Source: Halalkalicoccus paucihalophilus (lineage in GTDB: Archaea > Halobacteriota > Halobacteria > Halobacteriales > Halalkalicoccaceae). From it: a DNA stretch of 64,000 nt. Below, piece after piece: positions 1 to 64,000 of this stretch. The DNA lies in contig NZ_LTAZ01000004.1 in the NCBI RefSeq assembly GCF_001593955.1, forward strand, positions 248,001 through 312,000, read 5' to 3'. The notes beneath the pieces were generated by a model. It was not told the DNA's origin. It saw only the letters and a list, made by a program, of their open reading frames with translations, and did no database searches. The position numbers were made by a program, and so were the translations under genes. Within the stretch, counting starts at the first letter, position 1. Every line of letters starts with the position of its first letter.

Positions 1-158
1 TCGCGCTGATGGGCGTGGTCACCCTTCCTGTACTGATCCTCTACGACGGAGTCGTCAGGAACGTCATGCTCGCGGCGCTGGGGGTATCTGTCGGCTACAC
101 GGCGATCAGAAAGCGGATGCCCGACCTCACGCCCGACTGGATGAAGGACTCCGAGTGA
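1..158 (+). CDS. C-terminal end of a membrane protein (partial, 5' end outside window)
   Basis: An open frame enters from the left edge (first full codon at base 3) and ends at a TGA after 51 residues. The visible part is hydrophobic, with a run resembling one or two membrane helices (LMGVVTLPVLILYDGVV and VMLAALGVSVGYTAI), followed by a polar tail ending in DWMKDSE. The family cannot be recognised from this piece. Its 3' end overlaps the 3' end of the convergent cofG gene by about 30 bases. GC-rich codon use and the acidic tail suit the host genome. Confidence 0.6.
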   Translation, partial: ALMGVVTLPVLILYDGVVRNVMLAALGVSVGYTAIRKRMPDLTPDWMKDSE

Positions 159-1200
159 TCGACTCGATCCTCCGGCGCACGCGCTCGGAGACCCAGCCCT
201 CCTCGACGTAGCGGTTGTAGACCGGGAGACGCTCCTCGAGGGGGACGCCCACCCCCGACGCGATGTCCTCTAGCTCCCTGAGTGCGGGCCACGCGTAATC
301 GGGGTTGACGTGGTCGTCGGTGATCGGCGAGACGCCCCCCAAATCGTCGACCCCGCAATCGAGCAGCTCCCTGACGGGCGCGAGGTTCGGCGGCACCTGC
401 ACCGAGACCTCCGCGGGCAGCACGACCCGTGCCATCGCCACGACCCGGCGCATGGCTTCGAGATCCGGCGAGCCTTCACGCCAGCGCTCGTTGTTCGAGA
501 CGGGCTGGACGATCACCTCCTGGATGTGGCCGTAGCGCTCGTGGAGCTCCCCGATCGCGAGCAGGCTTTCGGCCCGATCGCGCCAGCCCTCGCCTATCCC
601 GACGAGGATCCCCGTCGTGAAAGGCACCCCGAGTTCGCCCGCAGTGCGGATGGTCGCGAGTCGCTGGCCCGGCGACTTCGCCCGGGGCCCGCCGTGGGCA
701 GTCACGTCAGCGGTCGTCTCGAGCATCACGCCCATGCTCGCGTTGACGTCTGCGACCGCTCGCATCTGTTCGCGGGTCTGGTCACCGGGGTTCGAGTGGG
801 GCAGGATCCCGACGTCGAGGGCGAGTTCACAGAGTTCGCGCAGGTAGGTGTGGATCGAGTCGTGGCCCCACGCCGCGAGCTGGTCGTGAATTTCCGTGTA
901 TCGGTCGTCGGGGTCGTCGCCGAAGGTGAAGAGCGCCTCCGTACAGCCGGCCTCGACGCCGGTTTCGAGGATTTTCCGTACTTCCTTGCGGGAGAGCAGG
1001 CTCGCCTGGCCCGGCGGGTCGTAGTACGTACAGTAGGTGCAGGTGTACCGACAGGCGGTCGTCAGCGGGACGAACACGTTGCGCGCAAAGGTGAGTTCCG
1101 AGGAGGGCGAGACGTCCTCGGGGCCGACCGAGAGCGCCCGTTCGATCTCGCGCCCGTCGAACCCGATGTCGATGTCGTACGCCTCGGCCCCCGGGATCAT
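127..1200 (-). CDS. cofG: 7,8-didemethyl-8-hydroxy-5-deazariboflavin synthase subunit CofG
   Basis: Radical SAM enzyme that, with CofH, makes the deazaflavin FO, the chromophore of coenzyme F420. The radical SAM cluster motif C-x3-C-x2-C is visible as CRYTCTYC at residues 50-57 of this start, followed by a glycine-rich region typical of SAM binding. Length 357 aa fits CofG rather than the CofH-type half. I chose the ATG giving MIPGAEAYDID because the 12 codons upstream are not protein-like; a GTG-type start at 1236 is possible. It lies 72 bp downstream of cofC on the same strand, so the two are probably co-transcribed. CofH is not in this window. Confidence 0.93.
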   Translation of the reverse strand: MIPGAEAYDIDIGFDGREIERALSVGPEDVSPSSELTFARNVFVPLTTACRYTCTYCTYYDPPGQASLLSRKEVRKILETGVEAGCTEALFTFGDDPDDRYTEIHDQLAAWGHDSIHTYLRELCELALDVGILPHSNPGDQTREQMRAVADVNASMGVMLETTADVTAHGGPRAKSPGQRLATIRTAGELGVPFTTGILVGIGEGWRDRAESLLAIGELHERYGHIQEVIVQPVSNNERWREGSPDLEAMRRVVAMARVVLPAEVSVQVPPNLAPVRELLDCGVDDLGGVSPITDDHVNPDYAWPALRELEDIASGVGVPLEERLPVYNRYVEEGWVSERVRRRIESITRSPSSSRA

Positions 1201-1272
1201 CGGTTCCCGTTCGACCCCCGAGCGACAAAAACCCACGGCTACCGGTCACCATCGAGGCCGGGACGACCCGCC

Positions 1273-1872
1273 TCACTCCCGCTCTATCCCGAGTCGACTC
1301 TCCGTCCGAGCGAGTTCGAACCCCGCGTCCCGGAGCCAGTCCGTTGCCCGCCCCTCGCCGTGGATCAGCAATTCGACCAGATCCGCGGGTTCGTCGATGT
1401 CGGTGGCCAACCTGTGGGAGTCGACGACCGCCACGGAGCCGAGTTCGGCCGCGCTCGCGCGGTGTTTCGGAAACGAGCCGTCGTGGTAGTCGACGCGGAA
1501 GTCGGGCTGACGCGAGACGAGCGCGTTCGTCCCGCCGCCACGGCCCGGCGCGAGGACGACGTCGCCGGGGGTCTCGAACAGTTCCTCAAGGACGGCGACC
1601 GTGATCAGCGGGAGATCCGCCATCACGACCGCCGTTTCGGGGACGAGCGCCGCGTTGACCGCATCTGTGAGCGGGCGGTCGTCGACCGTCACGGGCGCGT
1701 CGATGTCGAGAGGGGCGGTCGCGAGCACCTCGATTTCGCCGCCCGACCCACGGATCGCTTCGAGGACGTCTTCGAGCATCGCCCGCGAGAACTCGCGACG
1801 TTCCGCGGGGCTGAGACGGTCCGACAGCCGGGTCTTCGGGTCGTTCGTGGCGAACGGGACGACGACGCGCAT
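1273..1872 (-). CDS. cofC: 2-phospho-L-lactate guanylyltransferase CofC
   Basis: Activates 2-phospholactate (or phosphoenolpyruvate) with GTP to feed the side chain of coenzyme F420. The 199-aa product starts MRVVVPFATNDPKTRLSDRL, the family's nucleotide-binding N-terminus with a conserved Lys-Thr-Arg, followed by the acidic metal site MADLPLI and the glycine-rich loop APGRGGGTNALV. A TATA-like box at 1895-1903 sits about 27 bp upstream of the ATG, so the message is probably leaderless. cofG follows downstream, which strengthens the F420 assignment. Confidence 0.92.
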   Translation of the reverse strand: MRVVVPFATNDPKTRLSDRLSPAERREFSRAMLEDVLEAIRGSGGEIEVLATAPLDIDAPVTVDDRPLTDAVNAALVPETAVVMADLPLITVAVLEELFETPGDVVLAPGRGGGTNALVSRQPDFRVDYHDGSFPKHRASAAELGSVAVVDSHRLATDIDEPADLVELLIHGEGRATDWLRDAGFELARTESRLGIERE

Positions 1873-1894
1873 CGCTCGCCGGTCGGCGACGGGC

Positions 1895-1903
1895 ACTAAT
1901 AAG
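1895..1903 (-). promoter_or_regulatory. TATA-like box for cofC
   Basis: Read on the minus strand the bases are CTTATTAGT, centred about 27 bp before the cofC ATG. This is the usual archaeal TATA distance for a leaderless transcript. Inference from sequence and spacing only. Confidence 0.5.
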
Positions 1904-2042
1904 GGACACGGGGCCACACCGGGAGCGACGATCCTCGAACACGGGTCGAGTTCGTCGCCGTCGTCGTTGACGGGTTCTCTGGGTTCGCGTCGTGCTCAGA
2001 CCGGATGTCGTCGGTGTCGTCCCGGGACTCGACGACGACTCG

Positions 2043-2314
2043 CTACAGTTCGCGGATCCGGAGGACGTCTTGATCTCCGAGGAGACCGCCGAGACCCCCT
2101 CTGCACCGGAGACGGGGTAGTCCCCGTCCCGGACCTCCATGCTGCCGGTCTGCTCCCCGATCCACGTGCGCCCGCGCTCGATACCCTCCCGGTTCAAGTG
2201 CCGTGGCGGGCCGGCCATCACGAACACGGCGCGTTCGGTCCCCCGGATTTCGCAGAACAGCGTCCACCGTCCGAGCGCAGCCTTTCGGACGAGGCTCGTG
2301 ACCCGGTTGGAACG
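2043..2314 (-). pseudogene. Decayed C-terminal fragment of a CetZ-type tubulin homologue
   Basis: The minus strand reads in one frame ...TSLVRKAALGRWTLFCE, TERAVFVMAGPPRHLNREG and IERGRTWIGEQTGSMEVRD, then GDYPV. These blocks match what I recall of the C-terminal half of haloarchaeal CetZ proteins. After SGAEGVSAV the similarity jumps to another frame and continues as LLGDQDVLRIREL before a TAG, where CetZ has a VLLSGV...VPRIKEL-type segment. There is no N-terminal GTPase domain: the fragment begins right behind the stop of the next gene at 2360. I therefore call it a truncated, frameshifted remnant. Recognition is from memory; a profile search would settle it. Confidence 0.7.
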
Positions 2315-2359
2315 GAGATGGCGTCGGGTTCGCGACGACCCCTGTCGGTACCGCGTGGG

Positions 2360-3238
2360 TTATCGCCGGTTCAGATACGACGAGAGCCTCAACAGATCTC
2401 CCTCGTTCAGGCCGAAGTCCCCGATATCGTTCCCTTGCGTGGTGTTGTCGAACTCCAGCGAGCGGACTTGATCCGACCCGAAGGGAATGAAGGGAACGGG
2501 ATCGATCGCCGCCGATCCCAGTTTCGCGAGCGCCATCGGGACCGGGACGACGGTCACCGAGTGCCCGTCGGCCCGATGGGCGAGTTTCGCCACCTCCGCC
2601 ATCGTCAGCACCTCGGGGCCGCCGATCTCGTAGGTCCGGCCGGCGTGACGCTCGTCCTCGACACCATCCGCGAGTATCGAAGCGATGTCCTCGACCCAAA
2701 TGGGCTGGAATCGGGTCCGTCCGCCGCCCGGTAGCGGCGCGAGATACGGCGGGGTGAGCTTCTTGGTGAACTCGACGAACTCCCCGCCGTCGCCGAACAC
2801 CACCGAGGGTCGAAAGATCGTCCAGTCGAGCGCCGACTCCTCGACGACCGCTTCGGCCTTCCCCTTCGCGCGGATGTACTCGGTCGGCCCGTTGGGATCG
2901 GCCCCGAGCGCGCTCATCTGGACGATCCGGGAGACGCCCGCGTCGGTCGCCTCGCTGACGACGTTTCTGGTCCCGTCGAGGTGGACCGACTCGTGAGTGG
3001 TGTCACCCGTCGGCTGAAAGAGCGGGGAGAGCGCGACGAGGTTCACTACGACCCCCTGTCCCTCGAAGTCCAGCGAGGCACGGTCGGTCACGTCGCCTTG
3101 GACCACCGAAACGCCGGCCGGGAGCCCGCTCGCGTCCGGCGAGCGTGCGAGCGCGGTCACGTCGTGACCCCGTTCGTCCAGCTCGGCACACAGGTGTCGT
3201 CCGATGAATCCCGTTCCGCCGGTCACGAGAACCTTCAT
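2360..3238 (-). CDS. NAD(P)-binding epimerase-like protein of the NDUFA9 (complex I subunit) family
   Basis: The 292-aa protein opens MKVLVTGGTGFIGRHLCAEL, the extended short-chain dehydrogenase Rossmann motif TGGTGFIG, and keeps GDVTDRASL and IFRPSVVFGDGGEF as in NDUFA9-like atypical SDR proteins. The usual catalytic Tyr-x3-Lys is represented by a degenerate EYIRAKGKAE segment. Such proteins bind NAD(P)H; a role in quinone or lipid metabolism is often assumed but unproven. The stop lies next to the cetZ remnant. Start chosen at the ATG that begins the Rossmann fold; no usable upstream start is evident. Confidence 0.88.
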   Translation of the reverse strand: MKVLVTGGTGFIGRHLCAELDERGHDVTALARSPDASGLPAGVSVVQGDVTDRASLDFEGQGVVVNLVALSPLFQPTGDTTHESVHLDGTRNVVSEATDAGVSRIVQMSALGADPNGPTEYIRAKGKAEAVVEESALDWTIFRPSVVFGDGGEFVEFTKKLTPPYLAPLPGGGRTRFQPIWVEDIASILADGVEDERHAGRTYEIGGPEVLTMAEVAKLAHRADGHSVTVVPVPMALAKLGSAAIDPVPFIPFGSDQVRSLEFDNTTQGNDIGDFGLNEGDLLRLSSYLNRR

Positions 3239-3308
3239 ATCTCGTATGTGTATCCGATCCGCCGTAAACCTACTGCCGGCGTCGCGTCCGAACTCCGTAT
3301 CCGACAGA

Positions 3309-3315
3309 CTATACC
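3309..3315 (+). promoter_or_regulatory. TATA-like box for tmk
   Basis: CTATACC centred 25 bp upstream of the tmk ATG, consistent with a leaderless transcript. Position-based inference. Confidence 0.45.
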
Positions 3316-3336
3316 GGGGCCAGTAGAATCCCGGGT

Positions 3337-3915
3337 ATGCTCGTCACCCTTGAAGGCCTCGACGGCAGCGGTAAGAGCACCGTCCACGAGGCACTTCAGG
3401 ATACCTACCCCGACGCCGTCTTCACCCGCGAACCCACCGACTCGTGGTACGGCGAGGCCGTCGCGCGGTCGATCGCCGACGACGAGGCCGACCCGCTCGC
3501 GGAACTCTTCCTGTACACCGCCGACCACGCCGATCACCTCTCTCGAACAGTACGCCCCGCGCTCGACGCCGGGGAACTGGTGATCTCGGATCGCTACTCG
3601 GACTCGCGCTACGCCTATCAAGGGGTCGCTCTGGAGGGTGTAGTCGACCGCCCGATGGAGTACGTCCGCGGGATCCACGCGGCGTTTACCCGCCCGCCCG
3701 ACCTGACGATCTACCTCGATGTGGACCCCGAGACTGGCGCGAGACGGAGCGGCGCGACGAACAAGTTCGAGCAGTCGGACTATCTGGGGCGGGTGCGAGC
3801 GAACTACGAGCGCCTCGTCGCGGCGGAACCGGGGCGGTTCGTCCGGGTCGACGCGACCCGATCACCCGAGGTGGTCGTCGAGAGGGTCGAGCAGGTGCTC
3901 TCGGCGGCGGTCTAA
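3337..3915 (+). CDS. tmk: Thymidylate kinase
   Basis: Phosphorylates dTMP to dTDP for DNA synthesis. The 192-aa protein has the P-loop GLDGSGKST at residues 7-15, the family motif [10 protein letters not shown] (dTMP binding), the DR motif in [14 protein letters not shown] and the lid region [12 protein letters not shown]. Length matches the family. It is monocistronic on the plus strand between two minus-strand genes; its stop overlaps the stop of the downstream membrane gene by 4 bases. Confidence 0.95.
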
Positions 3916-4223
3916 CCCCGCCGAGCGAGTTCGACCTCCTCGGGCGAGGGCATCCAGAACAGGTCGATCGCGAACCCCAGAAGCAGCGGCATGAGGATCG
4001 CCACCAGTAGCACGGTCCCGCGGTCGATCGTCCCGAAGATCGGTAGCTGCCCGAAAAAGAGGAGCGAGAACGCCAGCACGATGGGGACGAGAAACAGCGA
4101 GAAGACTACCATCCCACCGCGAGTGTCGAGGCGCAGTCGGAAGAAGCGAATGAGAACCGATGCGATCACCGTGTGGACCCCGACGATGACCGCGAGGCCG
4201 ACGACCGTCCCGAGGCTGAGCAT
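3912..4223 (-). CDS. Small haloarchaeal integral membrane protein of unknown function
   Basis: The 103-aa product has three clear hydrophobic segments (about residues 5-27, 38-62 and 70-90) and a short charged tail [11 protein letters not shown] recognise no enzymatic motif. It is convergent with tmk (4-base overlap) and divergent from the E1 alpha gene at 4295. Codon use and GC content match the neighbours, so it looks native and translated. Function unknown. Confidence 0.75.
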
Positions 4224-4294
4224 GGGTGGTGTAGGAGGGACGCGCCCTTTTCGGTATCGGAATCGCTTTGGCCTCCCCGCGAGTCGGGCCGGCC

Positions 4295-5338
4295 ATGTAC
4301 CGCGTCATCGACGAACACCCCCTTTCGGCGACCGAGATCGGCGAGGAGCGCGCACGCGCGCTCTACCGGGACGTGGTTCGAACGAGGCGGTTCGACGAGC
4401 GCGCCCTCTCGCTCCAGCGACGCGGCTGGATGAGCGGCTATCCCCCCTTTGCGGGCCAGGAGGCCTCGCAGGTCGGCGCGGCCCACGCGCTGTCCGAACG
4501 CGACTGGCTCGTTCCCACCTATCGGTCGAACGCCGCCCAGATCGCTCGCGGCGTGCCGATGAGCGATCTCCTCCGCTTTCGCCGGGGCTATCCCGAATAC
4601 ACGTCGGACCACGATCTCCCGATCCTCCCCCAAGCCGTCCCCATCGCCTCCCAGCTCCCCCACACCGCGGGGCTGGGGATGGCGATCGACTATTCCGACC
4701 ACGAGGCGGCGGTGCTCTGCTGTTTCGGCGACGGTGCGACCAGCGAGGGCGACTTCCACGAGGCGCTGAATTTTGCGGGGGTGTTCGCCACCCCGACGGT
4801 CTTCTTCTGTGAGAACAACGGCTGGGCGATCTCGATGCCGAGGGATCGCCAGACCGCAAGCGAATCCATCGCGATCAAGGCCGACGCCTACGGCATCACG
4901 GGTACCCGAGTCGACGGCAACGACCCGCTCGCGGTCTACGCCGTGGTCCGCAGGGCGCTCTCGAAGGCACGCGAGGGCGAACCGGTGCTGGTCGAGAGCC
5001 TCACCTACCGGCGCGGTGCTCACACCACGAGCGACGACCCCTCACGCTACCGTGGGGAGGAGGACCTCCCCGCGTGGCGGACCGCCGACCCCGTAGAACG
5101 CTACGAGGGATATCTCCGCGAGGAGGACGTCATAGACGACGAGTTCGTCGACGAACTCGAAACGACGGTCGAAGCGGAGTTGCAGGAGGCAGTCGAGCGG
5201 GCCGAGTCGGGACCCGAGGTCCGCCCGGAAGAGGTGTTCGATCCGGTCTACGCGGAGATCCCGCCCCGATTGGAGAACCAGCGCGAGTGGCTGCTCAAGT
5301 ACGCCGAAGAACACGACCCCCAGCGACTGGACCGGTAG
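4295..5338 (+). CDS. Thiamine-diphosphate-dependent 2-oxoacid dehydrogenase E1 component, alpha subunit
   Basis: Alpha half of an E1 decarboxylase of the pyruvate / branched-chain 2-oxoacid dehydrogenase type. The thiamine diphosphate motif is present: GDGATSEGDFHEALNF starts it and ends in FCENN 26 residues after GDG. Also seen are the N-terminal RxFDERALSLQRRG and GQEASQVGAA segments and the phosphorylation-loop-like RRGAHTTSDDPSRYR. Length 347 aa is normal. The ATG at 4295 was preferred to a TTG nine codons upstream. No beta subunit, E2 or E3 lies beside it, so it must pair with subunits encoded elsewhere; the substrate cannot be assigned. Confidence 0.88.
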   Translation: MYRVIDEHPLSATEIGEERARALYRDVVRTRRFDERALSLQRRGWMSGYPPFAGQEASQVGAAHALSERDWLVPTYRSNAAQIARGVPMSDLLRFRRGYPEYTSDHDLPILPQAVPIASQLPHTAGLGMAIDYSDHEAAVLCCFGDGATSEGDFHEALNFAGVFATPTVFFCENNGWAISMPRDRQTASESIAIKADAYGITGTRVDGNDPLAVYAVVRRALSKAREGEPVLVESLTYRRGAHTTSDDPSRYRGEEDLPAWRTADPVERYEGYLREEDVIDDEFVDELETTVEAELQEAVERAESGPEVRPEEVFDPVYAEIPPRLENQREWLLKYAEEHDPQRLDR

Positions 5339-5340
5339 CC

Positions 5341-5571
5341 TCAGTCGAGCGAGATGTACGTCTTCGTCTCGGCGACGCCGTCGAGACCCTGTAGCTCCGA
5401 GGAGGCCGTATGCAACACGTCGTAGACCTCCTCGGTATCGACTTCGGCGATGATGTCGTAGTCGCCGGCGACGATGTGGGCCTCCGAGATCGCCGCGATC
5501 TCGCGGGCGGCATCGACCATCGCTTCGGCTTTCCCCGCCACCGTCTTCACCATGACGAACGCGTGAACCAT
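5341..5571 (-). CDS. Stand-alone Lrp/AsnC ligand-binding (RAM) domain protein
   Basis: A 76-aa protein made only of the effector-binding domain of Lrp/AsnC regulators, with no DNA-binding helix-turn-helix. The core ISEAHIVAGDYDIIAEV is the RAM signature. It is a paralogue of the protein at 10540-10770 (both 76 aa, sharing EAHIVAGD and a TYI-hydrophobic-D end), which is why I start it at 5571 rather than at the ATG four codons upstream. Such proteins may sense amino acids or modulate a partner; function is unproven. The gene is convergent with the E1 alpha gene, 2 bases away. Confidence 0.85.
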   Translation of the reverse strand: MVHAFVMVKTVAGKAEAMVDAAREIAAISEAHIVAGDYDIIAEVDTEEVYDVLHTASSELQGLDGVAETKTYISLD

Positions 5572-5646
5572 CGTCATTGACATACGCTATCGTGGATCAA
5601 AAGCCTTTGCCCGTCGGTGAGCGGCCGTCTCGGCTCGTGACCGCCG

Positions 5647-6063
5647 TTACTTCTGCTTCCGCTGGAACGCTCGGTGAAGGAAGGCAAGCGCCGCCCCCAG
5701 CATCGCGCCGTTCTTGATGAAGTGGTTCATCTCGTTTTGCTTCTGCTCGTCGGGGACGTTCCAGAAGTCGTGCATCGTCGGGGTCACGCCCGCGAGGAAC
5801 GTGACGACGGCACCCGTCGCGAGCCTCGGAAACCGCCAGAGGACGATCCCGACGCTCCCGAGGGCGAGCATCCCGCTCGTCAGCGGGACGATGCGGTCTG
5901 CGTACGTGATGTCCTTCGATTCGGCGTATGCGATCTGTCCCTCCATTCCCCGAAAGGCGTTGATCGCAGCGGCGAGTAACATCCCGCCGAACAGTAGTCG
6001 GCCGAGCAGTGCAGGCGGGTCCCGTTTCGTCGCGATGGAGTTCGATTTTCGTTTGTCTCCCAT
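5647..6063 (-). CDS. DoxX family membrane protein
   Basis: A 138-aa membrane protein with about four hydrophobic segments (GRLLFGGMLLAAAINAFRG; IVPLTSGMLALGSVGIVLW; ATGAVVTFLAGVTP; NGAMLGAALAFLHRAF) separated by the family's DFWNVPDEQKQNEMNHFIKN loop. DoxX relatives in Bacillus (CatD) are encoded with ring-cleaving dioxygenases and answer quinone or catechol stress. Here it is divergent from a VOC ring-cleaving dioxygenase with only 57 bp between start codons, containing a TATA-like box and a palindromic operator candidate. A joint role in detoxifying quinones is an inference from this context. Confidence 0.85.
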   Translation of the reverse strand: MGDKRKSNSIATKRDPPALLGRLLFGGMLLAAAINAFRGMEGQIAYAESKDITYADRIVPLTSGMLALGSVGIVLWRFPRLATGAVVTFLAGVTPTMHDFWNVPDEQKQNEMNHFIKNGAMLGAALAFLHRAFQRKQK

Positions 6064-6084
6064 ACACCCCTTCCGGTCGGTAGC

Positions 6085-6092
6085 TATTTATA
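6085..6092. promoter_or_regulatory. Bidirectional TATA-like box between doxX-type and dioxygenase genes
   Basis: TATTTATA reads TATAAATA on the other strand. Its centre is about 25 bp from the minus-strand ATG at 6063 and about 32 bp from the plus-strand ATG at 6121, so a single box could serve both divergent genes with leaderless or near-leaderless messages. The spacing is seen; the dual use is inferred. Confidence 0.5.
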
Positions 6093-6095
6093 GAT

Positions 6096-6109
6096 TTACC
6101 ACTTGGTAA
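6096..6109. promoter_or_regulatory. Palindromic operator candidate, site 1 (TTACCA-CT-TGGTAA)
   Basis: A perfect 6-bp inverted repeat with a 2-bp spacer lies between the TATA-like box and the dioxygenase start, overlapping the expected transcription start. A second copy (TACCA-GA-TGGTA) is at 7770-7781, beside the TetR gene. Both are followed by AAG and ACGTA. The best candidate ligand is the TetR protein at 7084-7722. Confidence 0.65.
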
Positions 6110-6120
6110 GAACGTAAATT

Positions 6121-7068
6121 ATGGGACAGATCAACGGTTTACATCACGTGACCGCGTTCGCGAGCGACCCACAGGCAAACCTCGATTTCTTCCGGACGGT
6201 GCTGGGACTCCGGTTCGTCAAGCGGACCGTTCGCTTCGACATTCCCGAGGAGATCTACCACTTCTACTACGGCGACGAGGTGGGCTCGGCCGGATCGATC
6301 GTGACGTTCTTCCCGGTCACCGACATGCCGGAGGGGAGCGTCGGGAAGGGCCAGCTCAGCGCCGCCGGGTTGGTGATTCCCGACGGCTCGGTCGAGTACT
6401 GGACCGACCGATTGGGCGAACACGACGTCGAGTACACCGTTGAGGAGCGCTTCGACGAGGCGGCCATCAGCTTCACTGACCCCGATGGAACTCCCTTCGA
6501 ACTCGTCACGGGCGAGTCCGACATCGAGGCGTGGGGCGACGGTCCGGTCCCCGCAGAACACGGGATTCAGGGGCTTCACAGCGTCACCGTTCACTCGAAC
6601 GATCCCGCCGGGAGCTTCCGGGCGCTCGAGACGATGGACTGGAACCGAGTCGGGCGCCACGACGAACCGCAGGCGGGTGACCGCGTCCGGTTCCAAGCCC
6701 CCGGCGACAGCAGGGGTGCGGAGTTCGTCGACGTGCTGATCCGTCCGAACGCTCCCCAGGGCGTGATGGGAACGGGGACCTTCCTGCACGTCGCCTTCGA
6801 CGCCGGCGAGAAGTGGGAACAGAGGGAATGGAGCGAGCGCTTTCGCGACGCCGACCTGATCACCACCTCCCGGAAGGACCGGGATTACTTCTGGTCGATG
6901 TACTTCACCGAGCCAGGCGGCTCGATCTTCGAGTTCGCGACCACCGGACCGGGCGTCACCCTCGACGAGGACGTTTCGGAACTCGGCGAGAACCTCCGGG
7001 TACCCGACTGGCTCGACGTCGACATCGAGTACATCGACGAACAGCTCCCTGACATCACCGTCGACTGA
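6121..7068 (+). CDS. VOC-superfamily ring-cleaving dioxygenase
   Basis: A 315-aa two-module glyoxalase/bleomycin-fold (VOC) protein of the type annotated as ring-cleaving dioxygenase (MhqA/MhqO and PcpA relatives), which open hydroquinone or catechol rings with Fe(II). Expected metal ligands are visible: His9 in GLHHVTAF, His223 in TFLHVAFD and Glu271 in SIFEFAT. The N-terminus NGLHHVTAFASDPQANLDF is typical. The gene is divergent from the DoxX gene and upstream of a convergent TetR regulator; a palindrome just before its start suggests repression. The actual ring substrate cannot be told from sequence. Confidence 0.88.
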   Translation: MGQINGLHHVTAFASDPQANLDFFRTVLGLRFVKRTVRFDIPEEIYHFYYGDEVGSAGSIVTFFPVTDMPEGSVGKGQLSAAGLVIPDGSVEYWTDRLGEHDVEYTVEERFDEAAISFTDPDGTPFELVTGESDIEAWGDGPVPAEHGIQGLHSVTVHSNDPAGSFRALETMDWNRVGRHDEPQAGDRVRFQAPGDSRGAEFVDVLIRPNAPQGVMGTGTFLHVAFDAGEKWEQREWSERFRDADLITTSRKDRDYFWSMYFTEPGGSIFEFATTGPGVTLDEDVSELGENLRVPDWLDVDIEYIDEQLPDITVD

Positions 7069-7083
7069 ACCCGTCCCCGGGCG

Positions 7084-7722
7084 TTATCGGGTTTCGGTGG
7101 GAATCTCCACACTGACGTTCGGGACGAGACGGGGGAGGACGAACCGGTCGATCGCCGCACGCGCCTGCTCGGGGGCCTCCTTTTGGCCCAGCGAAATCCG
7201 CCGTGCCCGGGCGGAGTGGATGACGTCGGTCAACAGCTGGGAGAACTCCATGGCGTCGACGTCCGCGAAGGTGCCGTCGTCGATCCCCGCCTGGATCACC
7301 TCGGCGAGCCCGACGACCATCCCCTCGTAGTGTTCGTTGAACAACTCTCTATGGGCCTCGTTGTGCTGGGCCTGCGAGAACAGCTCGTGATACACCTTCA
7401 TGCGCTCCCAGTGGTCGAACCCGTCGATGTCGGGGCCGAACATGCACTGGTCGATCCGGATCCCGAGGTGTTCCCAGTGGTCCTCGGCGCCGATCGTGTC
7501 GTCGTCCTTGTACTGGGCGATGACATACTCGAGGAACGACGAGATCAACTCGTGTTTGCTGTTGTAGTGGTAGTGGATCACGGGTCGGGTCATTTCGAAC
7601 TCCTCGCCGATGTCCCGCATCCGCAGGTCCGCGTAGCCATGCTTGCTGAGCGCGCGGAAGGTCGCCTCCATAATTGCCTCTCGTGTCCCCTCCGAGGACG
7701 CCCGCCCGTCGGGACTGCTCAT
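7084..7722 (-). CDS. TetR/AcrR family transcriptional regulator
   Basis: A 212-aa regulator with an N-terminal helix-turn-helix: REAIMEATFRALSKHGYADL, then MRDIGEEFEMTRPVIHYHYN and SKHELISSFLEYVI, followed by an all-helical ligand-binding half. It likely represses the flanking genes. The palindrome TACCA-N2-TGGTA occurs twice, between doxX and the dioxygenase and between this gene and the FAH gene, both beside TATA-like boxes. The second lies about 50 bp upstream of its own start, implying autoregulation. A TATA-like box 28 bp before its ATG suggests a leaderless message. The inducer is unknown; quinones or aromatic compounds fit the neighbours. Confidence 0.92.
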   Translation of the reverse strand: MSSPDGRASSEGTREAIMEATFRALSKHGYADLRMRDIGEEFEMTRPVIHYHYNSKHELISSFLEYVIAQYKDDDTIGAEDHWEHLGIRIDQCMFGPDIDGFDHWERMKVYHELFSQAQHNEAHRELFNEHYEGMVVGLAEVIQAGIDDGTFADVDAMEFSQLLTDVIHSARARRISLGQKEAPEQARAAIDRFVLPRLVPNVSVEIPTETR

Positions 7723-7745
7723 ACCGACCTATCGCGGTTCGAGCG

Positions 7746-7752
7746 TTTATAC
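7746..7752. promoter_or_regulatory. Bidirectional TATA-like box between tetR and the FAH gene
   Basis: TTTATAC on plus, GTATAAA on minus. It is 28 bp from the tetR ATG on the minus strand. On the plus strand it predicts a start near 7776, inside the second operator candidate. This layout mirrors the doxX/dioxygenase interval. Inference from spacing. Confidence 0.45.
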
Positions 7753-7769
7753 TCACCGCGCTGGAGATC

Positions 7770-7781
7770 TACCAGATGGTA
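7770..7781. promoter_or_regulatory. Palindromic operator candidate, site 2 (TACCA-GA-TGGTA)
   Basis: A perfect 5-bp inverted repeat with a 2-bp spacer, followed by AGACGTA as at site 1 (AGAACGTA). It overlaps the predicted start of the plus-strand transcript and lies upstream of the tetR TATA-like box, so binding could control both directions. Confidence 0.65.
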
Positions 7782-7787
7782 AGACGT

Positions 7788-7850
7788 ATGTGGCTGTGCG
7801 TCACATGGTGGACCATGAATACCAGCGACGAACGCGAGGCGGAACGATGA
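7788..7850 (+). CDS. Possible 20-residue Trp-rich leader ORF
   Basis: An ATG 12 bases after the predicted transcription start opens a 20-codon frame beginning MWLCVTWWTMN, with three Trp in the first eight residues, and ends in a TGA that overlaps the ATG of the FAH gene (ATGA at 7847-7850). The overlap suggests translational coupling. No ribosome-binding site is obvious. It may be a leader peptide or simply a chance frame in a 5' untranslated region. Confidence 0.35.
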   Translation: MWLCVTWWTMNTSDEREAER

Positions 7851-8731
7851 GGCTCGGCCAGTTCGAATCGGAGGCTGAGAACGAACCGTGGGCGGGCGTC
7901 CGCCACGAGGAAGGTGTCGTCCATCTCCGAGAGGCGGCCGACGCCGCCGGAATCAGACTTCCGAACGATCTCTGTGGCGTCCTCGGCGAATGGGGCTGGC
8001 GCGAGAAGGTCGACCTCGCGCTCACGCATGCCCTCGAAACCGGGGTCGGGCTCTACGACCGGGCGGACCTCACCCAACGCGAGCCGATCACCGATCCCCA
8101 GAAGGTGATCTGTATCGGACTCAACTACGCCGACCACGCCGATGAAGGGGGATTCGAAGCTCCTGACGAGCCGGTACTGTTCTCGAAGTTCCCCCAGTCG
8201 ATCGCCGGTCCCGACGAGCCCGTCGAGTGGGACCCCGAGCTCACCTCGGCAGTGGACTACGAGGCCGAACTCGTCGCCGTGGTCGGTGAACGGGCGCGAA
8301 ACGTCTCGGATGAGGATGCCCTCGACTATGTCGCGGGCTACACCGTCGGCAACGACGTCTCGGCGCGGGACCTCCAGATGGCCGACGAGCAGTGGGTCCG
8401 GGGCAAGAGCCTCGATACGTTCGCGCCCCTCGGACCGGACCTCGTCACGCCCGACGGGATCGACGATATCGGCGACCTCGATATCTGGGCGGAGGTCAAC
8501 GGCGAGCGCCTGCAGGACTCGAACACCCGCCACCTGATCTTCGATATCGCCGAGCTCGTCTCCTTCTGTAGCCGGGCGTTCACCCTCGAGCCGGGCGACC
8601 TGATCTACACGGGCACGCCCGACGGCGTCGGCTACTTCCGCGAGCCGCAGGTCCTCTTAGAGGACGGCGACAGCGTCACCGTCGGGGTCGAGGGGATCGG
8701 CGAACTGACCAACACCTGTCGGCACACCTGA
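7847..8731 (+). CDS. Fumarylacetoacetate hydrolase (FAH) family protein
   Basis: A 294-aa member of the FAH / 2-hydroxyhepta-2,4-diene-1,7-dioate isomerase family, which cleaves or isomerises ring-fission products or decarboxylates oxaloacetate. The metal-binding acidic residues appear in SAVDYEAELVAVVGERARN, and VGNDVSARDLQ and YTGTPDGVGYFREP are strong family motifs. I start at MRLGQFESE, the normal family N-terminus; an in-frame ATG 14 codons upstream is also possible. It is preceded by a 20-codon ORF overlapping by ATGA and followed after 5 bases by a TatD-type hydrolase. A role downstream of the dioxygenase is plausible but inferred. Confidence 0.9.
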   Translation: MRLGQFESEAENEPWAGVRHEEGVVHLREAADAAGIRLPNDLCGVLGEWGWREKVDLALTHALETGVGLYDRADLTQREPITDPQKVICIGLNYADHADEGGFEAPDEPVLFSKFPQSIAGPDEPVEWDPELTSAVDYEAELVAVVGERARNVSDEDALDYVAGYTVGNDVSARDLQMADEQWVRGKSLDTFAPLGPDLVTPDGIDDIGDLDIWAEVNGERLQDSNTRHLIFDIAELVSFCSRAFTLEPGDLIYTGTPDGVGYFREPQVLLEDGDSVTVGVEGIGELTNTCRHT

Positions 8732-8736
8732 GTCCG

Positions 8737-9735
8737 ATGGCCCACGAGTATCCCACGCGACGGCCGACCGACCGCGAGCACCGCTCCGACGAGGCGGCCG
8801 CAGACCTCCCAGCCGAGCTGACGACCATCCCCTGGATCGACGTCCACAACCACGCCCATACGCTCTCGTGGAACGACCGCGAGAAGTTCGCGCTGAGCGG
8901 CTGTCACTCGATGGTGATGATGGCCGCCGCCTACTACTGGACGCCCTACAAACCCGTCGCACCAGAAGACGTCCGGTACCTCTGGGACGACGCGCTCGCC
9001 CGCCTCGGGCCGATCCGCGACGCCCACCCCTTCGACGCCTCGCTCGGGGTCGGGATCCACACCGGCGCGCGCGTCGAGGACTACGAGGAACTCCTCGACG
9101 TCATGCATGAGTACTGCGAACTCGACGAGGTGAGTGCCGTTGGCGAGATCGGGATCACCGAGTCCCAGCACGTCGCCGGGTGGGACCTCGAAGGACAGAG
9201 GGACGTGACCCGCCGCCAACTGGAGATCGCCGCCGACTACGACCTGCCGGCGATCCTGCACACGCCCGCGGATCTCAGGGACGCCGACTTTCCCGACCGG
9301 GTTCACGGCTCGATCCCCGGCTACGAGGTCGATTCCTCCCTACAGACCGAGCCCGTGCTCACCGGCGAGAACCCGAAACGCGAGGCGATCGAGATCGACG
9401 TCGAACTCGCCGCGGAGGCGGGACTGCCCGAGGAACGGGTAGTGCTTTCCCACGCCGACAAGACGGTCGCGCCGTACGTGTTGGAGAACACCGACTGCTA
9501 CGTGAGTTTTACCGTTAGCTACCCCTGGTTGTTGGGCGTCGAACCGCACCATGTCGCCGAAGTCGTCGCCGAGTACGGACCCGATCGGGTACTGGTCGAG
9601 ACGGATAGTGCAGGCATTCTTCGCAGCGATGTCTTCGCGTTCAAACGGACGGTCTTCGAGATGTACCGGATGGGGCTCGATATCGAAACGATCCGGCAGG
9701 TCGTCTACGACAACCCACATGAGCTAGTGGACTGA
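8737..9735 (+). CDS. TatD-related metal-dependent hydrolase
   Basis: A 332-aa amidohydrolase-fold protein. The HxH metal motif is at residues 37-39 (WIDVHNHAH), with the Glu in SAVGEIGITESQ, His in AILHTPADL, His in VVLSHADKT and the closing Asp in VLVETDSAGI. This order matches TatD-like proteins, though the sequence is closer to a haloarchaeal and EboC-like branch than to bacterial TatD DNases. The substrate is unknown. It starts 5 bases after the FAH gene, so the two form an operon probably under the TetR palindrome at 7770. Confidence 0.82.
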   Translation: MAHEYPTRRPTDREHRSDEAAADLPAELTTIPWIDVHNHAHTLSWNDREKFALSGCHSMVMMAAAYYWTPYKPVAPEDVRYLWDDALARLGPIRDAHPFDASLGVGIHTGARVEDYEELLDVMHEYCELDEVSAVGEIGITESQHVAGWDLEGQRDVTRRQLEIAADYDLPAILHTPADLRDADFPDRVHGSIPGYEVDSSLQTEPVLTGENPKREAIEIDVELAAEAGLPEERVVLSHADKTVAPYVLENTDCYVSFTVSYPWLLGVEPHHVAEVVAEYGPDRVLVETDSAGILRSDVFAFKRTVFEMYRMGLDIETIRQVVYDNPHELVD

Positions 9736-9821
9736 GGCCGTCCCCATCGCGGACGGACGCCTCGCGTCGTCGCCATCGTTTCCCCGTTTCGCCGAGTGGA
9801 AACCACTGCCTGAATGGGTAA

Positions 9822-9831
9822 CATTATTCAT
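9822..9831 (+). promoter_or_regulatory. TATA-like box for the trkA-type gene
   Basis: CATTATTCAT centred about 27 bp upstream of the ATG at 9854, typical leaderless spacing. Confidence 0.45.
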
Positions 9832-9853
9832 ACCCCCCGGCGTATGGTGGTCC

Positions 9854-10537
9854 ATGCGATTCGTTATTATCGGTGCCGGTCGGGTCGGGTTGCGCACGGC
9901 GCGCGTGCTCTCGGCGGAGGGCCACGAGGTCGTCCTCGTCGAGCGTGATGCGGACATGGCGGATCGCGCCCGAACCGAAGGCTACGAGGTCGTCGAAGGC
10001 GACGGCAGTCGCGAGTCGGTCCTCGAGGAGGCGGGAATCGACGATGCAGACGCCTTCGGCGCGCTCACGAGCGACCTCAACACGAACTTCGCGGCATGCA
10101 TGATCGCGAAACACTACGGCTGTCGGACGATCCTTCGGATCGACGAGGACTACCGCGAGGACATCTACAGGAAGTACGCCGACGAGGTCGACGAGATCGT
10201 CTACCCCGAGCGACTCGGCGCGATCGGCGCGAAAAACGCGCTGCTCGGGGGCGACATCCGCGCGATCGCCGACATCGCACAGAACCTGCAGGTGGTCGAA
10301 CTCACCGTTCAACCCGATTCGCCGATGAAGGGCTATACGATCAGCGAGATCTCGCTGCCCGCCGACGCGACGTTTCTGGCCTTCGGGAAGAACGACCGTC
10401 CGCTCGCGATCCCCTCGTCCGACGAGTCATTAGAGGAGGGCGATCGGCTCGCGGTGCTCGCGGACTTCGAGGTGCTCGATGACGTCCGACAGCTCATCGT
10501 CGGCAACGCGAAACGGGCAGCGGCCGGAGGTATCTAA
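9854..10537 (+). CDS. trkA: TrkA family potassium uptake regulatory protein (KTN/RCK)
   Basis: A 227-aa cytosolic regulatory subunit of Trk/Ktr-type K+ channels, important for a salt-in haloarchaeon. The TrkA-N Rossmann domain occupies about residues 1-120, with GAGRVG at 7-12 and an acidic residue (VLVERDADM) that favours NAD(H). A TrkA-C domain spans about 140-220 (VVELTVQPDSPMKGYTISE). No membrane subunit is adjacent. The next gene, 2 bases downstream, encodes a stand-alone RAM domain protein and must be co-transcribed. Confidence 0.92.
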   Translation: MRFVIIGAGRVGLRTARVLSAEGHEVVLVERDADMADRARTEGYEVVEGDGSRESVLEEAGIDDADAFGALTSDLNTNFAACMIAKHYGCRTILRIDEDYREDIYRKYADEVDEIVYPERLGAIGAKNALLGGDIRAIADIAQNLQVVELTVQPDSPMKGYTISEISLPADATFLAFGKNDRPLAIPSSDESLEEGDRLAVLADFEVLDDVRQLIVGNAKRAAAGGI

Positions 10538-10539
10538 AC

Positions 10540-10770
10540 ATGGTTAAAGCATACGTCATGGTCAAAGCGAACACGGGGGAGGCGGACCGACTCAAGAACG
10601 CGATCGAGGAGATCGAAGGGGTCAACGAGGCCCACATCGTCGCCGGCGACGTCGACATCATCGCCAAACTGAGCGTCGACTCGCCCGCACAGGTCAAAGT
10701 AATCTCCGCCGACGGCATCCAGGGGATCTCCGGCGTCGAGGACACGCGGACCTATATCGCGATGGACTAG
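10540..10770 (+). CDS. Stand-alone Lrp/AsnC ligand-binding (RAM) domain protein, linked to trkA
   Basis: A 76-aa RAM domain without a DNA-binding domain, starting MVKAYVMVKANTGEAD and carrying VNEAHIVAGDVDIIAKL, the effector-binding signature. It begins 2 bases after the trkA stop, so the genes form a two-gene operon; this suggests the protein assists or senses something for K+ transport control. A paralogue of equal length lies at 5341-5571. Exact role unknown. Confidence 0.9.
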   Translation: MVKAYVMVKANTGEADRLKNAIEEIEGVNEAHIVAGDVDIIAKLSVDSPAQVKVISADGIQGISGVEDTRTYIAMD

Positions 10771-10773
10771 GCG

Positions 10774-11253
10774 CTACGCACCCCCGTCATCGTAGTTTCG
10801 GGTCGCCCGATCCAGCAGCGACGCCGCCGGCTCGCCGTACTCGTAGCCGGGGACGATCCCCTGAACCCACGTCCCCTCGACGAACTCGACGAGCGACTTC
10901 GCGTTCTCGGCCGCTCGCTCGGGGGTCGCACTCGAAAACGTCAGTTCGACGCGCACTTCGTCCCCCTCCCGGCGCACCTCCGAATCGATCGACTCCAATC
11001 CGCTCGTGACCTGCTCGGGACCCTCGAGCCGGCGTTCGAGCGTCTCGAACCAGCCGTCCTCGACCACCTGTGCGACGGTTTCGCCCTCGACGACGGCGTC
11101 GAGCGTCGGCAGCCGGACGACGACGTGATACACCGTCTCCCCGTTCTCCTCGACCTCCACGACCGCCTCGAACGGGGTCGTCGTCAGTTCGTGTCCCGTC
11201 GCGCCGCGTTCGTAGGCCGCGTGCTCGGAGAGGGCCTCGTGTGGGTCGGTCAT
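10774..11253 (-). CDS. Conserved haloarchaeal protein, possibly DUF5813
   Basis: A 159-aa soluble, acidic protein beginning MTDPHEALSEHAAYERGATG, with alternating beta-strand segments (FEAVVEVEENGETVYHVVVR; DEVRVELTFSS) and a C-terminal aromatic stretch FVEGTWVQGIVPGYEYGEP. I believe it belongs to the haloarchaeal DUF5813 family, but this is from memory. No catalytic motif is evident. It is convergent with the RAM gene (3-base gap). Confidence 0.75.
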   Translation of the reverse strand: MTDPHEALSEHAAYERGATGHELTTTPFEAVVEVEENGETVYHVVVRLPTLDAVVEGETVAQVVEDGWFETLERRLEGPEQVTSGLESIDSEVRREGDEVRVELTFSSATPERAAENAKSLVEFVEGTWVQGIVPGYEYGEPAASLLDRATRNYDDGGA

Positions 11254-11299
11254 CGCCGGGAGAACGCGATCGGCGGGTAAGGGGGTTACGTTCGAGTAC

Positions 11300-11557
11300 T
11301 CAGGCGGTCTCGTCGTCGGGCTCTCTGGCCGCCCCCATCGTATCGACGTCGTAGCTGTCGCGTTCCTCGATCGCCCGGAGGTGCTGGGAGATCTCGGTTT
11401 CGAGGGCGTCGACGCGCTCTTCGTCCACGTCGCCCCGCTCGCGGAGGTCCGACAGTTCCCCGCGGACGGCTTCGAGACGGTCGTGAGCGCGCTCGTCGTC
11501 CTCGATCTCGGTCGCTTCCGCGAGTTCCGTTTCGATCTCGTCGAGTGACTGTCCCAT
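11300..11557 (-). CDS. Small acidic coiled-coil protein of unknown function
   Basis: An 85-aa product that is almost entirely charged helix with heptad-like spacing of Leu (DEIETELAEATEIEDDERAH; RLEAVRGELSDLRERG; RVDALETEISQHLRAIEER), ending in a disordered acidic tail. It is probably an alpha-helical hairpin or coiled coil. It lies 46 bases from the stop-side neighbour on the same strand. The function is unknown. Confidence 0.65.
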   Translation of the reverse strand: MGQSLDEIETELAEATEIEDDERAHDRLEAVRGELSDLRERGDVDEERVDALETEISQHLRAIEERDSYDVDTMGAAREPDDETA

Positions 11558-11692
11558 ACCCGGAAAACGGGGCCAACGGTGGTATAGCTGGGGGTCGTCC
11601 GGCGCTACCGTTTTGTGGTGGCCCCGAGTAGGGCTATGCGTGTCTGGAGCCTACACTTTGCATCTCGGTGCGGATCGCTCGTGGAGGAGCGA

Positions 11693-13045
11693 ATGGTAGA
11701 CGCCCTCTCTGTCGGCGGCCTCCTCCTCGCGCTCTTTCTGGTGGCGCTGAACGGCTTTTTCGTCGCCGCGGAGTTCGCGTTCGTCCGAATCCGATCGACT
11801 ACCGTCGAGACGCTCGTCGAGGAGGGCAAAGCGGGTGCTGCGACCCTCGCGAACGCCATCGACAGCCTCGACGACTACCTCGCGGTCACCCAACTCGGCA
11901 TCACGATCTCCTCGCTCGGGCTGGGGTGGGTCGGAGAACCCGCCATCGCGGCACTCATCGAACCGGTGCTCGAATCCGTTCTCCCACCGGGCCTCATCTC
12001 GCTTGTCGCGTTCGCGATCGGCTTCGGCTTCATCACCTTCCTGCACGTGGTCTTCGGGGAACTCGCGCCGAAGACGATCGCGATCCAGAAGGCAGAACGG
12101 ATCTCCCTGCTGGTCGCTCCGCCGATGAAGGTCTTTTACTACCTGTTCCTTCCGGGGATCGTCGTTTTCAACGGCACCGCCAACTTCTTCACCCGACTGG
12201 TCGGCGTCTCTCCCGCGTCCGAAACCGACGAGACGCTCAGCGAGGAGGAGATCCTGCTCGTGCTCGCGCGCTCGGGCAAGCAGGGGGCCGTCGACATCGA
12301 GGAAGTCGAGATGATCGAACGCGTCTTCGATCTGGACGACACCGCCGTCCGGCAGGTCATGATCCCCCGACCCGACGTGGTGTGGCTACCGGCCGACCTC
12401 CCGCTTTCGGAACTCCGGTCGACCATCGTCGAGGCGGGCCACACCCGCTATCCCGTTTTGAAGGGAGAGAACAACGACGAGGTCGTCGGGTTCCTCGACG
12501 TCAAGGACGTACTGCGGGCGATCGAGGACGGCGCGGACGAGGGGACGACCGCCCGCGACCTCGCACGCGAGTTGATCATCATCCCCGAGACGGGCCGTAT
12601 CGACGACCTCCTTTCGGGGTTCCAGCGCGACCGCAGCCAGATGGCCGCGGTGATTGACGAATGGGGGGCCTTCGAAGGAATCGTGACCATCGAGGACATC
12701 GTCGAGGAGATCGTCGGCGACATCCAAGACCAGTTCGACATCGAGGTCGAACAGCGCGAACCCTCGGTCGAACGCCTCGAGGACGGTGCCTACGCCATCG
12801 ACGGGGGTGTCTCCCTCTCGAACGTCAACGACGCACTCGACGCCGAGTTCGAGCGTGCCGAATACGAGACCATCGGAGGGCTCGTACTTGACCGACTGGG
12901 TCGGGTCCCGGAGGTCGGCGACGAGGTCTCGGCCGGCGGCTACCGGCTCTCGGTCGAGGCGGTCGACGGGACCCGGATTTCAACCGTTGTGGTTCGGGAG
13001 GAGGAGACGGAGGACTCAGAGGGCAAACCGGAGTCGTCGAACTAA
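11693..13045 (+). CDS. CNNM/CorC (hemolysin-related) family membrane protein with CBS pair
   Basis: A 450-aa protein of the DUF21-CBS-CorC_HlyC architecture implicated in Mg2+ or other cation efflux. The DUF21 membrane domain covers about residues 1-190 (LLLALFLVALNGFFVAAEFA; LHVVFGELAPKTIAIQ), two CBS motifs about 205-335 (MIPRPDVVWLPADLP; FQRDRSQMAAVIDEWG) and a CorC_HlyC domain the rest. I chose the ATG at 11693 because GGAGGAGC lies just upstream; an in-frame ATG 19 codons earlier is less convincing. It stands alone on the plus strand before the tRNA-Gly region. Confidence 0.9.
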   Translation: MVDALSVGGLLLALFLVALNGFFVAAEFAFVRIRSTTVETLVEEGKAGAATLANAIDSLDDYLAVTQLGITISSLGLGWVGEPAIAALIEPVLESVLPPGLISLVAFAIGFGFITFLHVVFGELAPKTIAIQKAERISLLVAPPMKVFYYLFLPGIVVFNGTANFFTRLVGVSPASETDETLSEEEILLVLARSGKQGAVDIEEVEMIERVFDLDDTAVRQVMIPRPDVVWLPADLPLSELRSTIVEAGHTRYPVLKGENNDEVVGFLDVKDVLRAIEDGADEGTTARDLARELIIIPETGRIDDLLSGFQRDRSQMAAVIDEWGAFEGIVTIEDIVEEIVGDIQDQFDIEVEQREPSVERLEDGAYAIDGGVSLSNVNDALDAEFERAEYETIGGLVLDRLGRVPEVGDEVSAGGYRLSVEAVDGTRISTVVVREEETEDSEGKPESSN

Positions 13046-13080
13046 GTGGGTCGCTCGTGAGATAGTCGAGTTCGGAGAGA

Positions 13081-13101
13081 TGCGCTGGCTGGGATTCGAA
13101 C
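13081..13101. repeat. Near-perfect copy of the tRNA-Gly 3' end
   Basis: The 21 bases match the last 21 bases of the tRNA-Gly gene (13235-13255) at 20 of 21 positions, in the same orientation, 154 bp downstream of it with respect to tRNA transcription. No complete tRNA can be folded from it. It looks like an attachment-site half or a decayed tRNA copy. Confidence 0.7.
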
Positions 13102-13234
13102 TCGCACAGACGTGCTCGCTTCGCTGCGCGCGACTGGTCTGCTCAAACCCCGCGTTCCGTATTCACGGTTCACGGCGTGGACAGCGAGCCTCGCCACCGC
13201 TCGCCATCGCTGTCAGAATTGTTCGCCGTAAAAG

Positions 13235-13305
13235 TGCGCTGGCTGGGATTTGAACCCAGGTTGTGACCATGGCAAGGTCACGTGATACCACTACACTACC
13301 AGCGC
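13235..13305 (-). tRNA. tRNA-Gly (anticodon GCC)
   Basis: Read on the minus strand, a 71-nt cloverleaf with a perfect 7-bp acceptor stem (GCGCTGG with CCAGCGC), a discriminator A, a T arm containing GGTTCAAATCC, and anticodon GCC at 13271-13273 in the loop TTGCCAT. No intron and no encoded CCA. A T-run follows the 3' end. A TATA-like box lies about 36 bp upstream. A 3'-end duplicate is present 154 bp downstream. Confidence 0.95.
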
Positions 13306-13336
13306 CCTGTTGCATTTCCGGATATTCCGGAGAGGA

Positions 13337-13343
13337 GTATAAG
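13337..13343 (-). promoter_or_regulatory. TATA-like box for tRNA-Gly
   Basis: CTTATAC on the minus strand, about 36 bp before the mature 5' end of the tRNA, which leaves a short leader. Confidence 0.45.
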
Positions 13344-13439
13344 GCTTCCGGATCGGAGTCATCCGTTTCTCTCCGAATCCGCTGATATCGGCGTTCTTAC
13401 GCGTGTGAAGCGCACACATCCGATCGAGAAAACGCTACC

Positions 13440-13446
13440 CTTTTAG
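13440..13446 (+). promoter_or_regulatory. TATA-like box for the SPOUT / ribosomal protein operon
   Basis: CTTTTAG preceded by the purine-rich GAGAAAACG that could be the TFB element. It is about 58 bp upstream of the first ATG (13502), implying a short leader of roughly 30 nt for the long operon. No other strong candidate lies before rpl3. Confidence 0.4.
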
Positions 13447-13501
13447 GTCCGGATGAGATAGCTTCGTCACAGTCTAGTGGCGAGGCGCGAAAGTGGCTGG
13501 C

Positions 13502-14359
13502 ATGACCGTCAGCATACTCGTGCCGTCATCAGTGGTTCGGGAGGCCGAGGACAAACGCGAGGCGACTCGCAAACTCGGCTACATCGCCCGCGCGGCGACC
13601 GTCTTCCGGGCCGACCGCCTGTGTGTCTTCCCCGACGCCGATGGGGAGCGCAGGTGGGGTGGCGGGTTCGTCGAAATCGTACTGCGGTACGCCGCAACGC
13701 CCCCGTACCTCCGAACCGAGGTGTGGGAGATGCGGGACGAACTGGAGTTCGCTGGGGTTTTGCCCCCGCTTCGCGCCGTGTCACGGACCGGCTCCGGATC
13801 GAACGGTTCGGGGTCGTTAAGACAGGGACTCGTGACCGAGGTCGGACCTGAAGGGCGCGTACGGGTCAATTGCGGACTGCAACACCCACTCTCCCTCATT
13901 ACGCCTCCCGGTATGGAGGTCGAGCAGGGGGAACGCGTGACCGTCAGGATATCTTCGCGACGACCGGTCCGTGCAAAGCTCACCGAGGAGCCGGCGGGGC
14001 TCGAAGTCGAGCACACGGACCTCGCGGCAGCGCTCGGCCGCCCCGACGCAGGCGTCCGGATCGCGACTTCTCGCTTCGGCGAGGAGCTCTCGATCAGGCG
14101 TCTCCCGGGGCTTTCGGCGCGCATCGAGGACGACGGAATGACCGTCGCCTTCGGTTCGCCGGGCCGCGGCCTGCCGGACATACTGGACGTGAACGCCGAG
14201 GCCGTCGGCGACCAGCCGGCGGACGGTGTCGAACCCGGTTCGGACGGATCCGAACGGTTCGACCTTTGGCTCAACACGATCCCACATCAGGGCAGCGAGA
14301 CGGTGCGAACGGAGGAAGCGATGTTCGCCTCGCTCGCGTGCCTGACACTCACGGAGTGA
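13502..14359 (+). CDS. Putative SPOUT-fold RNA methyltransferase (C9orf114/TrmD-like family)
   Basis: The 285-aa protein resembles the archaeal SPOUT-family proteins usually encoded just before rpl3. Seen are ATRKLGYIARAATVFRADRL near the N-terminus, an embedded OB-like RNA-binding region (QGLVTEVGPEGRVRVNCGLQ) and a C-terminal segment FDLWLNTIPHQGSETVRTEE that forms the trefoil knot and SAM site. Start at MTVSILVPSS; a GTG three codons earlier is possible. It is 7 bases from rpl3, so it is the first gene of the ribosomal operon. Its target RNA is not known from sequence. Confidence 0.85.
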   Translation: MTVSILVPSSVVREAEDKREATRKLGYIARAATVFRADRLCVFPDADGERRWGGGFVEIVLRYAATPPYLRTEVWEMRDELEFAGVLPPLRAVSRTGSGSNGSGSLRQGLVTEVGPEGRVRVNCGLQHPLSLITPPGMEVEQGERVTVRISSRRPVRAKLTEEPAGLEVEHTDLAAALGRPDAGVRIATSRFGEELSIRRLPGLSARIEDDGMTVAFGSPGRGLPDILDVNAEAVGDQPADGVEPGSDGSERFDLWLNTIPHQGSETVRTEEAMFASLACLTLTE

Positions 14360-14366
14360 GAGTCAC

Positions 14367-15380
14367 ATGCCACAACCAAGCAGACCACGCAAAGGCTCGT
14401 TAGGGTTCGGCCCACGGACGCGCGCGACGAGCGAAGTCCCGCGCTTTAACTCGTGGCCGGACGACGACGGACAGCCAGCGCTGCAGGGATTCGCCGGTTA
14501 CAAGGCCGGTATGAGCCACGTGGTGATGGTCAACGACGAGGCCAACTCGCCCATCGAAGGCACCGAACAGACGGTGCCCGTCACCATCGTGGAGACCCCG
14601 CCCATGCGGGCGGTCGCTCTGCGCGCGTACGAACAGACCGCCTACGGACTACAGCCCCGCGGCGAGGTCTGGGCCGAGGAGTTCGACGAGGAACTCGATC
14701 GCGCCTTGGACCTCCCCTCGGAGGCCGACCCGTCGGCCCGCAACGACCTCGAAACCGCACTCGAGGAGGGCAAAGTCGATGACCTCCGGGTCATCACCCA
14801 CACCTCCCCCGCGTCGGTTCGAGGCGTCCCGAAGAAGAAACCCGACATTATGGAGACCCGCGTCGGCGGGGGCTCGCTCGAAGAGCGCGCTGAGTTCGCA
14901 CTCGGTCTGCTCGACGAGGGCGGCGAACACGACGTGAACGACGTGTTCCGCGCCGGCGAGTACCTCGACGCCAGCGGCGTCACCACGGGCAAGGGCACCC
15001 AGGGCCCCGTCAAGCGCTGGGGCGTCCAGAAGCGAAAGGGCAAACACGCCCGCCAAGGCTGGCGCCGACGGATCGGCAACCTCGGTCCGTGGAACCCGAG
15101 CCGAGTTCGCTCGACGGTTCCCCAGCAGGGCCAGACCGGCTACCATCAGCGTACCGAACTCAACAAGCGCCTGATCGCGCTCGGCGAGGAAGACGACGTC
15201 AACCCCGAGGGCGGGCTCGTCAACTACGGCGAGGTTTCGGGCCCCTACGCGCTGATCAAGGGCTCGCTGCCGGGGCCGGACAAACGGCTGCTCCGGTTCC
15301 GCCCCGCGATCCGGCCAAACGACCAACCGCGGCTGGACCCCGAGGTCCGGTACGTCTCCACCGCATCGAACCAGGGATAA
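14367..15380 (+). CDS. rpl3: 50S ribosomal protein L3 (uL3)
   Basis: Large-subunit protein that reaches the peptidyl-transferase centre. The 337-aa length equals that of other haloarchaeal L3 proteins. The start MPQPSRPRKGSLGFGPRTRA and the central VKRWGVQKRKGKHARQGWRR loop are diagnostic. It opens the S10-type cluster and is followed after 1 base by rpl4. Confidence 0.98.
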   Translation: MPQPSRPRKGSLGFGPRTRATSEVPRFNSWPDDDGQPALQGFAGYKAGMSHVVMVNDEANSPIEGTEQTVPVTIVETPPMRAVALRAYEQTAYGLQPRGEVWAEEFDEELDRALDLPSEADPSARNDLETALEEGKVDDLRVITHTSPASVRGVPKKKPDIMETRVGGGSLEERAEFALGLLDEGGEHDVNDVFRAGEYLDASGVTTGKGTQGPVKRWGVQKRKGKHARQGWRRRIGNLGPWNPSRVRSTVPQQGQTGYHQRTELNKRLIALGEEDDVNPEGGLVNYGEVSGPYALIKGSLPGPDKRLLRFRPAIRPNDQPRLDPEVRYVSTASNQG

Positions 15381-15381
15381 C

Positions 15382-16134
15382 ATGAACGCAAACACACTCG
15401 ACCTGGACGGCACCGAGGCGGGCGAGATCGACCTGCCGGCGGTCTTCGAGACGACCTACCGGCCGGACCTGATCAAGCGCGCCGTGCTGGCCGCCCAGGC
15501 AAACAGACAGCAGGACTACGGCGCGGACCCCTTCGCGGGCAAGCGCACCTCGGCCGAGTCGCTGGGGACGGGTCGCGGAATGGCGCGTGTCCCCCGCTCG
15601 AACGGGCAGGGAAAACGCGTGCCCCAGGCCGTCGGCGGCCGCCGGGCACACCCCCCGAAAGCCGAGAAGGACCGCTCGCTGAACATCAACAAGAAGGAAC
15701 GAAAGCTCGCGACCCGAAGCGCGATCGCCGCGACGACGGACGCCGAGCTCGTCGCAGAGCGGGGCCACCGCTTCGGCGAGGACGTCTCCTTGCCGCTGGT
15801 CGTCTCAGACGAGTTCGAGGACCTGATCAAGACTAAGGAGGTCCTCTCGTTCCTCGAGAGCGTCGGGCTCGCCGACGACATCGAACGCGCCGACGAGGGG
15901 CGGTCGGTCCGTGCGGGTCGCGGAAAGACCCGCGGTCGCAAGTACAAACAGCCCAAATCGATCCTCTTCGTGACGTCGAGCGAGGCCGGCCCGTCGAAGG
16001 CCGCGCGCAACCTCGCGGGAGTCGACGTCGCGACCGCCCGCGAAGTCAGCGCAGAAGACCTCGCGCCCGGGACGCATCCGGGTCGACTCACGGTGTGGAC
16101 CGAGAGCGCGATCGAGGAGGTGGCGGATCGATGA
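15382..16134 (+). CDS. rpl4: 50S ribosomal protein L4 (uL4, L4e type)
   Basis: Lines the exit tunnel and initiates large-subunit assembly. The 250-aa archaeal/eukaryal-type protein contains ASRIN-like loop material GTGRGMARVPRSNGQGKRVP and the ending ATAREVSAEDLAPGTHPGRL. Its TGA overlaps the ATG of rpl23, indicating coupled translation. Confidence 0.98.
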   Translation: MNANTLDLDGTEAGEIDLPAVFETTYRPDLIKRAVLAAQANRQQDYGADPFAGKRTSAESLGTGRGMARVPRSNGQGKRVPQAVGGRRAHPPKAEKDRSLNINKKERKLATRSAIAATTDAELVAERGHRFGEDVSLPLVVSDEFEDLIKTKEVLSFLESVGLADDIERADEGRSVRAGRGKTRGRKYKQPKSILFVTSSEAGPSKAARNLAGVDVATAREVSAEDLAPGTHPGRLTVWTESAIEEVADR

Positions 16135-16379
16135 CGATCCAGCACCCCCTCATCACGGAGAAGGCGATGAACGACATGGACTTCGAGAACAAGCTCCAGT
16201 TCATCGTCGATCTCGACGCGACCAAGCCGCAGATCCGCGACGCGATCGGCGAGCAGTACGACGTCGAGGTCACCAAGGTAAACACGCAGGTAACCATGAA
16301 CGGAACAAAGAAGGCGACCGTGCGCCTCTCCGAAGAGGACGACGCACAGGAAGTCGCCTCCCGAATCGGGGTGTTCTAG
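16131..16379 (+). CDS. rpl23: 50S ribosomal protein L23 (uL23)
   Basis: An 82-aa protein at the tunnel exit, where SRP and other factors dock. HPLITEKAMNDMDFENKLQF and IGEQYDVEVTKVNTQVTMNG are family hallmarks. The ATG lies inside the rpl4 stop region (ATGA), so this start is preferred over an in-frame upstream one. rpl2 follows after 1 base. Confidence 0.97.
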   Translation: MTIQHPLITEKAMNDMDFENKLQFIVDLDATKPQIRDAIGEQYDVEVTKVNTQVTMNGTKKATVRLSEEDDAQEVASRIGVF

Positions 16380-16380
16380 A

Positions 16381-17103
16381 ATGGGACAGCGAATCAGGGG
16401 CCAGCGACGTGGCCGTGGTGGTTCGGTGTTCCGTGCACCCTCGCACCGATACAAGGCCGACCTCTCACACCGGCGCTCGGAGGACGGCGACGTCCTCAAA
16501 GGGACGGTCGTCGGGATCGAACACGACCCCGCCCGCTCGGCACCCGTCGCCGACGTGGAGTTCGAGGACGGTGACCGGCGGCTCGTGTTGGCTCCCGAGG
16601 GGATCGGGACCGGCGAGGAGATCCAGGTCGGCATCAGCGCGGAGATCAAGCCCGGCAACACCCTACCATTGGCGGAGATCCCGGAGGGTGTTCCGGTCTG
16701 TAACGTTGAGTCGAAAGCCGGCGACGGCGGTCGCTTCGCACGAGCGAGCGGCGTCAACGCGACGCTGATCACCCACGACCGGAACGCCGCCGTGGTCCAG
16801 CTTCCAAGCGGCGAGGTCAAACGGCTCTCGCCCGACTGCCGGGCGACGATTGGCGTGGTCGCCGGCGGCGGCCGCACCGAGAAGCCGTTCGTCAAGGCCG
16901 GAAACAAGTACCACAAGATGAAGGCGCGAGGCACGAAGTGGCCCCGCGTCAGCGGCGTGGCGATGAACGCCGTCGACCACCCGTTCGGTGGCGGCGGTCG
17001 CCAACATCCCGGTCGACCGAAGAGCGTCTCGTCGGACGCACCCCCGGGACGGAAGGTGGGCGATATCTCCTCCCGGCGGACGGGACGAGGTGGTAACAAA
17101 TGA
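16381..17103 (+). CDS. rpl2: 50S ribosomal protein L2 (uL2)
   Basis: Essential for peptidyl transfer and subunit joining. The 240-aa protein has the archaeal start [14 protein letters not shown] and the conserved histidine-containing [19 protein letters not shown] loop near the C-terminus. Its stop overlaps the ATG of rps19 by 4 bases. Confidence 0.98.
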
Positions 17104-17525
17104 GTTCATCCGATTACAGAACCGGCCACGAGGGGGAGTTCACCTACCGTGGTCACACAGTCGAGGAGCTACAGGAGATGGAGCTAGAGGAAGTCGCGGA
17201 ACTGCTGCCCGCTCGCCAGCGGCGAAGCATCACGCGGGGCCTGTCGGTCGAGAAGCAGAAACTGCTCGAGAAGGCCGAGGACCGCGCCCCCGAAGAGAGC
17301 GCGAACAACCCGATCCGCACACATCTGCGGGACATGCCGATCGTTCCGGCGTTCATCAACAAGACCTTCGAGGTCTACAACGGCCAGAGCTTCGAACGCG
17401 TCGAGGTTCGCCCCGAGATGCTCGGCCACTACCTGGGCGAGTTCCAGCTCACACGCCAGTCCGTCGAACACGGACAGGCCGGGATCGGCGCGACCCGTTC
17501 CTCGAAGTTCGTGCCACTGAAATGA
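17100..17525 (+). CDS. rps19: 30S ribosomal protein S19 (uS19)
   Basis: A head protein of the small subunit touching the A-site region. The 141-aa archaeal type carries a helical N-terminus ([18 protein letters not shown]) and the universal [14 protein letters not shown]-like and [19 protein letters not shown] segments, with a basic ending SSKFVPLK. The start overlaps the rpl2 stop. Confidence 0.97.
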
Positions 17526-17535
17526 GGTGACCAGA

Positions 17536-18006
17536 ATGGGAATCAGCTACAGCGTGGACGCGGATCCGGAGAAAACGGCGAAAGCCATGCTCCGAGAGCG
17601 TCCCATGAGCCACAAGCACAGCAAGGAGGTCGCCCGCGAGATCAAGGGCAAGACCGCCGGCGAGGCCATCGAGTACCTCGAAGCGGTCGTCGCCGAGGAA
17701 CAGTCGGTGCCCTTTAAATCGCACAACAGCGGCGTCGGCCACCGGAACGACATCGACGGCTGGGACGCCGGCCGGTACCCCAACAAGGTCTCGAAGGCGT
17801 TTCTCGACCTGCTCGGAAACGCCGTCGGGAACGCGGACCATCAGGGCTTCGACGGCGAGTCGATGCGGATCGCCCACGTCGCCGCCCACAAGGTCGGCGA
17901 GAGTCCGGGCCGAAAGCCACGGGCGATGGGACGGGCAACGGCGTGGAACACCCCACAAGTCGACGTCGAACTGATCCTCGAAGACCAGGAGGAGGAGGAG
18001 GACTAA
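17536..18006 (+). CDS. rpl22: 50S ribosomal protein L22 (uL22)
   Basis: Lines the exit tunnel. The 156-aa protein starts MGISYSVDADPEKTAKAMLR and has GESPGRKPRAMGRATAWN, the tunnel hairpin signature. A GAGGTGACC ribosome-binding site lies just before the ATG at 17536, which decides the start over a codon 9 bases upstream. Its TAA overlaps the rps3 ATG. The acidic tail DQEEEED is a salt adaptation. Confidence 0.97.
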   Translation: MGISYSVDADPEKTAKAMLRERPMSHKHSKEVAREIKGKTAGEAIEYLEAVVAEEQSVPFKSHNSGVGHRNDIDGWDAGRYPNKVSKAFLDLLGNAVGNADHQGFDGESMRIAHVAAHKVGESPGRKPRAMGRATAWNTPQVDVELILEDQEEEED

Positions 18007-18917
18007 TGGCAGACGAACACGAGTTCATCCAGAACGGGATGCAGCGCTCCCAGATCGACGAGTTCTTCGCGACGGAACTCGAGCGTGCCGGCTACGGCGG
18101 CATGGAGGTCGCAAAGACCCCGATGGGGACACAGATCGTCCTCAAAGCCGAAAAGCCCGGCATGGTGATCGGGAAGGGCGGGAAGAACATCCGAAAGGTG
18201 ACCCGCCAGCTCGAGGAGCGATTCGACCTCGAGGACCCCCAGATCGACGTTCAGGAGGTCGACGAGCCCGACCTGAACGCCCAGATCGTCGCCGACCGCC
18301 TCGCGAACGCCTTAGAACGAGGGTGGTACTTCCGGAAGGCCGGTCACACCACGATCGACCGGATCATGGACGCCGGGGCCCTCGGCGCGGAGATCGTCCT
18401 CTCGGGCAAAGTCACGGGCGCGCGTTCGCGCGTCGAGAAGTTCAACCGCGGCTACGTCAAACACAACGGCGAGCCCGCAGAGGACATCGTCGATCATGGA
18501 CTGGGTACTGCCGTGATGAAGCTCGGCACGATCGGCGTCAACGTCAAGATCATCCCGCCGGGCGCACAGCTGCCCGACGACTTCCGGATCCACGACGACG
18601 CCGACGTCGAGGACCTGATCGCCGACACCGCAGAAACCGACGAGGGCGTCGAGGAGATCCTCGACGACGTCGAGGAGGTGCCCGGCGAGGAACCGGTCGC
18701 CGAAACCGCAGACACCGACGGCGAGGTCGAAGCGACCGAGATCGACGAGGAGGTCACGGAAGAGCCCGTCGACGAGGAGATCATCGAAGAGGTCAGCGAA
18801 GAGATCGAGGACGGCGACGCGACCGACGCAGCGGAGAGCGAACTCGAAGAGGACATCGAGGCCGAAGCCGCGGAGTTGGTCGCCGAGATGGAAGCCGAAG
18901 AGGAGGACGATAACTGA
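18006..18917 (+). CDS. rps3: 30S ribosomal protein S3 (uS3) with long acidic C-terminal extension
   Basis: Forms the mRNA entry site. The KH domain loop GKGG is at residues 56-59, and the S3 C-domain runs to about residue 195. Beyond this the 303-aa protein carries about 100 residues dominated by Glu and Asp with no recognisable domain, a feature common in haloarchaea. The start codon overlaps the rpl22 stop (TAATG); the stop overlaps the rpl29 start by one base (TGATG). Confidence 0.97.
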
Positions 18918-19150
18918 TGGCGATCCTTCACACCGACGAGATCCGCGACATGACGCCCGCCGAGCGCGAGGCCGAAGTCGAGGAACTCCATACGGAGCTG
19001 CTGAACATGAAGGCCGTGCAGGCCGCCGGTGGCGCCCCCGAGAACCCCGGACGGATCGGGGAACTCAAGCGCACCATCGCCCGCGTGAAGACGATTCAGG
19101 GCGAGGAAGGCGACGACGTGGATGCGGATACGGACAGCACCGAGGAGTAA
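18917..19150 (+). CDS. rpl29: 50S ribosomal protein L29 (uL29)
   Basis: A 77-aa helical protein at the tunnel exit. [20 protein letters not shown] and the following [20 protein letters not shown] are typical of archaeal L29. It begins within the rps3 stop codon and is followed after 7 bases by rnp1. The C-terminal tail is acidic. Confidence 0.96.
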
Positions 19151-19157
19151 ACGAACC

Positions 19158-19505
19158 ATGGCACTCACACCCGAGACGATCGCGCGACACGAGCTCAACG
19201 GCCTGTGCGTACGGGTCGTTTCCGCCGACAGTCCCGACTTCGTCGGGATTGCCGGCCGTGTCGTCTCCGAGAGCGAGAAGACGCTCTCGATCCGCGATGT
19301 CCGGGACAAGCGAGTGCCGAAATCGGGTACGACGTTCGAGTTCCGACTCGACGCCACAGATGAAGCCGCGGGTTCCCGAAAGGGAGCCGAGACCGCCGGG
19401 GAACACGACTGCGACCCGGCGGCTTACGTTACGGTGGATGGCGACAGACTGCTCTCACGACCCGCCCGACGCACCGAAACCACAGGTGATTCACCATGGC
19501 GATAG
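19158..19505 (+). CDS. rnp1: Ribonuclease P protein component 1 (Rpp29/Pop4 homologue)
   Basis: Protein subunit of archaeal RNase P, which matures tRNA 5' ends. The 115-aa product has the Sm-like barrel sequence (GLCVRVVSADSPDFVGIAGR; VVSESEKTLSIRD; VPKSGTTFEFRL). Its place between rpl29 and rps17 is the standard archaeal location. The start is the ATG at 19158. The 3' end overlaps rps17 by 10 bases, with the AGGTGAT ribosome-binding site of rps17 inside its coding sequence. Confidence 0.93.
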   Translation: MALTPETIARHELNGLCVRVVSADSPDFVGIAGRVVSESEKTLSIRDVRDKRVPKSGTTFEFRLDATDEAAGSRKGAETAGEHDCDPAAYVTVDGDRLLSRPARRTETTGDSPWR

Positions 19506-19942
19506 GATTAGACGTAGAAACACCACCAGAACCGGACGATCCGGACTATGATTACGAGAAGTGTCCGTTCTACGGCGAGCTCTCCGTTCGAGGCCAGATC
19601 CTCGACGGGATCGTCGCGAGCGCGGACATGGACAAGACCGTGATCGTCGAGCGAGAGTATGACGTCTTCGTGCCGAAATACGATCGGTACATGAAGCGTC
19701 GATCGCGCGTCCCGGCCCACGTGCCGGGCGTGCTCGATCACGTCTCGGTCGGCGATCGCGTGAAGATAGCAGAGACACGACCCCTCTCGAAGACGAAGAG
19801 CCACGTCGTCGTCGAGGTCACGGCGGACGAGCTCGAACTCGGCCCCGTCGACCCGACGGAAGCGGCTGACGAGGCCGAAAGCGACGAGGGCACCGAGGGC
19901 GATGTAACCGAAAGCGCAGAAGCACAGGCGGGTGAGCAGTGA
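19496..19942 (+). CDS. rps17: 30S ribosomal protein S17 (uS17)
   Basis: Primary 16S rRNA-binding protein. The OB-fold core [20 protein letters not shown] and [20 protein letters not shown] is clear. At 148 aa it is longer than usual because of an acidic tail of roughly 35 residues ([20 protein letters not shown]). The ATG follows AGGTGATTCACC, a good ribosome-binding site. The stop overlaps rpl14. Confidence 0.97.
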
Positions 19943-20340
19943 TGGAGGCGCTGAAAGCCAACGTCACGAAGGGCCTCTCGAAGGGCGCGCTCATCAACTG
20001 TGCGGACAACAGCGGTGCCCGCGAACTGAAGCTGCTCAGCGTCTCGGGCTACTCGGGCGTGAAAAACCGCCAGCCCCAGGCCGGCGTCGGTGACAAGATC
20101 ACCGTCTCGGTCACGAAGGGGACCCCCGAGATGCGCCGGCAGGTCCTCGAGGCGGTCGTCATCCGCCAGCGGAAATCGATCCGCCGGCCCGACGGCACGC
20201 GCGTGAAGTTCGAGGACAACGCGGCGGTCATCATCGACGACGCCGAAGACCCCCGCGGGACCGAGATCAGAGGCCCGATCGCACGCGAGGTCGCAGAACG
20301 CTTCGGAAGCGTCGCCAGCACGGCGACGATGATCGTCTAG
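19942..20340 (+). CDS. rpl14: 50S ribosomal protein L14 (uL14)
   Basis: Subunit-interface protein at bridge B8 and the aIF6 binding site. The 132-aa product shows [20 protein letters not shown] and [20 protein letters not shown]. The ATG at 19942 overlaps the rps17 TGA; the GTG one codon earlier is less likely. Confidence 0.97.
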
Positions 20341-20351
20341 AGTATAGAACC

Positions 20352-20708
20352 ATGAGCAAGCAACCACGCAAACAGCGAAACGACGCACAGAACGCGCCGC
20401 TGCACGAGCGCCACCGACAGCTCAACGCGTCGCTCGACGCGGAGCTCCGTGAGGATCACGGTACCCGTCGGGCCCGTGTCAACGTCGGCGACACCGTCGA
20501 GATCATGCGGGGGGACTTCGCCGGTGAGACCGGCGAGGTCGTCGCGACCGATCTCAAGCGTGGCGTCGTCCACGTCGAAGACGCCGTCATCGAGAAGGCC
20601 GACGGCGAGGAGGTCCCCCGCCCGCTCGAGGCGAGCAACCTCCGGATCACGGCGCTGAACCTCGAGGACGAGGTTCGAGAGGCGCGACTCTCGGGTGATA
20701 ACGAATGA
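20352..20708 (+). CDS. rpl24: 50S ribosomal protein L24 (uL24)
   Basis: Assembly initiator with a KOW domain. The 118-aa protein starts [20 protein letters not shown] and contains the KOW segment [20 protein letters not shown]. Its stop overlaps the rps4e ATG (ATGA). Confidence 0.97.
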
Positions 20709-21406
20709 GCAGACACCAGAAACGACTCTCGGTACCGAACTCGTGGCCGGTCGAGCGCAAGACTGCCAAGTACACCGTGAAGGCCCGCGCGGGCCCCCAC
20801 GGCGAGGACGGCGTTCCGCTCCTGATCGTACTGCGGGACGTGCTGGGATACGTCGACTCGAAGAAGGAGGCAATGTACGCCACGAACGAGGGCAACGTCC
20901 TCGTCAACGGCGAATCGGTGAGCGACGTCCGTCGCCCCATCGGGATGTTCGACATCCTCGGGTTCGAGGAACGCGAGGAGTTCTATCGGGTCTTCCCCGA
21001 CGAGGGCGGTCGGCTCGCGCTGACGCCGATCGAGGAGAGCGCGGCCGACGGCAAACTCGGCAAGATCGTCGACAAACGCCAGGTCCCCGGCGGCGAGACC
21101 CAACTCCAACTGCACGACGGGCGCAACCTGCGCGTCGGCGAGGGAAGCGAGTACTCCGGCGGTGACTCGATCGTCATCGACTGGGACAACGAGATCCTCG
21201 CGCACTTCGTCTACGAGGAAGGCGCGCTGGTCACGGCGGTACAGGGCCAGCACGCGGGCGAGGTCGGCGAAATCGAGGAGATCAGCGTGATCGAATCGAG
21301 CGCACCGAATACCGTCTCCATCGTCGGCGAGGACACCGAGTTCGAGACGCTCGAGGAGTACGTCGTCGTGATCGACGAGAACTTCGTGGAGGGTGAAGAG
21401 CAATGA
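20705..21406 (+). CDS. rps4e: 30S ribosomal protein S4e (eS4)
   Basis: Archaeal/eukaryal small-subunit protein with S4-like and KOW domains. The 233-aa product shows [40 protein letters not shown] and the KOW-like [20 protein letters not shown]. Overlaps both neighbours by 4 bases. Confidence 0.97.
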
Positions 21407-21954
21407 GCGAGAGCCAAAACGAGGCCGAAGGCGAGTTCCACGAGATGCGAGAGCCGACCGTCGAGAAGGTCGTCGTCCACATGGGCGTCGGCACCGGCGG
21501 GCGCGAACTCGCGAACGCAGAGGAGATTCTCGAGGAGATCACGGGCCAGCAGACCGTCCGGACGCAGGCGAAACGGACCAAACCCGAGTTCGGCATCCGT
21601 CAGGGCGACCCGATCGGCGCGAAGGTCACCCTCCGCGAGGAGACGGCCCGCGAGTTCCTCGAGACGGCACTCGACATCGCGGACATCGCCGGCGGGCAGT
21701 TCGATCAGACCGGCAACGTCAGCTTCGGGATCGAGGAACACACCGAGTTCCCCGGTCAGGAGTACGACCCGAACATCGGGATCTTCGGGATGGACGTGAC
21801 GGTCAACCTCGTACGCCCGGGCTACCGGGTGAAGAAACGCGACATCGCTTCGCGAGGGATCCCGTCGAACCACCGGCTCGACGCTCCGGCGGCGATCGCG
21901 TACCTAAACGAGGAGTTCGATGCCGGTATCGGACAGGAGGAGACGAATGAGTGA
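21403..21954 (+). CDS. rpl5: 50S ribosomal protein L5 (uL5)
   Basis: 5S rRNA-binding protein contacting P-site tRNA. The 183-aa product includes [40 protein letters not shown] and [20 protein letters not shown]. Its end overlaps rps14 by 8 bases. Confidence 0.97.
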
Positions 21955-22126
21955 ATCAGAGACAGAACACGAGACGGGCGAGCACGCCACAAAGCGCACC
22001 GGCCAGCTCGAAGACTGCCAGCGCTGTGGCCGCAAACAGGGTCTCGTCGGGAAGTACGACATCTGGCTGTGTCGACAGTGCTTCCGCGAGATCGCCCGCA
22101 ACATGGGATTCAAGAAGTACAAATGA
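21947..22126 (+). CDS. rps14: 30S ribosomal protein S14 (uS14), zinc type
   Basis: A 59-aa head protein with an intact zinc finger: Cys24, Cys27, Cys42 and Cys45 in [12 protein letters not shown] and [12 protein letters not shown] short acidic N-terminus ([12 protein letters not shown]) precedes the core. The ATG was chosen at 21947 inside the end of rpl5; the stop overlaps rps8. Confidence 0.95.
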
Positions 22127-22515
22127 CGACGAGTGATCCGTTCAGTAACGCGCTTTCGGGGATCGACAACGCCGAGGGCGTGGGACATCTGACACACACG
22201 ATACAGCCCGCCTCGAACCAGATCGGCTCCGTGCTCGAGGTCTTTTACGACCGCGGGTACATCGACGGCTTCGAGTTCGTCGAGGACGGCCGAGCGGGAC
22301 GGTTCGAGGTCGAACTGAAGGGCGCGATCAACGAATGTGGCCCGATCAAACCCCGCTACTCGGTGGGGGCAGACGAGTACGAACAGTGGGAGAAGCGATA
22401 CCTCCCCGCCCGTGACTACGGGACGCTCGTCGTCACGACCAGCCACGGCATCATGAGCCACTACGAGGCCCGCGAACAGGGCATCGGTGGTCAGGTGATC
22501 GCGTACGTCTACTAA
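22123..22515 (+). CDS. rps8: 30S ribosomal protein S8 (uS8)
   Basis: Central-domain 16S rRNA-binding protein of 130 aa. It begins [20 protein letters not shown] and has the C-terminal signature [20 protein letters not shown]. The ATG overlaps the rps14 stop (ATGA). Confidence 0.97.
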
Positions 22516-22516
22516 C

Positions 22517-23101
22517 ATGCCACGAACAGAAATCACACTACCGGACGGGGTCGATTGCGAGATCGACCACCTCGACGTGACGATCTCGGGGCCCGACGGC
22601 GAGGTCACTCGCCGCCTGTGGTACCCCGACGTGACAGTCTCGACCGAGACCGTCACTAAGGAGGTCGAGACCGACGAGGACGAGACCGAACAGCGCGAGG
22701 TCGAGGCGCTCGTCATCGAGAGCGGGACGGACAACGCGAAGACCAACGCCACGATCGGCACCTTCGAGAGCCACGTCAGGAACATGATCGAGGGCGTCAC
22801 CGAGGGCTGGGAGTACCGGATGGAGGTCCTCTATTCGCACTTCCCGATGCAGGTGGCCGTCGACGGCGAGGAGGTCGTCATCGAGAACTTCCTCGGCGAG
22901 CGCGCCGATCGTCGGACGACGATCCATGGCGACACGCAGGTCGACGTCGACGGCGAGGAGGTCGTCCTCTCGGGACCGAACAAGGAGGACGTCGGCCAGA
23001 CGGCCGCGGACATCGAACAGCTCACCCGCGTCAGCGGCAAGGACACGCGGGTGTTCCAGGACGGTGTGTACATCACCGAGAAACCCAAAGGAGGCGTCTA
23101 A
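22517..23101 (+). CDS. rpl6: 50S ribosomal protein L6 (uL6)
   Basis: Protein of the factor-binding region beside the sarcin-ricin loop. The 194-aa product contains VTISGPDGEVTRRLWYPDVT, NMIEGVTEGWEYRMEVLYSH and the closing RVFQDGVYITEKPKGGV. It abuts rpl32e with no spacer. Confidence 0.97.
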   Translation: MPRTEITLPDGVDCEIDHLDVTISGPDGEVTRRLWYPDVTVSTETVTKEVETDEDETEQREVEALVIESGTDNAKTNATIGTFESHVRNMIEGVTEGWEYRMEVLYSHFPMQVAVDGEEVVIENFLGERADRRTTIHGDTQVDVDGEEVVLSGPNKEDVGQTAADIEQLTRVSGKDTRVFQDGVYITEKPKGGV

Positions 23102-23881
23102 ATGGCTGACGAAGACCCGGAACAGCACTCCGACGAAGAGACGAACGGTGACGACCTCGAGGAGACGGCTTCGGGGACCGAACCCACCGAACTAACCGAT
23201 ATCAGCGGCGTCGGCGAGTCGAAGGCCGACGCGCTGCGCGAGGCCGGTTTCGAGAGCGTCGAGGACGTCAAGGCCGCGAGTCAGGACGACCTCGCTGAAG
23301 TGGAGGGCGTCGGCAACGCGCTCGCGGCACGGATCAAAGCCGACGTCGGCGGTCTCGAGGTCGACGAGGAGACCGAGGCCGAGGTCGAAGACGAGGGCAC
23401 CGAGGACGAGACCGAAGCCGAGGAGGACGTCGAGACGGAACTCCAAGCCCGGGGGCTGACCGAGAAGACCCCCCAGTTGGACGACGAGGAGGCACGCCTG
23501 CTCGGCGAGCGCCACCGCATCAACAAGCCGGCGTTCAAGCGCCAGGAGTACCACAAGAAGAAGCGCACGCCCGAATCGTGGCGCCGCCCCCGCGGCGGCC
23601 TCTCGAAGCAGCGACGGCGCTTCAAGAGCCGGGGTCCGGTCGTCGAGGCCGGCTACCGGACGCCGACCGAGGTGCGCGGACTGCACCCGAGCGGCTTCGA
23701 GGAGGTCTACGTCGAGAACCCGTCCGACCTCGAGGGCGTCGACGGCGACACCCAGGCGGTGCGGATCGGGTCGTCGGTCGGCGGCCGGAAGCGCGAGCGC
23801 ATCGAGGAGGACGCAGAAAGCGCGGGTATCCGCGTTCTCAACCCCACCTACGTCGAAGTCGAGGTGAACGCAGATGAGTGA
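23102..23881 (+). CDS. rpl32e: 50S ribosomal protein L32e (eL32) with N-terminal helix-hairpin-helix extension
   Basis: The L32e core occupies the C-terminal half ([40 protein letters not shown]). The N-terminal half of the 259-aa protein contains a helix-hairpin-helix pair ([38 protein letters not shown]) and an acidic linker. This extension is also known in haloarchaeal L32e proteins, so it is not a fusion artefact. The end overlaps rpl19e by 8 bases. Confidence 0.96.
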
Positions 23882-24323
23882 TCTCAAAGCACAGAAACGA
23901 CTGGCGGCCGACGTCCTCGACGTCGGGAAGAACCGCGTCTGGTTCGATCCCGAGGCCCAAGGCGAGATCGCCGACGCGATCACCCGCGAGGAGATCCGCG
24001 AGCTCGTCGCCCAGGGTACCATTCAGTCGAAAGACGCCACGGGCAACTCCCGCGGTCGGGCGCGCGAGCGACAGGAAAAGCGCGCCTACGGTCACCGAAA
24101 GGGAGCCGGCAAGCGCAAAGGGAAGGCCGGCGCGCGCCAGAACGAGAAGGACGAATGGAAGAACCAGATCAGAGCACAGCGCCGGAAACTGCGCGAACTC
24201 CGCGAGGAGGGCGAGATCGACTCGACCCAGTACCGCGAGCTCTACAACAAGGCTCGCGGCGGGGAGTTCCGAACCGTCCGGTACATGACCAACTACATCG
24301 AGAACCAATACGGTGACGAATAA
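23874..24323 (+). CDS. rpl19e: 50S ribosomal protein L19e (eL19)
   Basis: A 149-aa helical, basic protein forming an intersubunit bridge. Diagnostic segments are [20 protein letters not shown] and [20 protein letters not shown]. Starts inside the rpl32e end and its stop overlaps the rpl18 start by one base (TAATG). Confidence 0.97.
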
Positions 24324-24874
24324 TGGCAACAGGACCACGCTATAAGGTGCCGATGCGGCGGCGCCGCGAAGTCCGAACCGACTACCACCAGAGGTTGCGC
24401 CTGTTGAAATCCGACAAGCCACGGCTTGTCGCTCGACCGAGCAACAACCACATCAGGGCGCAGCTGATCACGACCAGCCCCGAGGGTGACGACACCCTCG
24501 CGAGCGCTCATTCGAGCGACCTCGCTGAGTACGGCTGGGAGGCTCCGACGGGGAACCTGCCGGCGGCGTATCTGACCGGCTTGCTTGCGGGAACCCGCGC
24601 CATGGAGGCGGGCCTCTCGGAGGCAGTCTTGGACATCGGTCTGCACACGGCGACACCCGGCAACAAGGTGTTCGCCGTCCAGGAGGGCGCGATCGACGCG
24701 GGACTCGAGGTCCCGCACAACGACAGCGTTCTGGCTGACTGGGATCGGACCCGCGGCGAGCACATCGCCGAGTACGCAGAGAGTCTCGACGAGCCGCTCT
24801 ACAGCGGCGAGTTCGACGCAACGACGCTTCCCGAGCACTTCGATTCGGTTCGGGAGACCATCATGGAGGACTAA
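24323..24874 (+). CDS. rpl18: 50S ribosomal protein L18 (uL18)
   Basis: 5S rRNA-binding protein, 183 aa. [40 protein letters not shown] and [20 protein letters not shown] identify the archaeal type. rps5 starts 2 bases downstream. Confidence 0.97.
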
Positions 24875-24876
24875 CA

Positions 24877-25515
24877 ATGGCACGAAACGACGGATGGGAG
24901 CCCGTGACCCGTCTCGGTCGCCAGGTCAGAGACGGCGAGATCGAGACGATGGACGAGGCGCTCAACTCGGGGCTGCCGCTGAAGGAGGTCGAGATCGTCG
25001 ACCAACTCCTTCCCGGCCTCGAGGACGAGGTACTCGACATCAACATGGTCCAGCGGATGACCGACTCGGGTCGCCGAGTCAAGTTCCGCTGTGTCTGTGC
25101 GGTCGGCAACCGCGACGGCTACGTCGGCTACGCGGAGGGCCGAGACGACCAGGTCGGCGGGGCCATCCAGAAGGCGATCGGTATCGCGAAACTGAACATC
25201 ATCGACGTCTCCCGTGGGTGTGGCTCGTGGGAGTGTGGCTGCGGTCGCCCCCACACCGTCTCGCTTCGCACGACGGGCAAGGCCGGCAGCGTCGAAGTCG
25301 AGTTGCTGCCCGCACCCCGCGGACTGGGGCTCGCGGGCGGGGAGACCGTCCGCAACGTCCTCGAGCTTGCGGGTATCGAGGACGCCTGGACCCGGTCGTC
25401 GGGCCAGACCCGGACCACGGTCAACTTCGCGAAGGCGACGTTCAACGCGCTTCGTAACACCGCCGAGGCCCGCGTCCCCGAGCACGCCGCCGCTCAGCGC
25501 GAGGTGATCGAGTGA
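24877..25515 (+). CDS. rps5: 30S ribosomal protein S5 (uS5)
   Basis: Involved in decoding accuracy and mRNA unwinding. The double-stranded RNA-binding segment [20 protein letters not shown] is clear, followed by [20 protein letters not shown] and the C-terminal [19 protein letters not shown]. 212 aa; the stop overlaps the rpl30 ATG by one base (TGATG). Confidence 0.97.
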
Positions 25516-25979
25516 TGCAGGCGGTCGTCCAACTGCGCGGCGAGGTCAACATGGACTACACGGTCAAGGACACCCTCTCGATGCTCAACCTCCATCGGGT
25601 CAATCACTGTGCGCTCGTCCCGGAACACGAGACGTTCCGCGGGATGATCACGAAGGTCAACGACTACGTCGCCCACGGCGAGCCGAGCCAGGAGACCGTC
25701 GAGACGCTCCTTCGGACGCGTGCAGAGCCCGCAGAGGGTAGCGACGACATCGACGACGAGTGGCTCGCAGCAAACACCGAGTACGGCTCGATCGAGGCGC
25801 TCGCCGAAGCACTGATCGCAGAGGAAACGACGCTCAAAGAACAGGGGCTGACGCCCGTGCTTCGACTGCATCCGCCACGGGGCGGCCACGACGGCATCAA
25901 GCACGTCACCGCGGAGGGTGGTCAGCTCGGCAAACACTCGACAGAGGGGATCGACGAACTCCTCGTCGCGATGCGATAA
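25515..25979 (+). CDS. rpl30: 50S ribosomal protein L30 (uL30)
   Basis: A 154-aa archaeal-type protein, longer than bacterial L30. [20 protein letters not shown] and LNLHRVNHCALVPEHETFRG are diagnostic; the end LRLHPPRGGHDGIK is also typical. The ATG at 25515 was preferred to a GTG one codon before because it overlaps the rps5 TGA. Confidence 0.97.
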   Translation: MQAVVQLRGEVNMDYTVKDTLSMLNLHRVNHCALVPEHETFRGMITKVNDYVAHGEPSQETVETLLRTRAEPAEGSDDIDDEWLAANTEYGSIEALAEALIAEETTLKEQGLTPVLRLHPPRGGHDGIKHVTAEGGQLGKHSTEGIDELLVAMR

Positions 25980-25981
25980 CC

Positions 25982-26494
25982 ATGACAAGCAAGAAACGAC
26001 GCCAGCGTGGCTCGCGGACCCACGGAGGCGGCACCCACAAGAACCGACGGGGGGCCGGTCACCGTGGCGGACGCGGCGCCGCCGGACGTAGCAAGCACGA
26101 GTTCCACAACTACGGGCCGCTCGGTAAACACGGCTTCAAACGGCCCGAGAAGGCACAGGACACCGTCCTGACGGTCGACGTCCAGAAACTCGACGAGGAC
26201 GCGCCGCTGTTCGCCGCCGACGGTCTCGCAGAGGAGACCGACGACGGCTACCGGATGGACGCCCGTGATCTCGTCGAGGACGGCCACGACGCCGACGCCG
26301 TGAAGGTGCTCGGCGGCGGGCAGGTCAGAAGTAGCCTCGAGATCACGGCCGACGCCTTCTCGGCGAACGCGGTCGAGCTCATCGAGGAGAACGGCGGCGA
26401 GGCCGTCGTCTCCGAGCGCGGCCAGGTCGACGAGGAGGCCGACGAGGACGAATCAAAACCGGAAGATATTGAACCAACGGCTGACGAAGCGTAA
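25982..26494 (+). CDS. rpl15: 50S ribosomal protein L15 (uL15)
   Basis: Late-assembly protein of 170 aa. The basic glycine-rich N-terminus (RGSRTHGGGTHKNRRGAGHR) and KVLGGGQVRSSLEITADAFS are diagnostic; the tail is acidic. It starts 2 bases after rpl30 and precedes secY by 3 bases. Confidence 0.97.
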   Translation: MTSKKRRQRGSRTHGGGTHKNRRGAGHRGGRGAAGRSKHEFHNYGPLGKHGFKRPEKAQDTVLTVDVQKLDEDAPLFAADGLAEETDDGYRMDARDLVEDGHDADAVKVLGGGQVRSSLEITADAFSANAVELIEENGGEAVVSERGQVDEEADEDESKPEDIEPTADEA

Positions 26495-26497
26495 TCA

Positions 26498-27967
26498 ATG
26501 AGTTGGAAGGAAGCCGCCGAACCGGTCCTCACGCGAATGCCGGGCGTCACCCGTCCGGAGGGGCACGTCCCGTTCAAGCGCAAGCTAGCGTGGACGGCGG
26601 GTGTGCTCATCGTTTACTTCTTCCTGACGAACGTCTTTCTGTGGGGGCTCCCATCGGCCGACGCGGGTCAGGACATCTTCGGACAGTTCCGATCGATACT
26701 GGCCGGTAGTCAGGGGACGATCCTGCAGGTCGGGATCGGACCGATCGTCACTGCAAGCATCGTGCTCCAACTGCTCGGCGGTGCCGGTCTGTTGGGCTTG
26801 GACACCAGCGACCCGCGCGATCAGGTGCTCTATCAGGGCCTGCAGAAACTGCTGGTGATCGTGATGGTCGCCCTGACCGCGTTCCCGATGGTGTTTCTCG
26901 GCGGTTTCCTTCCGGCGAGTCCCGAACTCGCAGCGATCTACGGACAGACGACGATCCAGACGATCATCTTCGCGCAGGTGTTCGTCGGCGGGATTATCAT
27001 CCTGTTTCTCGACGAAATCGTCTCCAAATGGGGTGTTGGCAGCGGGATCGGGCTGTTCATCATCGCCGGCGTGAGCCAGCGTCTCATCGGCGGGCTGTTC
27101 GCGTGGGGCGGGCTTCCCGGCGAGGCCGGGATCATCCCGACGTGGTTCTCGATCCTCCTCGGACAGGCCTCCTTCCCGTCGCTGCTGACGGGCGAGGGGC
27201 TTCAGGCGCTCTTTCTCGGTCAGGGAGCGTTGCTCGCGATCATCACGACGGTGTTCATCTTCGTGGTGGTCGTCTACGCCGAATCCGTCAGGGTCGAAAT
27301 CCCACTCTCTCACGCCCGTGTGAAGGGTGCTCGGGGCCGATTCCCCGTGAAACTGATCTACGCGAGCGTCCTCCCGATGATCCTCGTTCGCGCCGTACAG
27401 ATGAACATCCAATTTCTCGGGCGGATCCTGAACGCCCGGTGGGCGGGGATGCCCGCGTGGCTCGGGATCTACAACGACCAGGGCCAGCCGGTCAGCGGGC
27501 TGTTTTACTACCTGAACCCGATTCAGGCCCCCGGGGAGTGGATGTGGTGGCTCGGCGAGGCGAGTCAGGCCGTCTGGCAGATCATGCTCCGAGTCGGGAT
27601 CGACCTGGCAGTGATGATCATCGGTGGGGCGATCTTCGCGATATTCTGGGTCGAAACCACCGATATGGGTCCCGAGGCGACCGCGAAACAGATCCAAAAC
27701 TCGGGGATGCAGATCCCCGGTTTTCGACAGAACATCGGCGTCTACGAGAAGGTTCTGGATCGATATATCCCGCAGGTGACCGTCATCGGCGGTGCCTTAG
27801 TGGGCCTGCTCGCCGTGATGGCGAACATGCTCGGCACGATCGGCGCGGTCTCGGGTACCGGGTTGCTGCTTGCGGTCTCGATCACCTACAAGCTCTACGA
27901 GGAGATCGCCGAAGAACAGCTCATGGAGATGCACCCGATGATGCGCCAGATGTTCGGCGGACGGTAG
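26498..27967 (+). CDS. secY: Preprotein translocase subunit SecY
   Basis: Channel of the Sec translocon. The 489-aa protein has ten predicted membrane segments; VEIPLSHARVKGARGRFPVK is the cytosolic loop that contacts the ribosome, and VGSGIGLFIIAGVSQRLIGG marks the middle of the protein. It closes the ribosomal operon. In related genomes adk and cmk follow closely; here about 3 kb of other genes intervene. Confidence 0.97.
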   Translation: MSWKEAAEPVLTRMPGVTRPEGHVPFKRKLAWTAGVLIVYFFLTNVFLWGLPSADAGQDIFGQFRSILAGSQGTILQVGIGPIVTASIVLQLLGGAGLLGLDTSDPRDQVLYQGLQKLLVIVMVALTAFPMVFLGGFLPASPELAAIYGQTTIQTIIFAQVFVGGIIILFLDEIVSKWGVGSGIGLFIIAGVSQRLIGGLFAWGGLPGEAGIIPTWFSILLGQASFPSLLTGEGLQALFLGQGALLAIITTVFIFVVVVYAESVRVEIPLSHARVKGARGRFPVKLIYASVLPMILVRAVQMNIQFLGRILNARWAGMPAWLGIYNDQGQPVSGLFYYLNPIQAPGEWMWWLGEASQAVWQIMLRVGIDLAVMIIGGAIFAIFWVETTDMGPEATAKQIQNSGMQIPGFRQNIGVYEKVLDRYIPQVTVIGGALVGLLAVMANMLGTIGAVSGTGLLLAVSITYKLYEEIAEEQLMEMHPMMRQMFGGR

Positions 27968-28037
27968 CGGGACGAAAAACGGACGGGTTCAGTACCCGAT
28001 TATAGTTCCTCTCCGGCTACGAGCTTTGGCCCGACCC

Positions 28038-28229
28038 TCACCCGTGACAGGTAGGATTGCTGTGAGCCGCCGCCTCGGCGCCTTTTTCGCATGCGGGTAC
28101 ACTGACGCCCGCCGGATTGTGTGCAGCGACTTCACCGGCAGCGCCGACGAGCAGTAACAGCGCGACAACCGTCAAGAGAACGACGAGACGGCTATGTCGG
28201 ATCGTGAATCGAAGGGCTGTCTCTTTCAT
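28038..28229 (-). CDS. Small exported protein with conserved-looking Cys/His tail
   Basis: A 63-aa product with a positively charged start (MKETALRFTIRHSR), a strong hydrophobic core (LVVLLTVVALLLLVGAAGEV) and a likely cleavage after AAGEVAAH. This leaves a mature peptide of about 30 residues, rich in Ala and His, with two cysteines (VPACEKG and NPTCHG). I take the internal ATG at 28229 because the signal peptide starts there. It is convergent with secY. Function unknown; the two cysteines could form a disulfide or bind metal or heme. Confidence 0.55.
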   Translation of the reverse strand: MKETALRFTIRHSRLVVLLTVVALLLLVGAAGEVAAHNPAGVSVPACEKGAEAAAHSNPTCHG

Positions 28230-28474
28230 GGCTTGCGACGAAGTATCACACCCCTCGCGGAACAATGATCGTTCCGATCAATTCCTTTGCTGTACGTTAT
28301 TTCTGAGGGAAGGAGGGATAAGGACGAGAGGCGGAGACGCACACCGGTGCGGTCGTAGTCAACCGACCGGGAAAGTCCGGTCGAACGGATACCTCCGATG
28401 CCTCGTTTTCGGGGGTGGACACGAAACGTCCTCCAACCGGGAGGCTAAACTGCCCCTATACCGACCGTGCGAAT
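28230..28474. other. Intergenic region with two short inverted repeats upstream of the Rieske gene
   Basis: Two perfect hairpin-capable repeats are visible: CGACCGG-GAAAGT-CCGGTCG (28364-28383, 7-bp arms) and CCTCC-AACCG-GGAGG (28430-28444). The second directly precedes CTAAAC (28445-28450), a TATA-like box 27 bp before the Rieske ATG, so it may be an operator. No coding potential was recognised. Confidence 0.45.
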
Positions 28475-28909
28475 ATGAGTGGCCGCCACCGATTGACGAC
28501 CGTCGAAACCGTCGAAGAGGAAGACGCGTGGTTGTTCACGGTTCGCGACGATCACGACGAGGACGTGGAAGTGTTTCTCGTCCCCTGTGCGGACGAGGCG
28601 GACGGAATCGAGGCGTGGATCAACAGCTGTACCCACGAGGCTCAGGCGCTCTATCGCGAGGACGTGGGGGCGGTGGTCCGTGAGGGATCGATCGTCTGTC
28701 CGAAACACGGCTCGGCGTTCGATACCTGTTCTGGCTACTGTGACAACGGACCGGCGGCCGAAACGACGCTTCCTGCGATCGACATCACCGTCGAAGACGG
28801 ACAGGTTTACTTGACTGACGACGACGTCCGCTTCCTCTACGAGGGACCGAGCCGGAACGATGACGATGGCGGGGACGCGCCGAGTTCGACCTCACACCTC
28901 CGATTTTGA
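28475..28909 (+). CDS. Rieske [2Fe-2S] ferredoxin-type protein
   Basis: A 144-aa soluble protein with one Rieske cluster: CTH (in NSCTHEAQALYRED) and CPKHG (in GSIVCPKHGSAFDTCSG) supply the two Cys and two His ligands. There is no membrane anchor and no catalytic oxygenase domain, so it is probably an electron-transfer component of an oxygenase or a stand-alone redox protein. Extra cysteines follow the second box (TCSGYC). Start chosen at MSGRHRLTTVE. Its partner is not encoded nearby. Confidence 0.9.
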   Translation: MSGRHRLTTVETVEEEDAWLFTVRDDHDEDVEVFLVPCADEADGIEAWINSCTHEAQALYREDVGAVVREGSIVCPKHGSAFDTCSGYCDNGPAAETTLPAIDITVEDGQVYLTDDDVRFLYEGPSRNDDDGGDAPSSTSHLRF

Positions 28910-29242
28910 GGAACAGATACTGTCGAGATCGTCTCGGAGCAATCGACACGCGAACTCGAGGCGTCGTTCGGACAGCGAACCGACCCGTCACCTCAGCGTT
29001 CGACGGACTCGACGAGTACTCTCGGTCCGTCTGCTCGTCGGTGGGGACACGGCGAGCCGACTGTCCGAAGTCGCTGCCGAACCGGCGAGGCGTGCGATCC
29101 GCTACCGGTCTCGGCGCTCCTCGTCGAAACTTAGTACCGTACTATTGAAGGACGAGGGCGGGTTCGTCGGGAGGCTGGCCGCGTGCAGCTGATGACGTCT
29201 AGCCGGTTCATAGTAAGACATCAATACAACGATGTTTTTCGT
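28910..29242. other. 333-bp stretch with no recognisable gene
   Basis: Only frames with Arg/Ser-rich, non-protein-like translations are seen on both strands. No tRNA or clear terminator was found. The last 40 bases are AT-rich (TAGTAAGACATCAATACAAC and following) and probably contain the promoter of the small gene at 29243. Confidence 0.5.
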
Positions 29243-29371
29243 ATGTCCCTTCGGCACGACGCGGTCGATCGCGTATCGGCGTACTACCGAACCAACGGCC
29301 TCGAACTCAGGGACGCGACCTCCGCGGAGGCGTGGCTGTTCGCCGCCCGGCCGGTCGAGATCGAACAGTGA
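29243..29371 (+). CDS. Possible 42-residue haloarchaeal small protein
   Basis: MSLRHDAVDRVSAYYRTNGL is followed by ELRDATSAEAWLFAARPVEI and ends EQ. The amphipathic, acidic composition and the form (short beta-like segment ending in an AWL motif) recall very small haloarchaeal proteins of unknown function, but I cannot name a family with confidence. An AT-rich stretch precedes the ATG. It is convergent with the next gene, 7 bases away. Confidence 0.45.
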   Translation: MSLRHDAVDRVSAYYRTNGLELRDATSAEAWLFAARPVEIEQ

Positions 29372-29378
29372 TCGTCCC

Positions 29379-29753
29379 TCAGACTTCGCTGGCCCAGACG
29401 ACGTACTCCGCCGGCTGTCCGTAGACCGTACGGAAACACCGTTCGACGAACCCCCCGAGGCGTTCCTCGTCGGCGTAGGCCTGTATTCGGACGTTCGTTC
29501 CGTCGGCGTCCTCCGGTCGGATGAGTTCCTCGATCGAGAAGGCCGAAAACCCGTTCAACAGCGATTCGAGCCGGTCGAGTTCCTCGTCGGTGCAGTCGAG
29601 GTTCAACACGTCCTCACCGACCTGAATCCACGTCGGGTCCTCGGTCTCGACCTCGAACGTACAGAACGGACTGTCGCGAGCCCGATGGGCGGTGATCGCG
29701 TCCGTAAACAGGGCGCGGCGTTCCGTTTCGGACTCGGCGCGAAATCGCGTCAT
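29379..29753 (-). CDS. Conserved haloarchaeal hypothetical protein (124 aa)
   Basis: A soluble acidic protein with alternating helices and strands: DSPFCTFEVETEDPTWIQVG, then LNLDCTDEELDRLESLLNGF and FVERCFRTVYGQPAEYVVWA. No enzymatic motif is recognised. It sits 37 bases downstream of the YeiH-type gene on the same strand, so the two could be co-transcribed. Codon use is typical of the genome. Confidence 0.7.
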   Translation of the reverse strand: MTRFRAESETERRALFTDAITAHRARDSPFCTFEVETEDPTWIQVGEDVLNLDCTDEELDRLESLLNGFSAFSIEELIRPEDADGTNVRIQAYADEERLGGFVERCFRTVYGQPAEYVVWASEV

Positions 29754-29790
29754 ACTCCGACTACGCGAGCATGGACAAAAGACCGCCGGA

Positions 29791-30771
29791 CTACAGGAGC
29801 GTCCGAACGACGAATAGCGTCACGACGCTGATCACGCAGAAGGCACACAGGACGATCGCGACCGGCGTCAGCCCGCTTTCTCGCATTCGGGCCGGTCGGA
29901 TCTCGAATCCGAGGCCGACGAACGCGAGGACGAACAGCCACTCGGAAGTCCGACCGATCGCATCGAGCGAGGTGGGCGTCAACACACCGATGTTTGCGAT
30001 CAACGCGACCAACAGGAACCCGACGAGGAACTTCGGGAACTGGAGCCAGAGGCGCCGGATCCCCGGATCGTTCGCCTTCCGCGTCGCGTAACCGATCGAG
30101 TACGCGACGACGACCGCCCCCAGCATCGTGTTCCGTGCGAGTTTCGTCACCGTCGCCCACTGACCCGCCTCCGGCGAGTGGGCGAAGCCCGCCGCCGCGA
30201 CCGGGCCGGTGCTGAACATGCTCAGGCCGGCCCAGACGCCGAACTCCCGCGCGCTCAGCCCCAGTAGATCGCCGAGAGCGGGATAGGCCACGAGAGTGAT
30301 CGCGTCGAAGAAGACGATCGTCGCGGCCGCATACGTGAGCTGGTCGCCGCGCGCGTCGACGACCTGTCCGACCGCCGCGACCGCCGAAACCCCGCAGATG
30401 CTCGTCCCCGCCGCGAGCAACGAGGCGGTCCTCCCGCGTAGTCCGAAGATGCCGCGGGCGATCGCCTCGACGAGCAGGAGGCTGAACGCGACCGTTCCGA
30501 CGACCAGGACGATCACCAGCGGGCCGGCCCCGATCAGTTCCTCGATCGCGATCGCGGCCCCTAACAGGACGATCCCGGTCTCGAGGAGGAGTTTGTGGTT
30601 CTCGATACCCCGGACGGCCCACGGCGGTATCCCGACGAGGTTGCCGATCAGGACACCCATACCGATCGCAAGGACGAGGTCGTTAATTCCGATCAGCGTC
30701 GCGAGGCTTCGAGCGGCGATACCGACGACGAGAAGCGTCACGAGTCCCGGAAGATGCTGCCGAAACCCCAT
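29791..30771 (-). CDS. YeiH/UPF0324 family putative sulfate exporter
   Basis: A 326-aa polytopic membrane protein with about ten hydrophobic segments. Family motifs include VLAIGMGVLIGNLVGIPPWA, LLETGIVLLGAAIAIEEL and the highly conserved AAGTSICGVSAVAAVGQVVD. Relatives are annotated as putative sulfate exporters, without strong biochemistry. I start at MGFRQHLPGLV, which is the usual N-terminus; a longer start at 30834 would add an unlikely Arg-rich stretch. A 45-codon reading frame ends one base inside its start. Confidence 0.85.
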   Translation of the reverse strand: MGFRQHLPGLVTLLVVGIAARSLATLIGINDLVLAIGMGVLIGNLVGIPPWAVRGIENHKLLLETGIVLLGAAIAIEELIGAGPLVIVLVVGTVAFSLLLVEAIARGIFGLRGRTASLLAAGTSICGVSAVAAVGQVVDARGDQLTYAAATIVFFDAITLVAYPALGDLLGLSAREFGVWAGLSMFSTGPVAAAGFAHSPEAGQWATVTKLARNTMLGAVVVAYSIGYATRKANDPGIRRLWLQFPKFLVGFLLVALIANIGVLTPTSLDAIGRTSEWLFVLAFVGLGFEIRPARMRESGLTPVAIVLCAFCVISVVTLFVVRTLL

Positions 30772-30908
30772 CAGATCAACTGCCGAAGCCACTGTACTCC
30801 GACGACCGCGAGGCCGAGTATCACTGCCCGCCATCCTCGGTCGATTCGTGCCCAGTACGCACTGATCCGCGCGTTTGGGGTCGATTCGGAGCTCTGTTCC
30901 GGAACCAT
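30771..30908 (-). CDS. Possible 45-residue protein translationally coupled to the YeiH-type gene
   Basis: The frame reads MVPEQSSESTPNARISAYWA, then RIDRGWRAVILGLAVVGVQW and LRQLI, and its TGA overlaps the YeiH-family ATG (TGATG). It has one hydrophobic segment near the C-terminus. It could be a small membrane protein, a leader ORF, or an N-terminal piece separated by a frameshift. Evidence is limited to the overlap and a protein-like composition. Confidence 0.35.
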   Translation of the reverse strand: MVPEQSSESTPNARISAYWARIDRGWRAVILGLAVVGVQWLRQLI

Positions 30909-31015
30909 TCTCGCTTGTACTCTCCCGTGTTACCGACTTCACCGTGTCGTTTCGGCCGGCGAGAGTTGCTGTGACCTGTAACGACCCTGTCGGTGCCACA
31001 ACGGTTCCTGTACCT

Positions 31016-31022
31016 CTTTAAT
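31016..31022 (+). promoter_or_regulatory. TATA-like box for adk
   Basis: CTTTAAT centred about 26 bp upstream of the adk ATG at 31045, supporting that start and a leaderless transcript. Confidence 0.45.
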
Positions 31023-31044
31023 GCTGGACACAGGAGAGGGGACT

Positions 31045-31668
31045 ATGGCACAGCCACAGATCCTCATCGTCGGTGCGCCCGGCGCAGGAAAGGGGACACA
31101 GAGTGCGAACCTCGTCGAAGAGTACGGCATCGAACACGTCACGACGGGCGATGCGCTGCGTGCGAACAAGGACATGGAGACCGAACACGGCACGCCACGG
31201 GAGTACATGGAGGCGGGCGAACTCGTCCCCGACGAACTGGTCAACGAGATCGTCCGCGAGGCCTTAGAGTCGGCCGACGGCTACGTCCTCGACGGCTACC
31301 CGCGAAACGAGTCGCAAGTCGAGTACCTCGAATCGATTACGGACCTCGACGTGGTGCTGTATCTCGACGTCGACCGCGAGGAACTGGTTCATCGGCTCAC
31401 CGGACGGCGCGTCGACCCCGAGACGGGCGAGAACTACCACACCGAATACGACATGCCCGACGACGAGGAGGTCCGCGAGCGCCTCGTCCAGCGTGACGAC
31501 GACACCGAGGACACCGTCCAGGAGCGCCTTCGGGTCTTCGAGGAGAACACCGCGCCGGTGATCGAACACTACGAGGACCACGCGGGCTTCGTCCGGATCG
31601 ACGGCGAACAGACCCCCGAAGAGGTCTGGGACGACATCAACGAGGCGGTCGACGAGCGCGTCGACTAG
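31045..31668 (+). CDS. adk: Adenylate kinase
   Basis: Interconverts AMP, ADP and ATP. The 207-aa product has the P-loop [10 protein letters not shown] (residues 9-18), the AMP-site TTGDALRAN, the DGYPRNESQ motif and the LID region [13 protein letters not shown] used the ATG giving [10 protein letters not shown] because the TATA-like box lies 26 bp upstream of it; the frame extends eight codons further. adk normally follows secY in related genomes but is separated here. Confidence 0.96.
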
Positions 31669-31824
31669 CACGGCTCGATTCAGCACATCGTCGGTATACT
31701 CGTGAGGACGGGCATCGACCGGATGCTACCGACGGGTTGCGATCACGTAGCGTACTGACTTCTACCCGCGGGACGTTCGCCCGGCGAAGGTATTTTACCC
31801 TGACTAACATATACGACCGTATTC

Positions 31825-32790
31825 ATGTCCCACCGGCACGGCACGACGCTCCCCCCCGAGACGTTCGAGACGCCCGATGCCGGGTTCATGGCCGCCGCGG
31901 GTGCGTACGTCGCGGCCGTCCTCGTCGCGGCCGTTCTCACGGTCGCGGCCGCGGTCGGTGCGTCTGTGGCGACCGTCCTCGGTGGCGTTTCGACCGCGGC
32001 GACCGTCGGCCTCATCGCCGGCGGCGTAGCGGCGAGTTTCGTCGCGGGATTGCCCGAACGTCTCGGTCAGCGACGACGGCGGTTGCTCGTGCCGTTCGTC
32101 CCGCCCGCAATCCTCGTCGGGATCGCTCTCGTCGCGTTGTCGCTCCCCGTGCTTCCACCGGTCGTTGCCCTCGGGGCCGGGACCGGCGCGGCGATCACGC
32201 TCGTGGTCGCGTTCGCGATCGTGACGATGGCACGGACCCGGTATGCACGAGCGATGGCTCCCGAGGACCCGATCGCCGCCACTACTCGACTGAAACCGAA
32301 CCAGGACCGCCGGTGGTTCGCACTTGGCGTGCTCTGTTTCGGCGGCTACGGTGCGTGGGTGCTTGCGACCGGGGAGTTCACATCGGGGAACTCGATCCTG
32401 TGGGTCATCGCGTGGGGGGTTTTTGCCCTGTATCGGGGCGTGGAACTGCGCTTCGGTTTCCGGGAACCGGATCGGGACGGCTGGGCCGGACGCGTTCTCG
32501 ATACCGATCGGCTGGCGGAGTCGACGGAGCAGTGGCTTCCCGAACTGCGGGTTCACGAGGCCGGAATCGCCATCGTCCGTCCGATGCAACGGCGGTTCGT
32601 CCCGTGGGAAACCGTCTCCGACGTTCGCCTGACCGCCGACGAACTCGTCGTCGAGCGCCCCTGTCGATTCGATATCCGCTGTGACCGGGCGGCGATCGAC
32701 GACCCTGATGGCGTCTACGAGGCAATGGAGCGCGCTCGCTCGACAGTGGCGAATGACGTCTTCGTCCCCCGGACCGCTACGACGATCTGA
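31825..32790 (+). CDS. Membrane protein with C-terminal PH-like (bPH2-type) domain
   Basis: The 321-aa protein has at least four strongly hydrophobic segments in its first half (AAGAYVAAVLVAAVLTVAAA; STAATVGLIAGGVAASFVAG; FVPPAILVGIALVALSLPVL; GTGAAITLVVAFAIVTMART) and two more near residues 170-210. The last 100 residues look soluble: HEAGIAIVRPMQRRFVPWET then VSDVRLTADELVVERP, a pattern seen in bacterial PH-like domains. Function unknown. It is separated by 156 bp from adk and convergent with the SHOCT gene. Confidence 0.7.
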   Translation: MSHRHGTTLPPETFETPDAGFMAAAGAYVAAVLVAAVLTVAAAVGASVATVLGGVSTAATVGLIAGGVAASFVAGLPERLGQRRRRLLVPFVPPAILVGIALVALSLPVLPPVVALGAGTGAAITLVVAFAIVTMARTRYARAMAPEDPIAATTRLKPNQDRRWFALGVLCFGGYGAWVLATGEFTSGNSILWVIAWGVFALYRGVELRFGFREPDRDGWAGRVLDTDRLAESTEQWLPELRVHEAGIAIVRPMQRRFVPWETVSDVRLTADELVVERPCRFDIRCDRAAIDDPDGVYEAMERARSTVANDVFVPRTATTI

Positions 32791-32856
32791 TCCCGTTCGA
32801 ATTTCCCCGTACGACCGATGCCGCCGAGCGATCGATGCATCCGGCCGTTTGTTCGA

Positions 32857-33228
32857 TCAGGACGATCGTTCGATCGACAGCTCCTCGGTCTCTACGCCCG
32901 CTCGCTGGGCCCGTTCGTTCGCGTCGATCAGCCGATCGAGCGCGGATTCGAACTCGGATTCGGTCAGTTCTCCGGCGGCGTATCGCTCCTGGAGGTTGGT
33001 GACGGGATCGCGCTCGGAATCTGCGGTTCCGCCCGTCGTCTCGCCGTTGATCCGGTGTGTGAGATACCACGTGAGAAAGACGCTGACCACGAGCAGGGCG
33101 GTGATGGCGACCGCGTAGATGGGGTCGGCGAGCAGCAACGCCGCGACGATGACGACATCGGCGAGGACGAACTTGATGATGAAGATCTCCATGATGTCGT
33201 AGCTGCTTTCGGTACTGGAACTGCCCAT
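32857..33228 (-). CDS. SHOCT domain membrane protein
   Basis: A 123-aa product with two hydrophobic segments (IFIIKFVLADVVIVAALLLA; YAVAITALLVVSVFLTWYLT), then a C-terminal SHOCT motif: NLQERYAAGELTESEFESAL followed by DRLID. SHOCT proteins are thought to oligomerise; the function is unknown. I start at MGSSSTESSYD (33228), as the upstream frame is Arg/Ser-rich and not protein-like. Divergent from the DUF106 gene, with a 190-bp gap. Confidence 0.75.
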   Translation of the reverse strand: MGSSSTESSYDIMEIFIIKFVLADVVIVAALLLADPIYAVAITALLVVSVFLTWYLTHRINGETTGGTADSERDPVTNLQERYAAGELTESEFESALDRLIDANERAQRAGVETEELSIERSS

Positions 33229-33418
33229 GATCGAACTACTACGGTAACTGAAATAACTGTGGGTGACTCCGCACCGACGGTCGCTCGGATTCAGTGGAAC
33301 CCTCTCGGTACCCACGGCCCATCCCGCAGGTCGCTTTTTCCCGATTCGGCATGTGGCGAGCGATCGGTCGAAACCGAGAGGAACAGGTTGATTACCCACG
33401 ATTTCTTACAGCGGGGTA

Positions 33419-34336
33419 ATGGGACGAACCGCGGAGAAGGTACAGACTCTCATCGACGAGAACCCGAACATGGAAGGCGCCATCGCGGTCGTGTTGCGCG
33501 AGTCCGATGGCGACGGGGAGGTCGAATGGGCGGACGTCCGCGACGAGATCTCGAGCGGGCAGTGGGGACGGCTGATCGAGAAGGGGATCCTCGTCGACGG
33601 CTACGAGGGGTTCGAGGTCCGTGACCGCGAGGAAGTCGCGTCCGTCGTCGACGCCGATGGAACGACTTCCACGCCGACGACGGGGTCCACGAGCAGCGAC
33701 GACGACGAGGAGTCCAGTTGGTCGAAGTGGGATAAGATGGCCGCCGGCGGGGTCGCGTTGACCTTCCTGGGGTACGCGTGGGGACCCGCACGGGACGCCA
33801 TCGGCAGTACGATGGACCTGTTTCTGGGCCCGCTCAACGACGTGCTTCCGTTTTACGCCGTGATCCTCGTGCTCGCGCTGCTGACGGGGCTGTACTCCTC
33901 GCTGCTGCAGGCGAACCTGATGGACACCTCGAAGATGAGCGAGTATCAGGGCAAGATGAAGGCGATCCAGGAGAAACGCGAGCGCGCGAAGGAGCGCGGC
34001 GACGACGAGGCGATGGAGCGCATCCAACAGGAGCAGATGGAGGCGATGGGCGAGCAGATGGGCATGCTCAAAGAGCAGTTCCGCCCGATGGTCTGGATCA
34101 TGCTGCTGACCATCCCCGTGTTCCTCTGGATGTACTGGATGATCGGTGCCCGTGGCGCGGAAGCGCACCTCCAGGAGATCGGCGGGATCGTGATGCCGCT
34201 CGCGGGACAGGTCGAGTGGACCAGCGGCGTCATCGGCCCGATGCAGGCGTGGATCGTCTGGTACTTCGTCTGCTCGATGGCGTTCACCCAGCTCATGCGC
34301 AAGTCGCTCAACATCAGTACGACGCCGACGGGCTGA
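33419..34336 (+). CDS. DUF106 (EMC3/TMCO1-like, Oxa1 superfamily) membrane insertase candidate
   Basis: A 305-aa membrane protein. After a soluble N-terminal segment of about 100 residues (acidic linker TSSDDDEESSWSKW), it has an Oxa1-superfamily arrangement: a membrane segment (YAVILVLALLTGLYSSLLQA), a charged coiled coil (KMKAIQEKRERAKERGDDEA) and further membrane segments (FRPMVWIMLLTIPVFLWMYW; MQAWIVWYFVCSMAFTQLMR). Archaeal DUF106 proteins are regarded as relatives of YidC, Get1 and EMC3. The location next to adk, cmk and the secY operon fits a membrane-protein insertion role. Confidence 0.9.
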   Translation: MGRTAEKVQTLIDENPNMEGAIAVVLRESDGDGEVEWADVRDEISSGQWGRLIEKGILVDGYEGFEVRDREEVASVVDADGTTSTPTTGSTSSDDDEESSWSKWDKMAAGGVALTFLGYAWGPARDAIGSTMDLFLGPLNDVLPFYAVILVLALLTGLYSSLLQANLMDTSKMSEYQGKMKAIQEKRERAKERGDDEAMERIQQEQMEAMGEQMGMLKEQFRPMVWIMLLTIPVFLWMYWMIGARGAEAHLQEIGGIVMPLAGQVEWTSGVIGPMQAWIVWYFVCSMAFTQLMRKSLNISTTPTG

Positions 34337-34378
34337 GCGGATAGAAACTCCTTTTAGCCTCTCCGAGCGAGAGTGGAT

Positions 34379-34957
34379 ATGTTACTCACCGTTTCAGGCC
34401 CGCCGGGCAGCGGCAAGAGCACCGCCGCGACCGGGCTGGCCGATGCGCTCGGCTACGAGCACATAAGCGGCGGCGACGTCTTTCGCGAACTCGCGGCCGA
34501 GCGCGGCCTCTCGCTTTCGGAGTTCAATGCGCTCGCCGAGGAGGACGACACCATCGACCGGGACCTCGACCGGCGACTCCGGGAACTCGCCGCCGAGCGC
34601 GAGGACCTCGTCCTCGAGTCCCGACTGGCGGGCTGGATGGCCGCCGAGCACGCCGACCTTCGGGTCTGGCTCAACGCCCCCGTCGAGGTTCGGGCGACAC
34701 GGATCGCTGATCGGGAGGACAAACCCGTCGAGCAGGCGAAATCCGAGACGATCACGCGAGCCCAAAGCGAGGCCAGCAGGTACGAGGAGTACTACGGGAT
34801 CGATATCAACGATCTCTCGATCTACGATCTGGCGGTCAATACCGCTCGTTGGGGGCCCGGAGAGACCACCGACCTGCTCGTGGCTGCCGCCGAGCGCTAC
34901 GACCCCGCCAGCGACGAGGGGGGCTTTCCGGTGACCGACGTTCGCTACGAGTTCTAA
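34379..34957 (+). CDS. cmk: Cytidylate kinase (archaeal AAA-like/CMPK family)
   Basis: Phosphorylates CMP and dCMP. The 192-aa protein starts [20 protein letters not shown] with a P-loop at 7-15, and has [20 protein letters not shown] and [10 protein letters not shown] as in archaeal cytidylate kinases. The ATG at 34379 is preferred to a GTG two codons earlier. Its TAA shares one base with the ATG of the pseudouridine synthase gene (TAATG), so the two are coupled. Confidence 0.95.
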
Positions 34958-35826
34958 TGTGCCGTGATCCGCCCGACGAGCGCTCGCTCGAATCCCTCGT
35001 GGAGTTCGGCGTCGTCAACCTCGACAAGCCGCCCGGCCCCTCGGCCCATCAGGTCTCGGGCTGGCTGCGGGACATGCTCGGCGTCGAGAAGGCCGCCCAC
35101 GCCGGTACGCTCGATCCGAAAGTCACCGGGTGTCTGCCCGTTCTGACCGGCACCGCAACCCGACTCGCGCCCGCCTTTCTCGAAGGGACAAAGGAGTACG
35201 TCGCGGTGCTCAAACTCCACGGGCCGGCCCCGACGGACATCGAATCGGTCGTCTCCGAGTTCGAGGGCGACCTCTACCAGAAACCACCACGGAAAAGCGC
35301 GGTCTCCCGGCGGCTTCGGGTCCGAACCGTCCACGAACTCGACCTGCTCGAGGTCCAAGACCGACAGGCGCTGTTGCGGATCCGCTGTGAGAGCGGGACC
35401 TACGTCAGGAAGCTCTGTCACGACGTCGGCCTCGCGCTGGGGACGGGCGCGCACATGGGCCATCTCCGGCGGACCGCGACGACCCCGTTCGACGACACCT
35501 CACTGTGTTCGCTCTACGATCTTGCCGACGCGATCGCCTTCGCCGAGGAGGGCGACGAGGACGCGCTCAGGGAAGTCATCGAACCCGGCGAGCGGGCGCT
35601 CACCCACCTCCCCCGGGTGACGATCGCGCCGAGTGCTGCCCGCGAGGTCGCCCACGGCGCGCAGGTCTACGCGCCGGGCGTCATCGACGCCGAGGGTGAC
35701 CCTGACGAGGAGCCGCTCGTGGCCTGCTATACCCCCACTGGATCGGCGATCTGTCTGGGCCGCTTAGTAGGGAATCCCGACGCCGATTCAGGGAGGGTCG
35801 TCGCGCTCGAACGCGTGCTCGTTTAG
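34957..35826 (+). CDS. truB: tRNA/rRNA pseudouridine synthase Cbf5 (TruB family, H/ACA complex)
   Basis: Catalytic subunit of box H/ACA RNPs, also able to make Psi55 in tRNA. The 289-aa protein has the catalytic Asp motif HAGTLDPKVTGCLPVLTG, the KEYVAVLKLHG strand, RCESGTYVRKLCHDVG, and a C-terminal PUA-like domain (VTIAPSAAREVAHGAQVYAP). It starts in the cmk stop codon. It ends with a 4-base overlap with the convergent hydrolase gene. Confidence 0.94.
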   Translation: MCRDPPDERSLESLVEFGVVNLDKPPGPSAHQVSGWLRDMLGVEKAAHAGTLDPKVTGCLPVLTGTATRLAPAFLEGTKEYVAVLKLHGPAPTDIESVVSEFEGDLYQKPPRKSAVSRRLRVRTVHELDLLEVQDRQALLRIRCESGTYVRKLCHDVGLALGTGAHMGHLRRTATTPFDDTSLCSLYDLADAIAFAEEGDEDALREVIEPGERALTHLPRVTIAPSAAREVAHGAQVYAPGVIDAEGDPDEEPLVACYTPTGSAICLGRLVGNPDADSGRVVALERVLV

Positions 35827-36686
35827 TCGAGGAACTCCAGTAGCCGCTCGGCGAACTCCTCGGGACGCTCGCGGGGCACCCAGTGTCCGGTATCGGGAAC
35901 GATCCAGCACTCGGCGCCCGTCAGGTCGGCGGCCCGGGCCGACCACCGGGGCGGGAACACCTCGTCCTCGCGCCCGTGGACGAACCACGTCGGCGCCTCG
36001 ATCTCCCCGAGCCGGGGTCGGTAGTCCGTCCGAAACCCTCCCAAATCCACCTCGTGACGCCGCCAACTTCGGTAGGCACGGCCGGGGTTCGGCCGCCGGA
36101 CGAGTTCGTAGACCGCATCGACGAGGTCCGGCGGGAGGGACTCTGGATCGTGAACGATCCCCGAGAGGCTCGCCTTCGTCAATCGCCGGCTCCGTCGGAG
36201 CGCTGCCACCGAGAGCCGGTTCAACGCCGGCAGCCGCGAGAGGGCGTAGGTGAGACGACCGTTCGGTAGCTCCCCGCCGAGGCCGTAGCTCGCGACGGAC
36301 ACCAGCCGATCGACCCGTTCGGGCGAGCGAAGCGCGAGGCCGAGCGCGACGCTTCCGCCGACCGACAGCCCCACGAGGCTCGTCCGGTTGAGTCCGATCG
36401 CGTCCATGAACGACTCGATGACGGCCACGTGGCGTTTCGTGCTGTAGGCGATCTCGGGGCAGTCGCTGTCCCCGTAGCCCAACAGATCCGGCGCGAACAC
36501 GCGACAGTGCTCGGCGAGCGGTTCGATCACCGCGCCCCACGAGCAGTGGGCGGCGTCGATCAGCCCGCCGTGGAGCAAGAGGACGGGCGGGCCGTCCTCG
36601 CCGGCCTGCAGGTAACGGATCCGGTAGCCGCTAGCGTCGGCGTACCGCTCGGTGGGTTCCATGTCGAACGGTTCGATTGGGGCCAT
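35823..36686 (-). CDS. Alpha/beta-fold hydrolase
   Basis: A 287-aa single-domain hydrolase. Visible features are the oxyanion-hole strand PVLLLHGGLIDA, the nucleophile elbow GLSVGGSVA (Ser in G-x-S-x-G), the acid in PTWFVHGREDEVFPPRWSA and the His in IVPDTGHWVPRERPEEF, so the catalytic triad is complete. The substrate cannot be told (esterase, lipase or C-C hydrolase). I use the ATG giving MAPIEPFDMEPT; an internal Met eight codons later is possible. Divergent from the HTH-10 regulator with 60 bp between starts. Confidence 0.85.
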   Translation of the reverse strand: MAPIEPFDMEPTERYADASGYRIRYLQAGEDGPPVLLLHGGLIDAAHCSWGAVIEPLAEHCRVFAPDLLGYGDSDCPEIAYSTKRHVAVIESFMDAIGLNRTSLVGLSVGGSVALGLALRSPERVDRLVSVASYGLGGELPNGRLTYALSRLPALNRLSVAALRRSRRLTKASLSGIVHDPESLPPDLVDAVYELVRRPNPGRAYRSWRRHEVDLGGFRTDYRPRLGEIEAPTWFVHGREDEVFPPRWSARAADLTGAECWIVPDTGHWVPRERPEEFAERLLEFLD

Positions 36687-36746
36687 AGAGTGTGTTTCGA
36701 TGCCGACAGGAACAATCGTTATGTACTCCGGGGCGGAGATCCAGGC

Positions 36747-37478
36747 ATGATCGACCTCGCGATGGACATGGAGCAGTACGACTGCCCCTTCATCGACACG
36801 ACGGACGACCACGGGATAACGTTCTCCGCGATCCACTGGCATTTCGACACCGCTAGTGAGCGCCTCGAGACCCGGATGATCGCCGAGGCCGATTCGCACG
36901 TCGAACTCGAACGCGCGCTCGCGGCACTCCGGGACCACGACCGGCTCCACGAGTGCGATACGTTCATGAAACACGGCGACACTGGCCTCGTGCGAACGGT
37001 AATCGACCAGACCAACGCCATGCGGACGATCCGCGAGAACGGTGGCTACATCACCGGCCCGTTTCAGATCGAGGACGGCCGGGAGTGCTGGGAGGTCGGC
37101 TTCGACGACGAGCGGATCGCCGACGACACGCTCTCGGATCTCGAACGCGAAAACGAGTTTTCGGTCACGGACCGCGAGGCGATCTCGCCCGAGGAGCTGT
37201 TCGACGTGCTCAGAAACGCCGGGCCCGCCGCGGATCTACTCTCGGCCTGTCGGTCGCTCTCCGTGACCGAACGCGAGACGCTCTCAGTCGCGGTCGACCG
37301 GGGTTACTTCGAGACCCCAAGGGGGGAAACCCTCTCCTCGCTCGGGAATCGGTTCGGGATCTCCGATACGGCCGTCTCGAACAACCTCCGTCGGGCCGAA
37401 CGAAAGCTGCTCGGCCGGGTCGTCGAGACGGCGGCCGAACTCGACGATCACGAGCCGGAAAACGACACCCTTAATTGA
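36747..37478 (+). CDS. HTH-10 (bacterio-opsin activator-like) transcriptional regulator
   Basis: A 243-aa protein with a C-terminal HTH_10 domain: SVTERETLSVAVDRGYFETP then TLSSLGNRFGISDTAVSNNL and RRAERKLL. The N-terminal 170 residues form a sensor half resembling other haloarchaeal Bat-like regulators (EQYDCPFIDTTDDHGITFSA; DTFMKHGDTGLVRTVIDQTN), but no known ligand-binding fold is obvious. It is divergent from the alpha/beta hydrolase, a possible target. The tRNA-Pro TATA-like sequence overlaps its stop codon. Confidence 0.88.
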   Translation: MIDLAMDMEQYDCPFIDTTDDHGITFSAIHWHFDTASERLETRMIAEADSHVELERALAALRDHDRLHECDTFMKHGDTGLVRTVIDQTNAMRTIRENGGYITGPFQIEDGRECWEVGFDDERIADDTLSDLERENEFSVTDREAISPEELFDVLRNAGPAADLLSACRSLSVTERETLSVAVDRGYFETPRGETLSSLGNRFGISDTAVSNNLRRAERKLLGRVVETAAELDDHEPENDTLN

Positions 37479-37501
37479 CCGACGAGCGTTGTCCGAAACA
37501 C

Positions 37502-37572
37502 GGGACCGTGGGGTAGTGGTATCCTCTGCGGATGGGGTCCGTAGGACCTGAGTTCGACTCTCAGCGGTCCCA
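37502..37572 (+). tRNA. tRNA-Pro (anticodon GGG)
   Basis: A 71-nt cloverleaf: acceptor stem GGGACCG with CGGTCCC and discriminator A, D arm with GGTAGTGGTA, anticodon loop ATGGGGT (anticodon at 37534-37536) on stem TGCGG/CCGTA, and T arm CTGAG-TTCGACT-CTCAG. No intron, no encoded CCA. CTTAATTG about 29 bp upstream, within the stop of the HTH-10 gene, is the probable TATA-like box. Confidence 0.95.
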
Positions 37573-37573
37573 T

Positions 37574-37607
37574 ATTCTGCTGCGAGCAACTCCGCGAGCA
37601 GCAGAAT
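37574..37607 (+). repeat. Inverted repeat immediately downstream of tRNA-Pro
   Basis: ATTCTGCTGC at 37574-37583 and its exact complement GCAGCAGAAT at 37598-37607 enclose a 14-base loop. It could form a strong hairpin in the tRNA 3' trailer, perhaps acting in termination or processing. Purely sequence-based. Confidence 0.6.
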
Positions 37608-37692
37608 TATGGATAGAGCGGAGTGTCGAGCCAGCAAGTCGCAGCCCACGGAGCGAGCGTATGCGAGCGAGTAGGAACGGCTTGTACTGTTA

Positions 37693-37709
37693 GACTCTCA
37701 GCGGTCCCA
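37693..37709 (+). repeat. Exact 17-bp copy of the tRNA-Pro 3' end
   Basis: GACTCTCAGCGGTCCCA is identical to 37556-37572, the 3' half of the tRNA-Pro T arm and acceptor strand, in the same orientation and 137 bp downstream. This is the arrangement left by site-specific integration into a tRNA gene, but the interval is too short to hold an element. Confidence 0.7.
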
Positions 37710-37964
37710 CTTTTCCGAAGGAAAACGGGAATACGCCGCGCTCTGTGCGGCGATGGTCCCACTCGTTCTGCGTGACGCACTCTCGCACCGCGCGAATTCG
37801 TTACAAGAGTGCTAAACATCGTCTCATTCCGCTCACGACGCCCGGAAACGCCCGTGAGTGGGCGATACGTCTCCGCCAGCCCTCCTGTGGTATCGGGCGA
37901 TACCCGTGCATGAAAACACGAGGCATATACGTCGAGGGCTGGATAGGGACGTCAACGATATCGG

Positions 37965-38558
37965 ATGGATCTGACAGCGATCGACGCGCTGATCGAAAAC
38001 GAATCCCGAAACGCGATAGCGGCGTGGCTGCTCACCGGGTTCGTCGTCGTCGTCGCCGGCGGAAGCCTGCTGGTCGGCGATCTCCTCTGGGCCGGCTTTG
38101 CGGTGTGTGTCGGGGCGCTCGCGGTGCTCCCCGCGCTCGCGTTCCGAACCCGACGGGTGACGCTGCCGTGGGAAGTGCTCGCGCTCGCCTCGGCGCCGCT
38201 CCTCGTCCGAACGTTCGGCTCCGGCGAGGTGAGCGAGTTCGCGACCTACATCTCGGTTGCGGCGATCGCGCTGCTCGTGGCGGTCGAACTCCAGGTGTTC
38301 ACGCCGGTCAAGATGACTTCGGGTTTCGCGGTCGTGTTCGTCGTCATTGCCACGATGGCGACGGCGGGCGCGTGGGCCGTCGTCCGCTGGATCGCGGATC
38401 TCTACCTTGCAACCGGGTTTCTCGAGAGCGAGGAGGCGCTCATGTGGGAGTTCGTGGCCTCGACGGCCGCCGGCCTCGTGGCCGGGGTCGTCTTCGAGTT
38501 GTACTTCCGGCGACGCTCGCGCGCGATCGAACGCCGAGTGGAGGGAGAGGCCCTGTGA
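37965..38558 (+). CDS. Integral membrane protein of unknown function (first of a pair)
   Basis: A 197-aa protein with five or six hydrophobic segments (AIAAWLLTGFVVVVAGGSLL; LLWAGFAVCVGALAVLPALA; ISVAAIALLVAVELQVFTPV; SGFAVVFVVIATMATAGAWA; STAAGLVAGVVFELYF) and a basic cytosolic tail RRRSRAIERRVEGEAL. No functional motif is recognised. Its TGA overlaps the GTG start of the next membrane protein (GTGA), so they are co-translated and probably interact. Confidence 0.75.
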   Translation: MDLTAIDALIENESRNAIAAWLLTGFVVVVAGGSLLVGDLLWAGFAVCVGALAVLPALAFRTRRVTLPWEVLALASAPLLVRTFGSGEVSEFATYISVAAIALLVAVELQVFTPVKMTSGFAVVFVVIATMATAGAWAVVRWIADLYLATGFLESEEALMWEFVASTAAGLVAGVVFELYFRRRSRAIERRVEGEAL

Positions 38559-39208
38559 ACGTCCGCGAGCGCCTCGGGATCTCGTCGGAGCGACAACGCC
38601 ACCTCGCGTGGCTCATGGAGGTCGCGCTCGTCGGGATGTTCTTCATCGGGCTGGAGCGGGGCGAGACCGGGATCCTCGTCAACACCGGTGTGGCACTCGT
38701 AGTGATCCAGCTCCCGCCGCTGCTCGAACGCGAGTACGGGATCACGATGGACGCGGGGCTGACCCTCTGGATCACCGCCGCCGTGTTCCTCCACGCGGTC
38801 GGGACGGTGGGACTGCCTGGAAGCCCGCTCAACCTGTATCGATCGATCTGGTGGTGGGACCACCTCACACACGGGTTGTCGGCCTCGGTCGTCGCCGCCG
38901 CTGGCTACGCCACCGCACGGGCCGTCGAGATCCACAGCGACGAGATCCACCTCCCCTCCCGGTTCATGTTCGTCTTCATCCTCCTGTTCGTCCTCGCCTT
39001 CGGCGTCTTCTGGGAGGTCCTCGAGTTCGCCATCGCGGGGATCGGTCCGTGGTTCGGGCTCGGGACCGTCCTGACGCAGTACGGCCTCGAGGACACGATG
39101 TTCGATCTGGTGTTCAACACCATCGGGGCCGCCATCGTCGCCCTCTGGGGCACCCCCCACCTGAACGATCTCGTCGGCTCGATCACGGCCCGTCTCGAGA
39201 ACGGGTGA
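38555..39208 (+). CDS. Integral membrane protein of unknown function (second of a pair)
   Basis: A 217-aa protein, GTG start within the stop of the preceding gene. Hydrophobic segments include WLMEVALVGMFFIGLERGET, TLWITAAVFLHAVGTVGLPG, RFMFVFILLFVLAFGVFWEV and LVFNTIGAAIVALWGT. The short motif WWWDHLTHGLSASVVAAAGY, with a conserved-looking D-H...H set, and the Glu-rich FWEVLEFAIAG recall DUF2238-like membrane proteins; this link is tentative. The function is unknown. Confidence 0.7.
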   Translation: MNVRERLGISSERQRHLAWLMEVALVGMFFIGLERGETGILVNTGVALVVIQLPPLLEREYGITMDAGLTLWITAAVFLHAVGTVGLPGSPLNLYRSIWWWDHLTHGLSASVVAAAGYATARAVEIHSDEIHLPSRFMFVFILLFVLAFGVFWEVLEFAIAGIGPWFGLGTVLTQYGLEDTMFDLVFNTIGAAIVALWGTPHLNDLVGSITARLENG

Positions 39209-39242
39209 GTCGCGTGGTATTCAGGAACAGGGGCGCGAATCG

Positions 39243-39250
39243 CTTATATT
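39243..39250 (+). promoter_or_regulatory. TATA-like box for the DUF457-type gene
   Basis: CTTATATT centred about 25 bp upstream of the ATG at 39272. It supports this start over a GTG five codons earlier. Confidence 0.45.
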
Positions 39251-39271
39251 CATCAGGTGCGTTCGGAGCGT

Positions 39272-40291
39272 ATGTTCGTCGGCCACGCCATGCTCGGGTT
39301 CGCCCTCGTCGCCGGGGGCGCGCGCCTGTTCGGGCGCTCGCGCGAGCGATCGCTGACGCTGGGCGTCCTCGCGGGAGCGTTCGCGACCGTCCCGGACGTC
39401 GACATGCTGTATGCGCTGTCGGGACTGGTCGGCGAGACGGGCGGCGTCGAGGGGTTCTGGAGCGCGAGCACGCTCGTTCACCGCGGTTCTACCCACTCGC
39501 TTCTCGTCGGCGTGGCGAGCGCTCTTGGCTTCGCCCTCTGTGCGGCCGGCCTCACCTCGCCGAGGCCGACCGAGCGATTTCTCGGGTCGCGGCGGGCACG
39601 TCCCGCCGCGGGACTCGCGACCCTCCTCGTCCTCGTCGCGGTCGCTGGGGCCACGAGCGGCCCGCTCGGACTCGCGGTGATGGGGGCGTTCGTCCTCGCC
39701 GGCCTCGCAGTCACGACGGCGGCAGTTCGACTTACTGATTTCGGGCCCGTCGCGATCGGATCTGCGGCGCTCGTCGGGCTACTGAGCCACCCGTTCGGCG
39801 ACCTCCTCACCGGCGAGCCGCCGCTGTTCCTCTACCCGCTCGACGTCCACCCCGTCGCTGAGCGCGTGCTCCTGAGCGCGGACCCGACGGTCCACCTCCT
39901 CGGGGCGTTCGGCCTCGAACTGGCGACGATCTGGCTGGCCGCGGCCGTCTACTGCCGGCTGACCGACCGGTCGATTCTGGCGCACGTTCACTGGCGGGCG
40001 GCCCTCGGTGTCGCCTACGCGGGTGCCGTGCTGGCCCTTCCCGCACCGACCGTCGATTCGGCCTACCGGTTCGTCTTCAGCGTTCTCGCGGTCGGCGTCG
40101 TCGGCCCCGCACCGCTCGCCCGGCAGGTGTCCCGGCCGTTTCGGGCGGCCGATCGGGGTTGGCCCGCTTTCGGGACCGTCGGGACCGGATGGCCAGCGCG
40201 TTCCGAGGGGGTGCTGACGCCGCTTCTCACCGGATTGGCCGCGATCACGCTCGCGGGACTGTCCTTCGCGGTCGGCTACGCGCTGCTCTGA
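39272..40291 (+). CDS. Membrane-bound metal-dependent hydrolase family protein (YdjM/DUF457)
   Basis: A 339-aa membrane protein whose N-terminus MFVGHAMLGFALVAGGARLF with GAFATVPDVDMLYALSGL and STLVHRGSTHSLLVGVASAL reproduces the HxxxG, D-x-D and HRxxTHS motifs of the YdjM/LexA-regulated metal-dependent hydrolase family. A later HPFGDLLTGEPPLFLYPLDV carries the remaining His/Asp ligands. The family is thought to act on lipid-linked substrates, without a defined reaction. It appears monocistronic. Confidence 0.85.
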   Translation: MFVGHAMLGFALVAGGARLFGRSRERSLTLGVLAGAFATVPDVDMLYALSGLVGETGGVEGFWSASTLVHRGSTHSLLVGVASALGFALCAAGLTSPRPTERFLGSRRARPAAGLATLLVLVAVAGATSGPLGLAVMGAFVLAGLAVTTAAVRLTDFGPVAIGSAALVGLLSHPFGDLLTGEPPLFLYPLDVHPVAERVLLSADPTVHLLGAFGLELATIWLAAAVYCRLTDRSILAHVHWRAALGVAYAGAVLALPAPTVDSAYRFVFSVLAVGVVGPAPLARQVSRPFRAADRGWPAFGTVGTGWPARSEGVLTPLLTGLAAITLAGLSFAVGYALL

Positions 40292-40360
40292 TCGGGCTGG
40301 CGGTACGGGCGATAGCCGTCACGCGGCGTTTATTTTCCACCGGTACCCATTGCGCGGTAG

Positions 40361-41239
40361 ATGACACCTCCCGTCCGTCCCTCGCGTCGCAGCGTCCTCG
40401 AAACCGTCGGCGGCGGCCTCACAGCAACTCTCGCCGGCTGTATCGGCGGCCGCAACGGACGTCCCTCGGACGGAAACGACGACGAGTCCGCCGAAACCGG
40501 ACGCGAAACGTATCCGTTGATGGAGGGGACCGCCTACGAGACTGCGGTTCACGTCCTGACGGCGGGCAACGGCCCGACGGGGATGGTCCTCGGGGGCGTC
40601 CACGGCAACGAGGTCGGTGGGGTCGAGGCCGCCCACGTCGCCACGGAGTACGACCTCGTGGCGGGACGGCTCGTCGTGATCCCCGAGGCCAACAAGCCGG
40701 CGGTCGACGAGGGGACTCGCAACGGTCCCGACGGTAATCTCAACCGCCAGTTTCCCATCGGGGAGGAGCCCACCACGGAGATCGCCCGCGCGCTCTGGGC
40801 GGAGATCGAGGAGTACGACCCCGACTGCCTGATCGACATGCACACCTCGCGGGGGATCCTCAGGGTCGACGAGGGCGCGGTCGGCCAGACGGTGTTCTCC
40901 TCGCCCGCCGAGGGATCGAGCGAGGCCGCCGAGACGGCCGTCGAGTACATGAACAAGGAAGTCATGGCCGACTTTCTTGAGGAGCACCCCGAGTACGCCT
41001 TTCGGGCGGCGCGGGTCGAGGACGAGGACATCCAACAGAGCGACCAGGCCCACCTGATGGCCGCGATGAAGGCGGGAAGCGACCTCGGGACGAAGGGGTG
41101 GATCACCGAGGTCACCTACCGCGGGCTGGACGTCGATCAGCAGGCGTTCCTCCACGACCGCTTGGCGATCCGGTTGCTCGCCGAGAACGAAATCGAGGTC
41201 GAAAGCCCGCTCGACGGCGAGTCCCTACAGTCGCTATAG
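40361..41239 (+). CDS. Tat-exported lipoprotein of the succinylglutamate desuccinylase/aspartoacylase (M14-like) family
   Basis: A 292-aa protein with a Tat lipoprotein signal: SRRSVLETVGGGLTATLAGC, twin arginines followed by a LAGC lipobox, and a low-complexity acidic linker. The mature part is a zinc carboxypeptidase-like fold: LGGVHGNEVGGVEAA (His and Glu ligands), PDGNLNRQFP (substrate Arg/Asn) and CLIDMHTS (third His). It would hydrolyse amide or peptide bonds outside the membrane; the substrate is unknown. It is convergent with the Gfo-type gene (6-base overlap). Confidence 0.88.
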   Translation: MTPPVRPSRRSVLETVGGGLTATLAGCIGGRNGRPSDGNDDESAETGRETYPLMEGTAYETAVHVLTAGNGPTGMVLGGVHGNEVGGVEAAHVATEYDLVAGRLVVIPEANKPAVDEGTRNGPDGNLNRQFPIGEEPTTEIARALWAEIEEYDPDCLIDMHTSRGILRVDEGAVGQTVFSSPAEGSSEAAETAVEYMNKEVMADFLEEHPEYAFRAARVEDEDIQQSDQAHLMAAMKAGSDLGTKGWITEVTYRGLDVDQQAFLHDRLAIRLLAENEIEVESPLDGESLQSL

Positions 41240-42298
41240 CTCGACGCGCTCGCCGGTCTCGTCGGACTCGTAGACGGCCTCGATCGCCCGGATGTCGAGG
41301 ACACCGTGCTCGCCGTCGGGTGCCGGCTCGGTGTCGGTAAGGAGGCAGTGGGCGAAGTAGTCGAACTCCTCGCGCATCTGGTTTCGCTGGTCGAATTCCA
41401 CCGTCGAGCGGGTCCCCTCGCGTTCGACGAGGAGCTTCCGGGGCCGGCCGGGGAAGAAGGGCCGGTCCAGCAGGAGTTGCCCCTCGGTGCCGACCACGCG
41501 GAGGTGACTCTCCTCCGTGGCGCTGTGGCTGACCGAACCCGTGAGAAGGATCCCGTCCTCGAACTCGAACTCGAAGCTCGCGTGTTCGTCGGTCCCCTCG
41601 AACTCGGGTCGGTCCGTGCGGGTCCGCCCATAGGCCGAGACGGGGTCCCGATCGAGGACGAATCGGGTCGTGTTCAGCGGGTAGATCCCGATGTCGTTCA
41701 TCGTCGTCCCGCCCGAGAGTTCGGGGTCGAGGCGCCAGTGGTCCGGGCCGTCGACGAACGAGAGCATATCGTCGGACATACCTCCGGAGACGCTCACGGG
41801 CTCGCCGATGACGCCCTCCCGGAGCAGGTCCCGTGCCCGGCGGGTCGCGGGGTCGGTCTGGACCCGGTAGGCGATCATCAGAGTGACGCCCTCGGCCTCG
41901 CAGACCGCGGTCAGTTCGCGGGCGCGTTCCTCGGAGACCTCCATCGGTTTCTCACAGAGGACGTCCTTGCCGAGTTCGGCGGCGGCCCGGACGTGATCGA
42001 GGTGGAGCGCGTTGGGTGTTGCGACGTAGACGGCATCGTAGACGTCTGTGGCCTCGCCGTCGGCGAAGGCCTCGTAGTCGATGGCGCGTTCGACGTCAGT
42101 CCCCTCGACCTCGCTTGGATCCGAGATCGAACCGCTCACCGCCACGGTCGTCTCACAGAAATCGCTCCCTTCGATCGCGGGGATGGCCTCCTCGGTCGTC
42201 CACCAGCCCATCCCGACCATCGCGAGGCGGACCGTTCCCTCCTCGCGCTCCTGCCAGTCGCGCTCGGTGAACTCGCTCAGGAACTGCTCGACGGACAT
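41234..42298 (-). CDS. Gfo/Idh/MocA family NAD(P)-dependent sugar dehydrogenase, Gfo6/xylose dehydrogenase-like
   Basis: A 354-aa oxidoreductase. The Rossmann motif is atypical but clear (LAMVGMGWWTTEEAIPAI), followed by VYVATPNALHLDHVRAAAEL and the family EKPMEV motif in VLCEKPMEVSEERA with the catalytic Lys. It resembles the haloarchaeal Gfo6 group annotated as D-xylose 1-dehydrogenase, which oxidises pentoses to lactones; that detail is from memory, so I give no symbol. The ATG at 42298 fits the family start. It ends overlapping the lipoprotein gene and is downstream of the CPA2 antiporter. Confidence 0.85.
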   Translation of the reverse strand: MSVEQFLSEFTERDWQEREEGTVRLAMVGMGWWTTEEAIPAIEGSDFCETTVAVSGSISDPSEVEGTDVERAIDYEAFADGEATDVYDAVYVATPNALHLDHVRAAAELGKDVLCEKPMEVSEERARELTAVCEAEGVTLMIAYRVQTDPATRRARDLLREGVIGEPVSVSGGMSDDMLSFVDGPDHWRLDPELSGGTTMNDIGIYPLNTTRFVLDRDPVSAYGRTRTDRPEFEGTDEHASFEFEFEDGILLTGSVSHSATEESHLRVVGTEGQLLLDRPFFPGRPRKLLVEREGTRSTVEFDQRNQMREEFDYFAHCLLTDTEPAPDGEHGVLDIRAIEAVYESDETGERVEL

Positions 42299-42338
42299 GT
42301 CGTCGGATTCGGGAGCCGCCCGCTTATATTTTCCCGGA

Positions 42339-44387
42339 CTACCGGAACCTGAGGAACTGCCGGTCGTCGGCCCGTTCTGCGGTCGCCGGGTAGACCACGA
42401 GGAAGGTCCCCGAACAGAGCGTCGAGATGCTCTTGGGGAGCGTTCCCAGTTCGGGGTGCCAGCCACGGGTCCCGCGGCGGGCGCTCAGACAGACGACGAG
42501 GTCGTTCGAGGAGACGTCGTCACGGAGCAGCGCCACGAGTGCCTTCCAGTCGGGAACGCCCTCGAAGTCGGCGTCGACGTTCGGTCCGATTCGGTCGACG
42601 GCCCGTTCGTAGCTCCTGGAGTCGTCGCGTACGACGACGCCGCGAACCCCCACACCGGTCCGGTCCGCGAGCGTCTTGATCATGTGGACCGCCTCGGCGA
42701 AGCCCGCGTTCCCATCGATCTCCGGCGGGAGGAGAAGGACGACCTCACGGGCCGTGGTGAGGGGCTTTCGGATCCGGGAGACGAGAACCAACTGGGAGGT
42801 CCGCCCGAGCACCTGGTCGATCACGTCGCCGAGCACCCGCTGTCTGCGCGAGCGGGCGCCGTCCCAGCCGATGACGAACGTCGTGATCCGGTTCTCGACG
42901 CCCGCGTTGACGATCCCGGAGGCGACGTTGTAGTTGAGTCGGGTCTGTGTGTCGACGGCCACCTCCGCCCCCGCGGTGTACTCGGTGACCCGATCCAGCG
43001 TCGATTCCGCCCGCGCCACCCGCGAGGAGGCACCCTCGCCGGGTTCGACGACGGTCAGCACCCGGAGCGGTTCCGCCGACCGGGGCTCGCGGATCGCGAG
43101 CGCCAGATCAACGAGCCGTTCCCCGTGCTCCGATGCCGTCGAGAACGGGATCAACACCCGTTGTGGGCGCTCGCCCGGATCGTCGGTTTCGCGGGCGGCG
43201 AGCGCGAGTCGCTTTCCGGCCCGTTCGACGACCGCGGGACTGACCACGCTCGCGACGAGGATCATCACCACGACCGCGTTGACCATCTCCCGGTCGAAGC
43301 CGCCGATCCCGAGTTCGAAGCCGATGAGGACGATCGCCAGCGCCGCGGCGGCCTGTCCCAACGAGAGCCCGAACATCCCCCGCACCTGTTCCCTGCTGTA
43401 GCCGTAGAGCGTTCCCGTGACCCACGCCGCCGCGAACTTCGTGACCAGCACGCTCACGACGAGAACGCCCGCGATGAGCAGCGTCCGCGGACCCTCGGTG
43501 AGCGCGCGGGCGTCGACGAGCATCCCGACCGAGAGCAGGAAGAAGGGGATGAACAGCGCGTTGCCGACGAACTCGATGCGGTTCATCAGCGTGCCGTGTT
43601 CGGGGATCAGCCGGTTGAGAACCAATCCCGCCAGAAAGGCCCCGACGATGGGCTCGACGCCCGCCACCTCGGCGAAAAACGCACAGACGAACAGGGCACT
43701 CATGACGAAGAGGAACTCGAAGTAGCTCTCCTCGTTGACGGTCCGGAAGAACCACGCGCCCAGCCGTGGGACGAGGACCCAGACGCCGGCGAAAAAGAGA
43801 ACGAGACCGATCCCCAACCGCGCCCAGAAGGCCGTATCGAGCGCCCCTTGAGCCGAGGCTGCGACCACGGCAAGCACGAGCAGCGCCAGCGTGTCGGTGA
43901 GGATCGTCCCGCCGATGGCCGCGGTGATCGCCTCGTCGCCGACGACGCCCAACCGATTGGCCACCGGATAGGCCAGCAGGGTGTGCGAAGCGAAGATCGA
44001 CGCGAACAGCGCCGCTGCTGGCACCGAGAGGCCCAACACGAACACGCCGGCGGCGGTCCCTGCGGCCTGCGGGATCACGAACGAGAGCAGGCCGAAGACC
44101 ACGCTTCTGTCGGCGTTTTCGAAGAACTGGTTCAGGTTGATCTCGAGGCCGGCGACGAACATGAGGTAGATCAACCCGACCTCACCCAGCAGAACGATCG
44201 TCTCGCCGCGTTCGAGGACGCCAAGCGCGTTCGGCCCGATCACCGCTCCCACGAGGATGACCCCGACGATCCCGGGCAGGCGATACCGCTGAAAGAGGAG
44301 GGGTGCGGCGAGGAAGACGATCATCGCGAGCGCGAAGACGAGGACGGGATCCGAGACGGGAAGCCCGGAGACGGCCGGCCGGATCAT
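42339..44387 (-). CDS. CPA2 cation:proton antiporter with two C-terminal universal stress domains
   Basis: A 682-aa protein. Residues 1-400 form a Kef/NapA-type exchanger with about twelve hydrophobic segments; FVAGLEINLNQFFENADRSV and AIGGTILTDTLALLVLAVVA carry the conserved Asp-containing transport helix. Residues 410-545 and 550-680 look like two Usp domains (VLIPFSTASEHGERLVDLAL; FVIGWDGARSRRQRVLGDVI; LLLPPEIDGNAGFAEAVHMI), which probably sense nucleotides or stress. There is no TrkA-N domain as in Kef. It probably exports Na+ or K+ against H+. Confidence 0.9.
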   Translation of the reverse strand: MIRPAVSGLPVSDPVLVFALAMIVFLAAPLLFQRYRLPGIVGVILVGAVIGPNALGVLERGETIVLLGEVGLIYLMFVAGLEINLNQFFENADRSVVFGLLSFVIPQAAGTAAGVFVLGLSVPAAALFASIFASHTLLAYPVANRLGVVGDEAITAAIGGTILTDTLALLVLAVVAASAQGALDTAFWARLGIGLVLFFAGVWVLVPRLGAWFFRTVNEESYFEFLFVMSALFVCAFFAEVAGVEPIVGAFLAGLVLNRLIPEHGTLMNRIEFVGNALFIPFFLLSVGMLVDARALTEGPRTLLIAGVLVVSVLVTKFAAAWVTGTLYGYSREQVRGMFGLSLGQAAAALAIVLIGFELGIGGFDREMVNAVVVMILVASVVSPAVVERAGKRLALAARETDDPGERPQRVLIPFSTASEHGERLVDLALAIREPRSAEPLRVLTVVEPGEGASSRVARAESTLDRVTEYTAGAEVAVDTQTRLNYNVASGIVNAGVENRITTFVIGWDGARSRRQRVLGDVIDQVLGRTSQLVLVSRIRKPLTTAREVVLLLPPEIDGNAGFAEAVHMIKTLADRTGVGVRGVVVRDDSRSYERAVDRIGPNVDADFEGVPDWKALVALLRDDVSSNDLVVCLSARRGTRGWHPELGTLPKSISTLCSGTFLVVYPATAERADDRQFLRFR

Positions 44388-44546
44388 CGCGACGGCTCAC
44401 GACGCGGTCGTCGCGTTTCGTCCGACCTCTCGTCGCTCGATCCCATCGGAGATACCCTCACTGAGTTCGGCCAGCCGCATAAAAGCGGTCGGTCGGTTCA
44501 ATCGATCGACGACGGGTTGATGCCGATCCGGTCCTCCCCAATCGAC

Positions 44547-44708
44547 ATGGACAAACGGTCGCTCGTGGTCAGTCTCGTCCTCCTCGCGCTCGCGTTCGTC
44601 GGCGTCGTCCACACGGTCGCCGACTTCGCCTACGGCACCGGCCTCTCGGGAATCGGGATCCCGCTGGTGGGGATTGCGCTGGTCGGGCTCGTCCTCGTGA
44701 ACCGCTGA
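44547..44708 (+). CDS. Small two-helix membrane protein
   Basis: The 53-aa product MDKRSLVVSLVLLALAFVGV then VHTVADFAYGTGLSGIGIPL and VGIALVGLVLVNR has two hydrophobic segments split by a short polar loop. It is complete, has a K/R-rich start as expected for a membrane protein, and lies 1 base from the convergent ilvD stop. Function unknown; similar tiny membrane proteins are common in haloarchaea. Confidence 0.65.
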   Translation: MDKRSLVVSLVLLALAFVGVVHTVADFAYGTGLSGIGIPLVGIALVGLVLVNR

Positions 44709-44709
44709 A

Positions 44710-46455
44710 CTATTCCCGCTTCGCGCCCGGGTTCGTTACCGCACCGTTTGCCGCCGAGCCGAACTGCGCGCCGTACTTCGCGAGCACGCCGGTGGTGTAC
44801 TGGGGTTCCGTCCGTTCCCACTTCTCGAGGCGGTCGCTCAGCTCTCCGTCGCTCACGTCCACCGAGAGCGTTCGGTCGGGGATGTCGACAGTGACCGTAT
44901 CGCCCTCCTCAACCAGCCCGATCGGGCCGCCGTCGGCGGCCTCGGGCGCGACGTGACCGATCATCGGGCCACGGGTGGCACCCGAAAAGCGGCCGTCCGT
45001 CAGCAGCGCCACGTCGTCCTCGTGGCCCTGCCCGACGACCGCCGCCGTCACGCCGAGCATCTCGCGCATCCCCGGCCCGCCGCGCGGACCCTCGTTGCGG
45101 ATGACGAGCACGTCGCCGCTCTCGATGTGCCCTTCCTGGACGTACTCCATCGCGTCCTCCTCGTTCTCGAACACTCGGGCAGGCCCCTCGTGGTGGAACT
45201 TGTCGTCGCCGGTGACTTTGAGTACCGCGCCGTCGGGCGCGAGGTTACCGGTTAAAATCTTGATCGCGCCCTCGTCCTGATAGGGGTCGTCGGTGGTGTA
45301 GATGAAGTCGGCGTCCACCTCGCTGTCCTCGGGAATCTCGCCTGCGTCCTCCAGATTTTCGAGTTCCTCTTCGATCGTGCGTCCGGTGACGGTCATCGCC
45401 TCTCCGTGGACGTGGCCCGCTTCGAGCAGACGGCGCATCACGACCGGGACGCCGCCCTGCTCCCAGAGGTCCTTCATTACGCGGGTGCCGCCGGGCTGGA
45501 GGTTCGCGATCTTCGGCGTTCTCTTGGAAATCTCGTCGAACTCCTCGATTTCGAGATCGATCCCGGCCTCGGCTGCCATCGCGAGCAGGTGTAACACGGC
45601 GTTGGTCGAACCGCCCATCGCGACCTGCACCGCGATGGCGTTCTCGAAGCTCTCCTTCGAGAGGATCTGGGAGGGCGTGCGGTCGTTTTCCACGGCGTCG
45701 AGCGCGAGTTCGCCGGCCCGGCGGGCGACCTCGTAGCGCTCGTCGGTCTCGGCGGGCGCGCCCGCGCTACCGAGCGGTGCGAGCCCGATCGCCTCCGAAA
45801 TCGAGGCCATCGTGTTGGCGGTGAACATCCCACCACACGAGCCCGCGCCGGGGCAGGCCTCGTGTTCCATCTCGACTAACTCCTCCTCGCTCATCTCGCC
45901 GCTCGATACGGCGCCGACGCCCTCGAAGACGTTTTGCACTGTTATCTCCCGCCCGTCGTGCTCTCCGGGCATGATCGAGCCGCCGTAGAGGAACACCGAG
46001 GGGAGGTCGGTGCGGATGGCAGCCATCATCATCCCCGGGAGGTTCTTGTCACAGCCCGCGACCGTCACCAGCGCGTCCATGCGCTCGCCGAAGGCGACGA
46101 GTTCGACCGAATCGGCGATGACCTCCCGGGAGATCAGGCTGGCTTTCATCCCCTCGGTCCCCATCGAGATGGCGTCGGAGATGGTGATCGTCCCGAATTC
46201 GATTGGCATCCCCTCGGCGTCGTCGATGCCCTCGATCGCCGCGTCGGCCACGTCGTCGAGGTGGACGTTACACGGCGTGATGTCCGCCGCCGGGTTGGCG
46301 ACGCCGACCATCGGCGAGGACAGGTCCTCGTCGTCGTAGCCCATCGCGCGGAACATCGCCCGGTGGGGCGCCCGCTCGGGCCCCTCGGTCACCTCGCGGC
46401 TCGGTAGGTCCTCCCGTTTCTCGCGCCGATGCTCCTGTTGTGGCGTGTTACTCAT
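44710..46455 (-). CDS. ilvD: Dihydroxy-acid dehydratase
   Basis: Fe-S dehydratase of branched-chain amino acid synthesis. The 581-aa protein has the cluster cysteines in [31 protein letters not shown] and [20 protein letters not shown], and the C-terminal [20 protein letters not shown]. Length and motifs are those of IlvD rather than sugar-acid dehydratases, though the family also includes xylonate and gluconate dehydratases. Its usual partner reductoisomerase is not adjacent, but a divergent KARI-like gene is at 56503. Confidence 0.95.
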
Positions 46456-46583
46456 ATTCAGTCGGGCGGTTCGAAGGGATTAATAACTGCCGATGGAGGG
46501 TGTTTCCGATCGCGTCGGCCCGCGTGTATCCCGTGGTCGTACCCGGACCACACTCCTATATTATCTAATATTTACACCTAAAT

Positions 46584-46593
46584 TTATTAATAA
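46584..46593 (+). promoter_or_regulatory. AT-rich promoter element of the GH97 gene
   Basis: TTATTAATAA centred about 28 bp before the ATG at 46617, within an unusually AT-rich 40-bp stretch (46556-46595). It supports the inner ATG as the start. Confidence 0.5.
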
Positions 46594-46616
46594 TGGTGAT
46601 CGACGTTCACTCGAAA

Positions 46617-49600
46617 ATGAGTGAGAAGCGATCACATAGGACGAATGGGGAGTCGAGTCGACGGGGGTTTCTCGGGGGTATCGGGGCACTGGTCGCCGCG
46701 GCTGCCTACAGTCGGGACGTGCCCGCGGCGGTGGCCGCCCGGGTCACGAACGACGAGGACGGCGCCGTCCAGCGGATCGAATCGCCCGATGGCTCGATTT
46801 CGGTGACGCTCGACGTCTCGGGCGGGGTACCGAGCTACGAGGTGGCCTGCAACGGGACGACCTACGTCGAACCCTCGACGCTCGGTTTCGACTTTCAGAA
46901 TCAACCTTCCTTCGGCGCCTCGGCGGAGGGCGAGGAAGGCGGAACCGACCTCGCGGTGACCGGCAGCGAGCGCGAGTCGGCCACCGAGGAGTGGGAGCCC
47001 GTCTGGGGCGCGACAGACCGCGTCTCGGCCGAGTACGAGTCGCTCGTCGTCGGATTGGAGGAGACGGGCGAGCCCGGTCGGTCGGCCAACCTGGAGGTCC
47101 GGGTCTTCGACGACGGGATCGGGTTCCGGGTCGTCCTCGGCGAGGACTTCGTGCGCAACGCCGAGAGGGCGGTCGTCACCTCGGAGAACACCGGCTTCGC
47201 CTTCGCCGACGACTACACGGCGTGGTGGATCAGAAACGAGGTCACCAACCCGCGGTTCGAACAGGAGTACACCGAGTCGGCCCTGAGCGAGATCCCCGGT
47301 GGCACGCGCGAGACGCGCCCGACCGCCACGCCGATGCGAAACGGTGCGCACACGCCGCTGACGGTCGAGGCGGGCGACGGTGACGTCTACCTGAGCGTCC
47401 ACGAGTCGAACCTCGCGGACTACGCCGCGGCGACGCTCGCACCCCGCGAGGAGGGTGGGACCGAGTTCGCGACCGAACTCACGCCGCTGCCCGACGGGAC
47501 GAAGGTTTCCCTCGAACTGCCCCACGCCACGCCGTGGCGGACGATCCAAGTCGGCAGTTCGCCGGGCGACCTCGTGGAGTCCCAGTTGGTCCCTCTGCTT
47601 GCCGACCCGCTCGACGAGTCGGCGCTCCCGGAAGTCGGCGGCGAATCGGACACCGAGTGGATCACGCCCCGGAAGTACGTCGGCATCTGGTGGACGATGA
47701 TCGCTGGGTCGGCGAACTGGGAGTACCGCCCCGACGACTCCTTCGAGAGCCCCGAGGAAGCCGCGGGCTACATCCACGGCGCGCGGACCGAACGGATGAA
47801 ACGCTACATGACCTTTGCGGGCGAGAACGGCATCGACAGCGTGCTCGTCGAGGGCTGGAACGAGGGCTGGGACACGTATCCCGGCGACGGTTCGGGACTG
47901 GACTTCTCGGTCGACGGTTCCTACCCCGACTTCGACGTGCCCGAGGTCACCGACTTCGGCCGGAGTCTCGACGAGGAAGTCGAGATGACCATTCACAACG
48001 AGACGGCGGGTAACCTCCCGCAGTACGAGGAACAGATCGCGGAGGACGATATCTTCGCGCAGTACGAGGACGAGGGGATCCACACGATCAAGAACGGCTA
48101 CGTCTCGGATCCGGGGCTCATCATCACCGACGAGGACGCGAACCCCCAGCCGACGCACAACCAGCACAACCAACTGGCGGTCAACCACCACCGACTGGTC
48201 ATGCGGGAGGCGGCGAAGAACCGCCAGATCCTCGAGATCCACGAGGGGATCAAGCCCACGGGCGAGATCCGCACGTACCCCAACGTCGGGGCCCGCGAGG
48301 TCGTCAAGGCCCAGGAGTACGACGGGTTCGGCCAGTTGGGCTCGGACGTCGGCCGGGACCACCACGTCATCCTCCCGTTCACGCGGATGCTCGCCGGGCC
48401 GACGAGCTACCAGCCCGGCATCTTCGATCTGACGTTCAACGACGACCGCGGCGGGCGGATCCAAACGACGCGGGCCAAACAGCTCGCGATGTACCCGACC
48501 TACCTCGGCGGGCTCCAGATGGCCGCCGACCGCATCGAGGCCTACGTCGATTCGGGCTTCGCGGTCGGGGAGTGCCTCCAGGCGGCCTCCGGTGACCTCG
48601 ACGGGATGATCACCGACGACTCGTGGCGAAACGCCTTCGGGACGAACCACGTCGCGGTCGACCCGAACCGCGTCCCGAGCGGGTCGTCGGTCTCGTTCAC
48701 GGTGCAAAACGTCGAATCGGCGGGCACCTACGACCTGCACGTGCGCTATGCGAGCGCGCCCGAGGACAACGCCGAGCGCGTGATCGAGGCCGGCGGGCCG
48801 CAAGCGACCCTACGGGTCAACGACACGACCGAGGAGATCTCCCCTGAATTCACCGAGTACTGGGACGAGTGGGACGTGTTCACGACCGAGATCGACCTCG
48901 AGACCGGCGACAACGAGGTCGCCATCGAACTGCACTACGAGGACGGCGAGCCCTTCGAGGGTGACGTCGGCGGGTTCAACCTGAACACCGTGGCGGTCAC
49001 CGAACCGGGTGCGCCCTCGCCGGTTCCCGCCGAGTACGAGGGTTACACGCCCGAGAACGAGAACTTCGAGACGAAACCGGAGTTCGCGTTCATCGAGCAG
49101 GTCTCGGCCGCCGGGTGGGACGAGACCCGCGTGGTCGATTCGGCGATTGGCGAGTACGACGTCACCGCCCGCCGGACGGGCGAGGAGTGGTACGTCGGCG
49201 CGATGACCGGCGCGGGCGGGCGCGCAGTCGACGTGCCCCTCGACTTTCTCGCACCTGGCGAGTCCGAGGACGCCGGCCGCGGGCGGGGTCCGCGCGGTCC
49301 GAAGTACGTCGCCGAGATCTACTCCGACGGCGTCGGCGGCGGCGTCGACGCCGACCTCACCGACGTGCGGATCGACGAGGCGATCGTCGACCCGAGTTCG
49401 ACAGTAGTAGCCTCGATGGCACCGAGCGGCGGGACGGCGATCCGCCTCCGGCCCGCCAGCGGCCGGGAGCGAGGTGAGCTGCCGACCTACGAGCGCCCCG
49501 AACAGGACCTCACCTACGCGATCGACTCGGAGGCCGGACTGAACGAGGCGTTCATCACGGCGACCGGCTCGAACGACGGGAAGTTCGTCGGCGGGACGAC

Positions 49601-50447
49601 CGTCGAGATCATCGTCGATGGCGAACTCGCGACCGTCGACAACGTCCGGCTCCCGCCGGGCGCATCCGGGGAAACGGTCGAACTGGGTTATCGGATCGAC
49701 TCCATCGGAACCTACGACGTGGTCGTGCGCGATCCTGAGGACGGGAGCGAACTCGCTTCGGGGACCGTTAGCGTCGATCCGGGCGAGTCCATCGCCGAGT
49801 TCGCGGACCCGAGCGGCGACGACCACGGCCCCGGCGGGTACGTCTACCCGACCGATGGCGCCTTCGAGGACGGCGCGTTCGATCTGCGGTCGGTCGGCGT
49901 CTACGAGACCGACGCGGAGTACCGTTTCGTTCTCGAGGTCGAGAACCTCTACGACACATTCGGCGGGGCGTTCTCGCCGCATTACTTCTTGCTCTACCTG
50001 CGCGATCCGTCGCGTTCGGGTGGGCGGACGACGGAACTGGGCGACCTCGAACTCACCGCCGAGTTCGCCGAACCGTGGCACTACCGGGCCGACGCCAGCG
50101 GCTTCGGAAGCGGCGTGACCGACGCCGAGGGCACCGGGTTGGGAACGCCCGGCCTCGTCGTCGACTTCGAGAGCGACACGGTGATGGTCTCGGTCGAGAA
50201 AGAGGCGCTCGGCGAGTTCGATATCACCGAGGCCGAGATCGCACCGCTCGTCGGCAGCGAGGACAACGGCACGCTCCGGCCGGTCGCGGTCGAGGCCGAA
50301 CCGTTCGTCTTCGGCGGCGCGCGCGAGGGCGCGGTCGGGAACGCCCCGCGGATCGTCGACCTCCTGACGCCGGACGGGATCGATCAATCGACGGCGCTCG
50401 AGTACGACGCCGAGTCGCTCGCGACGATCCCGTTCGTGTCGCTGTAG
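46617..50447 (+). CDS. Tat-exported GH97-family glycoside hydrolase with extra carbohydrate-binding-like and DOMON-like domains
   Basis: A 1276-aa secreted enzyme. A Tat signal (SSRRGFLGGIGALVAAAA) is at residues 13-30. Next come the GH97 N-domain (about 45-310), a catalytic barrel (about 320-640) with VLVEGWNEGWD, MTIHNETAGNLPQYEEQI, LEIHEGIKPTGEIRTYPN and GAREVVKAQEY, and the GH97 C-domain (about 825-930, starting WDETRVVDSAIGEYDVTARR). The Glu residues fit the inverting alpha-glucosidase (SusB-like) type. A CBM6/35-like module (about 680-805) is inserted before the C-domain. An Ig-like segment and a C-terminal glucodextranase-type DOMON-like domain (about 1059-1276) follow. The acid-sugar kinase gene starts 48 bp downstream. 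Confidence 0.88.
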   Translation: MSEKRSHRTNGESSRRGFLGGIGALVAAAAYSRDVPAAVAARVTNDEDGAVQRIESPDGSISVTLDVSGGVPSYEVACNGTTYVEPSTLGFDFQNQPSFGASAEGEEGGTDLAVTGSERESATEEWEPVWGATDRVSAEYESLVVGLEETGEPGRSANLEVRVFDDGIGFRVVLGEDFVRNAERAVVTSENTGFAFADDYTAWWIRNEVTNPRFEQEYTESALSEIPGGTRETRPTATPMRNGAHTPLTVEAGDGDVYLSVHESNLADYAAATLAPREEGGTEFATELTPLPDGTKVSLELPHATPWRTIQVGSSPGDLVESQLVPLLADPLDESALPEVGGESDTEWITPRKYVGIWWTMIAGSANWEYRPDDSFESPEEAAGYIHGARTERMKRYMTFAGENGIDSVLVEGWNEGWDTYPGDGSGLDFSVDGSYPDFDVPEVTDFGRSLDEEVEMTIHNETAGNLPQYEEQIAEDDIFAQYEDEGIHTIKNGYVSDPGLIITDEDANPQPTHNQHNQLAVNHHRLVMREAAKNRQILEIHEGIKPTGEIRTYPNVGAREVVKAQEYDGFGQLGSDVGRDHHVILPFTRMLAGPTSYQPGIFDLTFNDDRGGRIQTTRAKQLAMYPTYLGGLQMAADRIEAYVDSGFAVGECLQAASGDLDGMITDDSWRNAFGTNHVAVDPNRVPSGSSVSFTVQNVESAGTYDLHVRYASAPEDNAERVIEAGGPQATLRVNDTTEEISPEFTEYWDEWDVFTTEIDLETGDNEVAIELHYEDGEPFEGDVGGFNLNTVAVTEPGAPSPVPAEYEGYTPENENFETKPEFAFIEQVSAAGWDETRVVDSAIGEYDVTARRTGEEWYVGAMTGAGGRAVDVPLDFLAPGESEDAGRGRGPRGPKYVAEIYSDGVGGGVDADLTDVRIDEAIVDPSSTVVASMAPSGGTAIRLRPASGRERGELPTYERPEQDLTYAIDSEAGLNEAFITATGSNDGKFVGGTTVEIIVDGELATVDNVRLPPGASGETVELGYRIDSIGTYDVVVRDPEDGSELASGTVSVDPGESIAEFADPSGDDHGPGGYVYPTDGAFEDGAFDLRSVGVYETDAEYRFVLEVENLYDTFGGAFSPHYFLLYLRDPSRSGGRTTELGDLELTAEFAEPWHYRADASGFGSGVTDAEGTGLGTPGLVVDFESDTVMVSVEKEALGEFDITEAEIAPLVGSEDNGTLRPVAVEAEPFVFGGAREGAVGNAPRIVDLLTPDGIDQSTALEYDAESLATIPFVSL

Positions 50448-50495
50448 GATCGGCTCGATAGAACCCGTTTTCAGATGGGGGATCGAAGCGTACCC

Positions 50496-51743
50496 ATGCC
50501 ACGCGCGCTGGTCGTCGCCGACGACCTCACCGGCGCGACCGACACCGCCCACGCCTTCGCGAAGCGGGGGTACCGAACGAACGTACAGGTCGCCCCCGAG
50601 GGAGCGCCGCCCGATTCGACAGTTCTCGCGGTCAACACCGATTCCCGATACGCCGACCCCGGGACAGCCGCCGAGCGGGTCCGCCGGACGATCTCGAGAA
50701 CCGACGCGCCGGTCGTCTACAAGAAGGTCGACTCCACCCTTCGCGGAAACATCACGATCGAGGTCGAGGCCGCCATGAGCGGGTTCGACCTCGCGATTTT
50801 CGCGCCTGCTTCGCCCGCCGTCGGCCGGTTCACTGTCTGCGGCACCCACCTCGTTGACGGCCGCCTGCTGGCCGACACCGAGTACGTCGACGACCCGAAT
50901 GGCCCCACGAGCGCCCGCCTGCCGGCGCTGTTCGAGGGATCGGGCCGCCCCGTCGAGCACCTCGGGATCGGGACGGTCGCCGCCGGCCCAGAGGCCGTCC
51001 GAGAGGCGCTCGGCGCCGTTTCGCCGGGTGCGGTCGTGGCCTGCGACTCGACCCATGAGCGCCACCTCGAAGCGATCGCACGGGCGGGCGACGAACTCGA
51101 CCGCGCGGCGCTCTTCGTCGGCAGTTCGGGGCTCGCCGAGGGCGTCGCCGTGCCGGGCGATTCCGACGGCACCGCCCCACGATCGACCGCGATCGGCGAC
51201 GGCGGCGCGCTCGGGATCGTCGGCAGCGTCAGCGAGCGCTCGCTCGACCAGCTCGCGGCCCTGTCCGAGGACTGGGTGATCGCGATCAGTCCGGAAACGC
51301 TGCTCGGGGATCCTGAGCGAGCGGGTCGCGAGGCGGGCCGACGGGCCACGGGGCGTCTCGCGGGCGGCCAGCACGCCGTCGTCACGGCCGCGCCGGACCG
51401 CGAAACGGTCGAGCGCACCCTCGAACTCGGCCGGGAGCGGGGGCTCGTCGGCGAGGCAGTCCGGAAACGGGTCGCCACCGCGCTCGCGAGCGCGGCGCGT
51501 GCGGGGATCGCGGACGCCTCGGGACTGTTCGTCACCGGCGGGGACGTCGCGATGGCGGTCTTCGACGCGCTCGCCGTCGGATCGCTCTCGCTCTCGGGCG
51601 AGGCCGTCGAGGCGGGAATCCCCGTGAGTCGCCTCGATGGAGGGGTCGCCGACGGGCTCCCGGTCGTCACCAAGGCGGGCGGGTTCGGGGAAAGGGAGAC
51701 AGCGGTTAACTGTCTGCGGTACCTCGGTGGAGACCATGAGTAA
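50496..51743 (+). CDS. Four-carbon acid sugar kinase family protein (DUF1537)
   Basis: A 415-aa kinase of the DUF1537 family, known in bacteria to phosphorylate D-threonate, D-erythronate or 3-oxo-tetronates. The N-terminal substrate domain begins ALVVADDLTGATDTAHAFAK with VVYKKVDSTLRGNI; the nucleotide domain has LFVGSSGLAEGVAV, LGIVGSVSERSLDQLAAL and LFVTGGDVAMAVFDAL. I start at MPRALVVADD. Its end overlaps the PdxA-family gene by 8 bases. The pairing of DUF1537 with PdxA2 is the hallmark of threonate/erythronate catabolism. Confidence 0.88.
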   Translation: MPRALVVADDLTGATDTAHAFAKRGYRTNVQVAPEGAPPDSTVLAVNTDSRYADPGTAAERVRRTISRTDAPVVYKKVDSTLRGNITIEVEAAMSGFDLAIFAPASPAVGRFTVCGTHLVDGRLLADTEYVDDPNGPTSARLPALFEGSGRPVEHLGIGTVAAGPEAVREALGAVSPGAVVACDSTHERHLEAIARAGDELDRAALFVGSSGLAEGVAVPGDSDGTAPRSTAIGDGGALGIVGSVSERSLDQLAALSEDWVIAISPETLLGDPERAGREAGRRATGRLAGGQHAVVTAAPDRETVERTLELGRERGLVGEAVRKRVATALASAARAGIADASGLFVTGGDVAMAVFDALAVGSLSLSGEAVEAGIPVSRLDGGVADGLPVVTKAGGFGERETAVNCLRYLGGDHE

Positions 51744-52761
51744 GCCCACGATCGGGATCACGATGGGCGATCCGGCGGGGATCGGCCCGGAGATCGTCGT
51801 CACGGGGTACCGCGAGCTCCGGGAGACGGCCGACGTGCTGGTGATCGGCGACGCCGCGGTCGTCGAAAGCGCCTGCGAGGTCTGCGAGTCCGACCTCGCG
51901 GTCGAGCGGGTCGGCTCGCCCGAGGAGGCCTCGTTTAGGGACGACCGAATCCCCGTGCTCGATCTGGCCAACGTCGACGACCTGGAGCGGGGTGTCGTCC
52001 GCGAGGCCTACGGGAACGCGAGCCTCGAGTACATCGAGCGGGCGATCGAACTCGCACAGTCGGGCGGGATCGACGCCATCACCACCGCCCCGATCAACAA
52101 GCAATCGACCGAACTCGCGGGCAGCGACTATGCCGGCCACACGGGGATGCTCGCCGACTACACGGGTACGGAAAACTACTCGATGATGCTGATCGAGGGA
52201 GACCTCCGGGTGACCCACGTCAGCACCCACGTTTCCCTTAGGGAGGCCTGCGACCTCGTGACTGAGGAGTCGGTGCTCGACACCATTCGAGTGACCGACG
52301 AGGCGCTCCGTGAACTGGGCGTCGAGGAACCGACGATCGCCGTCGCCGGATTGAACCCCCACGCCAGTGACGGGGGGTTGCTCGGGTCGGAGGACGGCGC
52401 TGAGATCGAACCCGCCGTCTCGCGCGCCCGCAAAGAGGGAATCGACGTTTTCGGACCGGAATCGCCGGATACGGTCTACGTGCAAGCGGCCCGCGGGGCC
52501 GCCGACTGCGTCGTCTCGATGTACCACGACCAGGGGCACATCCCGATCAAAATGCTGGGCTTCGCCGAGGGCGGAGCGGTTTCGGGCGTGAACGTCACAA
52601 TCGGCCTGCCGATCATCCGCACGAGCGTCGACCACGGCACCGCCTTCGACATCGCGGGCGAGGGGATCGCCAGCGAGCGGAGCCTGCTACAGGCCGTCGA
52701 GGTCGCGGCCGGGATGGCCGGGGGCCGAACGCGGGTCGAATCGGGAGGTGCGAGGGCGTGA
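51736..52761 (+). CDS. PdxA-family dehydrogenase, probably PdxA2-like (threonate/erythronate 4-phosphate dehydrogenase)
   Basis: A 341-aa metal- and NAD-dependent dehydrogenase. PTIGITMGDPAGIGPEIVV is the PdxA N-terminus; TTAPINKQSTELAGSDYAGH, NPHASDGGLLGSEDG and VSMYHDQGHIPIKML carry the metal-binding histidines. Classical PdxA acts in pyridoxal synthesis, but next to a DUF1537 kinase PdxA2 proteins oxidise and decarboxylate tetronate 4-phosphates to dihydroxyacetone phosphate. Since archaea make pyridoxal phosphate by the PdxS/T route, the catabolic role is favoured. Stop overlaps the LarA-type gene (GTGA). Confidence 0.88.
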   Translation: MSKPTIGITMGDPAGIGPEIVVTGYRELRETADVLVIGDAAVVESACEVCESDLAVERVGSPEEASFRDDRIPVLDLANVDDLERGVVREAYGNASLEYIERAIELAQSGGIDAITTAPINKQSTELAGSDYAGHTGMLADYTGTENYSMMLIEGDLRVTHVSTHVSLREACDLVTEESVLDTIRVTDEALRELGVEEPTIAVAGLNPHASDGGLLGSEDGAEIEPAVSRARKEGIDVFGPESPDTVYVQAARGAADCVVSMYHDQGHIPIKMLGFAEGGAVSGVNVTIGLPIIRTSVDHGTAFDIAGEGIASERSLLQAVEVAAGMAGGRTRVESGGARA

Positions 52762-54062
52762 ACCTCGAGTTTCCGGACAGCGACACCCTCCGGGCCGCGA
52801 ACGACGTCGAACCCGACGACCTGCCACGGTTCGCGCGCGCCACCCGCGAGCGCGACCTTGACTCTATCGAGGACGTCGAGAGCGCCGCCCGCGAGGCCGT
52901 CGCCGACCTGCCCCTCGACACGCTCGAACGCGGCGCGGAGGTCGCGATCACCGCCGGGAGCCGCGGTATCCACGACATGCCCGCGGTGCTGGAGGCGGCC
53001 GTGGACGAACTGCGCGAGCGGGGGTTCGACCCCGCCGTGATCGCGGCGATGGGCTCTCATGGAGGTGCGACGAGCGAGGGCCAGCGCGAGACGCTCGCGG
53101 CGCTGGGGATCACCGAGGACCGTTTGAACTGCTCGATCCACACCTCGATGGAGGTCGCGGAGGTCGGAACGGATAGTTTGGGCCGGCCGGTCTACGTCGC
53201 CGAGGACGCCCTCGCGATGGACGCGGTGATCCTCGCGAACCGTATCAAACCTCACACCGACTTTCATGGACCGGTCGAGAGCGGGCTCTGTAAGATGGCG
53301 GTGATCGGCCTCGGAAAGCACCGCGGGGCGGAGTCGCTGCACAACGCAGGGCTAGCCTCCGACTTCAGCGAGGTCATCCAGGAACGCGCCGAACTGATAC
53401 TCGAGGAGAGCCCCGTCATCGGGGGAATCGGGCTGATCGAGGACGCCGCCGACAGGGCGACCCATATCGAGGGTGTGGCCGCCGAGAGGATTACGGAGCG
53501 CGAGCCCGAACTCCTCGATATCGCTCGGGAGGAACTCCCGACCCTCCCCGTCGACGATCTCGACGTTCTGATCCTCGACGAGATGGGCAAGGACGTCTCG
53601 GGAACGGGCATGGACACCAACGTGATCGGGCGGGTGCTGTTTCACGGCGAGGACGAACCCGATTCTCCACGAATCACGCGGATCTACGCGCGCTCGCTCA
53701 CGCCCGCCTCCCACGGCAACGGCGTGGGAGTGGGCCTCGCCGACTTCGTTCATCGGAGCGTCGTCGACGAACTGAACCTCGAGGACATGTACGTCAACAT
53801 CGTCACCAGCGGCGAGACCACGCGGGCGCGCATCCCCCTCCTCGTCCCCGACGACCTGACCGCTCTCGTACTAGCTTGCTCGACCACCGGCGTCGCCGGC
53901 CCCTCGGAGCTTCGGGTGGCACGAATCGAGAACACGATGGAGCCCGACGACCTGCTGGTCTCGGAGCCCGTCGCCCGCGAGTTGGAGGGTCGCGAGGACG
54001 TCTCGGTTGGCGAGCCCGAACCGCTTGGATTCGAGGACGGGACACTCGCGCCGCTCGAGTGA
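52758..54062 (+). CDS. LarA-like nickel-pincer racemase/epimerase family protein (DUF2088)
   Basis: A 434-aa protein starting with GTG inside the pdxA stop. The N-domain has VAITAGSRGIHDMPAVLEAA and AAMGSHGGATSEGQRETLAA, and the active-site region ANRIKPHTDFHGPVESGLCK then MAVIGLGKHRGAES holds His and Lys residues resembling LarA His174 and Lys184. LarA-family enzymes racemise lactate or epimerise other 2-hydroxy acids using a nickel-pincer nucleotide made by LarB, LarC and LarE, none of which are in the window. In this operon a C2 epimerisation of threonate/erythronate is a reasonable guess. Confidence 0.8.
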   Translation: MNLEFPDSDTLRAANDVEPDDLPRFARATRERDLDSIEDVESAAREAVADLPLDTLERGAEVAITAGSRGIHDMPAVLEAAVDELRERGFDPAVIAAMGSHGGATSEGQRETLAALGITEDRLNCSIHTSMEVAEVGTDSLGRPVYVAEDALAMDAVILANRIKPHTDFHGPVESGLCKMAVIGLGKHRGAESLHNAGLASDFSEVIQERAELILEESPVIGGIGLIEDAADRATHIEGVAAERITEREPELLDIAREELPTLPVDDLDVLILDEMGKDVSGTGMDTNVIGRVLFHGEDEPDSPRITRIYARSLTPASHGNGVGVGLADFVHRSVVDELNLEDMYVNIVTSGETTRARIPLLVPDDLTALVLACSTTGVAGPSELRVARIENTMEPDDLLVSEPVARELEGREDVSVGEPEPLGFEDGTLAPLE

Positions 54063-54082
54063 CGTTACCGGGACGACAAGGT

Positions 54083-54089
54083 CTTTTAT
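54083..54089 (+). promoter_or_regulatory. TATA-like box for the DHDPS-family gene
   Basis: CTTTTAT centred about 26 bp upstream of the ATG at 54112, so this gene may have its own leaderless promoter despite the short gap to larA. Confidence 0.45.
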
Positions 54090-54111
54090 CGTGGTCCACG
54101 GATCCGGACAC

Positions 54112-54999
54112 ATGCCAACGCTCGACAGTTCGTTCACCGGCGTCCTGTGCCCGATCGTCACCCCCCTCGATGGGGGCGAAGTCGACGAGGAATCGCTCGC
54201 CTCGCTCACGGAATTCATCCTCGACGGCGGCGTCGACGGCCTCTTTCCCTGCGGCACCACCGGCGAGTTCGCGAGCCTCGCGCCCGAGCAGCGAAGCCGC
54301 GTTATCGGCACCGTCGCCGAGGCCGCGGGCGACGCACCCGTGATCGCCGGCGCGGCGGGCACGAGCGTGCCCGAGACCCTCCAGCGTATCGAGGAGGCCG
54401 AGGCGGCGGGCGCGGACGCCGCCGCGATCGTCGGCCCCTATTTCCACACCGCGAACGACCCGGCGGGGACCGAGCGATTCTTCGAGGCGGTCGCCGACGG
54501 GAGTTCCCTGCCGCTGTATCTCTACAACATCCCGATGTATGTCGGCAACGAGATCCCCGCCGAGACGGTGGGAGCGCTCGCCGAACACGACTCCGTACGG
54601 GGGATGAAGGACACCAGCGGCGATCTGTCGTACTTCCTCTCGGTCGACCGTCGGACCCCCGAGGAGTTCGTCCTCTTTCAGGGGTTCGACACCCTGCTGG
54701 TGCCCGCTCTGCGGATGGGCTCGAACGGCGGGGTACACGCGCTTGCGAACGTCATCCCGGAGGTTTTCGCCGAACTGCTCGATTCGGCCGCCGCCGAGCG
54801 CGGTGCCGAACTCCAATCCGAGGCGGTCGCGCCGCTCTTTGAACTCTGTGTCGAGTACGGCTTCGCCCCGGCGACGAAAGCCGCGTTGGTCCATCGGGAC
54901 GTGATTCCCTCGGAGGACGTCAAGCCGCCGTTGGTCTCGCTCGATGAGGACGCACGCGAGGAGATCGGCGAGGCCGTCGACCGGGCGCTTGAGATCTGA
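54112..54999 (+). CDS. Dihydrodipicolinate synthase/N-acetylneuraminate lyase family aldolase
   Basis: A 295-aa Schiff-base aldolase. The family sites are FPCGTTGEFASLAPEQRSRV (GTTGE), the catalytic Tyr in PLYLYNIPMYVG and the Schiff-base Lys in VRGMKDTSGDLSYF. Members act as lysine-pathway DHDPS, sugar-acid (2-keto-3-deoxy) aldolases or neuraminate lyases. The location next to acid-sugar genes and a GntP permease favours a sugar-acid aldolase, but the exact substrate is unknown. Convergent with the permease, 12 bp apart. Confidence 0.87.
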   Translation: MPTLDSSFTGVLCPIVTPLDGGEVDEESLASLTEFILDGGVDGLFPCGTTGEFASLAPEQRSRVIGTVAEAAGDAPVIAGAAGTSVPETLQRIEEAEAAGADAAAIVGPYFHTANDPAGTERFFEAVADGSSLPLYLYNIPMYVGNEIPAETVGALAEHDSVRGMKDTSGDLSYFLSVDRRTPEEFVLFQGFDTLLVPALRMGSNGGVHALANVIPEVFAELLDSAAAERGAELQSEAVAPLFELCVEYGFAPATKAALVHRDVIPSEDVKPPLVSLDEDAREEIGEAVDRALEI

Positions 55000-55011
55000 C
55001 CGATTTCGGGG

Positions 55012-56376
55012 TTACGTCAGTGGGAACAGCGTCGAGAGGATCAACACCACCGTGATCCCGGTGACCGACATGACGAAGTTCACCGCCGAGAAGGTCTTGA
55101 ACGTTTCAGCCTGCGTGATGCCCGAGACCTCCTTGACGATCCAGTAGCCGCTGTCGTTGTACCATGCAAAGAGCATCCCGCCGGTGCCGACGGCCATCAT
55201 CATCCAGACCGGATGCACCGACGCCCCTCCGGCGAGCGGCGCCATGATCGCCGCGCCGGTGAGGATCGCGACCGTCCCCGAGCCCTGTGCGACGCGGATC
55301 AGGCCGGCGATCAGCCACCCCGTCAGAAGCAGCGGAATGCCGACCTCGCCGAGCCCGTTGGCGATGTAATCGCCGATGCCGGCGTTCTGGAGCATCGCGC
55401 CGAACGCACCGCCCGCGGCCGTGATCGCGATGATGTTCCCGCCGCTTTTGAGCGCCTCCGTCAGTTCGTCGCCGAGAGCCCCCTTGTCGAGGTCGCTCAT
55501 CCGGTAGAACGTCCCCATCGAAGCGAGCGCCGCCAACGTCAGCGCGATGTTCGGATCGCCGAAAAACCCCGTGGCCGAGAGGATCGGTGAGCCCTCCGGG
55601 ACCGCGACGCCGGCGATGGTGTTCGCGGCGATCAGGGCCACCGGAAGTGCGATCGGCAGCGACGACTCGGCCAATCCCGGGAGATCGGCCGTCGATTTGT
55701 CGGCGGTCTCTTGGATGCTCTCGGTCGTCGTGCCCATCGCCTCCCGGAGCGGGATGTCCATTCGCTGGTCGATCCACCGCCCATAGACGACGCCGCCGAC
55801 GAGTGTCGTCGGCAGGGCGACCGACATGCCGACGACGATCGCGAGACCGAGATCGACGTTTAGCTCCTCCGCCATCGCGAGCGGGCCCGGCGTGGGCGGG
55901 ACGAGCATGTGTGTGCCGAGCGCGCCGGCTCCGAGCACCGAGATGTAGATCGCGTACTTTCCGCCGGTCCGTGCGCGCATCGACCGGCCGATCGGCGCGA
56001 GCAAGTAGAACACGTTGTCGAAAAAGACCGGAATCGAGAGGACGTAGCTGCTTCCGAGCAGGGCGAATTCGGAGTTGTCCCGTCCCGTGAGTCCGAGAAA
56101 CCCACGGACGATACGCTCGGCGGCACCGCTTTCCATGAGGGTCTTCCCGATGATCGCCGCCATCAGGATCGGGATCCCGATCCCGACCAGTATCCCGCCG
56201 AACGCTTCGGCCGTTTCCGTTGGAACCTCCACGATCGGCACCTCGGTCGTGACGATCCCGACGACGAACGTCGCGATGATCAGCCCGACGAACGCGGGCA
56301 GTTTCAACCAGACGAGCAGTACGATAACGGTCAGCAATCCCACGGTGAACGGGATCAACGGGTTTTCGAGCACCAT
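55012..56376 (-). CDS. GntP family permease (gluconate/sugar-acid:H+ symporter type)
   Basis: A 454-aa transporter with about twelve hydrophobic segments. Family signatures include YVLSIPVFFDNVFYLLAPIG, GALGTHMLVPPTPGPLAMAE, AAGGAFGAMLQNAGIGDYIA and VAQGSGTVAILTGAAIMAPL. GntP proteins import gluconate or related hydroxy acids. The location beside the DUF1537/PdxA/LarA/aldolase genes suggests it is the entry route for their substrate. Its start is 126 bp from the divergent KARI-like gene. Confidence 0.92.
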   Translation of the reverse strand: MVLENPLIPFTVGLLTVIVLLVWLKLPAFVGLIIATFVVGIVTTEVPIVEVPTETAEAFGGILVGIGIPILMAAIIGKTLMESGAAERIVRGFLGLTGRDNSEFALLGSSYVLSIPVFFDNVFYLLAPIGRSMRARTGGKYAIYISVLGAGALGTHMLVPPTPGPLAMAEELNVDLGLAIVVGMSVALPTTLVGGVVYGRWIDQRMDIPLREAMGTTTESIQETADKSTADLPGLAESSLPIALPVALIAANTIAGVAVPEGSPILSATGFFGDPNIALTLAALASMGTFYRMSDLDKGALGDELTEALKSGGNIIAITAAGGAFGAMLQNAGIGDYIANGLGEVGIPLLLTGWLIAGLIRVAQGSGTVAILTGAAIMAPLAGGASVHPVWMMMAVGTGGMLFAWYNDSGYWIVKEVSGITQAETFKTFSAVNFVMSVTGITVVLILSTLFPLT

Positions 56377-56502
56377 TTTCCGTGAGTGTTGCTACCATGG
56401 ATAATAAAATATGAGGGTCGAGAGCCCATCATCGTCGCTCGATTACGAACAGGATAGTCGAGTGACCGGTAAAGATAAGCGGTTGGGATCTAGGATTCGT
56501 GT

Positions 56503-57510
56503 GTGACAGAATCAACCACGTACTACGATTCGGACGCCGACCTCTCGGTGCTCGACGACGCGACCGTAGCGATGATCGGCTACGGGAATCAGGGGCGCTC
56601 TCAGGCGCTCAATCTCCGCGACTCGGGCGTCGAGGTCGTCGTGGGGAATCGCGACGACGAGTATCGCGAACGGATCGAGGACGACGGCTTCGAGGCGTTA
56701 TCGATCGCGGATGCGGCCGAGCGCGGCGACGTGATCTGTCTGCTCATTCCCGATGAGGTCGCCCCTGAGGTGTTCGACACGGAGATCGAACCCGGACTTG
56801 ATGAGGGGAACGCGATCTACGTCTCCCACGGCTACAACCTCACCTACGATCTGCTCCAGCCCCCCGAGACCGCCGACGTCGTGCTCGTCGCCCCACGAAT
56901 GGGCGGATGGGCCGTCCGAGAACTCTACGAGTCCGGCGACGGCTTCCCGAGCGTGCTGGCGGTCGAGCAGGATTACACGGGAGATGCGAAGGCCACCGCA
57001 CTGGCGATGGCGAAGGGGATCGGCTCGACCCGTGCGGGGGTGATCGAGGGCACTGCGGACATGGAGACGAAGATCGACCTCCTCTCCGAGCAGGCGCTGT
57101 TGCCCATTATGATGGCCGCGATGACCACGAAGTTCGAGGTGGAGGTCGCCCACGGGATCCCCCCCAAGATCGTCATGTCGGAATTGTACCTCTCCTACGA
57201 GATGGCCGAGATCTTCGAGGAGATGGCCGAACGGGGCTACCTCGGCCAGCTTCCCTTTCACTCGCGGACGAGCCAGTACGGCCAGCTCAGCCGGTTCGAT
57301 CAGTTCGATCCCGAACCGCTGCGGGAGTTTTACGAGGAACAGCTCCAAGGGATCGACAACGGGTCGTTCGCCCGCGAGTGGAGCGCCGAGCAGGAACTCG
57401 ATCGTCCGGGGTTGAAACGCCTCTACAAGAAGTACCGTAATTCGGCGTTCTTCGAGGCCGAACGCGAGACGATGGAGCGACTCGATTTCGGGGCCGAAGA
57501 CGACGCGTGA
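56503..57510 (+). CDS. Divergent ketol-acid reductoisomerase (IlvC)-like protein
   Basis: A 335-aa protein with GTG start. The Rossmann motif IGYGNQGRSQALNLRDSGVE and LIPDEVAPEVFDTEIEPGL resemble IlvC, and EGTADMETKIDLLSEQALLP keeps the Asp and Glu of the first metal site. The second metal region reads VMSELYLSYEMAEIFEEMAE; by eye its two Glu are separated by five residues, where canonical class I enzymes have E-x3-E, and the substrate loop SRTSQYGQLSRFDQ is unusual. It is either a distant KARI or a related reductase acting on another 2-keto acid. Confidence 0.75.
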   Translation: MTESTTYYDSDADLSVLDDATVAMIGYGNQGRSQALNLRDSGVEVVVGNRDDEYRERIEDDGFEALSIADAAERGDVICLLIPDEVAPEVFDTEIEPGLDEGNAIYVSHGYNLTYDLLQPPETADVVLVAPRMGGWAVRELYESGDGFPSVLAVEQDYTGDAKATALAMAKGIGSTRAGVIEGTADMETKIDLLSEQALLPIMMAAMTTKFEVEVAHGIPPKIVMSELYLSYEMAEIFEEMAERGYLGQLPFHSRTSQYGQLSRFDQFDPEPLREFYEEQLQGIDNGSFAREWSAEQELDRPGLKRLYKKYRNSAFFEAERETMERLDFGAEDDA

Positions 57511-57619
57511 GACGGTAGGAACGCACTTAGCTCACGCTCGCACCCCTTCGACCGCGGACGGCCGTCTCGTCGGTCCCGTCGCCCCAGCAGTTATGTGTGG
57601 GATGGTCGATGTAACAGCC

Positions 57620-58078
57620 ATGTACGAGACGATTCTCGTCCCGACCGACGGGAGCCCCCAGTCGAAGGAGGCAGCCGATCACGCCATCGAGATCGCCCGC
57701 CAGTTCGGAAGCACCGTCCACGCGCTCTCTGTGCTTGACGATCGGAGCACGGGACGCATGTCGCAGTCGATCAACGAACTCTCGCACGACGCCCCCGAGC
57801 GCCAGGAGATGGAGCGGCGCCGCGAGGAGGCCGGCGCCGAACTCACCGACGAGATCACCGGGCGCGCACGCGAGGTGGGCCTCGATGCCGAAGGCGTCGT
57901 CAGAAGCGGCGATCCGGCCGAGGTGATCACCGACTACGCCGCCGAGGCGGGGATGGATCTCATCGTCATGGGCGCGCGCGGGCGCAGCGCGGTCGGGAAG
58001 TTCCTGCTCGGCGACGTCGCTGGCAAGGTCGCGCGCCACGCCACGACGCCGGTGATGCTGGTCCGACCCGACGAGTAG
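57620..58078 (+). CDS. Universal stress protein (UspA family)
   Basis: A 152-aa single-domain Usp starting MYETILVPTDGSPQSKEAAD, with the ATP-binding end motif VMGARGRSAVGKFLLGDVAG followed by VARHATTPVMLVRP (G-x2-G-x9-G-S/T type). The ATG at 57620 fits the family; earlier in-frame codons are unlikely. Haloarchaea have many such proteins, so no specific role can be given. Confidence 0.92.
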   Translation: MYETILVPTDGSPQSKEAADHAIEIARQFGSTVHALSVLDDRSTGRMSQSINELSHDAPERQEMERRREEAGAELTDEITGRAREVGLDAEGVVRSGDPAEVITDYAAEAGMDLIVMGARGRSAVGKFLLGDVAGKVARHATTPVMLVRPDE

Positions 58079-58130
58079 ACCGATTGCCACCGTCGAAACG
58101 CCCTTCTTCCGGGTCCCCGAAGCCCCGCCG

Positions 58131-59096
58131 ATGACGGTTCGGGTCACGACCTCCGGCAGGCTCCACTTCGGGTTCCAGAACCTCTCGCTCGCTCATGAGC
58201 GCCTCTACGGGAGTTTGGGACTCGCAGTGGAGCGGCCGCGGCTGGTCGTCGAGTGCGAGCGTGCCGAGGGGATCCACACGGACCACCCGGACGCCGAGCG
58301 CTACGCCCGGCGTGTCGTCGACCTCCTCGACGTGCCCGGCGCGCGCGTCTCGATCCACGAGACGCTACCGCGCCACGCCGGTCTCGGCAGCGGCACCCAG
58401 TTCGCACTCGCCGTCCTCTCGGGTGTCGCCCGCGCGTACGACCGCGAGACGCGGGTTCGCGAGCGCGCGCCCCGCCTCGGCCGCGGCGGACGAAGCGGCG
58501 TCGGGATCGCCACTTTTCGGGAGGGAGGGTTCGTCTGCGACGGGGGCCACCCGTCGACGCGCTTTACCGCCGAACGACCCAGCGATGGGGACTGGGAGGT
58601 ACCGCCGATCCTTGCGCGCCATTCGATCCCCGAGGAGTGGCGTTTCCTGCTCGTGATTCCCGACCTCGAACCCGGAAAGAGCGGTCAGCAGGAGGACGAG
58701 GACATGCGAGCGGTCGTCGAGCGCGCGAGTCCGGGGATCGCGGACGAAGTCACCGCCATCGCGTTCCGAAACGTGCTGCCGGCGGTCGTCGAGGGCAATC
58801 TCGCCGCGTTCGGTTCGGGCGTCGCGGCGGTCGGCAGGCTCAACGGCGCGTGGTACGCCGATGCCCAGGGCGGGGTGTACCGCCCGCCGGTCAGGGAGGT
58901 CGTCCGTGAACTCGAATCCGATCCCGCGATCGAGGGGGCGGGCCAGTCCTCGTGGGGGCCGGTCGTCTACGGCGTCACCGACCGCGAGCGCGCCGAAACC
59001 GCACGCGAAGCCGGGCGCCGGGCGCTCTCGCGTGCCGGTGTCGAGGGAGCCGTTTGCGTGGTCGCGGGTCGCAACGAGGGTGCTCGAATCGACTGA
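58131..59096 (+). CDS. GHMP-family protein, beta-ribofuranosylaminobenzene 5'-phosphate (RFAP) synthase-like
   Basis: A 321-aa protein with SGRLHFGFQNLSLAHERLYG at the start, the GHMP nucleotide-binding loop LPRHAGLGSGTQFALAVLSG, GRGGRSGVGIATFREGGFVC and PDLEPGKSGQQEDEDM, as in RFAP synthases. In methanogens RFAP synthase begins the tetrahydromethanopterin arm. Haloarchaea are not thought to make methanopterin, so the product could be a related pterin, or the enzyme may have another function. The ATG is 52 bp after the usp stop. Confidence 0.82.
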   Translation: MTVRVTTSGRLHFGFQNLSLAHERLYGSLGLAVERPRLVVECERAEGIHTDHPDAERYARRVVDLLDVPGARVSIHETLPRHAGLGSGTQFALAVLSGVARAYDRETRVRERAPRLGRGGRSGVGIATFREGGFVCDGGHPSTRFTAERPSDGDWEVPPILARHSIPEEWRFLLVIPDLEPGKSGQQEDEDMRAVVERASPGIADEVTAIAFRNVLPAVVEGNLAAFGSGVAAVGRLNGAWYADAQGGVYRPPVREVVRELESDPAIEGAGQSSWGPVVYGVTDRERAETAREAGRRALSRAGVEGAVCVVAGRNEGARID

Positions 59097-59128
59097 TTCG
59101 CTTCCTTTGGGGAGTCTCCCGGTTTCCC

Positions 59129-59281
59129 TCAGGGCTGTTTACTGTAGTCTTCGTCCCCCTCGTGTTCTTCTTCGCCGTGTTCTTCCAGTTCCTGTTGGCT
59201 GTCGAACGTCTCGTCACAGATTGCACACCGGAACTCGTCGTCCTCCTCGGTCTCCTCGTCGTCTCTGGGATCTGTTACCAT
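59129..59281 (-). CDS. Small C2H2 zinc finger protein
   Basis: A 50-aa acidic protein: MVTDPRDDEETEEDDEFRCA then ICDETFDSQQELEEHGEEEH. CAIC and HGEEEH give a C-x2-C...H-x4-H finger. Such single-finger proteins are common in haloarchaea and may bind nucleic acids or proteins. I start at 59281 since the frame upstream is basic and unlike a protein. It is convergent with the RFAP-like gene. Confidence 0.8.
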   Translation of the reverse strand: MVTDPRDDEETEEDDEFRCAICDETFDSQQELEEHGEEEHEGDEDYSKQP

Positions 59282-59421
59282 CACCCGATACTCTCTACGA
59301 AGGATAATGAAACGCCTACTTGCCGACGCAGGCGTGTTATGTAATCGCACGCGGACTCGGCGGCGACGAAAGTTGCCGCTTTCGGGGGCGTTGTGGCTTC
59401 GACCCGCATAGGCCCGCCATC

Positions 59422-59745
59422 ATGCAGTTCTGTCCCGAATGCGGGTCGATGATGAAAGCCGAGGGCGAGGAGTGGGTCTGTGGCTCGTGTGGGGAGACGG
59501 TCGCCCGCGACCGCGAGGCCGAATCCGAGTTCGTCTCCACGGAGACACAGAGCGGCGACGAACTCATCGAGACCGAGGAGGGCGTGGAGTTCGAGGGTAA
59601 ACCCACCGCGAAGGACGTGACCTGCGAGGAGTGTGGCCACGGCGAGGCGTGGTACACCATCAAACAGACCGGTGCGGCCGACGAGCCGCCGACGCGATTC
59701 TTCAAATGCAAGGAGTGTGGGTATCGGTGGCGCGAGTACAATTGA
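59422..59745 (+). CDS. tfs: Transcription factor S (TFIIS/RPB9-like zinc ribbon protein)
   Basis: A 107-aa cleavage-stimulating factor of archaeal RNA polymerase. The N-terminal zinc ribbon MQFCPECGSMMKAEGEEWVC and GSCGETVARD, and the C-terminal ribbon VTCEECGHGEAWYTIKQT with ADEPPTRFFKCKECGYRWRE, are both complete. The usual acidic catalytic Asp-Glu of the TFIIS hairpin is represented by DEPPTRFF. Start at MQFCPECG. Confidence 0.93.
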   Translation: MQFCPECGSMMKAEGEEWVCGSCGETVARDREAESEFVSTETQSGDELIETEEGVEFEGKPTAKDVTCEECGHGEAWYTIKQTGAADEPPTRFFKCKECGYRWREYN

Positions 59746-59757
59746 ATCTGACTCTGA

Positions 59758-60414
59758 TCAGTACCTTGGTTCGTTTATAACCTCTATATCTCCGGGACCA
59801 TCTGTATAGTAGTACAGATATCCAAGAAGCCGCAATCCTAAATCAATGATCTCTTTAGCGTCTTCTCTACTAATTTCACCTCCATGTATCGCTTTGTTTC
59901 GCAAATTTTGGATCTTATGAAGGTTCTCATACACATCCTTTGTAATAATGTCTGACTCCCAACGCGACAATTCTTCAACTAAGTTGGTCAATGGAGCGTG
60001 TTCTATTTGTGGTAGAGAGTTTTCTTTTGCTATTTCTCGCAGAGGTTTTTCGAGTTCAATCCCCAACATTGCGATAGCGACCTTCGGATCTTCCTCTAGA
60101 TAGCGGTATAATTTCTGGGCGACCTCATCACGCTTCTGTTTGGCTTGTTCTTGCGTACCGATATCCGGTATCCTCCTAGCGCTCTGTTTTGCTTCCTCAA
60201 TCTGTGGTTGTAGTTCAGCCTCGAATGTTCGCCAACGAACCCGATTTATATACTGTACGTAGGGGAGAATGATGAGTAACCCAATTAGAGCTACAGTAGG
60301 CCAGTCAATGACAATTGTGTTTGGAAATATGAGATCTAGTAAGATGATGATTGCAATTCCTACGAAAATTATTGAGACAGAGTATTTGCGTAATCGTTCC
60401 TCAATGTTCTCCAT
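59758..60414 (-). CDS. Membrane-anchored HEPN-like protein in an AT-rich island
   Basis: A 218-aa protein, conspicuously Lys/Ile/Asn-rich and AT-rich compared with every neighbour. Two adjacent membrane helices (about residues 12-30 and 38-56) precede a cytosolic coiled-coil region (QIEEAKQSARRIPDIGTQEQ) and an all-helical C-terminal domain. That domain contains NLRNKAIHGGEISREDAKEI, giving R172-x4-H177, the HEPN ribonuclease-like motif (as in DUF4145-type proteins). It is likely to be horizontally acquired. A role in defence or stress is inferred only from the motif; no antitoxin is adjacent. Confidence 0.75.
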   Translation of the reverse strand: MENIEERLRKYSVSIIFVGIAIIILLDLIFPNTIVIDWPTVALIGLLIILPYVQYINRVRWRTFEAELQPQIEEAKQSARRIPDIGTQEQAKQKRDEVAQKLYRYLEEDPKVAIAMLGIELEKPLREIAKENSLPQIEHAPLTNLVEELSRWESDIITKDVYENLHKIQNLRNKAIHGGEISREDAKEIIDLGLRLLGYLYYYTDGPGDIEVINEPRY

Positions 60415-60542
60415 CTCTCTTCTGATCCCCTTCCAATTATTTTATTCTTCTGACCCTGTCTATATTCTACTATGTGGAGAGCTATCGATTTTGACGATTA
60501 TAATTAACTCTAATTTGAGACAACGTTCGCGGATAACAGGGG

Positions 60543-60550
60543 CTTTTAGA
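60543..60550 (+). promoter_or_regulatory. TATA-like box for ppc
   Basis: CTTTTAGA centred about 27 bp upstream of the ATG at 60574, supporting this start and a leaderless message. Confidence 0.5.
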
Positions 60551-60573
60551 GGGGGGCCGTGTTGTGGACACGC

Positions 60574-63330
60574 ATGGACGACGAGTTGCACAACCGGACC
60601 GTCAACCAGGACGTTCGGGAGCTCGGCGCGCTCGTGGGGGACACGATCCGCGAACAGGCCTCACGCGACGACTTCGAGACCGTCGAGACCCTCAGAACCG
60701 CCTCGATCGCCTACCGCGACGGCGAGGCGGACTCGAGACAGGGGCTCCATCAGGTCCTCGACCGACTCCCGCCCGAACGAGAGAGCATTGTCGCGCGCGG
60801 ATTTACCACCTACTTCGAACTGATCAACCTCGCCGAGGAGCGCGAGCGGGTCCGCGCGATCCGTACCAGCTCTCAGGAACGCTCGCTCGGGGACAGCCTC
60901 GAGGTCGCCGCCGAAGCGCTGGCCGAGGAGGACGAGCGGACGGCCGAACGGATCCTCGAGGACGTGCTTATCGAACCTACGTTCACCGCCCACCCCACCG
61001 AAGCGCGACGAAAGACGGTCAAATCCAAGCTCCGGACGGTCGCACTGGATCTGGAGACCCTCGACGAGCGTGCGCTCACCGACAAGGAGCGCGGGCACGT
61101 CGAGCGCGACATCGACAGCGAGGTCGTCAGTCTTTGGCAGACCCCGCAGGTCAGAAACCGCCGCCCCGAACCCACCGACGAGGCGATCAACGTCCAGTGG
61201 TACCTCGAGAACACGCTGTTCGACGTGGTCGGCGAGGTCTACGACGAGTTCGAGGGCGCCCTCGAGGAGGCGGGCCACGACATCGACGTACCGAAACTCT
61301 TCGAGTTCCGCTCGTGGGCCGGCTCCGATCGGGACGGCAACCCCTACGTCACCCCCGAGGTGACCGCGGAAACCTTGGATCGCCAGCGTCGGGTCGTCCT
61401 CGAACGCTACCGGGACGCGCTCAAACGCCTCTCGGGAGTGCTGAGTCAGGACGGGGGCCGGATCGACGTCGGAGAGGACTTCGAGAAGTCGCTCTCGGCC
61501 GATCGCGAGCGCCTCCCGGAGGTCGCCCGCGAGGCCGAGGAGCGGTACCCGCGCGAACCGTACCGCCAGAAGCTGAAGCTGATGCGCGAGCGGATAAACC
61601 GGATCGACGACGTCCGTCCCGGCGGCTACGAGAGCGCGGCGGAGTTCCGCGCCGATCTCGACGTGCTCGCCGAGAGTACCGAGGAAAACGGCGCCGAAAG
61701 CGTCGTTTCGGCCCACGTCGACCCGCTTCGCCGGCAGGTCGACACGTTCGGCTTCTCGCTTGCGAGCCTCGACCTGCGCGACCACCAGGAAAACCACACC
61801 GAGGCCGTCGCAGAAGCGCTCGCGCTCGAGGGGATCGATTATCGGGATCTCTCCGAAGAGGAACGCACCGAGACGCTCACCGAGGCCGTCCTGCAGGACG
61901 AGGCGGTCATCGATCCCGCGGCGCTGTATCGCGACGAGGACGCCGACATCTCCGAGACCGCCCGCACGGTATTGGAGCTGTTCGCCCGGCTGGCCGACTG
62001 GCAGGCCGAGTACGGCGACGACGCCATCGACACCTACGCCATCTCGATGACCGAGGAGCCGAGTCACGTCCTCGAAGTGCTCTTTTTGGCCGAGCAGGCC
62101 GGCGTTATCGCCCTGCCCGATCACTCGGGGATCGACATCGTGCCCCTCCTCGAGACCGAGTACGCGCTGTCGGGCGCCCGCCGGATCATGGGTACCCTCT
62201 TCGAGAACGAGGCCTACGAACAGGCGCTGGCCGCGCGGGGCGATACCCAGGAGATCATGCTGGGGTACTCCGATTCGAACAAGGAGAACGGCTTTCTGGC
62301 CGCGAACTGGTCGCTGTACGATAACCAGCGCCGCCTCGCCGAGATCACCGACGACTTCGACGTGACGATGCGGCTGTTCCACGGGCGCGGCGGGTCGATC
62401 TCCAGAGGTGGCGGGCCGATGAACGAGGCGCTGCTCGCACTGCCCAACGAGTCGGTCTCCGGGCAGGTGAAGTTCACCGAGCAGGGCGAGTCGATCGCCG
62501 AGAAGTACGCCAACCCCCGGATCGCGGAGCGAAACATCGAACAGATGGTCAACGCGCAGGTGCGCGCACGCCAGCGCGCGCTGCACGAGCCCGAAGAGGA
62601 GGTCGAGCAGGAGTGGGTCGAGGCGATGGAGACGATGGCGAGTGCCGCCCGCGAGGAGTACCGCGACCTGCTCGAGAGCGAGGGGTTCGTCCGTTACTTC
62701 GAGCAGGCGACCCCAATCACCGTGATCGAGGAACTCAACCTAGGCTCTCGGCCCGCATCCCGAAGCGAGGAGCGCACCGTCGAGGACCTGCGGGCGATCC
62801 CGTGGGTGTTCTCGTGGACCCAGTCGCGGTGTATCCTGCCGGGCTGGTACGCGCTCGCGGCCGGAATCGACGCCTACCTAAAGGGTGGGGATTCGGAATC
62901 CGCCGAAAAGGCAAGCGGCGACGCCGCGAACCGGGGCGGCGACATCGAGACCCTCCGGGAGATGTACGACGAGTGGCCCTTCTTCCGGACGACGCTCGAT
63001 AACGCCGCGCTGGCGCTCGCCCGAACCGAACCGGAGATCGCCGCCGAGTACGCCGGCCTCGCCGAGTCCTCGCTGCGCGAGACGTTCTTCCCCCGAATCG
63101 AGGGGGAGTACGAACGCGCGGCGGAGCTGGTGACCGAGATCGCGGGCCGCGACTCGCTGGTACGGCGTGACTGGCTCGAGGAGAGCCTCCATCGGCGCAA
63201 TCCCTACGTCGACCCGCTGAACCTGCTGCAGACCCACCTGTTGGGTCAGACCCACCGCACGGACGCCGAGGAACGGACCCTCCGGCTCACGGTGAAGGGG
63301 ATCGCCGCAGGCATGAAGAACACGGGCTAA
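60574..63330 (+). CDS. ppc: Phosphoenolpyruvate carboxylase (bacterial-type)
   Basis: Makes oxaloacetate from PEP and bicarbonate to refill the TCA cycle. The 918-aa protein has the catalytic His motif TFTAHPTEARRKTVKSKL, the FRSWAGSDRDGNPYVT segment, LFHGRGGSISRGGGPMNEAL and the QxR-containing WVFSWTQSRCILPGWYALAA. It is the long bacterial type, not the short archaeal PpcA. A slightly variable insert (GGDSESAEKASGDAANRG) follows the last motif. The start at 60574 has a TATA-like box at normal distance. The stop overlaps the convergent gene by 4 bases. Confidence 0.95.
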   Translation: MDDELHNRTVNQDVRELGALVGDTIREQASRDDFETVETLRTASIAYRDGEADSRQGLHQVLDRLPPERESIVARGFTTYFELINLAEERERVRAIRTSSQERSLGDSLEVAAEALAEEDERTAERILEDVLIEPTFTAHPTEARRKTVKSKLRTVALDLETLDERALTDKERGHVERDIDSEVVSLWQTPQVRNRRPEPTDEAINVQWYLENTLFDVVGEVYDEFEGALEEAGHDIDVPKLFEFRSWAGSDRDGNPYVTPEVTAETLDRQRRVVLERYRDALKRLSGVLSQDGGRIDVGEDFEKSLSADRERLPEVAREAEERYPREPYRQKLKLMRERINRIDDVRPGGYESAAEFRADLDVLAESTEENGAESVVSAHVDPLRRQVDTFGFSLASLDLRDHQENHTEAVAEALALEGIDYRDLSEEERTETLTEAVLQDEAVIDPAALYRDEDADISETARTVLELFARLADWQAEYGDDAIDTYAISMTEEPSHVLEVLFLAEQAGVIALPDHSGIDIVPLLETEYALSGARRIMGTLFENEAYEQALAARGDTQEIMLGYSDSNKENGFLAANWSLYDNQRRLAEITDDFDVTMRLFHGRGGSISRGGGPMNEALLALPNESVSGQVKFTEQGESIAEKYANPRIAERNIEQMVNAQVRARQRALHEPEEEVEQEWVEAMETMASAAREEYRDLLESEGFVRYFEQATPITVIEELNLGSRPASRSEERTVEDLRAIPWVFSWTQSRCILPGWYALAAGIDAYLKGGDSESAEKASGDAANRGGDIETLREMYDEWPFFRTTLDNAALALARTEPEIAAEYAGLAESSLRETFFPRIEGEYERAAELVTEIAGRDSLVRRDWLEESLHRRNPYVDPLNLLQTHLLGQTHRTDAEERTLRLTVKGIAAGMKNTG

Positions 63331-64000
63331 TAGGTCCGACGGAGCCCGTCGAGCCACGGTTCGTTCGCGTTCGTCACCCAGTCGACGAGGCCGACGGCCT
63401 GTCGGATCGTGACGAAGTTGTAGGTTCGGTTCCAGGGGTAATCGATGTCGTAGCCGGCGTTTCCATCGCTCCGATAGAGCGCGGGCAGTCCCTGGTGGAT
63501 CCCCCGTACCTCCTCGAACAGCCGGTGGCGCACGTCCCGGAGCTCGGGGTTTCGAGCGCGCCACTTGCGCTCGTGGAGCCGGTCGAGGATCGCCTGTAGC
63601 GCCGCGTCCCGATCCGATACCCCCTCGGGGAGGAACACGAGCGGTTCGCCGAAGTCGCTCGCGGCGAAGAACACGAGATGGCCGTCGAACCCGTCGTTTC
63701 GATTCCGAAGCACCGCCCGAACCGCATCGTGGTCGAGGGTGGAGCGGTACGACTCGCGCATGTAAAGCGCCCGTTCGAGCAGTTCGCGGTATCGCTCGTC
63801 GGGGTCGCTCGCAGTCGGTTCCGGCGGCGGATCCTCGCAGGCCGGATGGGGCGCGCCGACCGGTTCGCCCTCGAACGGGAGACGCTCGCCGCCACGAGCG
63901 ATCGGCCCGCCTGCGGCCGTCCCCGCCATCATCGAGAGCACGCCGGCGAGCGCGCCGCTCGCCCGGAGAAGACGCCTTCGAGAGCCGTCGATATCGTTCG
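63327..64000 (-). CDS. Tat-exported protein of unknown function (partial, 5' end outside window)
   Basis: The frame continues to the right edge without a stop. Upstream of the nearest internal start codon the translation reads NDIDGSRRRLLRASGALAGV then LSMMAGTAAGG, a twin-arginine signal peptide, so the true start is just beyond base 64000. The mature protein is soluble, with RYRELLERALYMRESYRSTL, FDGHLVFFAASDFGEPLVFL and YPWNRTYNFVTIRQAVGLVD. No family is recognised. It is convergent with ppc (4-base overlap). Confidence 0.75.
   Translation of the reverse strand, partial: NDIDGSRRRLLRASGALAGVLSMMAGTAAGGPIARGGERLPFEGEPVGAPHPACEDPPPEPTASDPDERYRELLERALYMRESYRSTLDHDAVRAVLRNRNDGFDGHLVFFAASDFGEPLVFLPEGVSDRDAALQAILDRLHERKWRARNPELRDVRHRLFEEVRGIHQGLPALYRSDGNAGYDIDYPWNRTYNFVTIRQAVGLVDWVTNANEPWLDGLRRTY

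Follow-up and report, generated by a model that had tools for sequence, protein, structure and literature searches.

A palindromic sequence and the gene of a TetR-family regulator were found to accompany each other in many haloarchaeal genomes, and in Halalkalicoccus paucihalophilus two copies of the palindrome lie in the promoters of a small gene cassette. As a whole, the observations are probably best explained by a TetR that is released by electrophiles or oxidants and represses a detoxification cassette, one form of a conserved haloarchaeal regulon. The window analyzed here covers 64,000 nt of contig NZ_LTAZ01000004.1 (positions 248,001–312,000, assembly GCF_001593955.1), and the coordinates below are those of the window.

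The doxX gene (5647–6063, minus strand) encodes a DoxX-family membrane protein of 138 aa (Pfam PF07681, E 5.8e-06); its position, divergent from the VOC gene, was kept in four congeneric loci. The VOC gene (6121–7068, plus strand) encodes a putative ring-cleaving dioxygenase of 315 aa, of the MhqO/PcpA type of the VOC superfamily (PF00903, Glyoxalase/dioxygenase, and PDB matches). The tetR gene (7084–7722, minus strand) encodes a TetR-family regulator of 212 aa (TetR_N, PF00440, E 1.6e-09) with one cysteine, Cys93. The plus strand then carries the gene of a 294 aa FAH-family protein, counted from the ATG at 7847 (7847–8731; FAA_hydrolase, PF01557, E 4.2e-73, 246 bits), and that of a TatD/amidohydrolase-type metal-dependent hydrolase of 332 aa (8737–9735; TatD_DNase, PF01026, E 3.4e-13). 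The TatD-type gene starts 5 nt past the FAH gene and the two presumably form one operon. The best PDB match of the FAH protein, searched from 7850 to 8731 with the first residue omitted, was HpaG (1gtt, E 3.4e-61), an enzyme of 4-hydroxyphenylacetate degradation; the sole PDB match of the TatD-type protein was AF_1765 (3guw, E 1.1e-08). Pfam agreed with the first-pass annotation on the identity of DoxX, VOC, TetR, FAH and TatD.

That annotation had also located a palindrome inside each of the two divergent promoter regions, and both are present there. The candidate operator O1, TTACCACTTGGTAA (6096–6109), is common to the doxX and VOC promoters and identical in the window and four congeners, as is TATTTATAGATTTACCACTTGGTAAG at the O1 region. 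The candidate operator O2, CTACCAGATGGTAA (7769–7782), is located between the divergent tetR and FAH-TatD genes and, taken as a 14-bp palindrome, is one outer base off. A TATA-like element, TTTATAG (minus strand CTATAAA, 6087–6093), lies two bases ahead of O1. Measured from its centre, the VOC start codon is 31 nt away and the doxX start codon 27 nt, so that this putative TATA element may serve both directions. A second putative one, TTATACT (minus strand AGTATAA, 7747–7753), is identical in the window and the four congeners and is centred 28 nt ahead of the tetR start codon. The O2 sequence CTACCANNTGGTAA was kept in the same five loci, at a variable distance from this element, and its placement would suit autoregulation of tetR. 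As to the flanks thought to follow each palindrome, AAG was present after O1 in all five loci (the window and four congeners) and after O2 in only three of the five, and ACGTA, which showed no conservation in the four congeners, was dropped.

The core TACCANNTGGTA occurred at three places in the whole 3.98-Mb genome, and the reversed control pattern at two. The third core palindrome is intragenic, inside a coding ORF (5849–6676 of locus L004, minus strand), and was set aside. With one mismatch to TTACCRNNYGGTAA there were nine sites in the genome versus eight for the control, and two mismatches to the core gave seven matches in the window versus 4.5 expected. Relaxed matches being this close to control or expectation, only O1 and O2 stand out in this genome. 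The panel genes described below were absent from the 3-kb loci of all seven one-mismatch sites outside the window; since, in addition, the number of such sites was about that of the control, no wider regulon is claimed here. The regulon can therefore be called self-contained, as had been proposed, in its own genome, where two sites stand out; in relatives other enzymes are found, at several loci. The near-expected count of two-mismatch matches in the window would suit the idea of chance palindromes in two intergenic regions, an explanation to which we give practically no weight as it is refuted by the conservation and association counts in the relatives.

A TetR orthologue was present in 95 of 293 genomes, the present one included, and in 30 of the 87 genera searched. 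Matches at E 1e-44 to 1e-36 (35–44% identity) were excluded from the orthologues, and the other 198 genomes were treated as TetR-negative. One of them (G003), where TetR is a fragment at the end of a contig, was kept in the 198 for the overall comparison and was left out of the within-genus test and of the TetR-negative site loci. The motif TTACCRNNYGGTAA was found in 81 of the 95 TetR-positive genomes (159 sites) versus 47 of the 198 TetR-negative ones (53 sites), the reversed control pattern giving 2 and 23 sites, respectively. In the 94 TetR-positive relatives, 113 of 158 sites were at most 5 kb from tetR. The 23 mixed genera showed 143 sites in 82 TetR-positive genomes versus 25 in 82 TetR-negative genomes, and none of 20,000 within-genus permutations reached the observed link. 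The 95 tetR-centred loci (0.98 Mb) contained 114 occurrences of the strict motif, and neither the reversed pattern nor another palindrome of the same design occurred in them. In 21 of the 94 relatives, no strict site was seen at 5 kb or less from tetR; when one mismatch was tolerated, 91 of the 95 tetR loci had a site and four had none. The strict site was seen in none of 19 TetR paralogue loci, and one-mismatch sites were present at three of the paralogue loci (L161 and L014, which are the same place, and L162). The tracking of TetR by the palindrome was thus clear, across as well as within genera. Together with the position of the operator at the core promoter, it argues for a regulon that is linked to TetR and defined by the palindrome, and from this co-occurrence we infer that TetR would bind the site. 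The palindrome might belong to another regulator merely travelling with tetR, for example the DUF7347/DUF7351 helix-turn-helix protein, whose own gene has the operator ahead of it in several genomes. This appears very improbable, as clustering placed that gene in no more than 4 of the 95 tetR loci and the motif is predicted, across and within genera, by the presence of the TetR orthologue.

Forty-five sites of the TetR-positive genomes were more than 5 kb from tetR, and 26 of these lay where a panel gene begins (pirin, the aldehyde dehydrogenase/DUF7347–7351 gene, KatG, CoA-transferase III, DoxX, TrxR-like). KatG was added to the panel once a site had been noticed beside it, and 21 of the 45 remain without it. 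Eight of the 26 genes are distant pirin-like ones (43–47 bits, Pfam check on one), and one of the 26 sites (L245) is just about 6.5 kb from tetR. In the TetR-negative genomes, 45 of 51 site loci were examined; three had weak panel matches starting near the site (L280, VOC, 43%; L293 and L294, TrxR-like, 40–42%), and in L278 and L279 there were matches to a regulator cluster whose start was not at the site.

Among the matches listed, the distance from operator to start codon was 11–12 nt for VOC, mostly 12–13 nt for main-type pirin, 14 nt for the DUF7347 gene, 32 nt for TrxR-like, 32–33 nt for DoxX in the genus of the window and mostly 35 nt for amidohydrolase genes. In the same matches it was variable for CoA-transferase III (about 14–138 nt) and tetR (about 27–239 nt), the site was 146–149 nt ahead of KatG, and at several pirin-type genes it overlapped the start codon. 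Next to the operator, a TATA-like element could be made out clearly at the VOC, DoxX, TrxR-like and amidohydrolase genes and was not seen at pirin. Operators at the core promoter, at mostly fixed and gene-specific distances, are as expected for a repressor. Of the sites among the matches listed, 135 of 141 were near a panel gene, a descriptive figure only because the set includes 25 loci picked for panel matches and two sites counted twice (L163/L175).

The best PDB matches of the VOC protein were MhqO (3oaj, E 5.5e-55), 1zsw (E 3.5e-42) and the PcpA-type 4huz (E 4.2e-40). The 2-His-1-Glu metal site is present, with His9, His223 and Glu271 at metal-ligand positions in the PDB alignment; these match the ligand positions of PcpA. 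The protein shares its subfamily and these positions with hydroquinone 1,2-dioxygenases of the PcpA/LinE type, bacterial enzymes that act on chlorinated hydroquinones, and it is a putative hydroquinone ring-cleaving enzyme. The metal-site motifs were found in 11 of 19 VOC loci, namely all 10 orthologues of at least 80% identity and L195. All 10 of these orthologous genes had a site just upstream (six strict, four with one mismatch). At 62–67% identity, 9 of the 12 listed genes were examined (L191–L199) and eight were devoid of a site, which rules out the operator as a property of the VOC gene itself; only L195, located beside tetR, had one, with one mismatch.

In Bacillus, the DoxX-type CatD and the dioxygenase CatE, as well as the Mhq dioxygenases, protect against catechols and quinones. 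MhqR and YodB/CatR of Bacillus and Staphylococcus likewise exert quinone-responsive control of detoxification, and the type of target is shared, the window VOC protein being closest to MhqO and having the operator shortly ahead of its gene. The type of regulator differs: a TetR with a 14-bp palindrome is found here, whereas MhqR of S. aureus is of MarR type, with a 9-9 bp inverted repeat and no thiol mechanism (PMC6798810, in part). The quinone or electrophile theme of the first-pass annotation holds as far as homology goes, through the likeness of VOC to MhqO, the sites at pirin, aldehyde dehydrogenase and KatG genes, and the invariant cysteine of TetR.

The AlphaFold2 model of TetR has nine helices (best mean pLDDT 81.7, five models 49.0–81.7), and model and Foldseek agree on an all-helical fold with a C-terminal ligand/dimer domain. 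The best Foldseek match, and the closest solved structure, was 3crj, a TetR of Haloarcula marismortui (TM up to 0.83 by query length, 31% identity); it is a paralogue that lacks a cysteine at position 93 in the segment aligned. Cys93 was present in all 95 orthologues (94 of 94 relatives and the window), was the only cysteine of the aligned part in 90 of the 94 relatives, and occurred in none of 20 paralogue alignments, corresponding to 19 distinct places. Since this residue is invariant in the orthologues and absent in the paralogues, the best inference, on the model of NemR, is thiol-based sensing of electrophiles or quinones; Cys93 could alternatively have a structural role or contact a metal or ligand. 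NemR of Escherichia coli is a TetR-family repressor whose cysteines mediate its response to electrophiles, quinones and hypochlorite, and one of its targets, GloA, is a glyoxalase (PMC7464077, in part). It has six cysteines and is reported to use a Cys106–Lys175 bond or disulfides (same source, in part), whereas the present TetR has one conserved cysteine. The two do not appear to be orthologues: NemR was a remote fold match (4yze, 14% identity, rank 32) outside the five TetR sequence matches at E 1e-6, and no homologue of NemA was seen among the named recurrent neighbours.

We propose that TetR would bind tTTACCRNNYGGTAAa operators at the core promoter and thereby repress tetR itself together with doxX, the gene of the MhqO-like dioxygenase and the FAH-TatD operon. 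The signal would be an electrophile or oxidant of a reactive kind, plausibly a quinone/hydroquinone or a related aromatic, acting on the invariant Cys93; TetR would leave the DNA and the detoxification enzymes would be made. The dioxygenase may open the ring of an (alkyl)hydroquinone, the beta-diketone so formed would be cleaved by the FAH hydrolase (compare the homogentisate route), and DoxX may serve membrane quinone redox. As the first-pass annotation suggested, both hydrolases, FAH and TatD-type, might help to process ring-fission products.

In many relatives, TetR is located beside amidohydrolase-FAH-TatD-CoA-transferase genes without the dioxygenase, sets that suggest catabolism as much as detoxification. 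The same circuit might have as inducer a non-reactive catabolic intermediate in the TetR pocket (an aromatic acid, a ring-fission product or a CoA thioester) and govern a degradative pathway rather than a stress response. The amidohydrolase, FAH, TatD, CoA-transferase III and thiolase partners of many relatives, the closeness of the FAH protein to HpaG, and the benzamidine and choline complexes among the nearest bacterial structures would fit this explanation; the recurrence of pirin, KatG, TrxR-like, aldehyde dehydrogenase and SOD-neighbouring genes and the confinement of Cys93 invariance to this TetR clade make it rather doubtful. Those KatG, pirin and TrxR-like genes and the SOD neighbours at sites could also point to a general oxidant regulator, in which Cys93 would sense reactive chlorine or oxygen species and quinones would not be the main signal. 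Haloarchaea are reported to encounter reactive chlorine species, and RosR and OxsR belong to their known oxidant regulators (PMC9426492, in part). Such a role is possible without being likely, as the targets in the window are a hydroquinone-type dioxygenase and FAH, with no peroxidases, and no KatG or pirin gene was near the seven other sites that this genome has at one mismatch (site neighbourhoods only).

Returning to the electrophile-released repressor, the recurrence of the same TetR and site at oxidation and aromatic genes of many related archaea looks like a widespread stress-response switch. We suggest, tentatively, that the single-cysteine TetR is an electrophile/quinone sensor of haloarchaea, one regulator and operator to which lineage-specific enzymes are attached (hydroquinone dioxygenase-FAH; pirin-TrxR-DoxX; KatG; aldehyde dehydrogenase; amidohydrolase-FAH-TatD). 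Archaeal sensors of oxidants or electrophiles are, to our knowledge, few so far. With a defined operator, a regulator clade, a candidate sensor residue and a list of targets in many genera, quinone/electrophile sensing in haloarchaea becomes testable, and poorly characterised pirin, TrxR-like, FAH, TatD-type and amidohydrolase proteins are tied to one response. No haloarchaeal TetR regulon of this form was found described in the literature searched (mainly open-access, best matches of broad topics), and this one, otherwise of a known regulon type, is apparently undescribed. FadR of Sulfolobus acidocaldarius is an archaeal TetR-family regulator with different target genes, those of fatty acid metabolism (PMC6449355, in part). 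The haloarchaeal oxidative-stress regulators OxsR (TrmB family, thiol based) and RosR (PadR type) belong to other protein families, and no TetR regulon is described alongside them in the available part of PMC9426492.

Two minor observations concern the loci. In one genome with a TetR orthologue (G282), only VOC and TatD fragments matched near it. A possible short leader ORF of 11 aa (7815–7850, plus strand) starts 32 nt past O2, and its stop overlaps the FAH start (ATGA); similar short ORFs with an equal overlapping end were visible in eight of the nine VOC-type loci examined.

The sequence confirmed both palindromes where the first-pass annotation had placed them, with the 14-bp forms TTACCACTTGGTAA at 6096-6109 (candidate operator O1) and CTACCAGATGGTAA at 7769-7782 (candidate operator O2), and the five genes were those it had named: DoxX, a VOC-superfamily protein, TetR, an FAH-family hydrolase and a TatD-type hydrolase. 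At O1 the divergent doxX and VOC genes run outward, and at O2 tetR runs one way and the FAH-TatD pair, with a gap of 5 nt, the other way. The palindrome core was present at three places in the whole 3.98-Mb genome, the third being within a coding ORF. Two small AsnC/Lrp-type proteins were located on either side of the cassette, at 5341-5583 and, past a TrkA-like gene, at 10540-10770. They were 44% alike (tblastn), and the first corresponded to a ligand-binding domain only (Pfam). The pair does not seem to belong to the regulon, because neither protein was matched in the congener locus L064.

TetR orthologues with 54-94% identity were found in 94 further genomes among the 293 of the order, including members of Halarchaeum, Natrinema, Haloprofundus, Halorussus, Halobellus and Haladaptatus; a looser cut at E 1e-35 gave 106 of the 293 (own genome included), the extra matches having 35-44% identity. 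The strict pattern TTACCRNNYGGTAA was counted across the same 293 genomes, and the palindrome tracked this TetR both across genomes and inside mixed genera. It occurred in 81 of 95 genomes with the orthologue (159 sites) versus 47 of 198 without it (53 sites; Fisher p 4e-24), and the reversed control pattern gave 2 and 23 sites, respectively. To allow for relatedness among the genomes, the comparison was also made within genera: the 23 genera with both kinds of genome held 143 sites in 82 TetR-bearing genomes versus 25 sites in 82 others, an excess reached by 0 of 20,000 within-genus permutations. Among the 94 relatives, the sequence within 5 kb of tetR (0.97 Mb in all) held 113 of 158 strict sites, and 21 relatives had no strict site within that distance. 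With one mismatch allowed, 91 of the 95 tetR loci contained a site (196 sites in total), and under the same rule the reversed pattern gave 0 sites and another palindrome gave 3. At the genus level, 22 of the 30 TetR-bearing genera had at least one genome with a strict site near tetR. At the inner operator positions A and G were about equally frequent (T and C in the other arm), and the outer T/A was present in 86%. These counts establish that operator and TetR belong together, and we infer that the TetR itself is the binder of the predicted operator.

Several gene arrangements were observed at tetR. Type A (doxX, VOC, tetR, FAH, TatD) was that of the window and its four congeners; in a variant (G101, G206, G079, G093) tetR, FAH, VOC and TatD all ran in one direction, G182 carried the type A set in a different order, and in G282 only fragments of VOC and TatD were matched. 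Type B comprised Amidohydro_1, FAH and TatD, commonly accompanied by a BNR-repeat protein, DoxX, CoA-transferase III or thiolase. Loci such as L076, L079, L081 and L082 carried a TRZ/ATZ-like amidohydrolase, FAH, TatD-type and BNR-repeat set beside TetR, with a strict operator in L082 and a near form in the other three. Type C combined DoxX and pirin with a TrxR-like pyridine-nucleotide oxidoreductase; one operator preceded the TrxR-like gene and another preceded pirin. Type D (L067, L072, L074) consisted of pirin, Fe/Mn superoxide dismutase, a DUF7347/DUF7351 helix-turn-helix gene and then tetR. A second VOC sublineage (L191-L199), 62-67% identical to the window VOC, lacked the operator in eight of nine fetched loci; its regulation is presumably different.

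The description of the regulon as self-contained held for the window genome and failed for the regulon as a whole, since relatives have other genes and operators also beyond 5 kb from tetR. In TetR-bearing genomes, 26 of 45 such distant operators stood at the start of genes of the panel recurring beside tetR or the operator, a count that falls to 21 without the catalase-peroxidase KatG, which joined the panel only after its first case was seen, and that includes eight remote pirin-like genes scoring 43-47 bits (one Pfam-checked) and L245, only about 6.5 kb from tetR. These genes were pirin or pirin-like, TrxR-like, aldehyde dehydrogenase (divergent from a DUF7347 gene or from pirin), KatG, CoA-transferase III and DoxX. 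In genomes without the orthologue, the 45 fetched sites of 51 had no strong panel neighbour directly at the site and three weak ones. Family names were assigned to pirin, CoA-transferase, aldehyde dehydrogenase, amidohydrolase, KatG, SOD and DUF7347, that of KatG from a fragment truncated at the edge of its locus and hence below the whole-protein cut-off. The KatG operators, in five genomes of one genus (L172, L236, L237, L242, L253), lay a constant 146-149 nt upstream, a longer distance than the promoter geometry seen at the other targets would allow.

Several genes showed a recurring spacing between operator and start codon, namely 11-12 nt for VOC, 12-13 nt for most main-type pirins, 14 nt for the DUF7347 gene, 32 nt for TrxR-like, 32-33 nt for DoxX in the window genus and mostly 35 nt for the amidohydrolase; it was variable for CoA-transferase III and tetR, and approximately 0 nt for several pirin-type genes. 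Beside O1, the TATA-like TTTATAG at 6087-6093 was centred at 31 nt from the start of VOC and at 27 nt from that of doxX, and TATTTATAGATTTACCACTTGGTAAG was unchanged in all five loci (window and four congeners). DoxX, TrxR-like and amidohydrolase genes showed the operator followed by a TATA-like sequence, and no clear TATA-like element was seen at the operator of pirin genes. Judged from sequence, this placement is that of a repressor, and O2 would give autorepression of tetR. Leaderless transcripts are common in haloarchaea; assuming them here, an operator-bound protein would hinder TBP/TFB or the polymerase. A short ORF of 11-21 codons preceded FAH in eight of nine VOC-type loci examined (window, 7815-7850; L063, L064, L065, L066, L073, L083, L090), starting 32 or 37 nt past the operator, its stop overlapping the FAH start codon (ATGA); L070 deviated. 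Such an ORF may serve as a translationally coupled leader.

The window TetR is predicted to adopt a normal TetR fold, the closest solved structure being 3crj, a Haloarcula marismortui paralogue. Its sole cysteine, Cys93, was kept in 94 of 94 relatives and was the sole cysteine of the aligned part in 90; none of 20 alignments to paralogues, from 19 distinct places, had Cys at position 93. From the target genes and this one conserved residue we infer the type of inducer: an electrophile or oxidant would react with Cys93 and release TetR from DNA. The window VOC was closest to MhqO and PcpA-type structures, with an intact metal site, and would open the ring of a substituted hydroquinone beside the side chain, giving a beta-diketone that the FAH-family enzyme would then hydrolyse. 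FAH-family enzymes act on compounds of this kind. By analogy, the regulon would work like the bacterial quinone/electrophile regulons MhqR, YodB/CatR and NemR. The release model is patterned on NemR, a TetR repressor reported to act through cysteines in electrophile, quinone and hypochlorite defence (PMC7464077, PMC4360819); the window TetR is, however, not a NemR orthologue. Unlike MhqR, it is not MarR-type, and the Staphylococcus aureus MhqR is reported to use a 9-9 bp inverted repeat without relying on a thiol mechanism (PMC6798810). For haloarchaea, the OxsR paper lists RosR, the small RNA SHOxi and OxsR itself as known oxidant regulators (PMC9426492), and no haloarchaeal TetR regulon of such kind was found in the open-access literature among the matches listed. 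At L161, a TetR paralogue of about 40% identity without Cys93 had near-operators close by at 5602 and 6937 (TTACCGGTCGGTAG, TTGCCATATGGTAA), hinting that related TetRs may use related sites.
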